A DNA stretch of 64,000 nt from Aurantibacillus circumpalustris (GTDB taxonomy: Bacteria > Bacteroidota > Bacteroidia > B-17B0 > Aurantibacillaceae), in contig NZ_CP121197.1 in assembly GCF_029625215.1 (NCBI RefSeq), forward strand, positions 4,154,001-4,218,000, read 5' to 3'. This document shows, piece after piece, positions 1 to 64,000 of the stretch. Under the pieces are notes generated by a model. The model searched no databases. It saw only the letters and a list, made by a program, of their open reading frames with translations, and had not been told where the DNA came from. Made by a program: the position numbers and the translations under genes. Numbering within the stretch: position 1 is the first letter of the stretch; every line of letters starts with the position of its first letter.

Positions 1-986
1 TTACCTTTAAAGTTACCGATACGGGTATTGGAATTCCAGAAAGTCAACACCAACTAATTTTTGACTCTTTTAAACAGCAAGATGGACAAAGCAATCGCAA
101 ATATGGTGGAACAGGTTTAGGTTTATCAATTACTAAAAGATTAGTAGATATGATGGACGGAACCATACATTTAGAGAGTAGTCCTGGCCAAGGTGCTTCT
201 TTTTCAGTAACTATTCATAATCTAGAAGTAGATTTTGCTGATGAGAAGCAACAAATTGCAGAGCCAGCTCCATCTTTTCTTTATCGCTTCAATGGTCAAA
301 AAATACTTTTGGTTGAAGATGTAGAATCTAATAGAGAAATAATAAAAGGTTTTTTAGAGCCTTTAAATCTTGAGATAAATTTTGTTGAAAATGGACAAGA
401 TGCCATAAATAGCTTAAAGAAAAGTCAACCAGACTTAATCCTCATGGATATGATGATGCCAATTATGGACGGCTACACGGCGGTGAAAGTAATACGTGGC
501 AATTCCCAGTATGATAAAATTCCAATCATTGCAATTACCGCTTCTGCCTTAAAACAAAGTGAACTTGAAATTAGAGAATTATGCAACGATTACTTAAGAA
601 AGCCCATAAATAAAAATGATTTACTTTTAGTTTTAAGTAATTATTTAGCACACAAAGTTTATAAAGATAAAGCAGATTCACAGTCAAATTTTTCGTCCTC
701 AAAATTTGATACTTCATCTTTTTCAAAAGAATTTAGAAAAGGACTGAGCTTGAATTTTTCAGACTCATGGCAGAAAGTTTCAACACTCATGAGTATTGAT
801 GACATAATTAAATTTGCCAACCAACTAAATATATATGCAGGTAACCATCAAAATAAAGATCTTATAAACTATTGTGAGATCCTTCTTGTCTACGCAGAAA
901 ACTTCGATATTGACAAAATGAATGCGCAATTTTTCGATTTCGGAAGATTTCTAAATGAAACAGCTGATAATATAGATTCGCATTAG
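1..986 (+). CDS. Hybrid histidine kinase, C-terminal part (cut by window start)
   Basis: The reading frame is open from base 3, so this is the 3' end of a longer gene. It begins inside a HATPase domain: the G1 box (DTGIGIP) and G2 box (YGGTGLGLSI) are visible before base 150. A receiver domain follows, with phospho-acceptor Asp in LILMDMMMP and Lys in LRKP. A helical tail of about 90 residues ends the protein. It is a close paralog of the next gene from the ATPase domain to the end, so the pair looks like a tandem duplication. The tail resembles an Hpt four-helix bundle, but the position expected for His is Asn (codon 819-821). The stop lies 3 bases before the next start, so the two are probably cotranscribed. 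The sensor part is outside the window. Confidence 0.9.
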   Translation, partial: TFKVTDTGIGIPESQHQLIFDSFKQQDGQSNRKYGGTGLGLSITKRLVDMMDGTIHLESSPGQGASFSVTIHNLEVDFADEKQQIAEPAPSFLYRFNGQKILLVEDVESNREIIKGFLEPLNLEINFVENGQDAINSLKKSQPDLILMDMMMPIMDGYTAVKVIRGNSQYDKIPIIAITASALKQSELEIRELCNDYLRKPINKNDLLLVLSNYLAHKVYKDKADSQSNFSSSKFDTSSFSKEFRKGLSLNFSDSWQKVSTLMSIDDIIKFANQLNIYAGNHQNKDLINYCEILLVYAENFDIDKMNAQFFDFGRFLNETADNIDSH

Positions 987-989
987 AAA

Positions 990-3900
990 ATGCTAGATAA
1001 TTTAAACATAAATAAAAACAAGCAAAGGGATTTAAAGTATCCTATTGAATTACTTGACCTAATGTCTAAGTATCTAAATTCGGACGAAACAAGTTTCAGT
1101 TTACAAAGCATTTGTGATGACGCCTGCTTTTTATCTAAAGCCTCAAATGCATATATTGCGTTAAAAGAAACCGTAACAAACAATTTAAGGACGGTTGTTT
1201 CAAGCCAAAACCCTTTAAAAAAACAAATTCCATTTTCCAGTGATTTACTGGATAAAATATGGAAGTCAAACAACTTTAATACTAAATCCTCTTGCGAATG
1301 CCAACTCACTTCATTCGTATTTAACACGGAATTTAAAGATTTAGATTTTCCAGATATCACTTTATCTTACATTAATATATATCGAGAAACAACTTATTTT
1401 GGAACAATCCTATTTTTAACAGAAGCAAAGGAAGAAATTCACTTTAAGGAATCACTTGAGTACTTTATAACAACTATTCAAAGAAAAATAATTCATTTTC
1501 GTGTCAATAAATTACCAGAGTATTTGTTTAAGAATGCAGGAATCGGTCCGCAGAAAGATTCTGATTTTATTTTTATTATTGATAAAGATTTCATCGTAAA
1601 TGATAGTAATACATCCACTATTCCCGGATCTCGTAAAAAAATCATTGGCGAATCCATTTTAAATCTGGTCTCAAATAATCTTAGAAATGTATTTTCAACA
1701 TCTGTATTTAAAACCTTTCAAAGTGGTCTTATCGAATACCATGAAATGCCTTTAGGTTCTGGGAATTTTAACGACCCCTTTTATTCGATAAAATTTATTC
1801 CAATAACGGTTAATAAAAGTATAGAAACAATTTGTATTATAGCCACAGATACAGAGCAACCGAAACATTTGCTTCAGGATTTTGTAACCTTGCAACAAGT
1901 GGCAAAAATTGGTTGGTGGGAACTCTTTATGCCTTCCAACAAACTAATCTGGTCTGAAGGTTTATATAATATTTTAGAAATTAGTTATGCAGAACTTGAG
2001 GCTTCAGACGATTTATATGTTACCTATATTCATCCTGAAGATAAGGCATTGGTTGATTATACTTTTAAAACAGCTATTAAAGATAATACCAATTATGAAA
2101 TCACTTACCGTTTGATAATGACTGACGGAAGAATTAAATGGGTTTTGGATAAATGTATTAGTTATTTTGACGATCAACGTAACCAATTCAGATCTCTTGG
2201 AATTATTCAAGATATTACACAATTAAAAAATGCCGAAGTAAAATTAGAAAAGGTTAATAACTCATTTAAACGATTAACAGAGCAACTTCCTGGAATAATT
2301 TTCGAATACCAAATATTTGAAAATGGAGAAAGGCGTTTTAATTCTGTAAGTGAAAAAATGGTAAAGCGATCTGGGCTTTCTGAGAAAATTCTTAAAAACG
2401 ACGGAAGCTCCATTTGGGATAGAATTCATCCGGACGATCTTGAAAGGATGAAAGCTGTTTTTGCTGAATCGGCAAAGACTATGAAAAAAGTGGACGTAGA
2501 TTACAGATTACGTTTTGTTGGAAATGACGATCAAGTATCTTGGAAAAGATTGGAAGCAAAACCAGAATTACAACAAGATAAGTCAAGAATTTGGTACGGC
2601 TATATTTCAGATATTGATGAAATTAAAGAGGCACAAATTGAAATCTTAAAAGCAAAAGAAGAAGCCGAACGAGCAAACAAAGCAAAAACCGAATTTCTAG
2701 CCAACATGAGCCATGAAATTCGCACTCCTTTAAATGCAGTGCTAGGATTTTCGGAGCTTCTTAAAGGGAACACAAAAGGCGCTAAGTACGAAAATTACAT
2801 TGATGGTATACTTTCAGGTGGAAAAAACCTTCTCTCACTTATTGATGATATTTTAGACTTATCGAAAATTGAGGCGGGTCAAATGAATATTCAAAACCTA
2901 CCACTTAACATCAAAAAACTAGCAAACGAATTCCGACAGCTCTTTGCACAAAAAGCTCAAGAAAAAGACATTAACTATACCATTCATTTTGAAAACGAAC
3001 TGCCAAAATACGTTTTGCTTGATGAAACGAGAATAAGACAAGTACTTTTTAACTTAATTGGAAATGCTTTAAAATTTACGCACGAAGGATCTGTTACTTT
3101 ATCAATAGCAACTGAATCGACATCCGACAGGAGTAAAGTGAGTTTAATATTTAAAATAAGGGATACTGGTATTGGAATACCTGAAAATCAACATGAATTA
3201 ATATTTGAATCCTTTAAACAGCAGAATGGTCAGAGTAACCGAAAATATGGTGGAACCGGACTTGGGCTCGCTATTACCAAACGTTTGGTTGACATGATGA
3301 ACGGCTTTATTACCATAGAAAGTAAGGTAAATGGCGGCTCCTGTTTTTCTGTTATAATAAACGATATTGATGTAGCAAGTATGGAAGAGGAGCAAATTCA
3401 AACAACGGAAGATTTACATTATTTGTTTCAGGGTCAAAAAATTTTATTGGTAGAGGATGTAGGTTCAAATAGAGAAATAATAAAAGGTTTTCTTGAACCA
3501 CTAAATCTTGAAATAGAAATTGCAGAAAACGGTGAAGAAGCTTTGAATATATTAAAGCAAAGAGCTCCCGACTTGATTTTAATGGACATGATGATGCCTG
3601 TAATGGATGGTTATACTGCTACAAAAATTATACGCGGAAAAACTAATTACCAGAATATTCCAATAATTGCTCTAACAGCTTCTGCTTTAAAACAAAACGA
3701 AAAACAGATACGAGAGCTTTGTAGTGATTACTTAAGAAAACCAGTAAGTAAAACAGATCTCTTAGCTATATTAAGCAAATATTTAGCCCATACAATTATT
3801 GGCTCAAACAATCAACTTTGGATGAGTCTTTCACAAAATCAAAATATCCTGAGTGGAATTTCCTCAAAAATAAAGCAGGACCTAAGTTCACAATTTCTTC

Positions 3901-4097
3901 AAACCTGGATAGACATTCAAAAACTAATGAGCATTGACGATATTATAGTTTTTGCCAAAAACCTTAACGGTTACGCTAGTAATACTAATTGTAAAGAACT
4001 TCAAATATATAGTCAGGCTTTATTAAAGTATGCCGAAAATTTTGATATCGAAAAAATGAATGGCACCTTTTACACATTTAAAACATTTATGACATAA
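990..4097 (+). CDS. Cytoplasmic hybrid histidine kinase (GAF-like, 3 PAS, HisKA, HATPase, REC)
   Basis: A 1035-residue protein with no membrane segment. Residues 20-160 look GAF-like. PAS or PAS-like domains lie at about 180-290, 305-415 and 425-550; the last two are of the PAS_3 type with HPED/HPDD and a YRL...W core. HisKA carries the H-box NMSHEIRTPLNA with His575, and HATPase boxes follow (DTGIGIP, YGGTGLGLAI). The receiver has Asp866 in LILMDMMMP. The last 90 residues form an Hpt-like helical tail with Lys990 where an Hpt would have His. The family autophosphorylates on His and passes phosphate to its own receiver. Because the tail cannot take phosphate, onward transfer would need another Hpt, for example the protein encoded at 5701-7584. 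The ligand is unknown. Confidence 0.92.
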   Translation: MLDNLNINKNKQRDLKYPIELLDLMSKYLNSDETSFSLQSICDDACFLSKASNAYIALKETVTNNLRTVVSSQNPLKKQIPFSSDLLDKIWKSNNFNTKSSCECQLTSFVFNTEFKDLDFPDITLSYINIYRETTYFGTILFLTEAKEEIHFKESLEYFITTIQRKIIHFRVNKLPEYLFKNAGIGPQKDSDFIFIIDKDFIVNDSNTSTIPGSRKKIIGESILNLVSNNLRNVFSTSVFKTFQSGLIEYHEMPLGSGNFNDPFYSIKFIPITVNKSIETICIIATDTEQPKHLLQDFVTLQQVAKIGWWELFMPSNKLIWSEGLYNILEISYAELEASDDLYVTYIHPEDKALVDYTFKTAIKDNTNYEITYRLIMTDGRIKWVLDKCISYFDDQRNQFRSLGIIQDITQLKNAEVKLEKVNNSFKRLTEQLPGIIFEYQIFENGERRFNSVSEKMVKRSGLSEKILKNDGSSIWDRIHPDDLERMKAVFAESAKTMKKVDVDYRLRFVGNDDQVSWKRLEAKPELQQDKSRIWYGYISDIDEIKEAQIEILKAKEEAERANKAKTEFLANMSHEIRTPLNAVLGFSELLKGNTKGAKYENYIDGILSGGKNLLSLIDDILDLSKIEAGQMNIQNLPLNIKKLANEFRQLFAQKAQEKDINYTIHFENELPKYVLLDETRIRQVLFNLIGNALKFTHEGSVTLSIATESTSDRSKVSLIFKIRDTGIGIPENQHELIFESFKQQNGQSNRKYGGTGLGLAITKRLVDMMNGFITIESKVNGGSCFSVIINDIDVASMEEEQIQTTEDLHYLFQGQKILLVEDVGSNREIIKGFLEPLNLEIEIAENGEEALNILKQRAPDLILMDMMMPVMDGYTATKIIRGKTNYQNIPIIALTASALKQNEKQIRELCSDYLRKPVSKTDLLAILSKYLAHTIIGSNNQLWMSLSQNQNILSGISSKIKQDLSSQFLQTWIDIQKLMSIDDIIVFAKNLNGYASNTNCKELQIYSQALLKYAENFDIEKMNGTFYTFKTFMT

Positions 4098-4103
4098 ACT
4101 CTG

Positions 4104-5675
4104 ATGAACCATCCAATACCAAAAATTACTAATCAAGATCCTGTTGGGCATAGTACACCAAGAGTGATTATTATTGATGATTCGCCTGACAATATTAAAA
4201 TTGTTGCGAATATATTATCTCAAGAGGGTTATGAGGTTCTTACGGCATTAGACGCCAAAAAAGGTCTGCTCATTGCTGAAACAAAATTACCCGATTTAAT
4301 TTTGTTAGACATTATGATGCCTGAAATGAATGGTTTTGAAGTCTGCTCACTTTTGAAAGCAAATGATAAGACCAAAGAAACACCCATTATATTTCTAACA
4401 GGAGCTACTGATTCGGAAAGTATTTTAAATGGTTTGTTAGTTGGTGCAGCTGATTATATAACTAAACCCATCAAAAAACAGGAATTACTGGCAAGAGTCA
4501 AAAATCAACTCAAATTCAAAATGTCGTCTGAATACGTAGGAGCTTTGTTTGAGAGCCGATACCATTCTATTATTACATTTAATAAAAAATTCGAAATAGT
4601 TAACTTCAATAAAATTTCAAACGAGCGAGAATTACTGTTTAATAAAATTAATTACAAAAAAGGAGAAAGTATATTACAACACGTTCCAACCGCCAATCAA
4701 CGTACCTTTATTAGTAAAGCAGAAGGTGTTTTTAAAGGAAAAACAAATTCTTACGAAAGAAATTATACGCTACATGATAAAGACATTTGGTTCGATTACC
4801 AATTAGAGCCAATACATAATATGCAGGGTGAAATTATTGGCTGTGTTATTAATGGAACAGATGTTACTGAGAAAAAAGAATACGCACTCCGTGCTAACGA
4901 ATATCACCGCAAAATAAAAGAAACTTATGCGGAAGCTCAGGAAAGTTTATCTTATGCAAGTTATATTCAAAAATCAATTTATCCTGAAAGTAACGACCTA
5001 AACAAACAATTTCCCGAACACTTTATTTTATTTAAATCAAAAGAAAAGGTAAGCGGAGATTTATACTGGTCTTACAATTTTGGAAACAAAGATCTTATTG
5101 TGATTGGTGATTGCACCGGACATGGTGTGCCAGGCGCCTTGTTAACTACCATTAGTATAGTTTTATTAGAACGTATTGTTAAGTACAATAACATTACTTC
5201 ACCAAATAAAATTCTTTCTGAAATTGACACATTAATTACAGAAACATTAAAACAAAAAGAAGGTGGGCTCAAAGTTGGACTTGAAATGGCAGTGTGTTTA
5301 TTTGATCGGGACAATGGAACCCTGGAATATGCCGGTGCAAAACGCCCACTAATAATGGCACACGGTGAAGATTTATTTGAGATTAAAGCCGACCGTTTTG
5401 ATATTGGCGGAGGAGGCGAGGCAAAGATTTTTAAAAACCATTTATTGTATCCTGTCAAAGGTAGTTCACTGTATATGTTTTCAGATGGTATGGTAGATCA
5501 AATTGGAGGGGTACAACACAAAAAATTTAAGAAAAAAAATCTTCAAACACTTATTCAAACTGAAAATAGTAAACCAATGAACCAACAAAAATTGGCTTTC
5601 GAGAAATCAATTTCAGAATGGATGGGGCTCGAAGAGCAAACAGACGATATTTTATTAATGGGCATTAAAATATAA
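4104..5675 (+). CDS. Response regulator with PAS and SpoIIE/PP2C phosphatase domain (RsbU/SiaA-like output)
   Basis: 523 residues. The receiver (about 20-135) has Asp69 in LILLDIMMP and Lys in ITKP. A PAS-like segment spans 145-260 and a short helical linker 265-290. A SpoIIE-type PP2C domain fills the rest, with a metal-binding Asp in GDCTGHG (Asp336) and a second acidic cluster near the end (QTDDILLMG). Known members dephosphorylate a Ser/Thr-phosphorylated STAS or SiaC protein, so phosphorylation of the receiver would control a partner switch. Candidate substrates in the window are the STAS protein at 12334-12723 and the SiaC-domain protein at 32914-34038. No RsbW-type kinase is visible. 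It starts 6 bases after the hybrid kinase and is probably in the same operon. Confidence 0.9.
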   Translation: MNHPIPKITNQDPVGHSTPRVIIIDDSPDNIKIVANILSQEGYEVLTALDAKKGLLIAETKLPDLILLDIMMPEMNGFEVCSLLKANDKTKETPIIFLTGATDSESILNGLLVGAADYITKPIKKQELLARVKNQLKFKMSSEYVGALFESRYHSIITFNKKFEIVNFNKISNERELLFNKINYKKGESILQHVPTANQRTFISKAEGVFKGKTNSYERNYTLHDKDIWFDYQLEPIHNMQGEIIGCVINGTDVTEKKEYALRANEYHRKIKETYAEAQESLSYASYIQKSIYPESNDLNKQFPEHFILFKSKEKVSGDLYWSYNFGNKDLIVIGDCTGHGVPGALLTTISIVLLERIVKYNNITSPNKILSEIDTLITETLKQKEGGLKVGLEMAVCLFDRDNGTLEYAGAKRPLIMAHGEDLFEIKADRFDIGGGGEAKIFKNHLLYPVKGSSLYMFSDGMVDQIGGVQHKKFKKKNLQTLIQTENSKPMNQQKLAFEKSISEWMGLEEQTDDILLMGIKI

Positions 5676-5700
5676 TTTATTATTTATCTAAAAAATTAAA

Positions 5701-7584
5701 ATGATTCGTAACACAACATTATTAATAGTAGACGACTCTTCAGAAAATCTTAAATTGCTTGGAAATAGTTTAAAAAAATCTGGTTATACTGTACTTGCTG
5801 CATTAAATGGAAAACAAGCCATTGCCTTGGCCGAAAGTAAGCAACCTGATCTTATACTACTTGATGTAATGATGCCAGAAACTAATGGTTTTCAGGTATG
5901 TCAAATTTTAAAAGCAAACGAATTAACGCATAAAATTCCCGTAATATTTCTAACAGCCTCTGTTGAACCAGAAAGCATCAAAGCTGGTTTTGAAGCTGGT
6001 GGTGCTGACTACATTACCAAACCTTTTAATCATGAAGAGTTAACACTCAGAGTAACCAATCATTTAAATTACAAAAGGGAAAAAGAACTTCTAGAAAAAA
6101 AACTACAAGGAGCGTCACTGATGCTTGAAAGTATAAGTGATGGTGCACTTATACCGGTATGTTCCCTTTTAAAAAACTTAGATACATTATCCAAAAACTC
6201 CTATTCTGTAGCTATTAATTCAACCCATAAAAACATTGCATTTGCTATTAGCAACCTCGCAAAATTTCCATTTGATATTGATGCTATTTTAAAAGTTGAC
6301 AATCAAACACACCTTCAATCTTTTAATCTCAAAACGAGTCTTCAAACTCTTGAAAAAATTAATACTACCAACGCAAAGGACCTTAATTCAAGCTTTTCAC
6401 TTGTAATGAATGAAGGGCTTTACGAAAACTACTTATGTAACACCTCAAAACTCACTGCAGCGTTTGAACATGTGGTTTATACTTTAAATCAATTATCTCA
6501 TTATAATCTAGAAGTTACAGCGAGTTTAAAAGACAGGCAAGAAGTCGCAGATACCATTCTTATTGAGTTTAAAGGATTAAATCTTAAATCGACAGAATCA
6601 GACTCAACCCAAATTAATCCATCTATAAAACAGTTAGCCTTAGTAATATTAAACGATATATTCTACCCTATTCATGGAAAAGCTACGCTTACAAAAAGCA
6701 GTGGAAATTCAGAATGTCTTAGTGTTTTAATTTCGTTGAAGATTGCAAACAGCACTATATTCGAAACTAAAGAAGATTTAAACCAGAACGCGTACAATTC
6801 CCTGGATGAAAAAAATATACTAGTAGTTGAGGATAATGAACTAAATCAAAAACTAGTCTCAACTATTCTTCAAACAGAGGGAGCCAACATAAGCTTTGCA
6901 AGCACAGGAAAGGAAGCGATTGAAAAAGCTACAAGCCAAAATTATCATTTAATTTTAATGGACATCAACATTCCTATAGTAAGTGGCATTGAGGTAACTA
7001 GGATTTTGAGAGACGAACATAAGATAGTTACACCTATTATTGGAATTTCTGGTCACGCAGACAAAAAAACTTTTAATAGTTGTATTGAAGCTGGAATGAA
7101 TTCATTTCTTCTAAAACCTTTTGAAATAACAGAATTGAAAGGAATAGTATTTAAAGAACTCAAAAAAAATGAAACAGAAGAAAGTTCTTGGATAGATAAA
7201 AGTCATTCTTTGGCAGACATTTATACAGGAGGTCTGAATAAATACGATCTCACAAAATTAATTGAACTTAGTAACGGAGATCAGGGACTTATAACTAGCT
7301 GGACTAATAACTTCAAAAATCTGGTTAACAAAGGCATCAGTGAAATTAATCTAATTATGGAATCGAAAGATTATTCTGTACAAAATAAAATATTTCACGA
7401 ACTAAATAACTACACCACCTATTTTGGCGTAGAGTTATTAAAAGAATACTTAAAAGATTTACCAAAAATTCAGAAGTCATCTGCAAGCGATGAAATTGTA
7501 GAGCATTTTAAGCTTATTGAAGAAGAATTAATTAGTATAAAAGATTACTTTATCCAAATAGAATCAGAAAATAAAATCAATTAA
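5701..7584 (+). CDS. REC-degenerate transmitter-REC-Hpt phosphorelay protein
   Basis: 627 residues. REC1 (5-120) has Asp55 in LILLDVMMP. The middle (about 135-360) sits where a kinase core would be, but no H-box and no ATP-binding G boxes can be found, so it is probably a decayed transmitter. REC2 (about 373-485) has Asp421 in LILMDINIP. The last 100 residues look like an Hpt domain with His566 in FHELNNYTTYFG; the usual KGSS after the His is replaced. This is the only Hpt-like tail of the locus that keeps its His, so it may serve the two upstream hybrid kinases. Its end overlaps the end of the convergent regulator by 8 bases. Confidence 0.82.
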   Translation: MIRNTTLLIVDDSSENLKLLGNSLKKSGYTVLAALNGKQAIALAESKQPDLILLDVMMPETNGFQVCQILKANELTHKIPVIFLTASVEPESIKAGFEAGGADYITKPFNHEELTLRVTNHLNYKREKELLEKKLQGASLMLESISDGALIPVCSLLKNLDTLSKNSYSVAINSTHKNIAFAISNLAKFPFDIDAILKVDNQTHLQSFNLKTSLQTLEKINTTNAKDLNSSFSLVMNEGLYENYLCNTSKLTAAFEHVVYTLNQLSHYNLEVTASLKDRQEVADTILIEFKGLNLKSTESDSTQINPSIKQLALVILNDIFYPIHGKATLTKSSGNSECLSVLISLKIANSTIFETKEDLNQNAYNSLDEKNILVVEDNELNQKLVSTILQTEGANISFASTGKEAIEKATSQNYHLILMDINIPIVSGIEVTRILRDEHKIVTPIIGISGHADKKTFNSCIEAGMNSFLLKPFEITELKGIVFKELKKNETEESSWIDKSHSLADIYTGGLNKYDLTKLIELSNGDQGLITSWTNNFKNLVNKGISEINLIMESKDYSVQNKIFHELNNYTTYFGVELLKEYLKDLPKIQKSSASDEIVEHFKLIEEELISIKDYFIQIESENKIN

Positions 7585-8236
7585 TAATAATTAGTTTCAT
7601 TTTAACAGCTTTGGTAATCATTTCTGCAGTATTTTTAACTTCAAGTTTTTTCAAAATATTATAACGATGTGCATCAACAGTGCTAACGCTTACAAGCAAT
7701 TTTTGAGCAATTTCTTTATTACTTAAGCCTTCGCTTATTAATTGAATTATTTCTTTTTCGCGTTTTGTTATTTCTATTTTAAATCCAGTAGAAGATTTAT
7801 TTGTATTGTACTCCTTTTTTAAATAATTATCAGCTAGAATTTGAGAAACGGACCGACTAATGTATTTTTCACCTTTAACAATGTTTTCTATAGCAGAATA
7901 GAGTTCGGCTTTTTTAAAATCTTTCAATAAATAACCATTAGCGCCGGCTTCAAAACATTGGTTAATATAAAGGTCATCGGCATGCATACTTATAACTAGC
8001 ACTTTTATAGCACCACTTCGTACTTTCTTAATTTTTTTTGTAAGTTCAATACCATTCATTCCTTCCATAGAAATATCGGTAATAACTACCTCGGCATCCA
8101 GTTTATTTAACTCTAATAAAAAATCTTCGGCGTTATCAGATTCTCCTACTACTTTAAATTCGGGATTTAAATCCAACATGCTTTTTATCCCGTACCTCAC
8201 TATGTGATGGTCTTCAACTAAATGTATTTTAATCAT
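7577..8236 (-). CDS. NarL/FixJ-family response regulator
   Basis: 219 residues. An N-terminal receiver (3-120) keeps the Asp of VVITDISMEGMNG and the Lys of LLKDF. The C-terminal LuxR-type helix-turn-helix spans about 153-212 and contains TKREKEIIQLI, NKEIAQKL and STVDAHR. The family are transcription factors activated by Asp phosphorylation. Its start overlaps the stop of the upstream kinase gene by 4 bases (ATGA type), the usual sign of a translationally coupled kinase/regulator pair. Its target genes cannot be told from the sequence. Confidence 0.93.
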   Translation of the reverse strand: MIKIHLVEDHHIVRYGIKSMLDLNPEFKVVGESDNAEDFLLELNKLDAEVVITDISMEGMNGIELTKKIKKVRSGAIKVLVISMHADDLYINQCFEAGANGYLLKDFKKAELYSAIENIVKGEKYISRSVSQILADNYLKKEYNTNKSSTGFKIEITKREKEIIQLISEGLSNKEIAQKLLVSVSTVDAHRYNILKKLEVKNTAEMITKAVKMKLIIIN

Positions 8237-11200
8237 AAATTTATTTTTTTAGCATTAACTGCCATATTTATTTCGAAACCCTTATTTTTATTAGTACAAA
8301 ACTCAAGTTGTGCACCAATAACACAAGCTCTTTCCTCAATTGAAGAAATGCCAAAAGATTTTTTCTTTTTCGTTTCAAATTCCCGTTTATTAATACCAAC
8401 ACCGTTATCTTTCATCAAAAATATCAATTTATTCTTATTAAAGTTAAGCGTAATGTGTATATTTTTCGCTTTCGAGTGTTTTAGGGCGTTTAGTATAGCT
8501 TCCTGAATGGTTCTATAAAAGTTAATTTCAATCTCTTCAGTAAACCTCATGCCGGCTACATTTGATTTAAAACTAACGTTTATATCTGAATATTGAGCAT
8601 TTAAACGTTTTACCGTTTGTTGAATGACTGCATGCAAACCAAACTCAAATAAACTTACTGGTGATAAATTTGACGAAATACCACGTAATTCCTGCATTAT
8701 TTCGGCAACCATTTTATTTACAAAATCAATTTTATTCTTTTGTTCCCCGTCCATTAATTTACTTTCCTTTATACTTTCCAAATTAATCATGGCTGCAGAA
8801 AGCATTTGATTTAATCCTTCATGTATTTCCCTTCCGAATCGTTTTCTCTCATTTTCATGACCGCGAATGAGCGATAAAGTTCTGTTTTTTTGATTTTTTA
8901 AGGCCAAAGCTCTTTCCAGATATCTACGTTTTCGTTTATTTAAATCGCTTTTTCGCTCAACCGTAACATCTCTACCCATTGAAATGAAATTTGTAATCTC
9001 ACCGTTTCTATCTAAGTAGGGTGTAATTATTTTTTCTTCAATAAATAATTCCCCCGATTTTTTGGTGTTATGCAAATCACCCTTAAAAACTTTTCCCATT
9101 TTAAGAGTATTCCACATATTTGAGTAAAAAGTTTTATTGTGCTTTTTAGATCTTAGTACGTTTGAATTACTTCCAATTATTTCATTTGCCGCATATCCCG
9201 TTACTTGCGTAAACATTGGATTAACATATTCAATTATACCACTTGAATCTGTTATCATAATTAATTCTTGCGTTTGCTCCGTGATATTGAAAATTTTTTG
9301 AATTGAATTGATAGTGTTTTTAGAAGCTGTAATATTTCTAATTATCATTAACACCTTTTCGGGATTAACAGCAGTCATCCTAATTTCATACCAATTTATT
9401 TGATCATTTAAAGGAATTTCTAACTCAAATATAGTCGCATCAGTAGAATTATGACAAAGATTGCGGTTTTCTGAAATTACTTTTGCTACCCCTTCCTGAA
9501 AAATTCTTGATACTCTTTCGCTGTGAATACGCTTAGATTTCAGAGGCAAAAAACCCTTTTCAGCTGGTTTAAGAAAAGAATCCACTACTTCATCGTTATT
9601 TCCTAATAACAAATAAGAATCGGGAATAGACTTTATAATATTGTTTTTTTCAGTTTCACTCTTTAGTAACTTTTCTTCGGTTAACTTAAGCTTGGTTATT
9701 TCCTGCACATACCCAATCATTTTAATTACCTTGCCATTTGGATCCTTAACCAGTACCGACTTATCCTGAACCCACTTTATCTTCCCACCTGGCGTTATTA
9801 TTCTATACTTTATTTCAAACTCACCAGTACTTAAATTTGTTTGATTCCTTTTTAGAACAGTTCGTTGATCATTAGGATGGATAAATTCTCGTAACGAATT
9901 TGTTTTGTAAATATCGTTTGTTTCAACTTCGAAAATTTTACTAAATGCTGGGCTTAAATATTGTATCCTTTTCGTTTCAAAAGAATAAATCCAAAATGCA
10001 ACACTTATAGTCCCGGCTATTTCGTTCAATAACGTTTCGGTAGATGCTAACAAATCAAAACTTTCTTTTTTTGAGACAACTTCTTTGAATGTACCAAGGG
10101 CTCCAATAATAGCACCGTTTTCATCACGGAAGGGTGCGCCATTTACAAAGAATTTTTTAAGATTACCTTCCTTCGTTTTAATAACTAATTCATACTGATT
10201 ACTTATACCTCGTTTTCTGTACTCAAGGATATTCTTAAAAAGATTAACATGATTACTACCTAAAAAATCAAATGCCTTTTTACCAATAATGTCGTTGTGT
10301 GTGTAACCAGACATTTCGGTTAACCTATTATTTGCAAAACTTATTGTTGAATCCAATTCAATTTTAATCAAGCCTTCATTGATTGTATTTACAAGTGATT
10401 TAAACAGGTTTTCACTTCGTTTAAGTTCTTTCAAGTAACTATTTTTTTCAAGAAACAAATTTAAACTTTCAAAAAAATCGCTGAGCTTCTCATAGTCACC
10501 TAATGATAAGGCGTTTCTATTAGTGAACGAACCTATTACAAACAATCCAGTTGCTGATGTTTTGGAGCCTATTGGAAAACCCACAAAACAGGAATTGCGG
10601 CTAACTTCATCTTTAAATTCTGTGTTACAGCTAAGAATATTAAATTCATCACCGCTAAGAAATTTTGCAGTATTTGATTCCAGAACATCTTTTACAAAAG
10701 TTCTATAAAGGGGATTTTCGTTAATTTCAAGAGTACTTTCTTTGGTAGTGGCTTCATTACTTCGTGTGTTGTTATAAAACGACACTTTTAAATTTGGCAA
10801 TAAGTCCTGAACTTCTTTCTCAACGAAACTACAGATTTCGGTAGTTTCTGCGCATACTTGGTCATACTTATAACTAAGTTCTTTAAAAACGCAGCATAAA
10901 TTTTGTTTTAGTCTTTTATTAGTAATGTCAATCAATATACCTCTATAACCACTGAGCTTATAATTAACAAAAATAGGAGTTAGTAGTTCTTCTATAATAT
11001 ATTTTTTACCCTTTTTATTGATTAGTGGAAATTCTCTGTTTAAACTATTAAGATCAATAAACGAACTTCTTTTACTAACATCCAAAATAGAACCATCTTT
11101 GTTTTCCTTCACAAAATCAAGAAGTGAAACCCCTGTAGCCATATCAGACTCAGTTATACCAAACATTTCTAAACCGAAACGATTTGTTGAAATTATTTTA

Positions 11201-11661
11201 CCTGATAGATCACATTCAATAACTGTTTGAAAGATTGAATCAGACAATTCGGTATATTTTCTTTCGGCATCACTCAGCTTCTTTTCCATTTCGCATTGAA
11301 ACAATGTAAGCTCCACTGTTGCAATCAAATCTTTTTCAACCAAAGGTTTAAACACAAAACCTAATAAATTACATCGCTTTGATTTTTCAATAATTGTTTT
11401 ACTGGTGAAAGTTGAAAGAAAAACAACAGGTATTTTATAATTATCGTAAATAAGTTGAGCTGTTTCACATATTTTTGCCTCTTCTCCTGCAATCACCCCC
11501 ATGAGTATAAGATCTGGTTTAATTGCTATAACAGAAGATATAATAGTGTTTTTAGGGTCGTGGCGGGTTATTGAATACCCGAAATTACCTAAACTTTCAT
11601 TAATCCGTCTGACAGTATAGTCATCACTTTCTAAAAGGAGTATTGTATGCGTTTTTTTCAT
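8233..11661 (-). CDS. Multi-PAS HisKA_3 sensor kinase with N-terminal pseudo-receiver
   Basis: 1142 residues, no membrane segment. The first 120 residues have a receiver fold pattern with acidic residues 11-14 and Lys in VFKPL, but the phospho-acceptor position in LILMGVIAG is Gly55. Then come PAS (130-250), a GAF-like region (250-415), and further PAS domains at about 425-535, 550-660, 670-785 and 790-905. The HisKA_3 dimerisation box ERKRFGREIHEG has His947. A HATPase domain (1035-1135) has DNGVGI and FGISSIEERA. This is the NarX/LiaS/DesK class, which partners NarL-type regulators; such a regulator is encoded directly downstream with a 4-base overlap. The signal is unknown; redox or small ligands through PAS/GAF are possible but unproven. 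Confidence 0.92.
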   Translation of the reverse strand: MKKTHTILLLESDDYTVRRINESLGNFGYSITRHDPKNTIISSVIAIKPDLILMGVIAGEEAKICETAQLIYDNYKIPVVFLSTFTSKTIIEKSKRCNLLGFVFKPLVEKDLIATVELTLFQCEMEKKLSDAERKYTELSDSIFQTVIECDLSGKIISTNRFGLEMFGITESDMATGVSLLDFVKENKDGSILDVSKRSSFIDLNSLNREFPLINKKGKKYIIEELLTPIFVNYKLSGYRGILIDITNKRLKQNLCCVFKELSYKYDQVCAETTEICSFVEKEVQDLLPNLKVSFYNNTRSNEATTKESTLEINENPLYRTFVKDVLESNTAKFLSGDEFNILSCNTEFKDEVSRNSCFVGFPIGSKTSATGLFVIGSFTNRNALSLGDYEKLSDFFESLNLFLEKNSYLKELKRSENLFKSLVNTINEGLIKIELDSTISFANNRLTEMSGYTHNDIIGKKAFDFLGSNHVNLFKNILEYRKRGISNQYELVIKTKEGNLKKFFVNGAPFRDENGAIIGALGTFKEVVSKKESFDLLASTETLLNEIAGTISVAFWIYSFETKRIQYLSPAFSKIFEVETNDIYKTNSLREFIHPNDQRTVLKRNQTNLSTGEFEIKYRIITPGGKIKWVQDKSVLVKDPNGKVIKMIGYVQEITKLKLTEEKLLKSETEKNNIIKSIPDSYLLLGNNDEVVDSFLKPAEKGFLPLKSKRIHSERVSRIFQEGVAKVISENRNLCHNSTDATIFELEIPLNDQINWYEIRMTAVNPEKVLMIIRNITASKNTINSIQKIFNITEQTQELIMITDSSGIIEYVNPMFTQVTGYAANEIIGSNSNVLRSKKHNKTFYSNMWNTLKMGKVFKGDLHNTKKSGELFIEEKIITPYLDRNGEITNFISMGRDVTVERKSDLNKRKRRYLERALALKNQKNRTLSLIRGHENERKRFGREIHEGLNQMLSAAMINLESIKESKLMDGEQKNKIDFVNKMVAEIMQELRGISSNLSPVSLFEFGLHAVIQQTVKRLNAQYSDINVSFKSNVAGMRFTEEIEINFYRTIQEAILNALKHSKAKNIHITLNFNKNKLIFLMKDNGVGINKREFETKKKKSFGISSIEERACVIGAQLEFCTNKNKGFEINMAVNAKKINL

Positions 11662-11720
11662 TAATTCTTTACAGATTACACTCGTATTACTCTATTAACA
11701 AGCGTTTTTATTTGCCTTGG

Positions 11721-11728
11721 CAAAATTA
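11721..11728 (-). promoter_or_regulatory. Putative -7 element for the multi-PAS kinase operon
   Basis: Read on the minus strand this is TAATTTTG, a full match to the Bacteroidota -7 consensus TAnnTTTG, about 60 bases before the kinase start. A small inverted repeat TTTGCC-TT-GGCAAA lies just downstream at the expected transcription start. No clear -33 TTTG is seen. Confidence 0.5.
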
Positions 11729-11771
11729 TGTCATTAGGGGCAGTATAGAGCTCAGTTAAATCTACATTTCG

Positions 11772-11841
11772 AACTAAATAAAACCCTTAGTTTTTCTAAA
11801 AACAAACCTTAGACCATTCGCTTAAGTTCGCTGTAATTTTG
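11772..11841 (+). promoter_or_regulatory. Promoter of the STAS-CheY-CheA-CheW operon with upstream shared box
   Basis: The -7 element TAATTTTG is at 11834-11841, 22 bases before the first start codon. A box beginning AACTAAATAAAACCCTTAG (11772-11798) lies 62 bases upstream of the -7. Almost the same 27-base box (24 of 27 identical) is found 63 bases upstream of an identical -7 before the MCP gene at 27544, which is also 22 bases from its start. CATTCGCTTA at 11815-11824 lies 19 bases before the -7, as it does before the MCP at 19413. An activator site is likely; its protein is unknown. Confidence 0.65.
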
Positions 11842-11863
11842 TCGCACAATTAATTAAGAAACG

Positions 11864-12328
11864 ATGAGGATATTAAAATACATTTTATTTTTCAGTTTAG
11901 TTTGCAGTATGTCATTCGAAAAACTAGCAGCACAAACTAGTGAATCTGTTATTTTTAAAGAATTTGTACTAAAGGATAGCAGTAGCATTTATAAATCTGC
12001 CGTGATCTTAGTATACAACGACGGCACTTTTTTAAATTATGGTATTGTAGATAATAAACAGGAACAAGACGTTTACGTTTGGTATAAATCAGGTAGCTGG
12101 AAATCAACCGACAATGGAATTATATTTAGCAGAAGTACTTCTTCAAAAAAGGCAGAGGAATTAAAACAAGTAGTAAAAAGAGAATACAGAAGCCATCCTG
12201 ACCGCGTTCTTATACAAGGTTACTATGAATTTGTTCACGAAAAATATGAGGAAGGCTCCCTTTTAATAAGAGATTCAGAAATAGTGGATCAAAGTAAAAA
12301 AATAGATTACGTAGAAATAAAAATTTAG
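11864..12328 (+). CDS. Small secreted protein of unknown function, first gene of the che operon
   Basis: 154 residues. A signal peptide is clear (about 1-23, ending LAAQ), so the protein should be periplasmic or outer-membrane associated. The rest is predicted beta-rich (WYKSGSWKSTDNGIIFSRS) with a charged C-terminal half. I do not recognise the family. It is the first gene after the promoter, 5 bases ahead of the STAS gene, so it is cotranscribed with CheY, CheA and CheW. It could be an envelope accessory of the chemosensory system, but nothing in the sequence proves that. Confidence 0.75.
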   Translation: MRILKYILFFSLVCSMSFEKLAAQTSESVIFKEFVLKDSSSIYKSAVILVYNDGTFLNYGIVDNKQEQDVYVWYKSGSWKSTDNGIIFSRSTSSKKAEELKQVVKREYRSHPDRVLIQGYYEFVHEKYEEGSLLIRDSEIVDQSKKIDYVEIKI

Positions 12329-12333
12329 AATTC

Positions 12334-12723
12334 ATGTCAACAGAAATAAATACAACCAGCCTGTCCTTCGTCGGTACACAAGAAGAACAGGGAGTAAAAC
12401 TAATTTTCACTCCTTCTAAGCGAAAGAAAACAAAAAAAATAAACATTGGTATTGAAGGGATTTTTAATCTCAGTTCGGCAAATTATGTACGTGAAAGTAT
12501 ATTACCTGCTATTTATGAATTTGAAACCATTGATATTTCTTTAAAAAACATACAACAAATAGATCTTTCGGCGCTACAATTATTGCACTACATGCAACAG
12601 TTAACTATCGAAAATCAGAAACAAATAAGCTTTGATGCCGAACTTTCAACAGAAGATAGGTCCTTACTCTTTAACGCAGGCTTAAAGCAACTTATTACTA
12701 AAGCTACTTTAACCGACAAATAA
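12334..12723 (+). CDS. STAS-domain protein (anti-anti-sigma factor type)
   Basis: 129 residues. The STAS core runs from about residue 35 to 125 after a charged N-terminal extension (KRKKTKK at 29-35). The segment QQIDLSALQLLHYM matches the conserved phospho-site loop of the family (D-S/L-S-G-L-x-L-L), with Ser79 as the candidate phospho-acceptor. Known STAS proteins of this type bind a Ser kinase and are reset by a SpoIIE phosphatase. Here the gene sits directly before cheY and cheA, so it may carry or modulate chemosensory output. The REC-SpoIIE protein at 4104-5675 could act on it. No cognate RsbW-like kinase is seen in the window. Confidence 0.85.
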   Translation: MSTEINTTSLSFVGTQEEQGVKLIFTPSKRKKTKKINIGIEGIFNLSSANYVRESILPAIYEFETIDISLKNIQQIDLSALQLLHYMQQLTIENQKQISFDAELSTEDRSLLFNAGLKQLITKATLTDK

Positions 12724-12729
12724 AAAAAA

Positions 12730-13098
12730 ATGAAAAAGAACATCCTAATTATAGATGACTCAGAAAGCATCCGCGAGGTAATTGCAGCAGGACTAGAAAG
12801 TGCCGGTTACAATGTTACCAAAGGAATTAATGGGCAAGATGGGCTTACCTGCCTTGAAAATAACCCAAGTGTTGAGTGCATTATTACAGATTTAAATATG
12901 CCTATTATGGACGGAATTACTTTCCTGAAGGAAGTAAGAAAATCTGAAAAGCATAAATATCTGCCAATTATTATTCTTACCACAGAATCGCAAGAGGCAA
13001 AAAAACAGGAAGCAAGAACAGCCGGAGCAACAGGTTGGATTATAAAGCCCTTTTCTAAAGAAAAACTTATTAATGTTATTAAAAAAGTAGTACGCTAA
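12730..13098 (+). CDS. cheY: CheY-type single-domain response regulator
   Basis: 122 residues, one receiver domain without output domain. Acidic pair Asp9-Asp10, phospho-acceptor Asp54 in IITDLNMPIMDG, Thr84 and Lys106 in IIKPF are all present; Trp103 occupies the aromatic switch position. It is the direct upstream neighbour of cheA (start and stop overlap as TAATG), so it is the first candidate to receive phosphate from CheA and to be the mobile output. Since no flagellar genes are visible, its target is unknown; gliding machinery or another effector are options. Confidence 0.95.
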   Translation: MKKNILIIDDSESIREVIAAGLESAGYNVTKGINGQDGLTCLENNPSVECIITDLNMPIMDGITFLKEVRKSEKHKYLPIIILTTESQEAKKQEARTAGATGWIIKPFSKEKLINVIKKVVR

Positions 13099-15173
13099 TG
13101 GATGCGATGCGGGTAACTTATTTGGAAGAAGCAAACGATTTGCTTTCCAATTTAGAAAGAGCTTTATTGGCTTTAGAAACAAACTCTAACGACAAATCTT
13201 ATATTGAAGAGGTTTTTAGGGTTATGCACACCTTGAAAGGAAATAGCAGCATGTTTGGTTTACCACTCATTGCTGAGTTTGTGCACGATTTAGAAACGAT
13301 TTATGATAAAATAAGAGTTGGGGAAATGGCTTTAAGCAAAGATCTCCTTGATTGCACATTTTTATGCTTGGATCATCTAAAAATTATTATTCATGATTCA
13401 GATTTAAATAATCAAATTAATAGAGACAATCATGAAAACCTTATTCATCAGATTACCGATTTTATTAATCAAAAAAAATCAGACGACACAAGCAAGAATT
13501 CAGAAAATATTCAACCAAGTTTAAAAACTTTTCACATAACATTTGAACCACAACCAACTATTTTTGAAAACGGTACCAATCCCCTATTCCTTCTAGCAGA
13601 GATAGCTAGCATGGGAAAAAGCCAGGCTATCCCGCATTTTAAATCCATTTCAAAACTTACCGATTATTCAGTAGATAGCTGTTTTACTTATTGGGATATT
13701 TATTTGGAAACAGAAAAAACAGACAAAGACATTATGGATGTTTTTGTTTTTGTTGAAGATTGTTCAAAAATTGAAATCACAGAATTACCAGGAATAAATC
13801 TCTTAAATAACACAACTTTTACAGATTTAATTTCAAAGAATCAATATCAAGATTTAAAAACAGATAAAGAAGAAATCACTTCTCTAGCGACCAGCCTTTT
13901 AACCGAAGTTAAACCTGAAACTGCTAAGCAAGAAGTTGCGGTTAAAACAACTGAAAAGACTGAAATAGTAGCGAAAGGAAAAAAGGAAAAAACTATTTCC
14001 AGTATTCGTGTATCATCTGACAAACTTGATGAATTAATGAATCTTGTTAGTGAATTAGTAACGACACAAGCAGGACTTTCTTTATTTGTTGCCAACAACA
14101 AAATTGCCGAATTAGAATTGATTACCGAGAATGTTGAAAAACTTTCGAGAAGATTAAGAGATACAGCCTTTGGCATGACCCTTGTACCAATCAATAACAT
14201 GTTCGGTCGTTTCCAACGTATGGTACGTGATGTATCTGGAGTTTTAGGTAAAGAAATTGAATTTATCACTGAAGGAGGAGAAACCGAACTAGATAAAACA
14301 ATTATTGAAACCCTTACCGATCCTTTGATGCACATTCTTAGAAACAGTCTTGATCACGGTGTTGAGAAAGGTGAAGAAAGAATAGCAAAAGGTAAACCGG
14401 CTTCGGGTAAAGTTATTTTAAAAGCCTTTTATTCAGGAGTTTTTGTTTACATACAAATTACAGATGATGGCAAAGGAATTGATGTAGAAGCAGTAAGAGC
14501 AAAGGCTATCAGTAAAGGCATTATTAAGGCTACAGATTATTTAAGTGAGAAAGAAGTTTTCGATTTAATTTTTTACCCTGGTTTTTCTACTGCTCAAAAA
14601 GTTACCGATGTATCGGGAAGAGGCGTAGGAATGGATGTTGTAAAACGTAACATTACCGATCTTAAAGGTTCTATCATTGTGGATTCAAAAATAAATGAAG
14701 GAACCACTTTAACCATTAAACTTCCTTTAACACTTTCCATTATTGATGGTCTGCTTGTTTCAATAGACAGCGTAAATTATATTATTCCATTATCCGTTAT
14801 TACAAAATGTTTTTCTGTAAATAATAAAGATATGATTGGAAGCTTTAATAATCTTATTGTACTCGATGAAGAGCAGGTTCCATTTATTCATTTAAGAGAA
14901 GAGTTTGGTTATAACAGTTTAGCGGCCGGTCAATCGCAGATGATTGTTGTAAATAATGGCGAAAGAAAAGTCGGCATTAGCGTTGACAATATTATTGGCG
15001 AATACCAAGCTGTTGTTAAGCCATTAGGTAAATATTATAAAAAACAGGATTTCGTTTCAGGCGCCTCCATTCTTGGAGATGGAACAATAGCACTTGTTTT
15101 AGACACAAATAAAGTAATCGATTTATATACACAAAACACACAAAAAGAAGAAAAATCATGGCAACTAAATTAA
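13098..15173 (+). CDS. cheA: Chemotaxis histidine kinase CheA
   Basis: 691 residues with the usual order. The P1 Hpt domain (1-105) has His44 in HTLKGNSSMFG. A divergent middle region (about 150-290) sits where P2 would be. The P3 dimerisation helices (about 300-365) include SDKLDELMNLV. The P4 HATPase (about 365-545) has HILRNSLDHG, DDGKGID and GRGVGMDVV. The P5 CheW-like domain (about 550-690) binds the receptor array. The start follows the cheY stop in a TAATG overlap, and cheW begins inside its last codons. CheA phosphorylates CheY and CheB in response to MCPs; three MCPs are encoded downstream. All catalytic motifs are intact. Confidence 0.97.
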   Translation: MDAMRVTYLEEANDLLSNLERALLALETNSNDKSYIEEVFRVMHTLKGNSSMFGLPLIAEFVHDLETIYDKIRVGEMALSKDLLDCTFLCLDHLKIIIHDSDLNNQINRDNHENLIHQITDFINQKKSDDTSKNSENIQPSLKTFHITFEPQPTIFENGTNPLFLLAEIASMGKSQAIPHFKSISKLTDYSVDSCFTYWDIYLETEKTDKDIMDVFVFVEDCSKIEITELPGINLLNNTTFTDLISKNQYQDLKTDKEEITSLATSLLTEVKPETAKQEVAVKTTEKTEIVAKGKKEKTISSIRVSSDKLDELMNLVSELVTTQAGLSLFVANNKIAELELITENVEKLSRRLRDTAFGMTLVPINNMFGRFQRMVRDVSGVLGKEIEFITEGGETELDKTIIETLTDPLMHILRNSLDHGVEKGEERIAKGKPASGKVILKAFYSGVFVYIQITDDGKGIDVEAVRAKAISKGIIKATDYLSEKEVFDLIFYPGFSTAQKVTDVSGRGVGMDVVKRNITDLKGSIIVDSKINEGTTLTIKLPLTLSIIDGLLVSIDSVNYIIPLSVITKCFSVNNKDMIGSFNNLIVLDEEQVPFIHLREEFGYNSLAAGQSQMIVVNNGERKVGISVDNIIGEYQAVVKPLGKYYKKQDFVSGASILGDGTIALVLDTNKVIDLYTQNTQKEEKSWQLN

Positions 15174-15673
15174 TGAAAGACGACAAAATAGAAGCAACAA
15201 AATCATTCTTGTCATTTAAACTCGCAGAAGAACATTTTGCAATTGAAGTAATGAAAATTATGGAAATCTTAGAAGTTCCTAAGATTACCAAAGTACCACA
15301 CGCACCTGACTTTTTAAAAGGTGTAGTAAATTTACGTGGTGGCGTGTTACCCGTTATTGATGCCCGCACAAAATTTGGCATGCAATCAATTGACATGACA
15401 GTAGACACGTGTATTTTAGTTTTAAGTATTGAACTAAATGAAGAAACTATCACTGTTGGCGCACTTGTAGACTCAGTATCGGAAGTATTTGAAATGGAAG
15501 AAAAACACATTCAACCTTCTCCAAGCATTGGATCAAAATACAATGCTGACTTTATTCAAGGGATGATTAAAGAAAAAGATCAGTTCATGATGTTACTTGA
15601 CATTGATAAAGTTTTTTCATCAGAAGAATTGGAAGCTATCATTGAACCTAAAGTTGAAACTACTTTAGCATAA
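15158..15673 (+). CDS. cheW: Chemotaxis coupling protein CheW
   Basis: 171 residues, one CheW domain (about 15-155) with the typical VPHAPDFLKGVVNLRG loop and the later DSVSEV segment. It bridges MCP tips to CheA. Two starts are possible: ATG at 15158 inside cheA, preceded by an A/G-rich AAAGAAGAAAAA stretch, and ATG at 15173 overlapping the cheA stop as TAATG. I keep the first because of the purine-rich stretch. It is the last gene of the operon and is followed by a strong terminator. Confidence 0.95.
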   Translation: MATKLMKDDKIEATKSFLSFKLAEEHFAIEVMKIMEILEVPKITKVPHAPDFLKGVVNLRGGVLPVIDARTKFGMQSIDMTVDTCILVLSIELNEETITVGALVDSVSEVFEMEEKHIQPSPSIGSKYNADFIQGMIKEKDQFMMLLDIDKVFSSEELEAIIEPKVETTLA

Positions 15674-15743
15674 ACATTCTCTATATTTAGTTTTGGTTTT
15701 TTAATAAGGGGTTTTTAAAGCTAAAATCTAAATGAGAATTCTT

Positions 15744-15775
15744 AAGCAGGCGGTGCAACACCGTCTGCTTTTTTT
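15744..15775 (+). terminator. Rho-independent terminator after cheW
   Basis: Stem AGCAGGCGGTG / CACCGTCTGCT with loop CAA and one G-U pair, followed by a run of seven T. It ends the secreted protein-STAS-cheY-cheA-cheW operon and separates it from the MCP gene. Confidence 0.9.
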
Positions 15776-15882
15776 GTCAGCAATTCAAAAACAGGAAACA
15801 TAAGAGATTTACTTCCAACAACAAAATAAAAGCCAAATTCATTTTAAATAAAAACATTACAAACAATTTACCTTAGTAACAA

Positions 15883-15890
15883 TAATTTTG
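15883..15890 (+). promoter_or_regulatory. Putative -7 element for the first MCP gene
   Basis: TAATTTTG matches the Bacteroidota -7 consensus and lies 57 bases before the MCP start, after the cheW terminator. The -33 element is not clear. A weak AAATAAAA-GCC motif about 60 bases upstream only faintly resembles the box found before the che operon. Confidence 0.5.
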
Positions 15891-15947
15891 CAATTAAATA
15901 ATAATTAATTAACGTCTTTCCGTCAGACAAAACCAAACAAACATACC

Positions 15948-17867
15948 ATGTTAAAACAACAAACAACAATTAAGCTTAAACTATTAGTTTTTGCAACATC
16001 CACAATCTTAACGATGTGTATTCTGGGAATCTTCTTCTATCGCACTATTGGACGAATTGACCAGAATAGAAATATCAGTTCAGAATTCACGAGTGTGTGG
16101 GTAAAAACACTTGAACTAAGAAAATCAGAAAAAGATTTTTTATTAAGAGAAAATACAAATATGAATTTTTTTGAAACGGGCGAAAGTTCTTATGCGAAAA
16201 AATTAGATCAGACAGTTCTTGAAATTAACACGCTCATTACCGAGTTGAAACAATCAGATATTGTTCGTGAGAACGCAATTGATATCGACAGAATTGGCAA
16301 CCTGTTAAAACAATACCAAGAAAACTTCAAAAAAATTGTAGCAGCTAAACTAAAAAGAGGTGAACTTGATTTTGGTATTATAGGCCAAATGCGCAAAGCA
16401 GTTAGAAGCGTTGAAGAAGAGGTTACAAGTGACCCTAACGTAACCATTCAGATTTTAACATTAAGAAGGCATGAAAAAGATTACTTACTTCGAAAGGATC
16501 AAAAATATGTAGACGCACATGCCAAGGTTGTTCAATCACTACTTGAAAATAATAGTTTACCAACTACTTTGAAAGAAAAATTATTGACGTATCAAAAAAC
16601 ATTTAACTCGGTTGTAGAAATTGATGCGGCCATTGGCTTAACGCAAACTCAGGGCTTAGAAGGGGAGATTCGTGCGACTGTGCATAAGGTAGAACCAGCC
16701 ATTGATGAGATAACAGTAACACTTAACGACATCCTAGAAAAAGACAACGCACAAAGCTCTGCTATTTTAATGATCATTATTGCCGTTGGTATTACTATTG
16801 CCGTACTCATTTCATTTTTCTTAATCAGATCCATTTCATCTTCTTTAAATTATGCAGTTGAAACTGTAGGAAGAATTGCATCGGGTGATTTAAATTTTGA
16901 AATCACTGTTAAGAGCAAAGACGAAATTGGTCAACTCTTAGAGAAGATGAGCGTGATGACTTCTAAACTAAAGGAAATTATTTCAGCTATTAGAAATGCA
17001 TCACTTAATATTGCAACAGCCAGTACTCAAATGAACTCATCAGCGCAACAAATGTCAGAAGGCGCAACTGAACAAGCAAGCTCTGTAGAAGAAATATCAT
17101 CTTCCATGGAAGAAATGGCTGCGAATATTCAGCAAAACACAAATAATTCAAAACAAACCGAAAAAATTGCCAGCAGTGCTGCCAAAGATGTGTCTGAAAG
17201 TAACGAGGCGGTAACCAAAACGGTTTCTTCAATGAAAACGATCGCGAATAAAATTTCAATTATCGGAGAAATTTCAAGACAAACAAATTTATTAGCGCTT
17301 AACGCTGCTGTTGAAGCCGCACGTGCTGGAGAACATGGAAAAGGTTTTGCTGTTGTAGCTGCTGAAGTAAGAAAATTGGCTGAGAGAAGTCAGATTGCTG
17401 CTACCGAAATTAATGAGGTTTCTGCTGTGAGTGTAGACATCGCACAAAATTCTGGTGAATTGCTAAACAATGTTGTACCAAACATTCAAAAGACGTCTGA
17501 TCTTATTCAGGAAATAACTGCATCAAGTATTGAACAAAACGCCGGTGCTGAACAAGTAAATAATGCTATTCAACAACTTAATCAAGTAGTTCAGGAAAAC
17601 GCAGCCACTGCTGAAGAAATGGCGGCAGGTGCCGAAGAATTAAACGAACAAGCTGATAGTCTAAAAGAAATTATTTCGTTTTTTAAAACAGGAGATAATG
17701 ACAAAGACCAATTAACGTCGTCAAAAATTATTAGACATACTCCAAAAAAAGCAGGCTTAAGAACATTTACTACAACAAAAAGCGAAAATAACTTAACTAA
17801 AACGCATTCAAAAAATGTGCAGTTAGATCTTCAAGAAACTTCCGATGCCAATTACGAAAAATTTTAA
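15948..17867 (+). CDS. Methyl-accepting chemotaxis protein with HBM-like sensor
   Basis: 639 residues. TM1 is about 11-31 and TM2 about 271-293. The periplasmic region of about 240 residues has two related modules marked by [11 protein letters not shown] and [11 protein letters not shown], the pattern of the helical bimodular (HBM) sensor. A HAMP domain (about 294-346) and the cytoplasmic signalling domain follow, with methylation helices ([17 protein letters not shown]) and the hairpin tip [20 protein letters not shown] receptors of known function bind small organic acids, but the ligand here cannot be read off. No C-terminal CheR-tethering pentapeptide is obvious. A porin gene begins 31 bases downstream and is probably cotranscribed. 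Confidence 0.94.
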
Positions 17868-17898
17868 AAACAAAATTGTGAAACACAACAGAAAAACT

Positions 17899-19224
17899 AT
17901 GAAAACAAAAACGATAATAGTGACTCTTGCTTTAAGTTCCTTGATAACGCGAGTAACGGCGCAAGAAACACAGACTCCTAACGACAGTATGAAAATGTCC
18001 ATAAATTCATTAAAAAAGGACATCGACATTTTACGCAAACTAAAAATAAGCGGTTACATACAAGCGCAGTATCAACTTGCCGATAGTATCGGACAGAACA
18101 GTTTTGATGGCGGTAGTTTTGCTCCAAACTCCGACAGCAGATTTATGATCCGCCGTGGTCGCGTTAAATTTGCCTATTCCAACAATTTAGCAGATTACGT
18201 TATACAGGTAAACATTACCGATAAAGGCATGAATCCAACTGAAGTATCCGCGAAAATTACCGAACCTTGGACGAAATGGTTTGGCGTTAAAATAGGTTTA
18301 TTCAATAGACCTTTCAGTTTTGAAGTACAACAGTCTTCTTCAGTAAGAGAAACTCCTGAGCGTGCTCGTTACCTGCAAACACTCTTAAGTAACGAAAGAG
18401 ACATTGGCGCGGCACTAGTTATTGAAGCGCCAAAAAATTCGAAACTACATGGCTTATCATTTACCGGCGGCTTCTTCAATGGAACCGGCATTCCAAGTAA
18501 TGGTGACTATAATAATCCTAATAAACCATTCTATAATGATTTTGACTCCTTTAAAGATTTTATAGGCAGATTAAGTTACAATAAGTCGCTTAAGAATGAC
18601 CGAGTTAAATTTGGTTTAGGCCTTTCTCATTACAATGGTAAAGTAAGACAATACAATAACATTGTTTACTCAGAAATAAGTCACACTGATAATGGAACTA
18701 TGACTTGGGTTGCTTCAGACACAACACAACAGCAACTTACAGGAAAAGGAGCCGGAAGAATTTTTTACGGAGCAGATGCACAGCTATCAGTAAAATCGCC
18801 AATGGGAACTACTACACTTAGAGGAGATTTTATGTGCGGGCAGCAGCCAGGTACCTCTTCATCAAGTTCAAGTCAGGCCTTTGAAGTTAAAAGTTCAACT
18901 TATATCCGAAATTTTACTGGTTACAGTGCTGTTTTTGTGCACCGAATAGGAAAAAGCAAACACGAATTAGCTGCAAAATATGCCTTTTATGATCCAAATA
19001 CAGCCGTAGCTGGTGACCAAATAGGAGTAGCCGGATCGCGTTTAAATGCAACCGATATATCCTTTACCGAAGTTGGATTTGGCTACACGAACTATTTCAA
19101 TGATAATTTCAAGTTTATGATTTATTATAACATCGTAAAAAATGAAACGAGCAAAAACCTTGCCGCATACAACAATGATTTAAAGGATAATGTCCTTACA
19201 CTAAGAGTACAGGTTAAGTTTTAA
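17899..19224 (+). CDS. Outer-membrane porin (phosphate-selective porin O/P-like)
   Basis: 441 residues from the chosen start. An upstream in-frame ATG at 17845 lies inside the MCP gene; I chose ATG 17899 because it gives a clean signal peptide (MKTKTIIVTLALSSL...TAQ). The mature part is beta-barrel-like: RFMIRRGRVKF, an alternating pattern through the length, and a C-terminus ending in an aromatic strand (LTLRVQVKF). A short helical segment at about 35-50 may be a periplasmic coiled coil. It resembles the OprO/OprP-type porin family; substrate selectivity is not predictable. A terminator follows. The pairing MCP-porin occurs again at 27544-30507. Confidence 0.85.
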   Translation: MKTKTIIVTLALSSLITRVTAQETQTPNDSMKMSINSLKKDIDILRKLKISGYIQAQYQLADSIGQNSFDGGSFAPNSDSRFMIRRGRVKFAYSNNLADYVIQVNITDKGMNPTEVSAKITEPWTKWFGVKIGLFNRPFSFEVQQSSSVRETPERARYLQTLLSNERDIGAALVIEAPKNSKLHGLSFTGGFFNGTGIPSNGDYNNPNKPFYNDFDSFKDFIGRLSYNKSLKNDRVKFGLGLSHYNGKVRQYNNIVYSEISHTDNGTMTWVASDTTQQQLTGKGAGRIFYGADAQLSVKSPMGTTTLRGDFMCGQQPGTSSSSSSQAFEVKSSTYIRNFTGYSAVFVHRIGKSKHELAAKYAFYDPNTAVAGDQIGVAGSRLNATDISFTEVGFGYTNYFNDNFKFMIYYNIVKNETSKNLAAYNNDLKDNVLTLRVQVKF

Positions 19225-19240
19225 GAATTACAATTATACC

Positions 19241-19271
19241 AAAAAAAGGGTCCACAAATGGGCCCTTTTTT
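19241..19271. terminator. Bidirectional-looking terminator after the porin gene
   Basis: Stem AAAAAAGGGTCC / GGGCCCTTTTTT with a 6-base loop and one T-G pair; the A and T tracts would serve both strands. It ends the first MCP-porin unit. Confidence 0.88.
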
Positions 19272-19350
19272 ATTGTCAATTTGCTTAAACAAAATGATTA
19301 TAAGCATCTAAGTGAAATACCCTATAAAAACTGAATAAACACTCTATTAA

Positions 19351-19377
19351 CATTCGCTTAGCCCTTAGATATCTTTA
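19351..19377 (+). promoter_or_regulatory. Putative promoter of the MCP-cheR-cheD-cheB operon
   Basis: TATCTTTA at 19370-19377 is one base off the TAnnTTTG consensus and lies 35 bases before the start codon. CATTCGCTTA at 19351-19360 is identical to the sequence at 11815-11824 and at the same 19-base offset from the -7, suggesting a common upstream promoter element. Confidence 0.55.
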
Positions 19378-19412
19378 CACAAAAAAAAATACACACAAAA
19401 AAAACAAAAATT

Positions 19413-21107
19413 ATGAAAAAATTTAAAGACTTCAGTATAAAAACAAAAATATTGGCGATAGTAATCATCAACATTTTGTTTTACGTATCAATAGCAGTTA
19501 TTGTAATGCGAAATATTGAGAACCAACAAAAAGCAGAACAAGGCATTATATTGAACGGAAAAGTTCTTTTCAATTTTCAGGATGCCGATATGCAGCATGA
19601 TGCCATACGCGCTGATGTTTTCAAACTTACTTATGCAGTTTCAAGCAATTCTACACTCATTACCAGTGTACAAAGCGATTTTGAAGAACATACCAGCACC
19701 TTTCTATCAGATTTGGATTCTGTTGTTAAACTGAATGAAAATAAAGAGATTGAGATGCAAATTAGCTCCGTGAATCCTGCACTTAATGCTTATGTTGATT
19801 TTGGAAGAGAATTATTAAGCCTTTCATTAAAGGGCGACAGCGCTTCAAAAGCAACATTCTATTCGAAAATTACGGAATTTCAAACTGTATTCGATGAATT
19901 AGCTGTACAACAGGAAAAATTAAGCGAATTAATTTTACAAAATAACGAGGTTTTACAAGGTGAAATTGAAAAACAATCTTCGCGTTCGGTATTTGTATTA
20001 ATAACTGTAATTGTGTTCGCTATATTTTTCTCTTTTCTTTTAGGAATAGCAATTATAAATGCCATCATTAAACCATTAACTGTTGCCGTTTCTGTGGCAG
20101 AAAAAATTGCTAACGGTGATCTTACCACCACAATTAATCTTGATCAACAAGATGAAATAGGTGTACTTGCAAATTCATTGAAAAAAATGACCAGCAAATT
20201 ACAAGAGGTTATAGGTTTTATAGTTAACTCTTCTGATAACATTTCAAACGCAAGTAATCAAATGAGCTCTTCTGCACAACAAATGTCGGAAGGCGCTACA
20301 GAGCAAGCAAGCTCTGTTGAAGAAATTTCATCTTCTATGGAAGAAATGGCTGCTAACATTCAACAAAACACGAACAACTCAAAACAAACCGAAAAAATTG
20401 CACGCAGTGCGGCAAAAGATGTTACAGAAAGTAATGAAGCAGTTAGTAAGACTGTGAATTCAATGAAAACAATTGCCAACAAAATTTCAATAATCGGAGA
20501 AATTTCACGTCAAACAAATTTATTGGCACTCAACGCGGCTGTTGAAGCTGCAAGAGCCGGAGAACATGGCAAAGGATTTGCAGTGGTTGCTGCTGAAGTA
20601 AGAAAATTAGCTGAAAGAAGTCAGTTAGCTGCTACCGAAATAAACGAAGTATCATCTGTTAGCGTAGATATCGCACAAAAATCGGGTGAGTTATTAAACA
20701 GTGTTGTTCCTAATATCCAAAAAACGTCTGACCTTATTCAAGAAATTACTGCATCTAGTGTTGAACAAAATACAGGTGCAGATCAGGTTAATAATGCGAT
20801 TCAACAATTAAATCAAGTTGTTCAAGAAAATGCAGCAACTGCTGAAGAAATGGCTGCAGGTGCAGAAGAATTAAACACGCAGGCAGAAAGTTTAAAGGAA
20901 ATGGTATCCTTTTTCAAAATTGAGTCAACAAACAAATTCAACCACTCTACAAAACAAAGCACCAGTTACAGTGCAGAAATAGAAAAGAAAAATGCGGTTA
21001 GATCTTCAAAAGTTTTTACTGATCGCCCGGGAAACGTAACTAAAAAATCGAGTTTCAAAAATGAGTTCACTGCAATTGCGGACAATGAATACGAAAGTTT
21101 CAACTAA
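19413..21107 (+). CDS. Methyl-accepting chemotaxis protein (4-helix-bundle type sensor)
   Basis: 564 residues. TM1 is about 13-33, a mostly helical periplasmic domain spans 34-190, TM2 is about 193-218 and HAMP about 220-270. The signalling domain is nearly identical in its core to the other two MCPs ([19 protein letters not shown] and [20 protein letters not shown]). The sensor part is unrelated to the first MCP, so the receptors probably see different ligands but share one array. It heads the operon that carries the adaptation enzymes; cheR starts 23 bases downstream. Confidence 0.94.
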
Positions 21108-21130
21108 TAAAACAGACTCTAAATAGCGTT

Positions 21131-21991
21131 ATGCAAGTACAACAATTAATTAATCAATATAATAAAGAACTTAGCGATAAGGACTTTACAAAACTGAGCA
21201 ATTTTATTTTTTCGAATTATGGCATAAAAATGCCACCCGCTAAAAAAGGAATGCTTCAGGCTCGCTTACAAAGCAGACTTAGAGCAACAAATATTGGTTC
21301 ATTTAAAGAATATTGCGATTACATATTTTCGCTAAACAATACCGATCCTGAAGTTGTTCAAATGATTGATGTTGTATCTACTAATAAAACAGACTTCTAC
21401 AGAGAATCGGCTCATTTTGATTTTATGTTGTCAACTGCTTTACCTGAATTCGATAAACAGTATCGTAGAGAAAATCTAAAAGTATGGAGTTCGGCCTGTT
21501 CAAGCGGTGAAGAAGTATACACTATAGCAATGGTTATTAGCGAGTACCTTGAGAACAACAAAAATTTTGATTATAGCGTTTTAGGTACTGATATTTCTTC
21601 AAGAATTCTTGCTAAAGCCAGCAATGCTATCTATGGAGAAGATCGTGTAGAAGGCATTCCATTAAACATAAAACGTAAATACCTTTTAAGAAGCAAGAAT
21701 AGAGAAAATCCAAGCGTAAGACTCATTCCTGAAATTAGGAAACGCGCAAGTTACCAGCGTTTGAATCTTATGGACGAACAGTATAGCTCAGTTCCCAGAG
21801 ATTTTGATATTGTTTTTTGTAGAAATGTACTCATTTACTTTGATCGTCCAACACAAGAAAGTGTTATTAATAAACTGTGTAGGCATCTTAAACCTGGTGG
21901 TTACTTTTTCCTCGGTCACTCTGAGTCTATCACAGGAATTGACGTGCCCCTTAAACAAATAAAACCAACCATTTTTAAAAAGATTGATTAA
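21131..21991 (+). CDS. cheR: Chemotaxis protein methyltransferase CheR
   Basis: 286 residues. The small N-terminal helical domain (about 15-85) is followed by the SAM-dependent methyltransferase domain, with SSACSSGEEVYTIAMV as the cofactor loop and DIVFCRNVLIYF as the post-III motif. It methylates Glu side chains on MCP signalling helices with S-adenosylmethionine and works against CheB. The stop is 1 base from the start of the next gene. Confidence 0.96.
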   Translation: MQVQQLINQYNKELSDKDFTKLSNFIFSNYGIKMPPAKKGMLQARLQSRLRATNIGSFKEYCDYIFSLNNTDPEVVQMIDVVSTNKTDFYRESAHFDFMLSTALPEFDKQYRRENLKVWSSACSSGEEVYTIAMVISEYLENNKNFDYSVLGTDISSRILAKASNAIYGEDRVEGIPLNIKRKYLLRSKNRENPSVRLIPEIRKRASYQRLNLMDEQYSSVPRDFDIVFCRNVLIYFDRPTQESVINKLCRHLKPGGYFFLGHSESITGIDVPLKQIKPTIFKKID

Positions 21992-21992
21992 T

Positions 21993-22892
21993 ATGGATCC
22001 AAAAAAATCAGATAAAGAACTCATTAACGAGTTAACATTACGTTTTGAAAAAAACAATGCGCTGCTTAAAGAACAACATTCTTTACTTAACGAATTACAA
22101 AAAGTAAACAAAAAGCTTATAGCCTCCGAAGGTCTAAAAAGTAATTTTCTTTCAAACATTCGCAACGAAATAAATAATCCTGTAGCCTCAATTCTTGAAT
22201 TGTCGAAAAACATTTCAGAAGGAACTCTGAGTGTAGATGCCGTAAAAAAATTCGCGTCACTCATTTATTCTGAAACATTTAGTTTAGACTTTCAATTACG
22301 CAACATATTTGCTTCCGCAGAGATAGAGGCAGGAGAATCTATTGTTTGTCCTGTATCTATTAAATTACCATCTCTCATCGAAACGATCTTATTATCTTTT
22401 AAGCATCAAATTGAGAAAAAAAACATTCAAATATTTGTAAGTACGTCTATAGCTGATGATGAAAATTTCTGTTCCGATCCTGAAAAGTTGCATTTAATTT
22501 TAAGTAATTTAATATCAAACGCAGTTCAGTTTAGTCGCGAAGGAACCTCTATTGAAATAAAGTTTGAAATTGAGAATGATCAATTCATCTTTTCTGTTTT
22601 AGATAACGGCATGGGAATAAGCACTGAAGAAAAAGAAATTATTTTTGACCGATTCCGTCAAATTGAAGAAGGCTCAACAAAAAATTATGGTGGCCATGGT
22701 CTTGGACTAAGTATCACGAGAGCCTTACTAGAATTAATTGATGGAGAAATAAAAGTTGAAAGTGAAAAAAATGTTGGAAGCTTTTTTTCTATTTGTGTGA
22801 ATGAGGCTAAGGAATCAACTATTGAAAAAGACATTTATTCCACTGATGGTAATGATTTTATTTTTGTTGACAACGATAGCCTAGTGTTTTAA
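21993..22892 (+). CDS. Soluble histidine-kinase-like protein lacking the phospho-acceptor His
   Basis: 299 residues from ATG 21993. A TTG at 21984 would add three residues inside cheR, but the ATG directly after the cheR stop is simpler. Residues 1-45 are a coiled coil. The HisKA-like region reads FLSNIRNEINNPVAS, in which the invariant His of the H-box is Asn (residue 58). The HATPase domain is intact: N-box LILSNLISNAVQFS, G1 DNGMGIS and G2 YGGHGLGLSI. No membrane segment or receiver is present. It may bind ATP and modulate or phosphorylate a partner without being a normal autokinase; a Ser-kinase role in partner switching is a speculative alternative. It lies between cheR and cheD, so a role in adaptation or array control is likely. 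Confidence 0.85.
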   Translation: MDPKKSDKELINELTLRFEKNNALLKEQHSLLNELQKVNKKLIASEGLKSNFLSNIRNEINNPVASILELSKNISEGTLSVDAVKKFASLIYSETFSLDFQLRNIFASAEIEAGESIVCPVSIKLPSLIETILLSFKHQIEKKNIQIFVSTSIADDENFCSDPEKLHLILSNLISNAVQFSREGTSIEIKFEIENDQFIFSVLDNGMGISTEEKEIIFDRFRQIEEGSTKNYGGHGLGLSITRALLELIDGEIKVESEKNVGSFFSICVNEAKESTIEKDIYSTDGNDFIFVDNDSLVF

Positions 22893-22895
22893 TAT

Positions 22896-24438
<1,543 letters not shown>

Positions 24439-24456
24439 AAACTAAAATTTAAAATC

Positions 24457-24828
24457 ATGAAAAAAGTATTAATTGTAGACGACTCCTTATTTATGAGACA
24501 GTCAATTAAAAGTACACTCATTAACAGCGGAAAATATGAAGTTGTTGGAGAAGCAGCAACAGGTGATCAAGGAATTGAATTATCACTTGACTTACAACCA
24601 GACATCATAACAATGGATAATATATTACCTGATATGTTAGGTATCGATATTATTAAAGAATTAAGAAAAGAAGAAGTTACTGCCAAAATTATTATGGTAA
24701 GTGCTGTAGGTCAGGAAAGCATTATTAACGAATGTAGATCATCAGGAGCCGACGATTATTTGGTAAAACCATTTAGCAATGAAAGTTTGATTGAACGCAT
24801 CGACAAATTAGCTCTTGAACTAAATTAA
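24457..24828 (+). CDS. Second CheY-type response regulator
   Basis: 123 residues, stand-alone receiver. Asp8-Asp9, phospho-acceptor Asp54 in IITMDNILPDM, Ser in MVSAVG and Lys in LVKPF are present. The loop after the acceptor is NILPD instead of the usual MP-x-MDG, so it belongs to a different CheY subgroup from the one before cheA. Two CheYs with one CheA and a CheC fit a design in which one CheY is output and the other a phosphate sink or adaptation signal. It lies 18 bases after cheB. Confidence 0.93.
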   Translation: MKKVLIVDDSLFMRQSIKSTLINSGKYEVVGEAATGDQGIELSLDLQPDIITMDNILPDMLGIDIIKELRKEEVTAKIIMVSAVGQESIINECRSSGADDYLVKPFSNESLIERIDKLALELN

Positions 24829-24875
24829 TACACTCGCTCAAAAATTTAAACCTACACAACAATAGAAATAAACTA

Positions 24876-25517
24876 ATGGAAAATTTAAATAGTACAGAAC
24901 TATTTGCCGCTAAAACGATCATTAATCAGGGACTTGAAAAAGCTGCGCAATCCCTTTCATTCTTTATGAAGGAAGAAATCACCTTTAAAGAATTAAGTTT
25001 CAGCATTAATAAAGTAAATAAAAACATTGACTTCACGAGTAAATTCGGAAAGAACATTCATTTATTAATTACCAACGTGATTGGAGAATTGAAAGGTGTT
25101 TGTTGTTTGATCTTCTCAGAAGAAGAAGCTGACAAATTGAAACAAACTGCATTACCAAAAGAAATAATTGAAAATCCCGAATTAATGGCTGAAATGGCAG
25201 ATGCTATTATGCTTGAGGTAGACAATATTATTTCCGCGTCGGTGATTACTAAATTCTCGGATATTTTAAATCATAAAATATACGGTGGAGTACCAGAACT
25301 TAAAAAATTGAGTTTTGAAGAAATGAATGATTACGTAACAAATAACTTTTTACAAGACTTGTATATCATTAATTTCAAAACACAATTTCAATCTTCTCAC
25401 CTTAACTTTAACCCTGAGTTTGTTTGGTTGTTTGACAATACTTTTCTCAATAGCATTAAATCATTTGCTCTCGATGGCAGTAATATCGACAAACTAGAAG
25501 TTAGTTCTATGGCTTAA
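24876..25517 (+). CDS. CheC/CheX-family CheY-P phosphatase
   Basis: 213 residues. Residues about 105-135 (MADAIMLEVDNIISASVI) match the phosphatase helix of the CheC/CheX/FliY family, with the E-x-x-N pair Glu114 and Asn117. Only one such active-site helix is clear; classical CheC has two. The N-terminal region SFSINKVNKN with later beta strands fits the family fold. It is the last gene of the operon and probably dephosphorylates one of the two CheY proteins; CheD may regulate it. The gene ends 4 bases from the convergent downstream gene, within a palindrome. Confidence 0.82.
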   Translation: MENLNSTELFAAKTIINQGLEKAAQSLSFFMKEEITFKELSFSINKVNKNIDFTSKFGKNIHLLITNVIGELKGVCCLIFSEEEADKLKQTALPKEIIENPELMAEMADAIMLEVDNIISASVITKFSDILNHKIYGGVPELKKLSFEEMNDYVTNNFLQDLYIINFKTQFQSSHLNFNPEFVWLFDNTFLNSIKSFALDGSNIDKLEVSSMA

Positions 25518-25543
25518 ACATTTAACCAAATGTTTTAAGCCAT
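25509..25543. terminator. Hairpin covering two convergent stop codons
   Basis: Arms ATGGCTTAAACATTT and AAATGTTTTAAGCCAT, one bulged base, 4-base loop AACC. The stem contains the stop codon of the CheC-type gene on + and of the SpoIIAA-like gene on -. There is no T tract, so a bidirectional transcription or RNA-stability hairpin is likelier than a strong intrinsic terminator. Confidence 0.6.
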
Positions 25544-25926
25544 TGAATGGCCTTATGTTTACTTGAAAATGAATTAACCGGTACTTTAGAGTAATCAAAA
25601 TCTTTGTAAAATTTATAGATTACCATTTTTGAGAAAGAATCAGTTAAAAAGGCATTTGCAAGGCGATACTTGGCATACTCAGAAGTAGTCCGGTAATTAA
25701 TTGCTCCACGCGAAAGTAGAACAAAACCATTTATTGTAATATAAGCCGGGAGCTTTTTACCCTCACCTAATTCGTGGATCCGTTTATTTAGATCCACTAA
25801 ATGGCGTTTCTTTATTTTAGTTAGGCTTAACGGAACATCAATTTCTATGATGTTATTTGAATTTAATTGCACCGAGATATTCATTTTATCATCGGCACTT
25901 GATTTGAGGGCTGATTTATTTTTCAT
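25522..25926 (-). CDS. SpoIIAA-like/STAS-fold protein (divergent member)
   Basis: 134 residues, cytosolic, no signal peptide. The C-terminal third (LTDSFSKMVIYKFY ... SSKHKAIQWLKTF) matches the end of the SpoIIAA-like/DUF7793-type family, in which a hydrophobic helix and a final A-x-x-WL helix are typical. A charged N-terminal tail precedes the first strand. It is more distant from the two paralogs upstream (26109 and 26669). Function is unknown; proteins of this fold may act like STAS partners. It is monocistronic, with its own promoter. Confidence 0.65.
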   Translation of the reverse strand: MKNKSALKSSADDKMNISVQLNSNNIIEIDVPLSLTKIKKRHLVDLNKRIHELGEGKKLPAYITINGFVLLSRGAINYRTTSEYAKYRLANAFLTDSFSKMVIYKFYKDFDYSKVPVNSFSSKHKAIQWLKTFG

Positions 25927-25954
25927 TGGTTCACTGTATTAGCGAAATTCAATA

Positions 25955-25980
25955 CAAAATTAATTCGTACCTCTTCCAAA
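25955..25980 (-). promoter_or_regulatory. Promoter of the first SpoIIAA-like gene
   Basis: On the minus strand TTTG (25977-25980) and TAATTTTG (25955-25962) are spaced 14 bases apart, close to the Bacteroidota -33/-7 arrangement, 28 bases before the start codon. Confidence 0.65.
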
Positions 25981-26108
25981 CAGAAGTTAAATAAACCCTC
26001 TTCACAAATTGCAACACCATTCCTTAACCAAATTTAAATGGAGTCTAAAGAATCTTAATGTAGTTTATTTGATTTTGGATTTTAAACAAGTAAATAAATC
26101 TGCTTATT

Positions 26109-26525
26109 TTACTTTGAATTATGAAGCCAATTAATTGCGTCTTCTTTATTATCAAAATACCTTGTAGGTCGTTTAGGTCTTCTGAAATTCATGTAAAAAT
26201 TACCAAGTATTTTAAGTGGTAAAGAGTCTAGCACCTGAGCCTCGCGACTTACATAGGGACATGCCGTTTCTTCATTTCCCCAATAAGCACTGGCCTCTGC
26301 ACTAGGAAAAGTAAATTTTTCACAGGAAAGTAAAACTGGCACTCTTTTAAACTCCACCATTTCACCAATTGCCTGAAAAAGTAATTTAAAATCTTCAGGT
26401 ACCCATTGCCTATTGTTTAAAACATGAATGCATAGAATTCCATCTTCTCTTAAAGAAACTTTATATTTTGTTACAATCCGCTCAACTATAATTCTCACAT
26501 CGGAACTAACATTTGCTGCTACCAT
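26109..26525 (-). CDS. SpoIIAA-like/STAS-fold protein
   Basis: 138 residues, cytosolic. It aligns along its length with the neighbour at 26669-27085: shared LREDGIL, LDSLPLKILGNFY and RPTRYFDNKEDAINWL against RPTKIFDNRDEATAWL. This C-terminal pattern is typical of the SpoIIAA-like/DUF7793-type family. No catalytic residues are obvious. Its place between cheC and a third MCP, together with STAS, SpoIIE and SiaC-like genes nearby, suggests a regulatory role, but the partner is unknown. It has its own TAnnTTTG promoter, so it is not simply an operon member. Confidence 0.75.
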   Translation of the reverse strand: MVAANVSSDVRIIVERIVTKYKVSLREDGILCIHVLNNRQWVPEDFKLLFQAIGEMVEFKRVPVLLSCEKFTFPSAEASAYWGNEETACPYVSREAQVLDSLPLKILGNFYMNFRRPKRPTRYFDNKEDAINWLHNSK

Positions 26526-26606
26526 AACTTTCTTTTTAAAATTTAAAAATTTTAGTGCTAAAAATCATCCGCTGAATTATAAAAGATTCCTAAATAATCC
26601 TTAAAA

Positions 26607-26614
26607 CAAAAATA
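26607..26614 (-). promoter_or_regulatory. -7 element of the second SpoIIAA-like gene
   Basis: TATTTTTG on the minus strand fits TAnnTTTG exactly, about 80 bases before the start. The same octamer precedes the paralog at 27085. Confidence 0.5.
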
Positions 26615-26668
26615 AGAAAAATCTGACTGAATTTTATAGATAGTTTTTGCGAGCAAATTTAAACCGAA

Positions 26669-27085
26669 CTATAAAAATGTCTTTAACCAGGCAGTGGCTT
26701 CATCCCTATTATCAAAAATTTTTGTTGGTCGCAAAGGCCTTTTAATTTTCAAATAAAAATTTCCCAATATCTTAAGGGGTAATGAATTTAATATATGTGC
26801 GTCGGCACTTATGTATGGGCTAATCTTACTAGGATTAGATGAATATTTAATAGACTCTTGAGAAGGAAAAACTAATTCATCATAAGTAACCATTAAGGGT
26901 ATCTTCTTTTTGTTAACTATTTTTTCAATTGCAGGCAAAAGTAAGTTATAATCGTTCGGCGACCATTTAAAACCACTAGAAATATGACAATGAAGAATAC
27001 CGTCCTCTCTTAGTTTAAGAGTGTACATGCCTACCACTATTTCAGCTACAATTTTAACTTCAGTGTTATGTTTTTGAATAAGCAT
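26669..27085 (-). CDS. SpoIIAA-like/STAS-fold protein (paralog)
   Basis: 138 residues and the same length and motif order as the gene at 26109: LREDGILHCHI, LNSLPLKILGNFYLK and FDNRDEATAWLKTF. The two look like a tandem duplication that has diverged, mainly in the middle. No membrane segment. It is divergent from the MCP gene at 27544 across a 458-base region. Its role is unknown; a STAS-like partner in signalling is the best guess from fold and context. Confidence 0.75.
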   Translation of the reverse strand: MLIQKHNTEVKIVAEIVVGMYTLKLREDGILHCHISSGFKWSPNDYNLLLPAIEKIVNKKKIPLMVTYDELVFPSQESIKYSSNPSKISPYISADAHILNSLPLKILGNFYLKIKRPLRPTKIFDNRDEATAWLKTFL

Positions 27086-27129
27086 GTTAGGTACCGTTTT
27101 ATCGAATGGGAGATAAATTAAAACTTTAA

Positions 27130-27137
27130 CAAAAATA
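27130..27137 (-). promoter_or_regulatory. -7 element of the third SpoIIAA-like gene
   Basis: TATTTTTG on the minus strand, 44 bases before the start, identical to the element at 26607. The rest of the 27086-27450 intergenic region is AT-rich and I see no gene in it. Confidence 0.5.
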
Positions 27138-27450
27138 GTTCATTAAATCATAGAAAATAAAAAAATAAGATAAAGCGGCTCTTTTTGCTTACCAATTTAA
27201 CAGTCTTAAATTAACAACCTCCTACAAGTCAACAATTATAAGGAAAATTAACGGCGCGGCTTACATGTAAAACACAATTTTTTGTTTTTGAAAATTGCGA
27301 CTATAGAGTTAAAAAAACTTACCAATACCCACAGTAATAAGCCTTGCAGACCTAATCCAAAGTGTTCAACCTTTCTACGAAACGAAATTAATTTAAACTG
27401 GGGATACAATTTCTTAACCTATCGGGCAATTTGATTCTAAATCATTTCCA

Positions 27451-27521
27451 AATTAAATAAAACCCTTAGTGCTTCTAGCTATTTCAGTTAGAATAATCCG
27501 TCTACAGCACTAGTAATTTTG
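27451..27521 (+). promoter_or_regulatory. Promoter of the third MCP gene with shared upstream box
   Basis: The box AATTAAATAAAACCCTTAG (27451, extending to 27477) is 24 of 27 identical to the one at 11772. The -7 TAATTTTG (27514-27521) lies 63 bases further on and 22 bases before the start, the same layout as the cheA operon. This points to one regulator for both units. Confidence 0.65.
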
Positions 27522-27543
27522 CTACGCACAAAAAAACAAAAAA

Positions 27544-29250
27544 ATGACAAAAAAAATCAAACTGAACCTTGCCAGTAGAATTGCACTCGGTTATGTAATC
27601 GTAATCATATTTGCTGTAATTAATGCCATAATAGGAGTGACTTTATTGGCAAAAGTAAAATCAATCGACAAAGACATAAGAGAAGTTTATGTAAAATCTT
27701 CTGAGCAAATTAAAGAATACAAAAACCTACTTGCGTCTACAAAAAAATTAAGCAACGCCTGGATTTTTCAACCAAATGCAGAAGATAAAAAACTTTTAGA
27801 GTTAAGTTATAAAACTACTTTACCGGAATTAATACTTGAAACCGGCAATGTTCTTAAGCATATTGAAGGTTTTCAAAATGACAACAAATTTATTGGAATT
27901 GATAGAGATTCTAAAACCCTGTTAAGTGAGACACAAAAATTAACAGAACAATTAAAAACAGCTGACGATTACGTTGATGACAAAAAAGTAGATGCTGCAC
28001 TGCTAATATTTAATGAAAAAATTGATCCATTAACTAAATCCCTTGAAAAAGACCTTAGCGATTTATTTGAAAGCATTGATACAAAAAGCAAAGAACTTTT
28101 AAAGGAAAAAGAATCATCCTTTTCAACCTTAAAATACAGCTTAATTCTTTTAGCAGTATTTCTGGTAATTATCGGATTCATTTCTTCCTACTTAACAACA
28201 AGCAATATTACACGCTTAGTTGGAGGCGAACCCGAAGACGTATTATTAATGGCAAATAAAATTTCTCAGGGCAACTTAACATTCGACATAACTGAAAAAG
28301 ACAGAGAAAGAAAGGGCATTTATGGAGCTATGATTTTAATGACTGACGAATTAAAAACAGTAATCAGCTCGGTTATTCATAGTTCTCAAAATATAGAAAT
28401 AGCCAGTTCAGAAATGAGTTCTTCTGCGCAACAAATGTCGGAAGGTGCTACAGATCAAGCGAGTTCAGTAGAAGAAATTTCTTCTTCAATGGAAGAGATG
28501 ACTGCTAACATTCAGCAAAACACAAACAACTCTAAACAAACTGAAAAAATTGCCAAACAAGCAGCTAAAGACATTAGCGAAGGAAATGAATCTGTAAATA
28601 AAACGGTTGCCTCAATGCGCACTATAGCTGATAAAATTTCAATTATTGGCGAAATTTCACGTCAAACTAATTTACTTGCATTAAACGCAGCTGTTGAAGC
28701 CGCACGTGCTGGTGAACATGGAAAAGGATTTGCAGTGGTTGCTGCCGAAGTAAGAAAATTGGCTGAAAAAAGTCAGGAAGCTGCTACAGAAATTAACGAA
28801 GTATCCTCTATAAGTGTTGCTATTGCACAACGTTCAGGAGAACTTCTTCATGATGTAGTTCCTAATATTCAAAAAACATCTGACTTAGTTCAGGAAATTA
28901 CAGCAGCAAGTGTTGAACAAAATGCAGGTACCAATCAAGTAAATAACGCCATTCAACAATTGAATCAGGTGGTTCAGGCTAACGCTGCAACAGCAGAGCA
29001 AATGGCTGCAGGAGCAAAAGAATTAAACACTCAGTCTCTCCATTTAAAAGAAGCAATTGCTTTCTTTAAAGTTGATACCCACAGTTCAACAAAAACTAGC
29101 TTCAGAAAGGCACCCACTAATTTCTCTAAAACTTATGCTCCAAAAAGAGTATCTAACGGAATAATAGCTAAGAATACAAAAAAGGCTAGCCCGGTGAGCA
29201 TTGATCTAGGAGAAAATCATTCTACAAACGATGAATATCAAAAATATTAA
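27544..29250 (+). CDS. Methyl-accepting chemotaxis protein (4HB-type sensor)
   Basis: 568 residues. TM1 is about 13-38, the periplasmic helical bundle 39-195 (4HB_MCP-like) and TM2 about 198-218. A HAMP-like linker ([15 protein letters not shown]) is followed by the signalling domain with [19 protein letters not shown] and [20 protein letters not shown]. The signalling half is nearly the same as in the other two MCPs, the sensor is not. A porin gene and a PstS-like binding protein gene follow closely, so the receptor may respond to a solute handled by them; this is inference from context. Confidence 0.94.
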
Positions 29251-29307
29251 AAATCAAATAAATAAGTAAACAACCGAAGATTAAAACATCTTCAAAAAAC
29301 AAAACCT

Positions 29308-30507
29308 ATGAAAAAAATAAAAACAATTGCACTTTCTGCCTTTATTCTATTAGCAAGTGTAACACTCATGAAAGCACAGGAAACGCAAATTAAATTTTTC
29401 GGTCAACCTGAATTTCAAAGTCAAAAAACAACAAAAAAAGGAAATTATTTTCCTAATCCACCAAGCCCATATCCAGCTTGGAAAGACTCAACTTTTACCG
29501 ATAGTACAAAATCTGTTTTTGCACCAGGTAACTTTGTATTATTTATTACATCTCAGTTATCAGAACGCGTAAGTATCTTAAGTGAAAATACGGCAAACAT
29601 CGATAACGGAACCGCTTCTTTTCAAATTCAACGTTTAATGGTACGTTATTTTGTGAAAGATGCTTTTAGTGTAAGGGTTGGTAAAATGTTCAACCCAATT
29701 GGTTTGTGGAATAACACTTACAACTTTGGTTTAGTTTTACAACCGACTATTCAACGTCCATCTATTATTCGTGCATCTGACAATGGTGGTGTTCTACAAA
29801 TCAGCAATGTTGGAGCTCAAATTGAAGGTGACAACATAACAAAAGCACGTTTATTCTACCGTCTTTTTGTTTCTAACGGAAACGGTTCTAAATCATTAAC
29901 AAGCAACTTAAAAAATCAATATGCTGTAACAGCTGCATTAGGTGCAGAACCAGTAGAAGGTCTTAAAATAGTAGCTTCAGCGCATTTGGATGAATTCTCA
30001 GCAAAACGTCCAAACAGTGCCGGTGTTACTAACAAAAAAGGCGGTTCAGCCTTATTATCTAACGTTTCTATTGCTTACATGAATCCTGAGAAAAAAGTTG
30101 AATTTATGGGTGAATATTATTACCAATCAACAAAATTTGATTCATTAGGTGAGAAAAGTAGTCAAGGTTTATTACTTTATGGTGGTTACAAGGTTACTAA
30201 CAAATTAATACCATATGTTCAATATGCTTATTTACAAGCTGGAACTGAAAACTCTACTGACTTTTATTACGCAGGAGCTACTAATGGTGTACAATTAAAA
30301 ATTAACGATATTACTTTAGGAGTACGTTACAAATTTACTTCAAACTTTGTTGTAAAATTTGAATATAACTTCAGACAACAAGATCAAATTTTCAAAGACA
30401 ATATTTTCCAATTGCAAAATCCTAAATTACCAGGATATATTACTGGAGACAAGCACCAGATCACAACAACTTCTGGACCACGTATTCAATTTGCTTTTGC
30501 ATTCTAA
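29308..30507 (+). CDS. Outer-membrane porin-like beta-barrel protein
   Basis: 399 residues with a clear signal peptide (about 1-23, LMKAQ). Alternating hydrophobic strands run through the protein (RLMVRYFVKDAFSVRVGKMF, VVKFEYNFRQQ) and the C-terminus ends in Phe (RIQFAFAF), as expected for outer-membrane barrels. The segment SVRVGKMFNPIGLW is typical of OprO/OprP-type porins. It lies 57 bases after the MCP and 26 bases before the binding-protein gene. Confidence 0.82.
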   Translation: MKKIKTIALSAFILLASVTLMKAQETQIKFFGQPEFQSQKTTKKGNYFPNPPSPYPAWKDSTFTDSTKSVFAPGNFVLFITSQLSERVSILSENTANIDNGTASFQIQRLMVRYFVKDAFSVRVGKMFNPIGLWNNTYNFGLVLQPTIQRPSIIRASDNGGVLQISNVGAQIEGDNITKARLFYRLFVSNGNGSKSLTSNLKNQYAVTAALGAEPVEGLKIVASAHLDEFSAKRPNSAGVTNKKGGSALLSNVSIAYMNPEKKVEFMGEYYYQSTKFDSLGEKSSQGLLLYGGYKVTNKLIPYVQYAYLQAGTENSTDFYYAGATNGVQLKINDITLGVRYKFTSNFVVKFEYNFRQQDQIFKDNIFQLQNPKLPGYITGDKHQITTTSGPRIQFAFAF

Positions 30508-30533
30508 TTTTATAACTGTTTAAAATCACAAAA

Positions 30534-30989
30534 ATGAAAAAAATAATTCTATTAGTTGTAACTACGATCATATTATCTTCCTTTACTAAGTTTATGGGTG
30601 GTGGCAATGATCTACTTATAATTGTAAACAAAGAAAATTCAGTTACTACATTGAGCGAAAGCGAAGTGAAATTATACTGGATGAGAAAAATTAAAAAAAG
30701 ATGGCCGGATATTAATAAAAACATCCGCCCTGCAGATTACAAATCAAAAACAGCAGCACAAACTACTTTCTATTCAAAAGTACTTGGTTTAACTGCTTCT
30801 GATGTTGAAACATACTTTACACAAAAACAGTACGACAGTGCAGAAAAACCACAAGATAAACTTACCTCTGATGCTGAAATGGTAAATTTCGTTGCAAATG
30901 AGGTTGGAGCTATTGGTTTTATAAACGCTTCTAGTTTAAGCGATGCTGATAAAACAAGAGTAAAAGTAGTTTGTACAGTTAGTAACTAA
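30534..30989 (+). CDS. Short PstS-like periplasmic phosphate/anion-binding protein
   Basis: 151 residues with a signal sequence (about 1-18). It matches the short PBP-like family related to PstS: LSESEVKLYWMRKIKKRWPD, then the VxxYFTQKQYDSAEKPQDKL region and the closing NEVGAIGFINASSLSD segment. It is about half the size of a full PstS and no ABC permease or ATPase is near. Such short proteins are often found beside a porin and a sensor. A role presenting a ligand to the MCP at 27544 is plausible but unproven. A terminator follows. Confidence 0.8.
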   Translation: MKKIILLVVTTIILSSFTKFMGGGNDLLIIVNKENSVTTLSESEVKLYWMRKIKKRWPDINKNIRPADYKSKTAAQTTFYSKVLGLTASDVETYFTQKQYDSAEKPQDKLTSDAEMVNFVANEVGAIGFINASSLSDADKTRVKVVCTVSN

Positions 30990-31033
30990 TAATCCTGTTT
31001 TCGAAAATAATTCAGTTTTATTTTCAACGAGTT

Positions 31034-31062
31034 AAAAGGTTCGGATTTATCCGAACCTTTTT
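31034..31062 (+). terminator. Terminator after the binding-protein gene
   Basis: Perfect 11-base stem AAAAGGTTCGG / CCGAACCTTTT with loop ATTTAT and a following T run; ends the MCP-porin-binding protein unit. Confidence 0.9.
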
Positions 31063-31164
31063 CATTAAAACAATATTTGTTTTAAAAATAAAACTATACA
31101 ACCTAGTGGAAATCCACTACATGATTTGAATAAAGTCCTTACTACGATTGCTTTGTGCCTAGAG

Positions 31165-31172
31165 TACTTTTA
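31165..31172 (+). promoter_or_regulatory. Putative -7 element of the EF-hand porin gene
   Basis: TACTTTTA is one base off TAnnTTTG and lies 11 bases before the start, after the terminator at 31034. The short leader is notable; no clear -33 is visible. Confidence 0.4.
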
Positions 31173-31183
31173 CAAAAAAAATT

Positions 31184-32836
31184 ATGACAAAACAATTACT
31201 GTTTATATTTATACTGGGCCTCGGCCTAACTCAACAGTTGAAGGCTGAAACAGAGCCAATTGGCAAATACAAGTTACCATTAACGTTAAAATTTATTGAT
31301 CAAAATAAAGACGAGGTACTTTCATTAGAAGAAGCCAGGTATATCTTTGATTTATATTTCGCCGATCAAACCCGAGTTATTAAAACAGATCTCATTATTG
31401 ATATAGAATTTCTCCTTATAGATTTAATAAGTTATCTTGAAGGAAAGAATTATGAAGAAGTTAAACAAAATCAAGCTGCAAAACGATTTATTGAATTATA
31501 CTATGCTACCAAATTCGTAAACTATGAAGAAAGTAATTTTGGATTAGTTCCCAATAAACTTATTTTCGGTAAAGATACTGTAGGAAACGCAGCGTCACTC
31601 ACGACTGAAAAAAAAGAAGAAGAAGAAAAAGAACAAACCACCCTTTTTGACAACTATTTTTCGGTCGGGGCCCTTGTAACTGCTGTCTATCAAAATCCAA
31701 TTGGATATAAAAAGACTGACGCAGACAGTAAAACCCCTTTTAGCTGGCAAAAAGAAACTCTGGTAGTAGCAACAATTCCAATTAATTTTACGCCTTGGAA
31801 AGGCGCATTATTTAACGCAACTACAGAATACGCTGGAGGAAACGGTGTTGGAGATGGAGCGGGTATGGCCGGATATCCAAATGCACTTCTTGGCTACCCA
31901 CAACAATATCCCTACCTCTTAACAGCATTATATAATCAGGAAATCACACTTGATACAACTGAAAAAAAAGGATTAAAAGGTTTAGAATTTAAATTAGGGA
32001 AATTTATTATTCAAGATGCTTTTGATGGTAACGCTTATTCAGGTGACCCCAGAAGAGATTTCTTAAATTTTAACCATACCATGCTTTCAGCCTGGGATGC
32101 AGCAACTACAGCTTATGGTTTTACTTATGGAGGTGCATTAAAATTACGTTTTAAAAACAGTCAAATAAATTTTGCAGCGGTAACTGTAAATAAAGAGGGT
32201 GGTGGGCCAGACACAGATTGGGAGATTAAGCAAGGTCATAGCTACAATCTACAATTCGCTCAAAAATTTAATCTAGGTTCAAAAGAAGGTAATATCAGAT
32301 GTCTTGGATTTTACAATAAAGTTTTTAGCGGAAACTACACTAACTTTATTACTGATTCACTTACTCAAGAATCTTATTTCTCTGATAGTTTAAAGTCGTA
32401 TGCTGGAAAATATGGCTTTGGTTTAGATATGGATTTAGCCCTATCTGAACATGCCGGTTTATTTGCGCGCTACAGCTGGAACGATGGCAAAACAGAATCT
32501 ATGGGTTACACACAAGCCGATCAATCGATAAACGTTGGTCTAACTTATAGTCTTGGCCGTTTTAAACGCCCGAATGATTTAATTGGCATAACTGCTTCTA
32601 TAAATGATCTTTCAAAAGGCCACAGAAATTATCTTGCCAACGGAGGAACAGGTTTTATGATTGGTGATGGAAGCTTAAATTATAAAAGTGAAATGGTTGG
32701 TGAAATATTTTTTAGAACAAATATTGTAAAATATGTTGAAGTTTCATTTAACTACCAATACATTATGAATGCAGCCTATAACAAGGATAGAGGTAACGTT
32801 CACTTTCTTGGATGGAGACTGAATTTCGAATTTTAA
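31184..32836 (+). CDS. OprB-like outer-membrane porin with N-terminal EF-hand loop
   Basis: 550 residues. Signal peptide 1-21 (LKAET). Residues 39-50 (DQNKDEVLSLEE) fit the canonical EF-hand calcium loop, with D/N/D/S/E at positions 1, 3, 5, 9 and 12. A helical region runs to about 140. The beta-barrel part (about 155-550) resembles carbohydrate-selective OprB-like porins: KGLEFKLGKFIIQDAFD, SGDPRRDFLNF, TYGGALKLRF and SWNDGKTESMGYTQADQS. The last residues end in Phe. The EF-hand is unusual for this family and suggests calcium-dependent behaviour. The solute is unknown. Confidence 0.82.
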   Translation: MTKQLLFIFILGLGLTQQLKAETEPIGKYKLPLTLKFIDQNKDEVLSLEEARYIFDLYFADQTRVIKTDLIIDIEFLLIDLISYLEGKNYEEVKQNQAAKRFIELYYATKFVNYEESNFGLVPNKLIFGKDTVGNAASLTTEKKEEEEKEQTTLFDNYFSVGALVTAVYQNPIGYKKTDADSKTPFSWQKETLVVATIPINFTPWKGALFNATTEYAGGNGVGDGAGMAGYPNALLGYPQQYPYLLTALYNQEITLDTTEKKGLKGLEFKLGKFIIQDAFDGNAYSGDPRRDFLNFNHTMLSAWDAATTAYGFTYGGALKLRFKNSQINFAAVTVNKEGGGPDTDWEIKQGHSYNLQFAQKFNLGSKEGNIRCLGFYNKVFSGNYTNFITDSLTQESYFSDSLKSYAGKYGFGLDMDLALSEHAGLFARYSWNDGKTESMGYTQADQSINVGLTYSLGRFKRPNDLIGITASINDLSKGHRNYLANGGTGFMIGDGSLNYKSEMVGEIFFRTNIVKYVEVSFNYQYIMNAAYNKDRGNVHFLGWRLNFEF

Positions 32837-32913
32837 AATAAGTTCCAAATACATTTATCAAAAAAAATTCATACCAATTAAAGAAAAACAGAAATCAAAT
32901 TAAACCGTACTTA

Positions 32914-34038
32914 ATGAACAGAGAAACCATAAAAAAGACTGTTAGTCTATTTTTAAATTGCCAAAAACTGATCGTCAAACCAAAGAGACTGCACTATTCA
33001 GATTTGAAATGTCTTTTTGGAAATACGATTAATGAAGATGAATTCAAAAACATTGTAAAGTCAATTTTTAATTTAGCTGATCATTATTTTTTACTTGAAA
33101 AGTATCAGCATCCTACTAAATTATTAATTGAAATTAATGCCTTAGCCGATAGCGTTCGTCTAAACATGAATCCGCATCAAAAACTAACGTTTCTGACACT
33201 CATTATTAAACTAATAAAATATAACCACCAAGAAGACAATAGTTCACTTGAACGCGCTTTCTTTTGTATTGCAGAAATATTTTCGTACAACATTACTCAA
33301 AGCACAAAATTGAAAAAAATGTTTACTACTGAAGAACCAGGACAAGATGAATATATAGATTCGTTACTCATTACTAACGAGCAACCAGACTACAGAAAAG
33401 TAATAGATGGTCTTAAAGTTCATTACAATTCCCAGTTGCCTTTTAAAATATGGGTTTACAATATTAAATCAGTAAACAACTTGATGTTTAAAATACTTGA
33501 TCTTAAAGATGATTATACTGATTTAGAAATAAATAAGGGCGATATTCTTACATACAATAATGTAATGCAGGGAATTCTTGATGAACAAAACATTAACTTA
33601 GAAACTCTTTCCAGTAAAATCACATCTATTCCTGAAAGCATTAGTACTATTAAAATCCCATCTACCGAAAGAAGTCCTCGCATTGTATTAAATAGTTTAG
33701 AAAATAAAATTGAAATCGAAGGTGTTTCTATGGTTAATCATCCTCTTAATTTTTTTGAACCAGTATTTTATTGGATCGAAAAAATAAAAGAGAAAAATCC
33801 TAAATCACTTTCACTTCACCTTAACCTTAGTTTTTTCAATACTTACACTTCTAAAATTATTTTAAAAATTCTTCAAAAAGTAATTGAAGTTGAATCGCAG
33901 AATTGCAAAGTGAAAATTTGTTGGTATTATGAAACAGATGATGAAGAAATTAAAGAAGCCGGAGAACATTATGCTTCAATTGTTAATAGATCTTTTACCT
34001 ATATCGCAACCACTCCAGTTGATTTTATTAGCGCTTAA
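32914..34038 (+). CDS. Protein with C-terminal SiaC-type (DUF1987) domain and TerB-like N-terminal region
   Basis: 374 residues, cytosolic. The C-terminal 115 residues match the SiaC family: IEIEGVSMVNHPLNFFEPV, the FNTYTSK loop (candidate phospho-residues Thr310, Thr312, Ser313) and WYYETDDEEIKEAGE. SiaC in Pseudomonas is a phosphoprotein controlled by the PP2C phosphatase SiaA and activates a diguanylate cyclase. The N-terminal region (about 60-135) is helical and recalls TerB-like domains (HQKLTFLTLIIKLI ... AEIFSYN). The fusion is unusual; SiaC is normally a single domain. The REC-SpoIIE phosphatase at 4104 could be its partner. No diguanylate cyclase or SiaB kinase is seen in the window. 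Confidence 0.8.
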   Translation: MNRETIKKTVSLFLNCQKLIVKPKRLHYSDLKCLFGNTINEDEFKNIVKSIFNLADHYFLLEKYQHPTKLLIEINALADSVRLNMNPHQKLTFLTLIIKLIKYNHQEDNSSLERAFFCIAEIFSYNITQSTKLKKMFTTEEPGQDEYIDSLLITNEQPDYRKVIDGLKVHYNSQLPFKIWVYNIKSVNNLMFKILDLKDDYTDLEINKGDILTYNNVMQGILDEQNINLETLSSKITSIPESISTIKIPSTERSPRIVLNSLENKIEIEGVSMVNHPLNFFEPVFYWIEKIKEKNPKSLSLHLNLSFFNTYTSKIILKILQKVIEVESQNCKVKICWYYETDDEEIKEAGEHYASIVNRSFTYIATTPVDFISA

Positions 34039-34107
34039 ATACTACTAAGTCAATGTAGGGATAAACAATTCGCTGTTAACCCAAATCTCAATGCAAAAAT
34101 CTCATAG

Positions 34108-34152
34108 AGTGTAATGTCTCAAAGAAATAATTTGAGACATTACACTTTTTTT
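34108..34152 (+). terminator. Strong terminator after the SiaC-domain gene
   Basis: Perfect 16-base stem AGTGTAATGTCTCAAA / TTTGAGACATTACACT with a 7-base loop, followed by a run of T. It closes the chemosensory region. Confidence 0.92.
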
Positions 34153-34334
34153 ATTTTCAGTCAAACATTCGTTGTATTTAAGAAAATTAAAGTCAAAATT
34201 ATATAAGGGTTCCAATTCCAATTTAACCTGATCAATAAACCAGCATTAGGACTTAAATTTATTTGTTTTTCACTGTTAAAAAGGGTTTTGAAGAACTACA
34301 CAAAAGCCTCATTTATTGGTATATAAGCAAAAAA

Positions 34335-34461
34335 CTAGGGTTTTTATTTAGTTAAGTCTAAGGTTTTTCCATTAGAAAACACGAATGTGAATTAAGAGTT
34401 TTTTTATTCGTTTTTTAAATTATTGCCTTATGAATTTTCGGGGTCTCCAGACCTAATTTTG
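34335..34461 (+). promoter_or_regulatory. Regulatory region of the giant adhesin gene
   Basis: The 596-base gap before the adhesin gene holds no convincing gene. TAATTTTG at 34454-34461 fits the -7 consensus, 173 bases from the start. Further up, CTAGGGTTTTTATTTAGTT (34335-34353) is, in reverse complement, almost the che-operon box (AACTAAATAAAA-CCC-TAG), and GTCTAAGGTTT (34356-34366) is the reverse of AAACCTTAGAC found at 11804-11814. So both sub-boxes of the che promoter recur here in the other orientation. Confidence 0.45.
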
Positions 34462-34634
34462 TCTTCATGAATATTAATTTAAGATCCGAAATGGAACCGA
34501 GAGAAGTGCTACTCCGTATAGCATTCGCAATTTTTATTATTGTTTTAAACGTAAGCATCGTCTTTTTACTCATGGAATAAGAAATTTTGAAAGTCGAAAT
34601 CAAAGAAGGTTAACACTGAAAATGAACTAAACAC

Positions 34635-37600
34635 ATGATAAAAAGGATAGTAATTTGGATGGTATTTTTAATTATACCAGGCTTCTCATTAGCAACACAT
34701 ATTGTTGGCGGCGTATTAAATTACACGTACATCGGCAACAATAAATATACCATAAAACTTAAACTCTATAGAGATTGTGGATCTTCAGCGGCAGCTTTCC
34801 CTTCAAATGTTACTATTAAAATAAAAGGGAATAATGGTGCGAACTTTTCGCCCAGTAAAGACCTTACCATAAGTTTAGGAAATGTTACTACACTATCTGC
34901 TAATTTACTGCCATGTGCGGTAGCGCCCAATCCTATACCTTGTGTTCAAGAGGGGGTTTACACTCAAACTATTACTTTGCCACCAAATACCGGTGGCTAC
35001 CACCTTTATTATCAGGTTTCAGCAAGAAATCTTTCCCTCACAAACATTAATGGTGCATGTAATTGTATTGGTGAAAGTTTTTATGCCTACATACCAAATA
35101 ATACTGTAAGCAGTAACTCCAACAGTAATGCTGTTTTTACTGCATTCCCGCCACTTTTTATCTGTGCCAATGAACCGTTTACCTTTAATCATTCTGCTAC
35201 GGATGCTGACGGTGATTCACTTGTTTACTCGTTATACACCCCTTATGAAGACAATACAACCCCAACTTACTCAAACAATGTGGCCATTTTTCCAGAAGTT
35301 ATTTATCTGTCTGGCTACACAACAAATAATCCATTAGGAGCTACACCGTTTAATCTGAATCCTATAACAGGAGTTTTAACGGGGACACCAAACACCATTG
35401 GGCAGTTTGTTGTTGGTGTTAGAGTTAAAGAATATAGAAACGGCGTGTATATTTCGCAAACATTGCGCGACTTTCAATTCAATGTACTAAACTGCCCTGA
35501 ACCCCCTCCCACTCTGGCTATTGCAAACATGACGCTTAACAATGGTTGTTCTGTAAAAATAAACGCCACCGGAATTACAGCAGCTTCATCAACTTGGAAA
35601 TCAATTTACCCCGGCGCAATAGGTGCCTACAATAACTTTATGTCATGTACATCAAACTGCTTAAATCCAACTATCACAGCTATTGGATCTCCACCACCTT
35701 ATGTCGATTATGTTGTATGCGGTATTGCTACCAACTGTCTTGGAAATAACACTTGCGACACATTTAGAGTTCATTTTAATCCACCATTAAGCGTTTCAGT
35801 TGCTCCTGGTAATCCTGCACTATGTAACGGACAAACTTCCACAACACTTATTGCTATTGGATCAGGTGGAACACCTCCTTACAATTTTTTATGGAACAAC
35901 GTGAATCCAACACAAACAATTAGTGTTGGAGCCGGGACTTATAATATTAAATTAACTGACGGATCAGGATGTCCACCAGCTTACAGTTCTGCAGTAGTAA
36001 CTTCCTACTCTGTACCTGTTGCTGTAAACGCTGGGCCTGATAAAACAGTTTGTGTTACCAATCCAATCACTTCGTTAAACGCAACTGTAACAGGTGCAAC
36101 CGGTGGACTTTGGTCTGGCGGAACCGGGACCTTTAGCCCTAATAATGCAAGTACATCAAACTTATTCTACACACCTACAGCAACAGAATTAACTGCAGGA
36201 TCAACAACTTTATATTTAACAACAACAGGTAGTGGTGCTTGTCCCCCAGCTACAGACACTGTTGTACTAACTTATTCTAGCTTCACAGGAACTACTACCA
36301 TCTCCCCAACTAATGTAAGTTGTTATGGCGGAAATAATGGATCTGCTTTAGCGTCAGTTGTTGGCGGAGCCAGTCCACATACCTTTATTTGGAATACAAT
36401 TCCTACCCAAAGTATTGCAACGGCTAACAATCTTGCCTTAGGAAACTACTCCGTAACCATAACAGATGCGATTGGTTGTCAACTTCAAAAAACAGTAGCC
36501 ATTTCGCAACCCTTGCCAATTTCAATAAGCTCAAGTGTTACAAACGTATCTTGTTTTGGAGGTTCTAACGGTTCTCTTTCTGTTACAGCAATTGGTGGTG
36601 TAATACCTTACACTTATTCATGGTCACCAGGAAATCAAACTGCATCATCCATTTCAAGTTTAGCTGTGGGGACTTATTCTCTTAAGATAACAGACAGTAA
36701 AAGTTGTTCTTTAAGTACAACATTTTCAATCACCCAGCCGTCTTCGCTCACAATTGCTTTTACTCAAACGCAGGTAAGCTGTTTCGGTGGATCAGATGGC
36801 AAAATTAGTAGTGTTATTGGTGGAGGAACAAGTCCGTATACCTATAGCTGGATACCAGTTGGTGCAAGCACCACAAGTTTAACAAATCTTCAGGCTGGCA
36901 CTTACAGTTTAATTGTAAAAGATTTTTTTAATTGCACTAGTACTAAAAGTGCTGTTATAACGCAACCCGTGGCACTTGCTCTAGCGGTAAGTGTAACAAA
37001 TGAAACGTGTAATTATCTTAATAACGGTTCAGCAAACGCAACAGTATCAGGCGGTACAGCGGGATATTCTTATACTTGGCAACCGGGTTCACTTAGTACA
37101 AATTCAATTAGTAATTTAGCTAGCGGAAATTATTCACTTTACATTTCAGATTTAAAAGGTTGTACGAATTCAACCATTGTTACAATTACTGAACCTTCTA
37201 CTTTAGCAATTAATTTTATAAATATTAGTAATGTAAGTTGCTTTGGCGGAAATAATGGAAGTATTATTGCAAACATTTCAGGAGGTACATCTGGCTATAC
37301 CTATTCTTGGTCACCAGGCGGAGCAAGCACTTCATCACTTTCAAATCTTATTGCCGGTAACTACACCCTTTCTGTTTTAGATAATAAATCTTGTTCTGCA
37401 ACAGCGGTTGCAATCATTACTGAGCCTTCGGCTCTTCTTATTAGTGCTGCCATTAGTAGTGTCTCTTGTTTTGGGGGCAACGATGGCACTGCAGCTTTAA
37501 CGGCAAGTGGCGGCACCTCACCTTATTCTTATTTTTGGTTACCCTCTGGTCAAATAACAGCTTCTGTTTCCGCTTTAAGTGCCCGAACTTATACTTCCTT

Positions 37601-40600
37601 AGTAACTGATGTTAAAGGTTGCACAGTGAGCACAGTTCATTCTGTTACACAATCTAGTTCTATTACCATAGCATTTACCCAAACAGCGGTTAGCTGCTTT
37701 GGAGGTAGTGACGCACGTATTAATTCGAGTGTTAGTGGAGGCAACAGTCCTTATAGTTTCAATTGGACTCCGGGTACCATAACAACACAAAATATTCAGA
37801 ACTTAAATGCTGGGACTTATACTTTACAGATAAAAGATTTATTTAATTGCGCAGTCAGCAAAACTGTAAGTATCTCTCAACCATCTGTGTTATTAGTAGC
37901 AGCAAGTGCAACAAACGAAACATGCGATTATTTAAATAATGGATTAACTTCTGCGCAAGCTTCGGGTGGAAACGGTAGCTATACTTACCTTTGGTTGCCT
38001 GGTTCTATTTCAAGTAAAACCCTTTCAAATTTGGCAAGCGGAAATTACTCAGTAACTGTAACAGATTTAAAAGGCTGTACAGTAAATACAGTAGTTACAA
38101 TTAACCAACCTGCAACGTTAAACGCATCTATCACCTCTGTTACTCACGTAAATTGCTTCGGCGGCAACAATGGTTCTGCAATAGCTCTTGGAACAGGCGG
38201 CACAGCTAACTACACTTACACCTGGAATCCAGGAAATATTATCTCATCACAACTAACAAATGTAAGTCAAGGTGTTTATTCAGTGTCTGTATCCGACACT
38301 AAATCTTGTATAGTACAAACAACCGTCAACATTACACAGCCTGCATCTATTACAGTAACTGGTAGTGTAAATACTGTATCATGTTATTCCGGAAACAATG
38401 GTGTTATAACTTTATCTCTGACAGGAGGAACATCGCCTTATACTTACTTCTGGTTACCAATTGGCCAAACAACTTCTGTTATAACAAATTTGGCAGCGGG
38501 AAATTATTCAGTGAACCTTTCTGACGCTAACGGTTGTTTGGGTTACGCAAATTATTCTGTTTCACAATCACCAAGCATCGCTATTGCTTTCACAAGTACT
38601 CAGGTAAGTTGCTTTAACGGTTCAAATGGTAAAATTAATTCAATTGTAAGCGGAGGAGTAGCTCCTTATACTTATAACTGGAGTTACGGTAGCATTACAA
38701 CCCAAACCATTAACGGACTTCCTATTGGCACCTACACTTTAACTGTAATCGATAGTCAAAATTGTGTTGCAAGCAAAACTGTAAGTTTATCTCAACCTTC
38801 TCCAGTTGTTATTTCAACAAGTGTAACAAATGAAACCTGTAATTATTTAAATAACGGAGCTGCAAATGCATTAGCTTCTGGCGGAACTCCAGGATACACC
38901 TACCTTTGGCAGCCAGGTGCAATTGCTTCTGCTAGCATTGCAAATTTAGCAAGCGGAACTTACAGTGTGATTGCTACTGATGTATTAGGTTGCACTTCTA
39001 ACGCAACTATTACCATTACAGAACCTGCTGCTGTTGCAATAAGTTTCACAAATGTTGTAGATGTAAGTTGTAACGGTGGAAACGACGGAACAGCGACTGC
39101 TCTTGGTTCAGGTGGAACACCAAATTATAGCTACACGTGGACAACAGGTTCAGTTGTTGGAAATATGATTGGTGGCTTATCCCTTGGAGTTTATAGCGTT
39201 TCTATTTCCGACAATAATGGTTGTACAACACAAAACACGGTTAACATTTCAGAACCCGCACCATTAGTTTTAATTCCATCCGTATCAAACGTTGTTTGTG
39301 CAAATGGTTCGAATGGTGCTATCTCAATTTCCATGAATGGTGGTGTTGCACCCTACACCCATAACTTAATGCCCGGAAATATTGTTGGCGCAAATTTTGC
39401 AAGTTTATTACCAGGTACTTATTCTATTATCACTCAGGATGCGAACAGTTGCAACAACACAACAACGATTTCTATTAATCAACCGATCGATATTTCTACC
39501 TCTACTAGTTACACAGATGCATCTTGCTCAACTCAAAACGGCGTAGCTTCTATTTCTGTTACCAGCGGTGGCAATCCTCCTTTTACCTATAACTGGTTAC
39601 CAAGTGGTGGAACAAATTCTGTAAGCACAAATTTATTTGCCGGAAGTTATTCCGTTCAGGTGACAGATGGTTTAGGTTGTGTATCAACCAAAATTGTAAA
39701 CATTAACAACGTTAACGCGCCTGTTGCAAGTATTGATTCTTATACAAATGTTACCTGCAACGGCGGATCAAACGGTGCTCTTACAGCAAGCTACACAGGT
39801 GGAACAGGAGCTTGTACATACTCCTGGAGTCCAAATGGTGGAACTGGTTTGACAGCTTCTAATCTAAGTTCAGGTGTTTACGTTATTCAAATTACAGACA
39901 ATGTAGGTTGCATTGGTCTGGCTACAAGTTCAATGGTTGCAGAGCCTCCTCCGGTTGTTGTTAGTGTGTTTCCTTCAAACGTTAGTTGTTTTGGAGGAAG
40001 TAGTGGGGGGGCTTCTGCAAGTGTTTCTGGTGGAACTCCAGCATACTCCTATAATTGGTTACCGGGAAGCTCAACAAATACAATACTTTCAGGTGTATCT
40101 GCTAATTCGTACACTTTAGAAATAACCGACGCTAACAACTGTTTACAAACTGCTACTTTTACAATATCACAACCAACTGCGGCATTAAACGTAAGTGCCG
40201 TGTCATCTTCCGTATCTTGTTTTGGTGGTGCTAATGGATCTCTTACATCCACTTCTACAGGCGGCACCGCTCCTTACAATTACATTATTTTACCAGGTAA
40301 TTTTGGCGGACAAACAATTTCTAATCTCAGCGCAGGAAATTATACAATCACTGCCTCCGATTTAAAATCGTGTGTGGCTGCAACAACTATTACTATTATA
40401 GAACCAACAGCTGTAGCCCTCGTTACAGGGGCCGTAAATTCGAATTGTAGCTTAGCAAATGGACAAGTATCCGTTGTTGCTACAGGAGGAACAGGTTCTT
40501 ACACGTATCAGTGGTCTCCAACAGGTGGAACATCTGCAATTGCTAACAACTTAGCGTCAGGAAATTATACAATCACTGTTACAGACTCAAACAATTGTAC

Positions 40601-43600
40601 TGCAAGCACAAGTCAAACTCTTGTTAATAATCCCGAGCCTCTTGTTACCGTTTCATCTGTAACAAATGTTTCTTGCTATAACGGTTCTGATGGAGCAGCT
40701 ACAACTTCCCTCACAGGAGGTGTTGGACCATTCACCTACTCATGGATTCCAATTGGTGGAAGCGCTTCAACTGCAAGTAATTTAACCTTTGGGACCTATT
40801 CAGTTGAAGTAACATCTGCAAACGGATGTACAGTAATGGCTTCGAGTCCTATCATCACACAGCCTTCACAAATTTTTATTTCATTAAATACACTTGCAGT
40901 TAGTTGCTATGGCGGAAGCAATGGTGGAGCATCTGCTACTGTTTTTGGAGGAACTCCTGGTTACACATATTCTTGGCAAGCAAGTGCTTCAACTGCAACG
41001 AATGTTACTGGACTAAGCTTTGGAAATTACACCATGCAGGTAAGCGATTTTAATAATTGTGTTCAAACAAAGAGTTTTGCAATAACACAACCAACAGCTG
41101 CCATAAGTGTTTCAATGTCTGCCCTGCCTGTTTCATGTTTCGGCGGAAACAATGGCTCAGCTTCCGTTACAGGATTTGGTGGAACCTTCCCGTATAACTA
41201 TACTTGGGCACCGGGAAATATAAACGGCTCTGCTATTTCCAATTTATTTGCTGGTTCTTATACGGTTAATGCAACAGATATTAATGGTTGCTCTACCAGT
41301 TCACTAATAGCAGTGAACGAACCAACTCCCATTCAAATTACGTTTAATGAAATAAACTCTAATTGCAGTTTTGCAAACGGACAACTTTCTGCTAATGTAA
41401 ATGGAGGAACAGGATCTTATTCCTATTTATGGGCACCAAGTGGCGGAACAGCCAATAGTGCTACTAACTTATTAGCCGGCATGTACACGTTAACAGTGAT
41501 TGATAGTAATACGTGTACAGCAATTTCAAGTGAAACTGTTATTGATAATCCGGCACCTCTTGTAACAATTTCTACAGTCACCAATGTAAGTTGTTATTCT
41601 GGTTCTGATGGAGCTGCAATGAGTTTAGTTTCTGGTGGTACAGGTCCTTATACCTATTCGTGGCTCCCAAGCGGAGGAATGAATCCGAATGCAAACGGAC
41701 TTTCAACTGGTAATTATTCAGTTGCCGTAGTATCAGCTAATGGTTGCAGTGTAACATCAACAAGTTCTTTAATTAACGAACCAACACAAATTTCAACAAA
41801 TATCACCACCTCTTCTGTAAGTTGTTTTGGCAATAGTAACGGAACGGCGTCACTCATGACCGGTGGTGGAACTCCAGGATACACTTACTTTTGGCCATCA
41901 GGAACATCTGCTAATTCTGCTCTTTCTGGTTTAAACGCAGGAACATACACCATCAATGTTTACGATCTAAATAATTGCCAACAAACTGTAACGTTTTCTA
42001 TCGCACAGCCAACAGCTGCTTTAGATGTTTCAATTTTATCTACGCATACTATTAGTTGTTACTCAGGAAACAATGGCAGTGTGAGTGTTAACGTAAGCGG
42101 TGGTACAACTTCTTATTCCTACAATTGGTTTCCGAACGGAGGCAACGCTGCATCCGCTGCATCACTCATCGCTGGTTCATATTCGGTTTCAATTTATGAC
42201 GCTAACGGTTGCAACACATTTACAACTGTCAATCTTCAAGAACCGATTTTACCATTGTCCTCAAATTCAAGCGCAACTGCCGTTAGCTGCTATGGAGGTG
42301 CTAATGGCTCAGCTACTGTTTTTCCTGTTGGAGGTACACCCGGCTATTCCTACCAATGGAGTCCAGGTAATACCACTAGTCAATCGGAAAATGGTTTAAG
42401 TTTTGGGACATATACAGTTACCGTTACAGATTTAAATCAATGTCAAACAAGTCGTACTTTATTTATTAATCAACCCGCTAACATCACGGGAAGTATTATG
42501 GCAACAAATTCTTCTTGCGATTTACCTAACGGTTCACTATCTCCTCAAATATCTGGAGGAACAGCGCCTTACACTTACTCCTGGCAACCAGGTTCATTTA
42601 GCACCTCGAATATTAATGCACTTAGTCCGGGAGGATATACGCTTCAAGTAATAGATAGAGCAAATTGCACCGCGCTATTTACTGCTTCGCTTATAAATAT
42701 TCCAGGTCCATCACTATTGATTCCATCTTCTAAAAATGTTTCTTGTTTCGGTGGCAATAACGGATCTGCTACATTAACCATTAATCAAGGAACTCCGCCT
42801 TTCGCTATTAGCTGGCTACCATTTGGTGGCAGTAACACAGTAGGAACGTCTTTATTAGCAGGAACTTATTCCGCGCATGTTACGGATGGCTTAGGTTGCA
42901 AAGCTGTCAAAATCATTGACATTACTGAACCAAACATTTTAAACGCTTCCATAACCGACATAAAAAATGTTTCCTGTTTTGGTGGAACGAATGGCTCCAT
43001 TTCAGTTGTCGCTAGTGGTGGAACTCCTAACTATTCGTTTTCATGGACGCCTACACAAACTGGTAATTCAATTGGGAATTTAACGTCCGGTGAATATACT
43101 TTGAATTTAAAAGACGCAAACAACTGTTCTCTTTCTATATCAGCATTTGTAGCACAACCAACTGTTTTATCGCTTTCGATTACTGGAATTTCAGACGCCC
43201 CATGTCACAGTGGAACAGGAAGCGCCAGTGTTACAGCTAGCGGTGGTAAAGCACCGTATGCCTACTCTTGGAATAGCACACCTATACAAAACGGAAATAT
43301 TTTGTCAAGTGTTGTGAGTGGAAATTATACCGTGTTTATTAAAGACGCCAATGATTGTACAAACAATTCAACAGTAACAATAAAACAACCTTCACAAGTT
43401 TCAACCTCGGTAACAAAAAAAGATACTATCTGTTTTGGAAAAACTGGAGTGTTGCAAGCATCTGCGAATGGTGGTTCGGGTAACTATCACTACACCTGGC
43501 TGCCAGGTGCAATAACCAACTCAGGAACACTTACATTTACCGCAGCAACAAGTGTTATTTACACTGTACTCGCTTTTGACCAGAATGGTTGCTCAGGAAA

Positions 43601-44684
43601 AGACGCAAACAGTACTATTGTTGTTTACAACCTAACACCTAATAATTTACACATTGAGGGTCTAGACCTTGTGTGTCCAGGAAAAAGCAGTGTTTTAGAA
43701 GCTGTTGTTAACGGCATCAATGGTCCGCTTACTTATCAGTGGAATAATAATTTGCCGCCAATAGCAGGTGTGCATGTTGTAACGCCAGCTCAAGCCACTT
43801 CTTACATTGTGAATGTTTCCAATTCATGTGGAACAACAATTAGCGATACAATTCTGGTAAAAATAAATCCCTTACCAATTGTAGACTTGACATCAGATAC
43901 CTTATTTATTTGTAATCCAGGAACAGTAAACTTTACAGACAAGTCACAACCTATTAATTCTGCTGACCCATTAATTTCTTGGAACTGGCTTTTTGGTGAC
44001 GGAACATCTTCTGGTGAACAAAATCCATCACATACATTTACCACTTCTGGTACTCATACAGTGAATCTTGAAGTAACCACGGATAGAGGTTGCGTAAGCA
44101 CAAGCAGTGTTTCTCCAATCATTATTGAAGTTTATCCGAAACCTAAAGCAGCATTTAGTGTAAATAGCAATTCTTTGAACCTACCCTACGAACTTTTAAA
44201 ATGCACAAATCAGTCCACAGGTGCTGTGTCTTACAATTGGAATTTTGGAGTAGATGGAAAGTCAACACTTAGCGATCCACAATTTTTAATGCAAACATTA
44301 GGCGATAATAAAATTCAATTAGTTGCTACTTCACAATACGGTTGTTCTGATACAACTTATAAAAACGTAATCACAAACGCGGATATTGTATTTCCAAATG
44401 CATTTACACCTAACGAAGAACACTCTTCAGGCGGGTATTATACCGTGAGTAATTTAAACAACGACGTGTTTTTTCCATACACATCCGGCGTTGTAGAATA
44501 CAGACTCCAAATATTTAATCGTTGGGGTGAACTTATTTTCGAATCAAATGATGTAAAATACGGTTGGGATGGCTACTACAGAGGGAAAATATGTCAGATA
44601 GGTGTTTACGTTTGGAAAGCAGAAGTAAAACTTAATAACGGAAAAGAATTTAGTCACACGGGAAATCTATCTCTATTAAGATAA
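34635..44684 (+). CDS. Giant SprB-repeat cell-surface adhesin with T9SS type B C-terminal domain
   Basis: 3349 residues. Signal peptide 1-20. Residues 20-290 form a conserved N-terminal domain (THIVGGVLNYTYIG, YRDCG). From about 555 to 2900 there are about 31 SprB repeats of roughly 76 residues, each with VSCFGG-x-NG, GGT-x-PY-x-Y-x-W and an Ile-x-x-Pro end. Two PKD-like domains follow (about 3088-3160 with WNWLFGDGTSSG; 3170-3245). The last 95 residues are the gliding-motility-associated type B sorting domain (VFPNAFTPNEE, FNRWGELIFES, GVYVWKAEV). Such proteins are exported by T9SS and displayed on the surface; SprB of Flavobacterium is the moving adhesin in gliding. The PorP/SprF gene right after it is the expected partner. 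It could serve gliding or attachment; the sequence does not decide. Confidence 0.95.
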   Translation: MIKRIVIWMVFLIIPGFSLATHIVGGVLNYTYIGNNKYTIKLKLYRDCGSSAAAFPSNVTIKIKGNNGANFSPSKDLTISLGNVTTLSANLLPCAVAPNPIPCVQEGVYTQTITLPPNTGGYHLYYQVSARNLSLTNINGACNCIGESFYAYIPNNTVSSNSNSNAVFTAFPPLFICANEPFTFNHSATDADGDSLVYSLYTPYEDNTTPTYSNNVAIFPEVIYLSGYTTNNPLGATPFNLNPITGVLTGTPNTIGQFVVGVRVKEYRNGVYISQTLRDFQFNVLNCPEPPPTLAIANMTLNNGCSVKINATGITAASSTWKSIYPGAIGAYNNFMSCTSNCLNPTITAIGSPPPYVDYVVCGIATNCLGNNTCDTFRVHFNPPLSVSVAPGNPALCNGQTSTTLIAIGSGGTPPYNFLWNNVNPTQTISVGAGTYNIKLTDGSGCPPAYSSAVVTSYSVPVAVNAGPDKTVCVTNPITSLNATVTGATGGLWSGGTGTFSPNNASTSNLFYTPTATELTAGSTTLYLTTTGSGACPPATDTVVLTYSSFTGTTTISPTNVSCYGGNNGSALASVVGGASPHTFIWNTIPTQSIATANNLALGNYSVTITDAIGCQLQKTVAISQPLPISISSSVTNVSCFGGSNGSLSVTAIGGVIPYTYSWSPGNQTASSISSLAVGTYSLKITDSKSCSLSTTFSITQPSSLTIAFTQTQVSCFGGSDGKISSVIGGGTSPYTYSWIPVGASTTSLTNLQAGTYSLIVKDFFNCTSTKSAVITQPVALALAVSVTNETCNYLNNGSANATVSGGTAGYSYTWQPGSLSTNSISNLASGNYSLYISDLKGCTNSTIVTITEPSTLAINFINISNVSCFGGNNGSIIANISGGTSGYTYSWSPGGASTSSLSNLIAGNYTLSVLDNKSCSATAVAIITEPSALLISAAISSVSCFGGNDGTAALTASGGTSPYSYFWLPSGQITASVSALSARTYTSLVTDVKGCTVSTVHSVTQSSSITIAFTQTAVSCFGGSDARINSSVSGGNSPYSFNWTPGTITTQNIQNLNAGTYTLQIKDLFNCAVSKTVSISQPSVLLVAASATNETCDYLNNGLTSAQASGGNGSYTYLWLPGSISSKTLSNLASGNYSVTVTDLKGCTVNTVVTINQPATLNASITSVTHVNCFGGNNGSAIALGTGGTANYTYTWNPGNIISSQLTNVSQGVYSVSVSDTKSCIVQTTVNITQPASITVTGSVNTVSCYSGNNGVITLSLTGGTSPYTYFWLPIGQTTSVITNLAAGNYSVNLSDANGCLGYANYSVSQSPSIAIAFTSTQVSCFNGSNGKINSIVSGGVAPYTYNWSYGSITTQTINGLPIGTYTLTVIDSQNCVASKTVSLSQPSPVVISTSVTNETCNYLNNGAANALASGGTPGYTYLWQPGAIASASIANLASGTYSVIATDVLGCTSNATITITEPAAVAISFTNVVDVSCNGGNDGTATALGSGGTPNYSYTWTTGSVVGNMIGGLSLGVYSVSISDNNGCTTQNTVNISEPAPLVLIPSVSNVVCANGSNGAISISMNGGVAPYTHNLMPGNIVGANFASLLPGTYSIITQDANSCNNTTTISINQPIDISTSTSYTDASCSTQNGVASISVTSGGNPPFTYNWLPSGGTNSVSTNLFAGSYSVQVTDGLGCVSTKIVNINNVNAPVASIDSYTNVTCNGGSNGALTASYTGGTGACTYSWSPNGGTGLTASNLSSGVYVIQITDNVGCIGLATSSMVAEPPPVVVSVFPSNVSCFGGSSGGASASVSGGTPAYSYNWLPGSSTNTILSGVSANSYTLEITDANNCLQTATFTISQPTAALNVSAVSSSVSCFGGANGSLTSTSTGGTAPYNYIILPGNFGGQTISNLSAGNYTITASDLKSCVAATTITIIEPTAVALVTGAVNSNCSLANGQVSVVATGGTGSYTYQWSPTGGTSAIANNLASGNYTITVTDSNNCTASTSQTLVNNPEPLVTVSSVTNVSCYNGSDGAATTSLTGGVGPFTYSWIPIGGSASTASNLTFGTYSVEVTSANGCTVMASSPIITQPSQIFISLNTLAVSCYGGSNGGASATVFGGTPGYTYSWQASASTATNVTGLSFGNYTMQVSDFNNCVQTKSFAITQPTAAISVSMSALPVSCFGGNNGSASVTGFGGTFPYNYTWAPGNINGSAISNLFAGSYTVNATDINGCSTSSLIAVNEPTPIQITFNEINSNCSFANGQLSANVNGGTGSYSYLWAPSGGTANSATNLLAGMYTLTVIDSNTCTAISSETVIDNPAPLVTISTVTNVSCYSGSDGAAMSLVSGGTGPYTYSWLPSGGMNPNANGLSTGNYSVAVVSANGCSVTSTSSLINEPTQISTNITTSSVSCFGNSNGTASLMTGGGTPGYTYFWPSGTSANSALSGLNAGTYTINVYDLNNCQQTVTFSIAQPTAALDVSILSTHTISCYSGNNGSVSVNVSGGTTSYSYNWFPNGGNAASAASLIAGSYSVSIYDANGCNTFTTVNLQEPILPLSSNSSATAVSCYGGANGSATVFPVGGTPGYSYQWSPGNTTSQSENGLSFGTYTVTVTDLNQCQTSRTLFINQPANITGSIMATNSSCDLPNGSLSPQISGGTAPYTYSWQPGSFSTSNINALSPGGYTLQVIDRANCTALFTASLINIPGPSLLIPSSKNVSCFGGNNGSATLTINQGTPPFAISWLPFGGSNTVGTSLLAGTYSAHVTDGLGCKAVKIIDITEPNILNASITDIKNVSCFGGTNGSISVVASGGTPNYSFSWTPTQTGNSIGNLTSGEYTLNLKDANNCSLSISAFVAQPTVLSLSITGISDAPCHSGTGSASVTASGGKAPYAYSWNSTPIQNGNILSSVVSGNYTVFIKDANDCTNNSTVTIKQPSQVSTSVTKKDTICFGKTGVLQASANGGSGNYHYTWLPGAITNSGTLTFTAATSVIYTVLAFDQNGCSGKDANSTIVVYNLTPNNLHIEGLDLVCPGKSSVLEAVVNGINGPLTYQWNNNLPPIAGVHVVTPAQATSYIVNVSNSCGTTISDTILVKINPLPIVDLTSDTLFICNPGTVNFTDKSQPINSADPLISWNWLFGDGTSSGEQNPSHTFTTSGTHTVNLEVTTDRGCVSTSSVSPIIIEVYPKPKAAFSVNSNSLNLPYELLKCTNQSTGAVSYNWNFGVDGKSTLSDPQFLMQTLGDNKIQLVATSQYGCSDTTYKNVITNADIVFPNAFTPNEEHSSGGYYTVSNLNNDVFFPYTSGVVEYRLQIFNRWGELIFESNDVKYGWDGYYRGKICQIGVYVWKAEVKLNNGKEFSHTGNLSLLR
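36300..43400 (+). repeat. SprB repeat array, about 31 units of ~228 bases with period-4 higher-order structure
   Basis: Unit starts (at the SC..G motif) fall about every 228 bases from 36318 to 43200. Within the array, units of four subtypes repeat in order. Block A starts at about 36549, 37462 and 38377 (period about 915 bases) and always contains an ETCNYLNNG-type unit third. Block B starts at about 39746, 40664 and 41585 (period about 920) and contains a QPTAAL-preceded unit and an NC-x4-NG unit; its third copy has one extra unit. The array therefore grew by duplication of four-unit segments. Confidence 0.85.
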
Positions 44685-44691
44685 TCATATC

Positions 44692-45687
44692 ATGAAAAAA
44701 ATAATTACTATATCATTTATTCTATTTCAATTACAATTTGTAGTTGCTCAGGATATTCAGTTTACACAATTCTATTCGGCACCTATGTACCTTAACCCTG
44801 CATTTGCCGGTGCTAACGCTTGTTCTAAAATAACACTCATCTATAGAAATCAATGGCCTGGCATTTCAAGCGTTTACAAATCCCAATTGCTTTCAATTGA
44901 TCACGGAATTAAAAATAGTAATGTTGGGATAGGTCTCACTTTTGGAAGGGATGAAGCCGGTGCAGGAGATTTGACAACAACTATTATTAATCCAGTTATT
45001 TCTTATCAAGCAAAAATTAACAAAACTTCGGCAATAAGGTTCGGCCTTCAACCCGGATTTGGGTTTAAAAAGGTCAATGTTAACAACCTGGTATTTGGTG
45101 ATCAAATTTATCGCGGAGGAAATGTTAGTACAGTTGAATCTTTAGGTCAAAAAAAATCATACTTTGATCTTGCAGTAGGTGCTATTTATATAAACTCAAA
45201 TTACTGGGCCGGCATTTCTGCTAATCATCTTACAGTTCCTAATGAGTCATTTTATAACAACCCATTCAACAAACTACCTATTAAATATAGCGTTCATGCT
45301 GGTGCTAAATTTGACTTAAGTAAAGATGAAAAAGAAAGGCGCGATAAAAAATATATTTCCCCTGCAATAAACTACAGGGCAGAAGGCAAATATGATCAAA
45401 TAGACATCGGTTTTTATTTTTCAAAACACATTTTTACTACTGGCCTTTGGTATAGAGGTATTCCAGGTCTTAAATCTTACAAGAAAGGTTATGCGAATAA
45501 TGATGCTATCGCTATTATTCTAGGGATTCAAACAGAGAGAATTAGTATTGGCTACAGTTATGACCTAACAATCTCTAACCTTTCAACGGTTTCAAAAGGA
45601 GCGCATGAAATTACCATGTCGTTTCAACTATGTAACCCTAAAAAAAGAAAAACGAAACTCGTTCTTATATCCTGTCCAAAATTTTAA
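44692..45687 (+). CDS. PorP/SprF-family T9SS outer-membrane protein
   Basis: 331 residues. Signal peptide ends at about VVAQ. The start of the mature protein, QDIQFTQFYSAPMYLNPAFAG, is the family hallmark, followed by YRNQWPGI and a beta-barrel pattern up to SIGYSYDLTISNLS and GAHEITMSF. Family members anchor or help export proteins with type B sorting domains, each usually next to its client. It begins 7 bases after the giant adhesin and is its likely partner. Confidence 0.93.
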   Translation: MKKIITISFILFQLQFVVAQDIQFTQFYSAPMYLNPAFAGANACSKITLIYRNQWPGISSVYKSQLLSIDHGIKNSNVGIGLTFGRDEAGAGDLTTTIINPVISYQAKINKTSAIRFGLQPGFGFKKVNVNNLVFGDQIYRGGNVSTVESLGQKKSYFDLAVGAIYINSNYWAGISANHLTVPNESFYNNPFNKLPIKYSVHAGAKFDLSKDEKERRDKKYISPAINYRAEGKYDQIDIGFYFSKHIFTTGLWYRGIPGLKSYKKGYANNDAIAIILGIQTERISIGYSYDLTISNLSTVSKGAHEITMSFQLCNPKKRKTKLVLISCPKF

Positions 45688-45710
45688 AAGAATAATTAAA
45701 ACCAAATAAC

Positions 45711-46154
45711 ATGAAATCACTTTCTAAAATTTCCCAATTCATTTTTGTTATAACCGGCGCATTTGTCATTAGCTCATTTAGTTCCAGTAACGCTTGTGAT
45801 CCTGAAGAGTTATTAAAGAAACATGCCGCATCACTTGACGATTATGTTTTTATTAAATCGTTTCCAATTGAAACCTCAAAATCAGATGACAAAGCCGAAT
45901 ACTCTTACGTGTTAAGTCGTGGTATTAACTACCGTATTGTTGTTTGTGACGAAGGAGTTGCCGGAAAAAAAATGGTTGTGAATCTCCTCGACAGAAACAA
46001 AAAATTAATCGCTTCAAATTACCTCAAGAGTACTAAAAAATTCTACGGGAGTTTAAATTACGTTTGCTCCGCCACTGGTGTATACTATGTAGAGGCGTTT
46101 TTTGAAGGTGATAAAAAAGGATGTGGTTTAAACATTTTAGGTTTCAAAAAATAA
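45711..46154 (+). CDS. Small secreted protein of unknown function in the T9SS locus
   Basis: 147 residues. A signal peptide is present (about 1-28, SSNAC). The mature part has four Cys residues (C29, and those in VVCDEG, NYVCSA, KGCGL), so disulfides are possible. The pattern YRIVVCDEGVAG and a final YYVEAFFEG suggest a small beta-sandwich. I do not recognise a named family. It lies between the adhesin/SprF pair and the second type-B-sorted protein and is probably cotranscribed. Confidence 0.75.
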   Translation: MKSLSKISQFIFVITGAFVISSFSSSNACDPEELLKKHAASLDDYVFIKSFPIETSKSDDKAEYSYVLSRGINYRIVVCDEGVAGKKMVVNLLDRNKKLIASNYLKSTKKFYGSLNYVCSATGVYYVEAFFEGDKKGCGLNILGFKK

Positions 46155-46165
46155 TTATGCTTTAA

Positions 46166-47512
46166 ATGTACTTTCAAAAAACATATCTTCTCATTGCTGC
46201 GATTTTTTTAACAAAACAATTCTCTGCACAATCTATTGGTGGCACAACCACTGGAGCGTCGTTGTATTGCGATTCAATAAATTCAGGCTTTATTTCTTTG
46301 ACCAACTTTAATGGTGCTATTGTTCATTGGGAAATGTCAACAAATAATGGTCAAAATTGGACGCACTTATTAAACACTACATCCACACAAAGTTATAATA
46401 GACTCAAAAAAACAACAAGCTTTAGAGCCATTGTTCAAGATGGCACTGCTCAAGCAGACACTTCATCCATTTCAACACTTACAGTTTATGTAGCTGGAAA
46501 TGCTGGTATTTTAACAGGTGGCGGTGCTTTTTGCGAAGATGCAGGCAACGGTCAAATTTCTTTATCTTCAGCACCAGGTCCAATTTTATACTGGCAATAC
46601 TCTGTCACCAATGGCAGCAACTGGATAAAAATTAACTCTACTTCTACCCCACTAACTTATTCCTCAATCACTGAAAGTTCTTTATACCGAGTGGTAGTTA
46701 AAACGGTTGATGGTTGCCCGGATGATACTACTTCAACCATTGTCTTTAAAATTCAACCGAAAACAATTCCCGGAAATATTTTAAACGCTGATTCCGTATG
46801 CTATGGTGAGGCTGGCGATACCCTGCATTTATCAGACTTTTCAGGAAAATTACTTAACTGGTTTTCTTCAATAGACAATGGTAGCAATTGGACTCAGCTT
46901 TCTGATACAACTACTTACATAACTTACACTACCGTTACAAAATCATTCTGGTACAAGGCCACAGTCAAAAACGGCATTTGTCCAATGGAAACAACAACAC
47001 CGGCAATAGTTGCTTTATACAACACTAACCCAGCTAACGCGGGTGAAGATGTTACAATTACACGTCATGAAAAAATTACATTAAGAGGATCAGGAAATGG
47101 TTTTGCTTCGTGGAATAATCCCGAATTCTTAAGCGATCGGTCTAATTTTAATCCCACTGCAGATCCCATGAACACTACAAACTATGTTCTTACCTTAAAA
47201 GACCTTCATGGCTGCATTACAAAAGATTCTGTAACCGTAAACGTTATTGTTCCAATCCCAACAGCAATAAGTCCTAACGGTGATGGCGTAAACGATTATT
47301 TTGAAATTGACAAAATAGATACTTATCCTAATAACTCACTCATTATCTTTAATCGTTGGGGGAAACAGATATTTAACGCTAGTCCATACAACAACAGCTG
47401 GAATGGAAAATCTGAAGGTGGTCATGATTTGCCGGATGATCAATACTACTATGTATTTGATTTTGGCAACGGCGAAAAACCAGTTACTAATTATATTCTG
47501 ATAAAAAGATAA
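46166..47512 (+). CDS. Secreted Ig-like repeat protein with T9SS type B sorting domain
   Basis: 448 residues. Signal peptide 1-21 (FSAQS). Three Ig-like repeats of about 90 residues are marked by ISLTNFNGAIVHWEMSTNNG, ISLSSAPGPILYWQYSVTNG and LHLSDFSGKLLNWFSSIDNG. A bridging domain follows at about 290-355. The C-terminal type B domain (about 360-448) has AISPNGDGVNDYF, FNRWGKQIF and DDQYYYVFDF. It would be exported by T9SS and stay on the surface. The PorP/SprF gene 2 bases downstream is the expected partner, as with the adhesin. Confidence 0.9.
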   Translation: MYFQKTYLLIAAIFLTKQFSAQSIGGTTTGASLYCDSINSGFISLTNFNGAIVHWEMSTNNGQNWTHLLNTTSTQSYNRLKKTTSFRAIVQDGTAQADTSSISTLTVYVAGNAGILTGGGAFCEDAGNGQISLSSAPGPILYWQYSVTNGSNWIKINSTSTPLTYSSITESSLYRVVVKTVDGCPDDTTSTIVFKIQPKTIPGNILNADSVCYGEAGDTLHLSDFSGKLLNWFSSIDNGSNWTQLSDTTTYITYTTVTKSFWYKATVKNGICPMETTTPAIVALYNTNPANAGEDVTITRHEKITLRGSGNGFASWNNPEFLSDRSNFNPTADPMNTTNYVLTLKDLHGCITKDSVTVNVIVPIPTAISPNGDGVNDYFEIDKIDTYPNNSLIIFNRWGKQIFNASPYNNSWNGKSEGGHDLPDDQYYYVFDFGNGEKPVTNYILIKR

Positions 47513-47513
47513 A

Positions 47514-48449
47514 ATGAAATTACTTATACGATACATCCTATTAACGCTCCCCTTTTTGTTAACCCAAGTGGGTAGCGCACAACAAGATCCTATGTATTCA
47601 CAATACATGTTCGACAAAATGCTTATCAATCCTGCATTTGCTGGAAGTTCAAACTGGGTGGTAGCCACACTAAAATACAGAAACCAATTCATGGGAATAA
47701 ATGGACATCCTACCACTCAAACATTTAATATTCATGCTCCCATTCAAAAAAAACACATAGGTGTTGGCCTTAAAATTGTGAACGATAAAATGTCTATTCT
47801 TTCTAATTTGAATGTTGCGGCACAATTATCCTATCATCTTAATTTTGCCGGCGGAAAATTATCAGCAGGAATTGAAGCAGGTATTTATAATAAGAAAATT
47901 AATTACCAGGATCTTATTTTAAGCGGCCGTGGAGATAACGCTATTCCTTCCATTTCTTCTTCAGCTTTGGTACCAGATGCGTCCTTCGGAATTTATTATC
48001 AAAAAAAACAATTCTATGCTGGCTTATCTAACTACCACTTAATTAAAAAATCATTTAATTTTAATGGAGCAGAAGCCTCTCAGGCTCATCTCTACAAACA
48101 CTTTTACTTTTTAGTTGGTAACGTATTTACACTTACAAAAGACATTACAATAGAACCTTCTATGTTAATGAAGATACAACCATCATCTTCCGTCCAGTTT
48201 GATTTCAACACCCTGGTATATTATAAAGACCGCGTTGGTGCCGGTATTCAATACCGTGCAGGTGATGCGTTCGTTACTATGCTCCGTGTAAATATTACTG
48301 AAAGTTTACGAATTTCATACTCTTACGACTTAACGGTATCTAAATTATCTCCTTACGCTAAAGGTGCTCATGAGCTTGTTATTTCTTATGGAATAAAATT
48401 ACCTCCGCCTCCAACGCAAAAAGAAATTCACCCACGTTATTATTTTTAA
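47514..48449 (+). CDS. PorP/SprF-family T9SS outer-membrane protein (second copy)
   Basis: 311 residues. Signal peptide (about 1-23) then QQDPMYSQYMFDKMLINPAF, the family N-terminal signature, YRNQFMGI, and a barrel ending in SYSYDLTVSKLS and GAHELVISYGIK. It is related to the copy at 44692 but clearly distinct, which fits one partner per type-B client. It ends 13 bases before the PorE-like gene. Confidence 0.93.
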   Translation: MKLLIRYILLTLPFLLTQVGSAQQDPMYSQYMFDKMLINPAFAGSSNWVVATLKYRNQFMGINGHPTTQTFNIHAPIQKKHIGVGLKIVNDKMSILSNLNVAAQLSYHLNFAGGKLSAGIEAGIYNKKINYQDLILSGRGDNAIPSISSSALVPDASFGIYYQKKQFYAGLSNYHLIKKSFNFNGAEASQAHLYKHFYFLVGNVFTLTKDITIEPSMLMKIQPSSSVQFDFNTLVYYKDRVGAGIQYRAGDAFVTMLRVNITESLRISYSYDLTVSKLSPYAKGAHELVISYGIKLPPPPTQKEIHPRYYF

Positions 48450-48462
48450 AAAAAATTGAATC

Positions 48463-50277
48463 ATGAATCCCCGCAATACTAAAATATATTTATGCTTATT
48501 ATTTGCATTGTTTTTAAACTTTACAAATTACGCGCAAAAAAACTCTGAGAAAGGCGATCGCTACTTTGATCAGAACCAGTTTGAAATGGCCATTAAATAC
48601 TACCAAATGGACATTCATGCTAAAAACAGAAGAGTATCGAGCTACGCTCTTGAAAAAATGGCCAACTGCTATCGTATTAGCGGTGAATTTGAAAAAGCAG
48701 AAGAAACATTTAAAAAAATATTAAAAAGGAAAAAAAAGGAACCACTTAACTACCTTAATTACGGACTTGCGTTAAAAAACAGTGCTAAATATGCTGAGGC
48801 AAGTGTTCAGCTTCAAGAGTATGTAAAGCTTCAACCCGAAGATCTTATGGGAAAAGTGTATCTGCAATCTTGCGACTCTGCACAACGTTGGTTAGACGAG
48901 ACGATCGGAAAAGAAGTAAAAAATCTTGAAAAAATAAATACAGAACTTTCTGAATTTAGTCCAACATTTTACACGCCTGATAATCTTTTCTTTTCATCAT
49001 CCCGTGAAGGAAGCAAAAAAGCACTCATTAGTTTTGATGGTGGTGGTGATGTTCACAGACTTGATTTATACAGTGTAAATGTAAACGACATTGATAAAAA
49101 AGAGAATAAGACGGTTAAACCTTTAAACTTCAAAGAAATTAACACAGCTATGCATGAAGGGCCTGCTTGTTTTTCGAGTGATGGTAACGAAATTTATTTT
49201 ACAAAAACCGTAAAAGGAAAACGTGATTCATACACCAACGAGATTCTAGGAACACTGCAAGTATTTCATAGTATTAAAGACAGTGCAGGAAAATGGTCAA
49301 TACCAACGTCTGCCTTTCCTTTCAATAGCATTAAATATTCTGTAGGACATCCAAGTCTTTCAAAAGACGGACAAACTATTTATTACATGTCTGACAAACC
49401 GGGTGGTTATGGTAAAACGGATATCTACTATTCTACAAAATTATCAGATGGTGTATGGAGTCCGCCAATTAATGCCGGCAACGAAGTAAATACTTTTGGC
49501 AACGAAATGTTTCCCACTATAAGTGTTGGTGGTGATTTGTACTTTTCTTCAAACGCACATCCTGGCATGGGGCAGTTAGATGTTTTTAAATCTACAAAAA
49601 CCGGAGAAAAATGGGGCAATGTGCACAATTTAAAACCGCCCATTAATTCAATTGCCAACGATTTCGGAATTGTATTTGATGGTGAGGAAATGCGCGGGTT
49701 CTTTAGTTCAGATAGATTTAACGGAAAAGGCGCTGAAGATATTTATAGCTTTTCTGAAGAACTTCCTTTAAGATTATCCTTAACAAATGATTCTCTTTTA
49801 CTCAGAGATTTAAGCGTGTTTGACGACATGAATTACAGCTTAAAAAACGAAACAGATTCTACGGATGTTTCTTTAGAACTGAATTCAGGTATTTTTTCTG
49901 CAACGTTAGAAAAAGAGAAAACATATACCTTAAAAGCAAGCAGATATGGCATGAAATACAATGAAGTGCGAGTAAGCATTTCACCAAACGTAGCAGATAC
50001 AAGCATGATCGTTAATGTAGCGAGTAGTGAAAAAGAAATAATTATTAGCGGAAGTTTTTTTATAGGAGCAAAAAATCATGAGAAATTAATTGAACCGACA
50101 GTAGATGAAACCATCCCGTCAGAAGAAAGTATTTTACAAGAAAATAGTTCTTACAGTGAAACAGAAATTTCGGTAAGTAAAGAAGGTGTTTTTACATTCA
50201 AGTCAACTATTCCTTCAGGTGAAGAAAAAACCATTCGTTCTACAGACGTGATTAGAGAAGTAGAACCTAAGAATTAA
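48463..50277 (+). CDS. PorE-like TPR/beta-propeller protein lacking the OmpA domain
   Basis: 604 residues. Signal peptide (about 1-24, NYAQ). TPR-like helices span 25-135 (KGDRYFDQNQFEMAIKYYQ). A WD40/PD40-like propeller covers about 155-425, with YFTKT, YYMSDKPGGYGKTDIYYS and YFSSNAHPGMGQLDVF. A carboxypeptidase-regulatory-like segment lies at 430-515 and an acidic tail ends the protein. The order matches the T9SS protein PorE, but the C-terminal OmpA peptidoglycan-binding domain is missing. It is the last gene of the T9SS locus. It may be a variant scaffold rather than the housekeeping PorE. Confidence 0.85.
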   Translation: MNPRNTKIYLCLLFALFLNFTNYAQKNSEKGDRYFDQNQFEMAIKYYQMDIHAKNRRVSSYALEKMANCYRISGEFEKAEETFKKILKRKKKEPLNYLNYGLALKNSAKYAEASVQLQEYVKLQPEDLMGKVYLQSCDSAQRWLDETIGKEVKNLEKINTELSEFSPTFYTPDNLFFSSSREGSKKALISFDGGGDVHRLDLYSVNVNDIDKKENKTVKPLNFKEINTAMHEGPACFSSDGNEIYFTKTVKGKRDSYTNEILGTLQVFHSIKDSAGKWSIPTSAFPFNSIKYSVGHPSLSKDGQTIYYMSDKPGGYGKTDIYYSTKLSDGVWSPPINAGNEVNTFGNEMFPTISVGGDLYFSSNAHPGMGQLDVFKSTKTGEKWGNVHNLKPPINSIANDFGIVFDGEEMRGFFSSDRFNGKGAEDIYSFSEELPLRLSLTNDSLLLRDLSVFDDMNYSLKNETDSTDVSLELNSGIFSATLEKEKTYTLKASRYGMKYNEVRVSISPNVADTSMIVNVASSEKEIIISGSFFIGAKNHEKLIEPTVDETIPSEESILQENSSYSETEISVSKEGVFTFKSTIPSGEEKTIRSTDVIREVEPKN

Positions 50278-50304
50278 GCACTACAGACTCTTAAAAGAAA
50301 GAAA

Positions 50305-50496
50305 TTATTTACGTGGCGTCGCTTTTTTCTTAACAGGTGCTCTCTTCGCTAGACTGTTAACACTCACTTTTTGCGCTGAAGAGTTTTCCCTTTTTGTTTC
50401 TTTTTTGTTTTGAGCCGCATCAATATTAAGGTGTTTCATAATTAGCTGCGTATTTGCTAATATAGTTCTGAGCATTTCTTTTGAATCTTTTCCCAT
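50305..50496 (-). CDS. Small basic protein
   Basis: 63 residues. The first 30 are helical (EMLRTILANTQLIMKHLNI), the rest is Lys/Arg/Ala/Ser-rich and ends KRAPVKKKATPRK, like a histone-H1-type tail. Such a tail could bind nucleic acid. It lies convergent to the PorE-like gene. No family recognised; the composition makes it likely a real gene rather than noise. Confidence 0.55.
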   Translation of the reverse strand: MGKDSKEMLRTILANTQLIMKHLNIDAAQNKKETKRENSSAQKVSVNSLAKRAPVKKKATPRK

Positions 50497-50618
50497 GATT
50501 TATAATTTGATTTAAATTACATTAATTTTTTAACAAATCAAAATTTACACTCATCCATTATTGGTCTGTTTTTAGTAGCTGAATCTCATTGGAAAGTTCT
50601 TTTAGTTTCAAAAAATTA

Positions 50619-50656
50619 TAAAAAATCCCTGAAAGAAAATTTTCTCTCAGGGATTT
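50619..50656 (-). terminator. Terminator of the PepSY-like gene
   Basis: On the minus strand, a nearly perfect 17-base palindrome (AAATCCCTGAGAGAAAA / TTTTCTTTCAGGGATTT, one G-U) followed by T, 22 bases after the stop. Confidence 0.88.
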
Positions 50657-50677
50657 CTATAAATCGATTAAATAAAA

Positions 50678-51142
50678 TTAGTCGTTATCGGCATTATCTA
50701 CCTCCACATTTCCCCTACTTATAAAATTACCTGTAGAATCAAATAAAAGGTCAATATGCTCTCTGCCTTTTCTTAGTTCTGTTTCGAAACGCACACTGCC
50801 ATTTGCAAGTGTTATTTTTGAAGCTTCAGCTATTTTGTGAGTAGAATACCTGCCTGAACAATAATCAATAATTGACTTTGGTAAATCTGAGGTTTGCATT
50901 TCCTGTTCTAATTCAATAAATTTTCCATCCTTATCGAATATGACTGAAGATTCTACTTTATCCATGTCAAATTCAGCTTCATAATTCAGACCTTCTTTTT
51001 CCCATTTTGCTTGTGCTTTTGGAAACTTTTTTGAAAAAGCTGCCTTTACATTTTCAGGAACATCTGCTTCTTTTACATCTTGCGCTTTCGTAGTAAACGC
51101 TATTACGAATAATGCAAGCACCAATACAATTGACTTTTTCAT
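50678..51142 (-). CDS. Secreted PepSY-like (BLIP-fold) protein
   Basis: 154 residues. Signal peptide 1-20 (TTKAQ). Two PepSY-like units follow: VPENVKAAFSKKFPKAQAKWE with FDMDKVESSVIFDKDGKF, and LPKSIIDYCSGRYSTHKIAEA with FETELRKGREHIDLLFDSTG. This is the beta-lactamase-inhibitor-like PepSY family common in the Bacteroidota periplasm. The molecular role is not established. Its promoter carries the same tandem CTTTAG/CTTAAG site as the response regulator gene at 61952, so it is probably under that regulator. Confidence 0.88.
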   Translation of the reverse strand: MKKSIVLVLALFVIAFTTKAQDVKEADVPENVKAAFSKKFPKAQAKWEKEGLNYEAEFDMDKVESSVIFDKDGKFIELEQEMQTSDLPKSIIDYCSGRYSTHKIAEASKITLANGSVRFETELRKGREHIDLLFDSTGNFISRGNVEVDNADND

Positions 51143-51167
51143 GGCTTTCTATTTTATTTAATTTATA

Positions 51168-51202
51168 TAAAGATACTAAGTAATTCTTAAGAGATTCTAA
51201 AG
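51168..51202 (-). promoter_or_regulatory. Promoter of the PepSY-like gene with tandem CTTTAG-CTTAAG site
   Basis: Minus strand: CTTTAG (51197-51202), five bases, CTTAAG (51186-51191), ten bases, then TATCTTTA (51168-51175), a near-consensus -7, 25 bases before the start. The first part, CCTTTAGAATCTCTTAAGA, differs at one base from the corresponding sequence before the response regulator gene (61913-61931). Confidence 0.7.
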
Positions 51203-51299
51203 GTGGAGGATTTAATTATAGTCTAATGGCAGCAAAAGATACTTTCTTGAATTTACATTATCCAGTCGCGTCGATTTCTATGACAATAGGATGTTTTCT

Positions 51300-51490
51300 G
51301 GCCGTATCGAGACGACAAAAATGCTGCTATTCCTTCTCGATACAATTTTTGCACCCAAGCAAAAATTTACTCCAAGTGACTGCAGCCCAAAGCCCCCTTA
51401 TCCGAGGCAATAGAAGGATAAATGAAGTCTGAAGAAATCTCTGTGTAACTCCTTTACTCTTGCGCCTCTGTGTTAAAACATAATACAAGT
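51300..51490. repeat. Intergenic region with dispersed palindromic repeat pieces
   Basis: The 51203-51591 gap holds no convincing gene. It contains TATCGAGA ... TCTCGATA inverted pieces (about 51305-51343), a 9-base hairpin AATTTTTGC / GCAAAAATT (51344-51367), and at 51436-51475 CTCTGTGTAACTCCTTTACT followed by GCGCCTCTGTGTTAAAA. The last matches the repeats at 58.9-59.1 kb. Confidence 0.55.
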
Positions 51491-51591
51491 CCAAGAAATG
51501 TCGGATCACTCTAAAGATTTCGTTTGAGTTGATGGAATAAGATAATGTGTAAAAATGATTTTATAGTAGAATAAATATGCGCTTAGCAAAC

Positions 51592-53175
51592 CTACTCCTT
51601 CACAAACTTCTCTGTTACTAGCAATTTATTTTGATTAAACACTTGCAAAAAGTAAATGCCATTTTGTAAATCGCTTACATCAATCTCAGTTAAATAACTA
51701 AGAGCTTTAGATTTTAAAACACTTTGACCGAGTGTATTAATAATCTCTAAGCGGTATGTGTTTTTTTCTGCTGTATTAAAGTTTGCAATAGCAATTTTTA
51801 AAACCTGACTTACAGGGTTAGGGTATATTTTTAAATTACTTTTCTCAAAAATAATTTCTTTTATGCCAACAGTAATTATTGTGGTATCAATAGGTGGCGG
51901 CGGTGGTGGTGGCGGGTAAACAATTGAATCTACCTGCATGAGTGTGTTGGCGCAACCAGGTGTAACACAGCCCATGCTGTCTGTTTTTACTGCCCAAGCT
52001 TGAGACTTATTAGAAGGTGGTGCAATAATGTTGCCACACAAAACAAACCCTTTGTTTAATGTTTTGTCAATGCCGTAGAATTGTTCTGTCAAATTACCTG
52101 GCACAGTATGATCATACTCCCTTGCCCAATGTAACTGACCGACTTTATTAACTTTTAAAATAATACCATTATAATTTGCGTTTGAAAGCGGAAATGTAGT
52201 AAGTGGCGAATAAGCCCCCGCTGCTGTTATACTTCCATCATCTAAGACCACAGCATCCACTAAAACATTGGCAGGCATAGCATCCCCATAAGTTTTCTCC
52301 CATTTAAGATTTAAATTGAGGTCGTATTTTCCAATGCATAATTTATAGAGCCCAAAATTGTTTAAAACACCGGTTTTTAAATCTCCTATAACCACAAATG
52401 TAGAATCAAAGGGACTGTAATTTACTTGGAAGAAATGCCTATACTGATAATACTTCGGTCCAAAAGCAGCCTGAGTAAGTTGACCCAAAGTATCTATATA
52501 GTAAAAGGTGTTTAAATATTGGCCAGAAGCCGTGCCACCAGATAATAAAATTTTTTTATTTACTGGGTTATAAGTGGCATTCCAAATGCCAAAATCAGGT
52601 GGTGTGGGAACGATAATGGTTTGTTGGATTGTAAGATTGCTATCCAACCTAAATATCACTGATGATTGAGTATTGCCTGTCCACCTGTTTCCAATCAGAA
52701 AATACTTATTATCATTAAACTTAATAAAATTATTAATACCATAAGAGTAGGTGTCTGAGTAAATAGTGTTTTTAATAGTATCAAGAGTTGTTTTGTTTAA
52801 TTTCGTAATAATAAAACCTTGTTGGTTTCCAACAAAATAAATACCCATTAAGAAGTAGGAAGAAGGGGTGGCTTCAATAAAATTTTTCATCCCCCAATTA
52901 GTGCTGTTATAACTCTCATTAAACATGTTAAAGGAATTCTTGACGACTTCGTTTCCGTTTTTGTCTAATCGTAAAAGCCCCATATCAATCCGATAAGTTG
53001 CACTATCAACCACGTAATTTACAAACACAGAGCCTGAGTCTGGCTCGGTAATTACGTTGCTGGATTTATTGTTGTGGTAACCGGTGGTATAATAATTATC
53101 AAAAGTGTTTTGTCCCCTGCCTATAATTTGCAGGAGACAAAACACTAATAAGAGAATATGTTTTAATGATTTCAA
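51592..53175 (-). CDS. T9SS type A sorted secreted protein, tandem paralog 1
   Basis: 527 residues. The start is TTG at 53175: an in-frame stop lies directly upstream (TAATTG) and the signal peptide (about 1-21, GRGQ) begins at once, with no ATG available. The body is repetitive beta-rich sequence (LLRLDKNGNEV, ATPSSYFLMG, LLSGGTASGQYL, VLDDGSITAAGAYS), probably a propeller. A Pro-rich linker (eight or more Pro, about 428-436) leads to the type A sorting domain with IYPNPVSQVLKIAI and ending KLLVTEKFVKE. Exported by T9SS and released or attached; no enzyme motif is seen. The copies at 53266 and 55035 are close relatives. Confidence 0.85.
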   Translation of the reverse strand: MKSLKHILLLVFCLLQIIGRGQNTFDNYYTTGYHNNKSSNVITEPDSGSVFVNYVVDSATYRIDMGLLRLDKNGNEVVKNSFNMFNESYNSTNWGMKNFIEATPSSYFLMGIYFVGNQQGFIITKLNKTTLDTIKNTIYSDTYSYGINNFIKFNDNKYFLIGNRWTGNTQSSVIFRLDSNLTIQQTIIVPTPPDFGIWNATYNPVNKKILLSGGTASGQYLNTFYYIDTLGQLTQAAFGPKYYQYRHFFQVNYSPFDSTFVVIGDLKTGVLNNFGLYKLCIGKYDLNLNLKWEKTYGDAMPANVLVDAVVLDDGSITAAGAYSPLTTFPLSNANYNGIILKVNKVGQLHWAREYDHTVPGNLTEQFYGIDKTLNKGFVLCGNIIAPPSNKSQAWAVKTDSMGCVTPGCANTLMQVDSIVYPPPPPPPPIDTTIITVGIKEIIFEKSNLKIYPNPVSQVLKIAIANFNTAEKNTYRLEIINTLGQSVLKSKALSYLTEIDVSDLQNGIYFLQVFNQNKLLVTEKFVKE

Positions 53176-53241
53176 TTATTTAATAATAACCAGTTTTTTA
53201 GCGCTGAGAAGGGTATTTATAGATAAATTTAAGAAATAAAA
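53176..53241 (-). pseudogene. Ghost of the 3' tail of the beta-helix gene (upstream of paralog 1)
   Basis: Immediately before the TTG start, about 50 bases match the last codons of the gene at 56622-58745 (ending with codons for Val-Ile-Ile-Lys and TAA), then similarity fades. The TAATTG stop/start junction is kept. Confidence 0.7.
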
Positions 53242-53265
53242 TGAAACGAAGATTTGAAAAGAAGT

Positions 53266-54846
53266 CTACTCCTTCACAAACTTCTCAGTTACCAGCAATT
53301 TATTTTGATTAAACACTTGCAAAAAGTAAATGCCGTTTTGTAAAGCACCGACATCAATTTCAGATAAAGAACTTATAGCTTTAGACTTTAAAACACTCTG
53401 CCCAAGGGTATTAATTATCTCTAAACGATACTCCTTTTTTTCTGCTGTGTTAAAGTTTGCAATAGCAATTTTTAAAACCTGACTTACAGGGTTAGGGTAA
53501 ATTCTTAAATTATTTTTCTCAAAAACAGCTTCTTTTAAACCAACAGTAATTAGTGTAGTGTCAATAGGTGGCGGCGGTGGTGGTGGTGGGTAAACAATTG
53601 AATCTACTTGCATGAGTGTGTTGGCGCAACCAGGTGTAACACAGCCCATGCTGTCTGTTTTTACTGCCCATGCCTGAGACTTATTAGAAGGTGGTGCAAT
53701 GATATTACCACACAAAATAAAACCCTTATTTAAGGTTTTGTCTATGCCATAGAACATTTCTGCGAGAGTGCTCTGCGAGGTATGGTCGTATTCTCTTGCC
53801 CATTTGAGATTACCATTTTTATCAACCTTCATGATTATGCCATTTGTATTCGTTAATAACGGCGCACTTGTTTGGGGTGAGTATGCCCCTGAAACTACAA
53901 TACTACCATCGTCCAAAAGAATAGCATCAACTAACCCATTTCCGGGTTTAGTTGCGCCATATGTTTTTTCCCATTTAAAATGCAAGTTAAGGTCAAGTTT
54001 ACCAATACATAGTTTCGTTAATCCTATATTTGAATAAGTTCCAGTTTCATAATAACCCACGGCGATATATGATGTATCAAGAGCTCGATAATAAACTTGT
54101 AAAATACTTCTAGTTTGGTAACTGGGGCCGAAGGCAATTTGTTTGATATTGCCAAGTGTGTCTAGATGCATAAAAGTACTTAAGTATTGTCCGGATCCGG
54201 TACCTCCAGCCAGTAATATTTTTTTATTTACTGGGTTGTAAATCGCATCATTAATAAAAAAATTGTTTGAGGTTGCTATATTGATTGTTTGCACAATGGT
54301 CAAATTACTATCTACACGAAACATGATGGGCCATCCGGTAGCAGAATTTCCGGTATTGCCTATTAAAAGATAAGCATTGTCATTTAGCTTTGTAATGCCA
54401 AGTATGGCATGAAAACCGGGATTTGTGTAAATAAAGGTTTTTATAGTGTCGAGCGTTGTTCTGTTAATTTTAGCTAGAATAAAGTTTTGGTCGTTTCCTG
54501 TAAAGTAGCTGCCAGATAGAAAATAGGACGAAGGGGTTGCTTCTATAAAATTTTTCATACCAGAAACAAAACTGTAAAAACTTCCATTAAACATGTTAAA
54601 AGAGTTCTTAATAACCTCGTTCCCGTTTTTGTCTAGACGTAAAAAACCCATGTCTAGACGTTGAGTGGTGCTATCTATAATATAATTGACAAACACGCAA
54701 CTAGAGTCAGGCTCTGTAATCACATTGCTTGATTTGTTATTATGGTAACCGGTGTTATAATAATTATCAAAAGTGTTCTGTCCCCTGCCAAGAATTTGCA
54801 GGAGACAAAACACTAGTAATAATAAGTTATGTTTGAAGGGTTTCAA
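53266..54846 (-). CDS. T9SS type A sorted secreted protein, tandem paralog 2
   Basis: 526 residues, same architecture as its neighbours: TTG start after a TAA, signal peptide (about 1-22, GRGQ), beta-rich body, Pro-rich linker, type A sorting domain with IYPNPVSQVLKIAI. It differs most from the others at about residues 115-180 (FTGNDQNFILAKIN) and shares its middle (SYIAVGYYETGTYSN, DLNLHFKWEKTYG) with paralog 3. The function is unknown; surface or released protein. Confidence 0.85.
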   Translation of the reverse strand: MKPFKHNLLLLVFCLLQILGRGQNTFDNYYNTGYHNNKSSNVITEPDSSCVFVNYIIDSTTQRLDMGFLRLDKNGNEVIKNSFNMFNGSFYSFVSGMKNFIEATPSSYFLSGSYFTGNDQNFILAKINRTTLDTIKTFIYTNPGFHAILGITKLNDNAYLLIGNTGNSATGWPIMFRVDSNLTIVQTINIATSNNFFINDAIYNPVNKKILLAGGTGSGQYLSTFMHLDTLGNIKQIAFGPSYQTRSILQVYYRALDTSYIAVGYYETGTYSNIGLTKLCIGKLDLNLHFKWEKTYGATKPGNGLVDAILLDDGSIVVSGAYSPQTSAPLLTNTNGIIMKVDKNGNLKWAREYDHTSQSTLAEMFYGIDKTLNKGFILCGNIIAPPSNKSQAWAVKTDSMGCVTPGCANTLMQVDSIVYPPPPPPPPIDTTLITVGLKEAVFEKNNLRIYPNPVSQVLKIAIANFNTAEKKEYRLEIINTLGQSVLKSKAISSLSEIDVGALQNGIYFLQVFNQNKLLVTEKFVKE

Positions 54847-54940
54847 TTATTTAATGATAATAAGTTTTTTGGCACCGAGAAATTTATCTTGTTGATATAA
54901 ATTTAGCAAATAAACACCATTATTCAAAATGCCCAAATTT
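54847..54940 (-). pseudogene. Ghost of the 3' tail of the beta-helix gene (upstream of paralog 2)
   Basis: About 95 bases align at close to 90 percent with the last 30 codons of the gene at 56622-58745 (NNGVYLLNLYQQDK-type sorting tail up to the TAA). The original context TAATTG is preserved. This marks the breakpoint of a tandem duplication. Confidence 0.85.
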
Positions 54941-54944
54941 GCCA

Positions 54945-55010
54945 CACGACTTCGTCACTGCGAGTAATGCGTATGATTGCAACGGAACCGAAGCAGTCTG
55001 TGCGAGGTGT
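54945..55010. repeat. Dispersed GCGAGG-type repeat
   Basis: CTTCGTCACTGCGAG ... GATTGCAACGG ... GAAGCAGTCTGTGCGAGG resembles the common intergenic repeat built around GTCATTGCGAGG and GAAGCAATCT found in many bacteria. Only one copy in the window, so confidence is moderate. Confidence 0.45.
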
Positions 55011-55034
55011 TATATTGCACAATAGCATGATAAC

Positions 55035-56621
55035 TCACTCCTTCACAAACTTCTCTGTTACTAGCAATTTATTTTGATTAAACACTTGCAAAAAGTAAAT
55101 GCCGTTTTGTAAAGCACTTACATCCATCTCAGATAAAAAGCTGAGAGCTTTAGACTTTAAAACACTTTGACCGAGTGTATTAATAATCTCTAAGTGGTAT
55201 GTGTTTTTTTCTGCTGTGTTAAAGTTTGCAATAGCAATTTTTAAAACCTGACTTACAGGGTTAGGGTAAATTCTTAAATTATTTTTCTCAAAAATAATTT
55301 CTTTTATGCCAACAGTAATTATTGTGGTATCAATTGGAGGGGGCGGTGGTGGTGGTGGATAAACAATGGAATCTACCTGCATAATTGTGCTGGCGCAACC
55401 GGGTGTAACACAGCCCATGCTATCTGTTTTAACTGCCCATGCCTGAGACTTATTAGAAGGTGGCGCAATGATATTACCGCACAAAATAAACCCTTTGTCT
55501 AAGGTTTTGTCAATGCCGTAGAACTGTTCGATTTTACTTAAATTACCGGGAGGAAGATGATCGTACTCCCTTGCCCATTGAAACTGCCCGTATTTATTAA
55601 CTTTTAAAATAACACCGTTAAAATTTGCATTGCCAAGAGGTGCGCTTGTTAATTGTGAATAGGCTCCGGAGACGACTATACTGCCATCATCTAACAATAC
55701 AGCATCCATTAAGCCATTACCGGGCATAGCAGACCCATAAGTTTTTTCCCATTTAAAATGTAAGTTAACATCAAGTTTACCAATACATAACTTTGTTAAA
55801 CTAATGTTTGAAAAGGTGCCGGTTTTGTAGTAACCTACGGCAATGTATGAAGTATCGAGAGCACGGTAATAAACCTGTAAGATACTTCTTGTAAGATAGC
55901 TTGGACCGTATGCGATTTGTTTAATATTACCTAGTGTGTCTAGATGCATAAAAGTACTTAGGTATTGCCCAGAAGCAGTACCCCCAGATAATAGAATCCT
56001 TTTCGTAACAGGATTGTAAACTGCATCCCAAATAGTAAAATCATTACCACTTGCAACAGTGATGGTTTGTATAATATTAAGATTACTATCTAGGTGAAAA
56101 ATAACAGGGGATCCATTATTGCCAATCCACTTATTACCGATGAAAAAATATTTATTATTGTTAAACTTTATAAAACAATTAATTCCGTAAGAATAATTAT
56201 CAGAAAAAATTTTTGTTTTTATTGTATCTAAAGTGTTTTTATTGAATTTTGTAATAATAAATCCTTGTTGATTTCCAACAAAATATCCGCCAGATAGAAA
56301 ATAAGAAGAGGGTGTTGCTTCAATAAAATTTTTCATCCCTGAAACATAACTGTAAAAACTCTCATTAAACATGTTAAAGGAATTCTTGATGACTTCGTTC
56401 CCGTTTTTGTCTAATCGCAATAGCCCCATGTCCCAGCGTTGGGTTACACTATCAATCACATAATTCACAAATACACAACCTGAGTCTGGCTCGGTAATTA
56501 CGTTACTGGATTTGTTGTTGTGGTAACCAGTGTTATAATAATTATCAAAAGTGTTTTGGCCCCTGCCTATAATTTGCAGGAGACAAAACACCAATACCAA
56601 AGTATGTTTTAAAAGTTTCAA
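55035..56621 (-). CDS. T9SS type A sorted secreted protein, tandem paralog 3
   Basis: 528 residues. TTG start at 56621 directly after the stop of the beta-helix gene (TAATTG), so translation may be coupled. Signal peptide (about 1-21), beta-rich body, Pro-rich linker, type A sorting domain. It is a mosaic: residues about 115-180 follow paralog 1 (FVGNQQGFIITK, YSYGIN), about 215-325 follow paralog 2 (STFMHLDTLGNIKQIA, RALDTSYIAVGYY), and about 335-375 follow paralog 1 again (NGVILKVNK, PGNL). It keeps the full parental upstream context and may be the founder copy. Confidence 0.85.
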   Translation of the reverse strand: MKLLKHTLVLVFCLLQIIGRGQNTFDNYYNTGYHNNKSSNVITEPDSGCVFVNYVIDSVTQRWDMGLLRLDKNGNEVIKNSFNMFNESFYSYVSGMKNFIEATPSSYFLSGGYFVGNQQGFIITKFNKNTLDTIKTKIFSDNYSYGINCFIKFNNNKYFFIGNKWIGNNGSPVIFHLDSNLNIIQTITVASGNDFTIWDAVYNPVTKRILLSGGTASGQYLSTFMHLDTLGNIKQIAYGPSYLTRSILQVYYRALDTSYIAVGYYKTGTFSNISLTKLCIGKLDVNLHFKWEKTYGSAMPGNGLMDAVLLDDGSIVVSGAYSQLTSAPLGNANFNGVILKVNKYGQFQWAREYDHLPPGNLSKIEQFYGIDKTLDKGFILCGNIIAPPSNKSQAWAVKTDSMGCVTPGCASTIMQVDSIVYPPPPPPPPIDTTIITVGIKEIIFEKNNLRIYPNPVSQVLKIAIANFNTAEKNTYHLEIINTLGQSVLKSKALSFLSEMDVSALQNGIYFLQVFNQNKLLVTEKFVKE

Positions 56622-58745
56622 TTATTTAATAATAACCAGTTTTTTAGCACCGAGTAATTTATCTTGTTGATATAAATTTAGTAAATAAACTCCATTATTC
56701 AAACTGCTCAGGTTTATTTCGCAGCTTTTATCACAGCGTTGCTTTATAAACACTTTACCTGCTAAATCTACAATCTCAATAAAAACATTTTCTAATGTAT
56801 CGTCATTTTGAACCGTTATTTTTTCTGAAGCAGGGTTCGGGAATACCCGGATTATTTTTTCATTTATTGAAGAAATTGTACTTGACAATTCGTTAGTTTG
56901 TAAATTGGCACGTCTTTCACTTTCCTCTTCTTCTTCCTCTGGATCAAATCCAACGGGCTGAAGAGTTACTTCGTATTCTCTCTCAAAATAAACTCCCGCT
57001 AAGAGCCCTTTAATATATGTATCCAGTAAAGGTTTATCACTACCAGCTTTACTTTTTAAATAAAGCCTTACGTCATCATCAGCACGCATAGTTTCTATGT
57101 ATTCCTGATCACTTTGAAGGTTGAGAATATGTCCAAATACATCACAAAGGTCTTCGTTAGCAGGATCAGTATTTAAAGTGCTAATTAAATCTGCAGCAAT
57201 TGTGAAGTTTCCTGTGGCAATGGCTACATCTACCAATTTATAAGCACTATTAGGGAGTTCGTTGAGAGCATAAATTGCAGCAATGCTGTCGAAAGCAATG
57301 CCTGTGGTGTCGTCTAAAAACCGACGGATTTTCTCATTGTCTAACAAGCCTAATTCGTTATGCGCCATCGTTAGCTGGCCCAAAATAATTGCTCGGTCGC
57401 TAAATTTATTTTGGTTCAATTGCAGGTCTTCTAGGGTGCTTTGAAGCGGAGCACCAAAACCAAGGGTTTGGATGTATGCCCAAACTTCAGGACTTACTGG
57501 TCCGTTTTTCGAGAATAGGTCTTCAATCTGCGTATCACTTAAACCACTTGTACCAAAAAAAGCTAGTAGTACCGTATCGCTTAAAAAATCTTTGCCGATT
57601 AAGGTGTCAAAAATAGCCGTGGCACTATTGCTCGGGTCAAACATATCAAGAAGAAGTATCGTATTTCCACCATCGAGTTTGTTATCAAAATCAGATTTTA
57701 AAACACTGATATTATAGCGATTGGTACTGGCATTATCATTAAGCGCTGCCATCGAAAAATTCTGGTGTTGGCTTACTGTGCACCAAACAGATTTTTGGTT
57801 GATTGTGGGCGGTCCGCTTACATCGGTTACTTCTAAAGGATTGCTACAGGGTGGTGTTGGATGGTACTGTGCTCCTTGAAAAGAGCCGTGCATGGTTGAA
57901 AAATTATTCTGGGTACTCACGTAAAACTTATTTTCGTCACTACAGTTAACAGTACCGTATGTGTTTCTAACATTGTCTACTTCTTGCAAATTGGCAAGTC
58001 CTTGCGTAGTAGAAACGCCACCCGGTTGGTATGGGATGGGGCAGCCAAGGCAATTTGCCCCTTGATAAGCAGATTGCACACCTATGTTGTATTTGCAGTT
58101 AGCCTGGAAGTCGTTACAATTCATTACAAGGCCAGTACCATTTGTTGTGGTATTGTCGTAATTAATATTTTGAGCCCAAATGCATTGTTGATGGTACATA
58201 AATGTGTTATTGTAAATGCTATTTGCACCAGGGCCACTGTTGTTCACAAACACGCCACCGCTTAAAGAAGCGTTTATCCCGTAAAACGTATTGTTTTCAA
58301 CAACATAGCCATCACAACCGTCAAGGTATAGACCAAACGATACATGCGTTGTACTACCAATATGTTTTACACTTTTTAAATCGCAATTTATAATTTGGCT
58401 ACCATAATTTCCAGAAATATAAATGTTTCCGAAACCGTCATTCGGACTAGCTTGTTGATTAAATTTTGCATGAATTATTTTACTTGGCGAATTCAATAAC
58501 CAACTATTAATAAAAACACCATATTTAAATCCGTTAAACTGGTTTTGCGTTGTAATTCCAACGCAGTTATTACCAGAAGTATTTGTGCAGTGGTCTTTAA
58601 GATTAACTGATCCGTTAATACATCTTACTCCTATAGAGCTTGCTTTAATTTTTTCTTCAAAATAACAACCTAATATATCTAATAAAGGCGGTCTTGAATT
58701 TTTAGCTAAAATTAAAAAGTAGTTTTTGCAGTCTAATTTTATCAC
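56622..58745 (-). CDS. Beta-helix protein with T9SS type A domain, apparently 5'-truncated
   Basis: 707 residues from GTG 58745. An in-frame TAA lies directly upstream and no signal peptide is found, so the N-terminus looks lost. Residues about 60-220 are parallel-beta-helix-like (GLYLDGCDGYVVENNTFYG, GPGANSIYNNTFMY). A helical, acidic middle (about 360-615) includes EEEEESERR. The type A sorting domain (about 625-707) has VFPNPASEKITV and ends AKKLVIIK. Without a signal peptide it cannot reach T9SS, so it may be a pseudogene, or the true start may be displaced by a frameshift upstream. Its last codons were duplicated with the downstream genes. Confidence 0.7.
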   Translation of the reverse strand: MIKLDCKNYFLILAKNSRPPLLDILGCYFEEKIKASSIGVRCINGSVNLKDHCTNTSGNNCVGITTQNQFNGFKYGVFINSWLLNSPSKIIHAKFNQQASPNDGFGNIYISGNYGSQIINCDLKSVKHIGSTTHVSFGLYLDGCDGYVVENNTFYGINASLSGGVFVNNSGPGANSIYNNTFMYHQQCIWAQNINYDNTTTNGTGLVMNCNDFQANCKYNIGVQSAYQGANCLGCPIPYQPGGVSTTQGLANLQEVDNVRNTYGTVNCSDENKFYVSTQNNFSTMHGSFQGAQYHPTPPCSNPLEVTDVSGPPTINQKSVWCTVSQHQNFSMAALNDNASTNRYNISVLKSDFDNKLDGGNTILLLDMFDPSNSATAIFDTLIGKDFLSDTVLLAFFGTSGLSDTQIEDLFSKNGPVSPEVWAYIQTLGFGAPLQSTLEDLQLNQNKFSDRAIILGQLTMAHNELGLLDNEKIRRFLDDTTGIAFDSIAAIYALNELPNSAYKLVDVAIATGNFTIAADLISTLNTDPANEDLCDVFGHILNLQSDQEYIETMRADDDVRLYLKSKAGSDKPLLDTYIKGLLAGVYFEREYEVTLQPVGFDPEEEEEESERRANLQTNELSSTISSINEKIIRVFPNPASEKITVQNDDTLENVFIEIVDLAGKVFIKQRCDKSCEINLSSLNNGVYLLNLYQQDKLLGAKKLVIIK

Positions 58746-58867
58746 TTATTTATTTCATTTTTTATCCAGCATTTCAATTAGATTAGTTTTCATATTGCTA
58801 ACCGTCGCACATGCATATACAAAAATTATCGCACACTCGTTTTTCGAAATTACGTGCTGCGACAAAA

Positions 58868-59120
58868 CAACCTTTGTGAAACTCCTTTACTCTGCTTCCT
58901 CTGTGGTTAAAAGAAGCGCTATCTTTGAGCACTTAACCGCAGAGTTTCGCAGAGCTAAAACACAATACTTTAATAAAATTTCTGTGCGACTCTTTTACTC
59001 CCGCGCCTCTGTGGTTAAAAGAAGCGCTATCTTGAGCACCTAACCGCAGAGTTTCACGGAGTTTTTATCCTCTACTCAGTGGAACTTCCTTCCTCCCGTG
59101 CCTCTGTGGTTAAAAAAGCG
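58868..59120. repeat. Dispersed CTCTGTGGTTAA / TTAACCGCAGAG palindromic repeats, 2.5 copies
   Basis: Two units (starting about 58868 and 58980) contain CCTCTGTGGTTAAAAGAAGC, then GCTATCTT-(T)GAGCAC, then TTAACCGCAGAGTTTC or CTAACCGCAGAGTTTC. The arms can pair with one mismatch. A half copy follows at 59095-59115. Related pieces lie at 51436 and 62640. The rest of the 58746-59136 gap shows no gene. Confidence 0.75.
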
Positions 59121-59136
59121 GGAAACAATCCCATCA

Positions 59137-61575
59137 CTAAAATTTATAGTTATACCCAATCCTTACCACCTGTGTTTCATAATAATCTGCACTATAATAT
59201 TTAAAATCTTTTCCCTGAATCTCTTTTTTAATTTGCATCGTGTTTAATAAATCTGTTGCATTTAAAAACACTTCGCCTTTTCCTTTTTGAATTTGTTTCT
59301 TAACACCAATATCCAGAGAAAAACGTGTGTTTATTTTCCCTTGTGGAATTAAATCAGGTGCTAAATAAATTGCAGCTAATTGAACATCCCATTTATTCTT
59401 TAAGTGCACAATACCGTTAAATTTTGCGTTATAGGAAATGACACTTTGTTTCTCCGCAGTAAATGTATTGACAACTGGATATTTATTCTCAACAGTAAAA
59501 GGATCGATAATATTTTGGTAGCCATTAAAATTCACGTTAAACGAAAACCATTTTTTAATATCCTGTGAAAGCAATAACTCCAAACCTGTGTTATAACTTT
59601 TGTTGGCGTTTTGCATAATAGAATAAATTAAGGTACTTCCCGGAATTGTAGAAGCAATGCGCGTAATTGTTCCTTGCGCTGATCTGTGATAAGCAGCTGC
59701 ATAAACATAACCGTTCTTCCAACTTTTTTTATAACCCAGTTCATACAAATTTGTAAACTGCGGATTTAAAGCAGGATTTCCTACCTTAATAATTTCAGCA
59801 TCATCGTATTTAGGAAAGATGCGAATATCCACTTCATTCGGTCTATCCACACGTCTGTTATAAAAAGCACTAATTTTACTATTACTTGTGATTTTATATC
59901 CCAAACGAACATTTGGAAATGGTTGCGTATAATTATATCCATTGCTTTTGTACGTGTTGTGGTTTGGATTGACCTCATAATTCACATTCACATATTCAAT
60001 CCTTAAACCTGCTTCCAATTCAAATTTTTTATTTTCTAACACATAGTTTCCATAAAGAGCAGGAATGGTTTCTTCATAATTAGCCCAACCACCCGCGTTT
60101 GTATCTAAAGGTGAATTTAAGCCAGGAATAAATTGCATATTGGTCGGAATATTACGGTACCTGAATTTTACCCCACCCTCTACTCTGCCGTATTTTAAAG
60201 GCTTAACATAGTCCATTGTGAAATCTGTAACGTGTTCATCAGACAATAATTTAAAAGCATCAAAGCCAGAATAACTTGGAAGAATGTTTGTGAAATTATA
60301 TTTCTCATCTTCACGGTGAAAAGTATAGTTTAATCCCAAACTTAAATGATGTCCTGGTTGTTTGTACTTGTGTACATAAGTTCCCGAAGCCGTTACTGTG
60401 GTTTTCAATTCGTCTTCTAAAAATTTCCATAAACGTTGTTGATCTGATAAATCCCTGTTATAAAAAGGTTCATCACCATTGTCTAAAATATGTTCTGAGC
60501 TATACAAAGCAGATAGACTAAATTGATTGAACTCGTTGGGCATCCAATCAAAGCCTGCCTTAGCAGTTCCAATAGTTGTATTTCTATTCCGTTTTGTTTG
60601 CTGACGAATTACTTGTCCGTCATTATAATACCGATCCACAAACTCATTTTTATTGAGTGTGTGTGTTAAAAGATAATCACCCTGCGCAAATATATTTAGC
60701 TTGTTTTTTCTGTAGTTTAAAGAAAGTGAAGGATTAACTTTTGGCGTATTTTGATATTGAGGTCTAATGCCTGGTAAATTATCTTTCTTAATCCACAGAG
60801 CCCCTAGTCCACCAGCCAGACCAACTTTTCCATTAAAGCCTTCTTGTTTATTTTTCTTATAAATAATATTGATAATTCCTGCTGTACCATTCGCATCATA
60901 TTTTGCAGATGGATTATTTATAATTTCTATTTTATCGATAGCCGAAGCGGGAATATTGTCAAGACTTGTTTGATTACCGAAACCCGTTAAAGCGGTTTGT
61001 TTACCATCAATCAACACAACAACCTTATCGCTTCCACGAATCTGAACTTTACCATCTTGTGTTGTTACGCCGGGAAGATTTTGAATAGCTTGAAGAATTG
61101 TTCCACCTTGCTGACTCACATTGTTTTCAAGCGTAAACACTTTTTTATCCATTTTGCCAGTTACTTCATCTTGCTTGGCACTCACTTCTATTTCACTGAG
61201 TACATTCGCATCATCCAATAAAGTAATAACACCCACATCATAAAATTTATTTAGCGTACCAATGAATAAAGATTGTTTATTTGTTTGATAAGCGATAAAG
61301 GACGTTTCCAGAATATATTTTCCGGGCACAACTTTGGAAATCACAAAACGACCTTCTTCGTTGCTAATGCTACCAGCTACTAAACTACTATCTGATTCTT
61401 TTTTCAAAGCCACATTCACATAAGCCAATACACCGTTTTTATCCTTTACTTGTCCCGAAATAGAAATATCGGCTTGCCCAGAAATTTGAGTGAAAAGAAA
61501 AATAAATGTGAGAAAGAATATTAAGTGTGGAATTTTATAGAATCCATTTCTTTTAGCTGAGAGTTCGTGTTTCAT
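59137..61575 (-). CDS. TonB-dependent-receptor-like outer-membrane beta-barrel protein (OMP_b-brl_3 type)
   Basis: 812 residues. Signal peptide about 1-33. A carboxypeptidase-regulatory-like domain (36-115: ISGQVKDKNGVLAYVNVAL) is followed by a plug domain (about 130-235: LQAIQNLPGVTTQDGKVQIR, NPSAKYDANGTAGIINIIYK) and the barrel (240-812), ending in Phe (VVRIGYNYKF). No TonB box can be assigned. This family imports or binds ligands at the outer membrane; the ligand is unknown. It is divergent from a response regulator/kinase pair. Its -7 element is only 4 bases before the ATG, and a tandem CTTAAG site sits just upstream. Confidence 0.92.
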   Translation of the reverse strand: MKHELSAKRNGFYKIPHLIFFLTFIFLFTQISGQADISISGQVKDKNGVLAYVNVALKKESDSSLVAGSISNEEGRFVISKVVPGKYILETSFIAYQTNKQSLFIGTLNKFYDVGVITLLDDANVLSEIEVSAKQDEVTGKMDKKVFTLENNVSQQGGTILQAIQNLPGVTTQDGKVQIRGSDKVVVLIDGKQTALTGFGNQTSLDNIPASAIDKIEIINNPSAKYDANGTAGIINIIYKKNKQEGFNGKVGLAGGLGALWIKKDNLPGIRPQYQNTPKVNPSLSLNYRKNKLNIFAQGDYLLTHTLNKNEFVDRYYNDGQVIRQQTKRNRNTTIGTAKAGFDWMPNEFNQFSLSALYSSEHILDNGDEPFYNRDLSDQQRLWKFLEDELKTTVTASGTYVHKYKQPGHHLSLGLNYTFHREDEKYNFTNILPSYSGFDAFKLLSDEHVTDFTMDYVKPLKYGRVEGGVKFRYRNIPTNMQFIPGLNSPLDTNAGGWANYEETIPALYGNYVLENKKFELEAGLRIEYVNVNYEVNPNHNTYKSNGYNYTQPFPNVRLGYKITSNSKISAFYNRRVDRPNEVDIRIFPKYDDAEIIKVGNPALNPQFTNLYELGYKKSWKNGYVYAAAYHRSAQGTITRIASTIPGSTLIYSIMQNANKSYNTGLELLLSQDIKKWFSFNVNFNGYQNIIDPFTVENKYPVVNTFTAEKQSVISYNAKFNGIVHLKNKWDVQLAAIYLAPDLIPQGKINTRFSLDIGVKKQIQKGKGEVFLNATDLLNTMQIKKEIQGKDFKYYSADYYETQVVRIGYNYKF

Positions 61576-61579
61576 AAAG

Positions 61580-61616
61580 CAAAGTTACATGCACAATCTT
61601 AAGTAAATCTTAAGTA
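61580..61616 (-). promoter_or_regulatory. Promoter of the TonB-receptor-like gene with tandem CTTAAG site
   Basis: Minus strand: CTTAAG (61609-61614), five bases, CTTAAG (61598-61603), ten bases, TAACTTTG (61580-61587; exact -7 consensus), four bases, ATG. The 11-base period is that expected for a tandem OmpR/PhoB-family site. The transcript would be nearly leaderless. Confidence 0.75.
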
Positions 61617-61763
61617 GAAGAATAAAACCTTAAATTAAAGTTTAAAAATATCTCTTTCTACTATCTAGTTACAAGAGTTTAGTAGGCCCGCGAATCCCTA
61701 CTACTTAAACCACATTGGCACATAGGGTAAATAGAAAAGAAAAATACAGAAGTTTCAGATAAG

Positions 61764-61804
61764 AACACATAGAATGTGAAGCAAAGCTTCACATTCTATG
61801 TGTT
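61764..61804. repeat. Perfect 19-base inverted repeat
   Basis: Arms AACACATAGAATGTGAAGC (61764-61782) and its exact reverse complement (61786-61804), loop AAA. It lies midway between the divergent receptor and regulator genes. No T tract fits a terminator. Flanking CACATAGGGTAAAT (about 61711) and CCTATGTGGTTAAAT (about 61834) suggest a REP-like element. Confidence 0.75.
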
Positions 61805-61913
61805 ACTATGTTATGCGTTTCAGTTGTTCCTATCTTCCTATGTGGTTAAATATTAATACAGAAGGTTTAGAAAATATAATTCAGATGCTCTTAATTCGGA
61901 AACGAAAGAAATC

Positions 61914-61948
61914 CTTTAGAATATCTTAAGATTTAGAGGCTATATTTG
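61914..61948 (+). promoter_or_regulatory. Promoter of the response regulator gene with tandem CTTTAG-CTTAAG site
   Basis: CTTTAG (61914-61919), five bases, CTTAAG (61925-61930), ten bases, TATATTTG (61941-61948; exact -7 consensus), three bases, ATG at 61952. The layout equals that of the receptor and PepSY-like promoters, suggesting autoregulation. The mRNA would be leaderless or nearly so. Confidence 0.75.
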
Positions 61949-61951
61949 TGT

Positions 61952-62632
61952 ATGAAAATTCTGTTGATTGAGGACGAAGCCGAACTTAGAAAATCGATTA
62001 AGTTGTACTTACATCAGGAAGGATATGTGGTTGAGTCGGCGAATGATTATGTAAAAGCTCTGGAAAAAATATCCATTTACGAATACGATTGCATTTTGGT
62101 AGATATAACCTTGCCCAAGGGTAGCGGACTTGACATTGTTCGGGAATTAAAAAAAGAGAACTCTAAAGCCGGAGTCATTATTATATCAGCAAAGAACTCA
62201 TCAGATGACAAAGTAAGTGGTCTGGATTTGGGTGCAGATGACTACCTCGTTAAGCCCTTTAGTTTAGCTGAACTGAATTCTCGTATCAAGGCTTTGAATC
62301 GAAGAAAAAGTTTTGACGGCAACAAAACGATTGAAATAAATGAAATAAAAATTATTCCTGACGAAAGGCATGTAAGTGTAAACGGAGAAACAGTAAACCT
62401 TACCTCAAAAGAATACGCTCTTTTACTTTTTTTTATTAGTAATAAAAACCGTGTACTTTCTAAAAACAGTATTGCCGAACACTTGTGGGGCGACGATTCT
62501 GATCAAATGGATAGTCACGATTTTATCTACGTCCATCTGCGTAATCTTCGGAAAAAATTAACCGAAAAAGGCTGTACAGATTATGTACAAACTATTTATG
62601 GGATTGGTTATAATTTTAAGGTGAATTTATGA
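61952..62632 (+). CDS. OmpR/PhoB-family response regulator
   Basis: 226 residues from ATG 61952. A TTG at 61946 would add two residues but lies inside the -7 element. The receiver (1-118) has Glu7-Asp8, Asp51 in CILVDITLP and Lys in LVKPF. The winged-helix DNA-binding domain spans about 130-226 with VNLTSKEYALLLFFI and YVHLRNLRKKL, ending IYGIGYNF. Such proteins bind two direct half-sites about one helical turn apart, which matches the tandem CTTwAG sites in its own promoter and in two others. The cognate kinase is encoded 209 bases downstream. Confidence 0.95.
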   Translation: MKILLIEDEAELRKSIKLYLHQEGYVVESANDYVKALEKISIYEYDCILVDITLPKGSGLDIVRELKKENSKAGVIIISAKNSSDDKVSGLDLGADDYLVKPFSLAELNSRIKALNRRKSFDGNKTIEINEIKIIPDERHVSVNGETVNLTSKEYALLLFFISNKNRVLSKNSIAEHLWGDDSDQMDSHDFIYVHLRNLRKKLTEKGCTDYVQTIYGIGYNFKVNL

Positions 62633-62639
62633 ATACCCG

Positions 62640-62805
62640 TTATGCAGAGTAATTTTGACGCAGAGAAACAGAGACACTGAGGCACAGAGGGAACGGTCAA
62701 AACCCAGTGAATATTTAACACAGAGAAACAGAGAGACAGAGTTACACGGAGAAATTTCAAAAACTCGGTGCCTCCGTGCCTTACTCCCTCTGAGTTATAA
62801 AAAAA
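62640..62805. repeat. Dispersed CAGAG repeat cluster between regulator and kinase
   Basis: ACGCAGAGAAACAGAGACAC, AACACAGAGAAACAGAGAG and GTTACACGGAG, then CGGTGCCTCCGTGCC and CTCCCTCTGAGTTA, are forward and inverted copies of the element seen at 58.9-59.1 kb. A small reading frame across it is translated repeat, not a gene. Confidence 0.7.
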
Positions 62806-62841
62806 CGCAGTATGATAACGGAATAAAAAACGATAATCACC

Positions 62842-64000
62842 ATGAAGTTAATCAGTAAAACTCTTTTATTCTATTTGCTTATAAGTATGCCTTTGCTGGT
62901 TATAGCCGGACTTCTTTCTTACCATTTAATTTCACAAGAAATAAAAGATGGAGTAGATGAAGCTTTGTTGAGGGAAAAACATCATCTGGAATCAGCAATC
63001 ATTAAAAGTAATGAGCCCTTGAACATTAATCTGAATGAACTCACCACAATTACAACTGCTCCAGGAAATCTAGAAGGTCATACTTTTTCTAATAAACTAA
63101 TTTACGATTCCCTAGAACAAGAAAACATAGATTATAGAATTATTAGCAGTTACTTTAAGAAAGAAAATAAAAATTATAAGCTTGAGATCCACCGTCCTAC
63201 TATGGAAGAAGAAGAATTGTTGGAAGGTTTGGTTTCGTCTTTTATACTCATTGTTTCATTTTTGGTACTCGCTTTTTTTGCACTAAGTTGGCTGTTATCA
63301 AAAACCTTGTGGAAACCGTTTTATTTGACTGTAGAAAAATTAAATGCCTACGACATAAAAAACCATTCTTTCACAAACTTTGAAAAATCTGGTACAAAAG
63401 AATTTAATTCCCTAAATGAAAGTCTGAACAAAATGACCGAAAAAATACACTCAGATTTTTTGCAACAAAAAGAATTTACAGAAAACGCATCGCACGAAAT
63501 GCAAACACCCTTAGCGGTAATAAAAGCGAACATTGGTTTGCTAATTCAATCGCCTAATTTAACAGAGCAAGAAATGGGTCAGTTGGCAGCCATTGACGAT
63601 ACAACGAAAAAACTTGCTTCGCTAAATAAAGCCTTATTGCTTCTTGCCAAAATAGAAAATAACCAGTTTAAAGAAGCGGAAATAATTGACATTGAAAAAA
63701 CAATAAGAAAAATAAAAGAAAACTTTGAAGATTTATTAGACACAAAAGAGATCAAACTAAATACTCAGATTACGAGTCCACTTTCAGTAAAAATGAACTC
63801 TGCATTGGCAGACATCTTGTTTACTAATTTATTACAAAATGCCATTCGTCATAATTTTAAAGGAGGAGAAATTAAAATTGAACTATCCACTCAAAGCATT
63901 ACAATTTCAAATACAGGAGAAAATTTAAAAGTAAAACCGGACGATTTATTTACACGCTTTAAAAAGAATGAGGCTTCGAACGAATCGATGGGACTGGGCT
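62842..64000 (+). CDS. Membrane sensor histidine kinase (cut by window end)
   Basis: 386 residues are present from ATG 62842; the frame is open to the edge. TM1 is about 7-28, a periplasmic domain spans about 29-130, and TM2 is about 135-155, followed by a HAMP-like linker. HisKA has NASHEMQTPLAVI with His218. The HATPase N-box is FTNLLQNAIRHN; the last residues seen (SNESMGLG) begin the G2 box. It is the expected partner of the OmpR-type regulator upstream. The gap between the two genes is filled with repeats, so they may not be tightly coupled. The signal is unknown. Confidence 0.92.
   Translation, partial: MKLISKTLLFYLLISMPLLVIAGLLSYHLISQEIKDGVDEALLREKHHLESAIIKSNEPLNINLNELTTITTAPGNLEGHTFSNKLIYDSLEQENIDYRIISSYFKKENKNYKLEIHRPTMEEEELLEGLVSSFILIVSFLVLAFFALSWLLSKTLWKPFYLTVEKLNAYDIKNHSFTNFEKSGTKEFNSLNESLNKMTEKIHSDFLQQKEFTENASHEMQTPLAVIKANIGLLIQSPNLTEQEMGQLAAIDDTTKKLASLNKALLLLAKIENNQFKEAEIIDIEKTIRKIKENFEDLLDTKEIKLNTQITSPLSVKMNSALADILFTNLLQNAIRHNFKGGEIKIELSTQSITISNTGENLKVKPDDLFTRFKKNEASNESMGLG

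What the first reader, a model, noticed from the sequence alone, without database searches (positions are those of the whole stretch)
21993..22892. Kinase-like protein in the che operon with Asn replacing the phospho-acceptor His
Seen: the H-box reads NIRNEINNP, while all ATP-binding boxes are intact. It sits between cheR and cheD. Known: HATPase proteins without His can be Ser kinases (RsbW type) or allosteric partners. Inference: an ATP-binding regulator of the array, or the missing kinase for the STAS-type proteins nearby.
Basis: partly seen in the sequence, partly recalled or inferred. Interest (0 to 1): 0.62.

Follow-up and report, generated by a model that had tools for sequence, protein, structure and literature searches.

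The report
Histidine-less kinase partnered with CheD
A sensor-kinase-like protein that has lost the histidine such kinases need is encoded right beside one special type of the chemotaxis protein CheD in bacteria of several phyla, which points to an undescribed regulator of how bacteria adapt to signals.

Summary
Window 21993-22892 encodes a 299-residue HisKA/HATPase_c protein whose H-box reads FLSNIR-N-EINNP, with intact ATP-binding boxes. I call it HKn. It is no recent mutation: 122 of 122 distinct orthologs have Asn there, and the ATP-box residues are (nearly) invariant. Of 71 rows from whole-genome profile searches, 19 lack the peptide NIRNEINN used in the first scan; all 71 carry Asn. In a tree with 44 other kinases HKn forms one clade (UFBoot 99, SH-aLRT 85.9).

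The main new finding is its partner. In 152 of 154 loci, all that have sequence downstream, the next gene is cheD (120 distinct pairs). That CheD belongs to a subclass with a WN motif after the catalytic His. In 9 of 37 loci with full flanks the pair has no other che gene within 8 kb; in several Nitrospirota it lies between dnaN and gyrB.

Best reading: a pseudo-histidine kinase acting with CheD, probably CheC-like, docking a phosphorylated response regulator through its retained ExxN pair. The CheD link rests on gene linkage; the mechanism is inference. The STAS-kinase idea is not supported.

The parts
21993..22892 (+). HKn: His-less HisKA/HATPase_c protein, 299 aa
22146..22181 (+). H-box FLSNIRNEINNP (residues 52-63); Asn58 codon 22164-22166
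   Evidence: Asn58 in 122 of 122 distinct orthologs
22476..22802 (+). HATPase_c domain (residues 162-270) with intact ATP-binding boxes
22830..22889 (+). C-terminal tail with conserved GNxFxF core (residues 280-299)
   Evidence: 97 of 122 match G[NDS].F.F
22896..23357 (+). cheD of the WN subclass (WNGEGL at 23058-23075), obligate neighbour of HKn
   Evidence: Pfam CheD 1.8e-24
21131..21991 (+). cheR, upstream neighbour (variable among relatives)
13098..15173 (+). cheA of the same gene cluster
23359..24438 (+). cheB
24457..24828 (+). Stand-alone receiver (CheY-like), candidate regulator to be docked
24876..25517 (+). CheC-like protein
   Evidence: Weak NCBIfam CheC match 1.4e-6, below cut-off; no Pfam match

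Best explanation
HKn is a pseudo-histidine kinase that works as the dedicated partner of a CheD subclass. Shown by sequence: a HisKA-type DHp hairpin plus an intact ATP-binding domain, no phospho-acceptor His in any ortholog examined, and gene pairing with WN-type CheD. Inferred: it forms an ATP-bound dimer that cannot autophosphorylate at the usual site. Its DHp bundle docks a phosphorylated response regulator (CheY~P or the CheB receiver) through the H-box face, which keeps the E-x-x-N pair at H+1/H+4, and this changes how much CheD is free to act on receptors. It would thus do, on a kinase scaffold, what CheC does in Bacillus: bind CheD and couple it to CheY~P, possibly with weak phosphatase activity. 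The two conserved ends (N-terminal helix TDxELxxELxxRF and C-terminal GNxFxF tail) are the likeliest partner-binding elements.
For: Asn58 122 of 122; E59 with N62 115 of 122. N172, N176, G206, F221 in 122 of 122 and G234/G236/G238 in 121 of 121 scored rows. cheD next in 152 of 154, the other 2 ending at a contig end. Paired CheD: WN motif in 152 of 152; of 19 unpaired CheDs in HKn loci, 16 cover that region and none has it. Genome level: Nitrospirota set, the same 20 of 198 genomes hold HKn and a CheD of 200 bits or more; Geobacter-order set, 31 of 97 hold HKn and all 31 hold the subclass CheD (one cut by a contig end), 2 more hold it without a detected HKn, and the 53 genomes with only lower-scoring CheDs have no HKn at E 1e-60. 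Reverse test: 49 of 50 fetched CheD loci of 200 bits or more hold HKn, 0 of 10 lower-scoring ones do. Pair without other che genes within 8 kb in 9 of 37. One clade. Predicted fold closest to HK853 in complex with its response regulator, with the pseudo-kinase DivL at rank 13. Precedents: DivL, a pseudo-kinase sensing DivK~P (PMC4211667, passages); CheC/CheD/CheYp (PMC3513319, abstract and Introduction).
Against: No biochemical data; gene pairing does not prove binding. Paired coevolution gave no robust signal. HKn lacks a conserved CheD recognition motif of receptor type: [AS]xx[QE][QE]xx[AS] occurs in 12 of 122, at no conserved place. Bacteroidota operons with HKn also carry a CheC-like gene, so HKn does not simply replace CheC there. 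Orphan pairs have no stand-alone regulator right beside them. In G803 a normal His-bearing kinase lies upstream of a divergent WN-type CheD (L209), so loss of His is not absolutely required for the slot, and in G887 a WN-like CheD has no HKn beside it (L248).
Confidence: 0.45

Rival explanations
1. Dedicated response-regulator phosphatase: with His gone, HKn only removes phosphate from CheY~P or CheB~P, using E59-x-x-N62, and its link to CheD is just operon logic.
For: ExxN kept in 115 of 122. The H+4 Asn is needed for phosphatase activity in the HisKA kinase CrdS, and CheX uses an ExxN pair (PMC3510030, abstract and passages). CrdS H371A loses kinase activity but only part of its phosphatase activity (same). 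That NtrB H139N keeps phosphatase activity is recalled; one search did not yield a paper on it.
Against: In HK853 the His helps position the catalytic water and H260A has diminished phosphatase activity; PleC H610A loses it (PMC5727384 and PMC3510030, passages). E59 is needed for kinase, not phosphatase, in CrdS, so its retention is not explained. Seven of 122 orthologs lost E or N. It does not explain the pairing with one CheD subclass, nor pairs lying between dnaN and gyrB with no regulator gene beside them.
Confidence: 0.2
2. ATP-gated scaffold: HKn simply binds ATP and CheD (and perhaps receptors), reporting energy state to CheD, with no contact to response regulators.
For: ATP boxes as invariant as Asn58; orphan pairs without che genes nearby; conserved N- and C-terminal motifs outside the catalytic core.
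Against: The H-box face that docks regulators in HisKA kinases is among the most conserved parts of the protein, which a pure scaffold would not obviously need.
Confidence: 0.18
3. Kinase acting in trans: the intact ATP domain phosphorylates another protein (CheD, an Hpt, or another kinase in a heterodimer), as CheA P4 does to P1.
For: ATP-domain boxes intact, and E59, the residue needed for kinase activity in CrdS, kept in 119 of 122.
Against: No gene other than cheD accompanies it throughout; in the two orphan loci whose neighbours I read, no other histidine kinase lies beside it.
Confidence: 0.1
4. Ser kinase of RsbW type for the STAS-like and DUF7793 proteins of this window.
For: A small STAS-like gene lies at the head of the operon (12334-12723; label by eye, no Pfam match) and relatives of it in 7 of 80 loci.
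Against: HisKA-type fold, not a lone HATPase domain; no STAS relative found in the other 73 loci, with a weak query.
Confidence: 0.03

Closest known systems
DivL, pseudo-histidine kinase of Caulobacter (PDB 4q20)
   Same: HisKA-type DHp-CA with a non-His residue at the phosphorylation site; among the best structural matches to the HKn model (rank 13, TMq 0.66).
   Different: DivL has Tyr (Ala in one species) and PAS domains, binds ATP weakly, has neither kinase nor phosphatase activity and acts in the cell-cycle pathway (PMC4211667, passages). HKn has Asn, no PAS match in Pfam, conserved ATP boxes and pairs with CheD.
HK853 of Thermotoga maritima in complex with RR468 (3dge, 5uht)
   Same: Best fold matches of the HKn model (TMq up to 0.70); sequence match 2.3e-23.
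   Different: HK853 has the acceptor His and is a bifunctional kinase/phosphatase.
CheC/CheD/CheYp adaptation system of Bacillus subtilis
   Same: A CheD partner that may couple CheD to phosphorylated CheY; CheC too is a CheYp phosphatase with a two-residue active motif.
   Different: CheC is no histidine-kinase homologue (recalled). The pairing of HKn with CheD is known only from gene linkage.
Type 2 chemotaxis clusters of Geobacter with 34H receptors
   Same: CheD plus genes of unknown function, receptors with CheR-tethering tails (PMC2577667, section 9).
   Different: That section does not mention a His-less kinase; whether its unknown ORFs include HKn was not checked.

Membership tests
Histidine kinase (HisKA + HATPase_c) | DHp hairpin and CA domain fold | tested here: met
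   Pfam HATPase_c 3e-25, HisKA below cut-off; model pLDDT 83.2 matching HK853.
Histidine kinase (HisKA + HATPase_c) | Phospho-acceptor His in the H-box | tested here: not met
   Asn in 122 of 122 distinct orthologs.
Histidine kinase (HisKA + HATPase_c) | N, D/G1, F and G2 ATP-binding boxes | tested here: met
   N172, N176, G206, F221 in 122 of 122; D204, R220 in 121 of 122; G234, G236, G238 in 121 of 121.
Pseudo-histidine kinase (DivL-like) | Stable replacement of the acceptor His in orthologs | tested here: met
Pseudo-histidine kinase (DivL-like) | Binding of phosphorylated response regulator without phosphotransfer | not testable with these tools
   Needs purified proteins.
CheD-partner protein (CheC-like function) | Physical binding to CheD | not testable with these tools
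   Only indirect: cheD next in 152 of 154 loci; coevolution inconclusive.
CheD-partner protein (CheC-like function) | Receptor-like CheD recognition motif | tested here: not met
   12 of 122, no conserved position; the CheC-like protein of this window lacks it as well.
RsbW-type Ser kinase | Single-domain HATPase without a DHp hairpin | tested here: not met
   DHp hairpin predicted, helices 7-75 and 81-112.

The most novel reading that the evidence does not exclude
A histidine-kinase scaffold was turned, once and long ago, into the steady partner of a CheD subclass, making a CheC-independent adaptation module (HKn-CheD) spread over several phyla. In some Nitrospirota it sits inside the dnaA-dnaN-gyrB region, possibly tying receptor adaptation to the replication-origin locus.
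Probability: 0.35. Interest if true: 0.75.

Novelty: new variant of a known kind. Interest (0 to 1): 0.6.

Why it matters
Natural pseudo-histidine kinases with a worked-out role are few (recalled). This family is conserved over several phyla, keeps its ATP site, and comes with an obvious candidate partner, so its function can be tested directly. If the CheD link holds, it adds an adaptation module to chemosensory systems and gives a reason for the CheD subclass with the WN motif. Among the rows listed by seven paper searches (open-licence papers only, long lists cut) no title or shown abstract describes it.

Tried and rejected
Recent mutation of the acceptor His: rejected, 122 of 122 distinct orthologs have Asn. 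Bias from the search peptide NIRNEINN: checked with whole-genome profile searches; 19 of 71 rows lack that peptide and all 71 keep Asn. Limits: the profile was built from loci, 12 of the 71 rows are the window (1) or genomes reached from loci (11), other genomes also overlap, and only the best candidates of each genome were scored. One hit (G957) got no locus there; it too has Asn (L243).

The first automatic count of the downstream gene gave 140 of 154. The 12 'other' cases were artefacts of stop-to-stop ORFs and became CheD once domain coordinates were used; the remaining 2 end at contig ends. The 154 include repeats of the same gene (122 distinct).

C-terminal tail as a CheR-tethering pentapeptide: considered because receptors in these loci end in such tails; rejected because the conserved core is GNxFxF and many Geobacter-type tails lack the terminal aromatic residue. 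CheD recognition motif in HKn: not found. HKn-CheD coevolution by mutual information: 120 pairs, about 65 effective. Against 60 shuffles of partners within clades cut at 45% identity the top score and the share of tail residues were exceeded only 1 and 2 times, but at 55% it was 7 and 38 times and at 65% 29 and 57 times; I treat it as null. Replacement of CheC: mixed; 5 of 12 HKn genomes have no Pfam match to CheC or CheX, but three of these five (G000, G391, G392) carry the CheC-like gene of this operon type.

Full report
What is there. Window 21993-22892 (+) encodes a 299-residue protein, called HKn here. One base separates it from the cheR stop codon and three bases from the cheD start codon. 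It has no recognised sensor domain: a long N-terminal helix runs into the DHp hairpin (helices 7-75 and 81-112), followed by an ATP-binding domain and a tail of low model confidence. The H-box is FLSNIR-N-EINNP; Asn58 replaces the acceptor His.

Fixed, not recent. Scans found 154 HKn open frames with 122 distinct cores. Asn58 is present in 122 of 122, E59 in 119, N62 in 115 (4 Asp, 3 Ser), and both E59 and N62 in 115. N172, N176, G206 and F221 are present in 122 of 122, and G234, G236, G238 in the 121 rows scored. The first scan used NIRNEINN as one of six search peptides and kept the best 80 of 132 relatives, so I repeated the search with a profile over whole genomes. HKn was found at E of 1e-60 or better in 11 of 297 genomes of the phylum of Trichlorobacter, 20 of 198 of the phylum of a Nitrospirota genome, 31 of 97 of the Trichlorobacter order and 7 of 148 of the order of a Cyclobacteriaceae genome. 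In an even draw of 296 genomes of the window's own phylum only the window's genome has it; the other 5 genomes passing E 1e-60 hold kinases with His. A protein search at E 1e-30 in 87 family genomes gave hits in 20, of which 3 (the window's own included) are orthologs of matching length. All 71 HKn rows have Asn, and 19 of them lack NIRNEINN. The other 6 of the 77 rows have SHE. In a tree of 65 HKn and 44 other kinases HKn is one clade, UFBoot 99, SH-aLRT 85.9, stem length 1.65.

Distribution. Record titles name Flavobacteriales, Cyclobacteriaceae, Nitrospirota, Geobacter-related and other Deltaproteobacteria, Calditrichaeota, candidate division KSB1 and Pontiellaceae. Most are metagenome bins, so single assignments may be wrong; L048, labelled Kuenenia, is a 3-kb contig whose HKn starts with the same residues as that of L034 and is probably misbinned.

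The partner. cheD is the next gene in 152 of 154 loci; the other 2 end at a contig end. After removal of repeats there are 120 distinct pairs. The median gap to the CheD domain is 34 bases. Upstream genes vary: the nearest recognised gene is CheR in 47, CheB in 22, CheW in 16, MCP in 4, CheA in 3, CheD in 1 and none in 61 of 154. The paired CheD carries a WN motif six residues after the His that aligns with the one of Thermotoga CheD (that it is catalytic is recalled): WNGEG in 108, other WNG in 37, and WN followed by another residue in 7 of 152. That His is kept in 152 of 152 and a T..LGSC-type pattern in 148 of 152. Of 19 CheDs in HKn loci that are not paired with HKn, 16 cover this region (two of them the same gene) and none has the motif. 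By genome, 20 of 198 in the Nitrospirota set hold HKn, and the same 20 are the only ones with a CheD of 200 bits or more. In the Geobacter-order set 31 of 97 hold HKn; these 31 (G956 cut by a contig end) plus two others (G887, G898) hold the subclass CheD, and the 53 genomes with only lower-scoring CheDs have no HKn. Read from the CheD side, 49 of 50 fetched loci with a CheD of 200 bits or more contain HKn, all with Asn, and 0 of 10 lower-scoring ones do. Exceptions: G887 has a variant motif (WSGEGE) and no HKn beside it; in G803 a divergent WN-type CheD follows a kinase with a normal HDFNN box. G898 was not inspected.

Away from che genes. Of 37 loci with both 8-kb flanks, 27 hold at least two other kinds of che or receptor genes, one holds only cheB, and 9 hold none, by profiles made from the window's genes. 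In Candidatus Magnetominusculus xianensis the order is dnaA-dnaN-HKn-cheD-gyrB-gyrA (dnaA, dnaN and gyrB confirmed by Pfam; gyrA by eye). dnaN and gyrB also flank the pair in L044, L046, L049, L050, L052 and in genomes G786, G770 and G749. A pair that keeps together outside che clusters argues that HKn acts with CheD rather than with cheR.

How it probably works. The fold matches HK853 bound to its response regulator (TMq up to 0.70) and DivL (0.66); this is a single-chain model and says nothing certain about conformation in the cell. Work on CrdS assigns kinase function to the H+1 acid and phosphatase function to the H+4 Thr/Asn, and notes ExxN in CheX (PMC3510030, abstract and passages). HKn keeps both residues in 115 of 122. 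HK853 H260A has diminished phosphatase activity (PMC5727384, passages), so strong phosphatase activity is doubtful. DivL shows that a His-less kinase can become a sensor of a phosphorylated regulator (PMC4211667, passages). In Bacillus, CheC binds CheD, the affinity rises with CheYp, and this binding matters more than either enzyme activity (PMC3513319, abstract and Introduction). The simplest synthesis is that HKn is a CheC-like partner of CheD on a kinase scaffold. The pairing is shown at gene level only; binding, regulator docking and effect are inference.

Against. No motif like the receptor site of CheD is conserved in HKn (12 of 122). Paired coevolution gave nothing robust. Bacteroidota operons carry a CheC-like gene as well. 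The Pfam CheC and CheX searches found no match in 5 of 12 HKn genomes, but they also missed the CheC-like protein of this window.

The ATP-binding regulator idea stands; the STAS kinase idea does not. Papers: PMC2577667 was seen in passages and section 9, PMC9491836 in abstract and outline only (an engineered-by-evolution pseudokinase that forms heterodimers, a precedent for allosteric action). No paper on this family turned up among the rows listed in searches; the library holds only open-licence papers.

Noticed in passing
L045:5515-14249; also L044, L046, L049, L050, L052, L151-L153: The HKn-cheD pair lies between dnaN and gyrB in several Nitrospirota, including genomes whose DnaN is only about 50% identical to that of L045.
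   Followed up: partly
L209 (genome G803): A divergent WN-type CheD is preceded by a kinase with a normal HDFNN His box instead of HKn.
   Followed up: partly
L248 (genome G887): CheD with a WSGEGE variant stands without HKn next to it.
   Followed up: partly
window 15948-17867, 19413-21107, 27544-29250: The three receptors end in YEKF, YESFN and YQKY, resembling CheR-tethering pentapeptides; their conserved helical [AS]xx[QE][QE]xx[AS] sites near the C-terminal half read EE or EQ.
   Followed up: no
window 24876-25517: CheC-like protein with only a weak NCBIfam CheC match (1.4e-6, far below cut-off) and no Pfam match.
   Followed up: no
window 25522-27085 (-): Three neighbouring DUF7793 proteins on the opposite strand beside the che operon.
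   Followed up: no
L157 and L154 (genome G848): Genome with two HKn copies, the only one with two among the genomes with HKn; one copy (L157) is divergent and has an internal TAG in the match.
   Followed up: no
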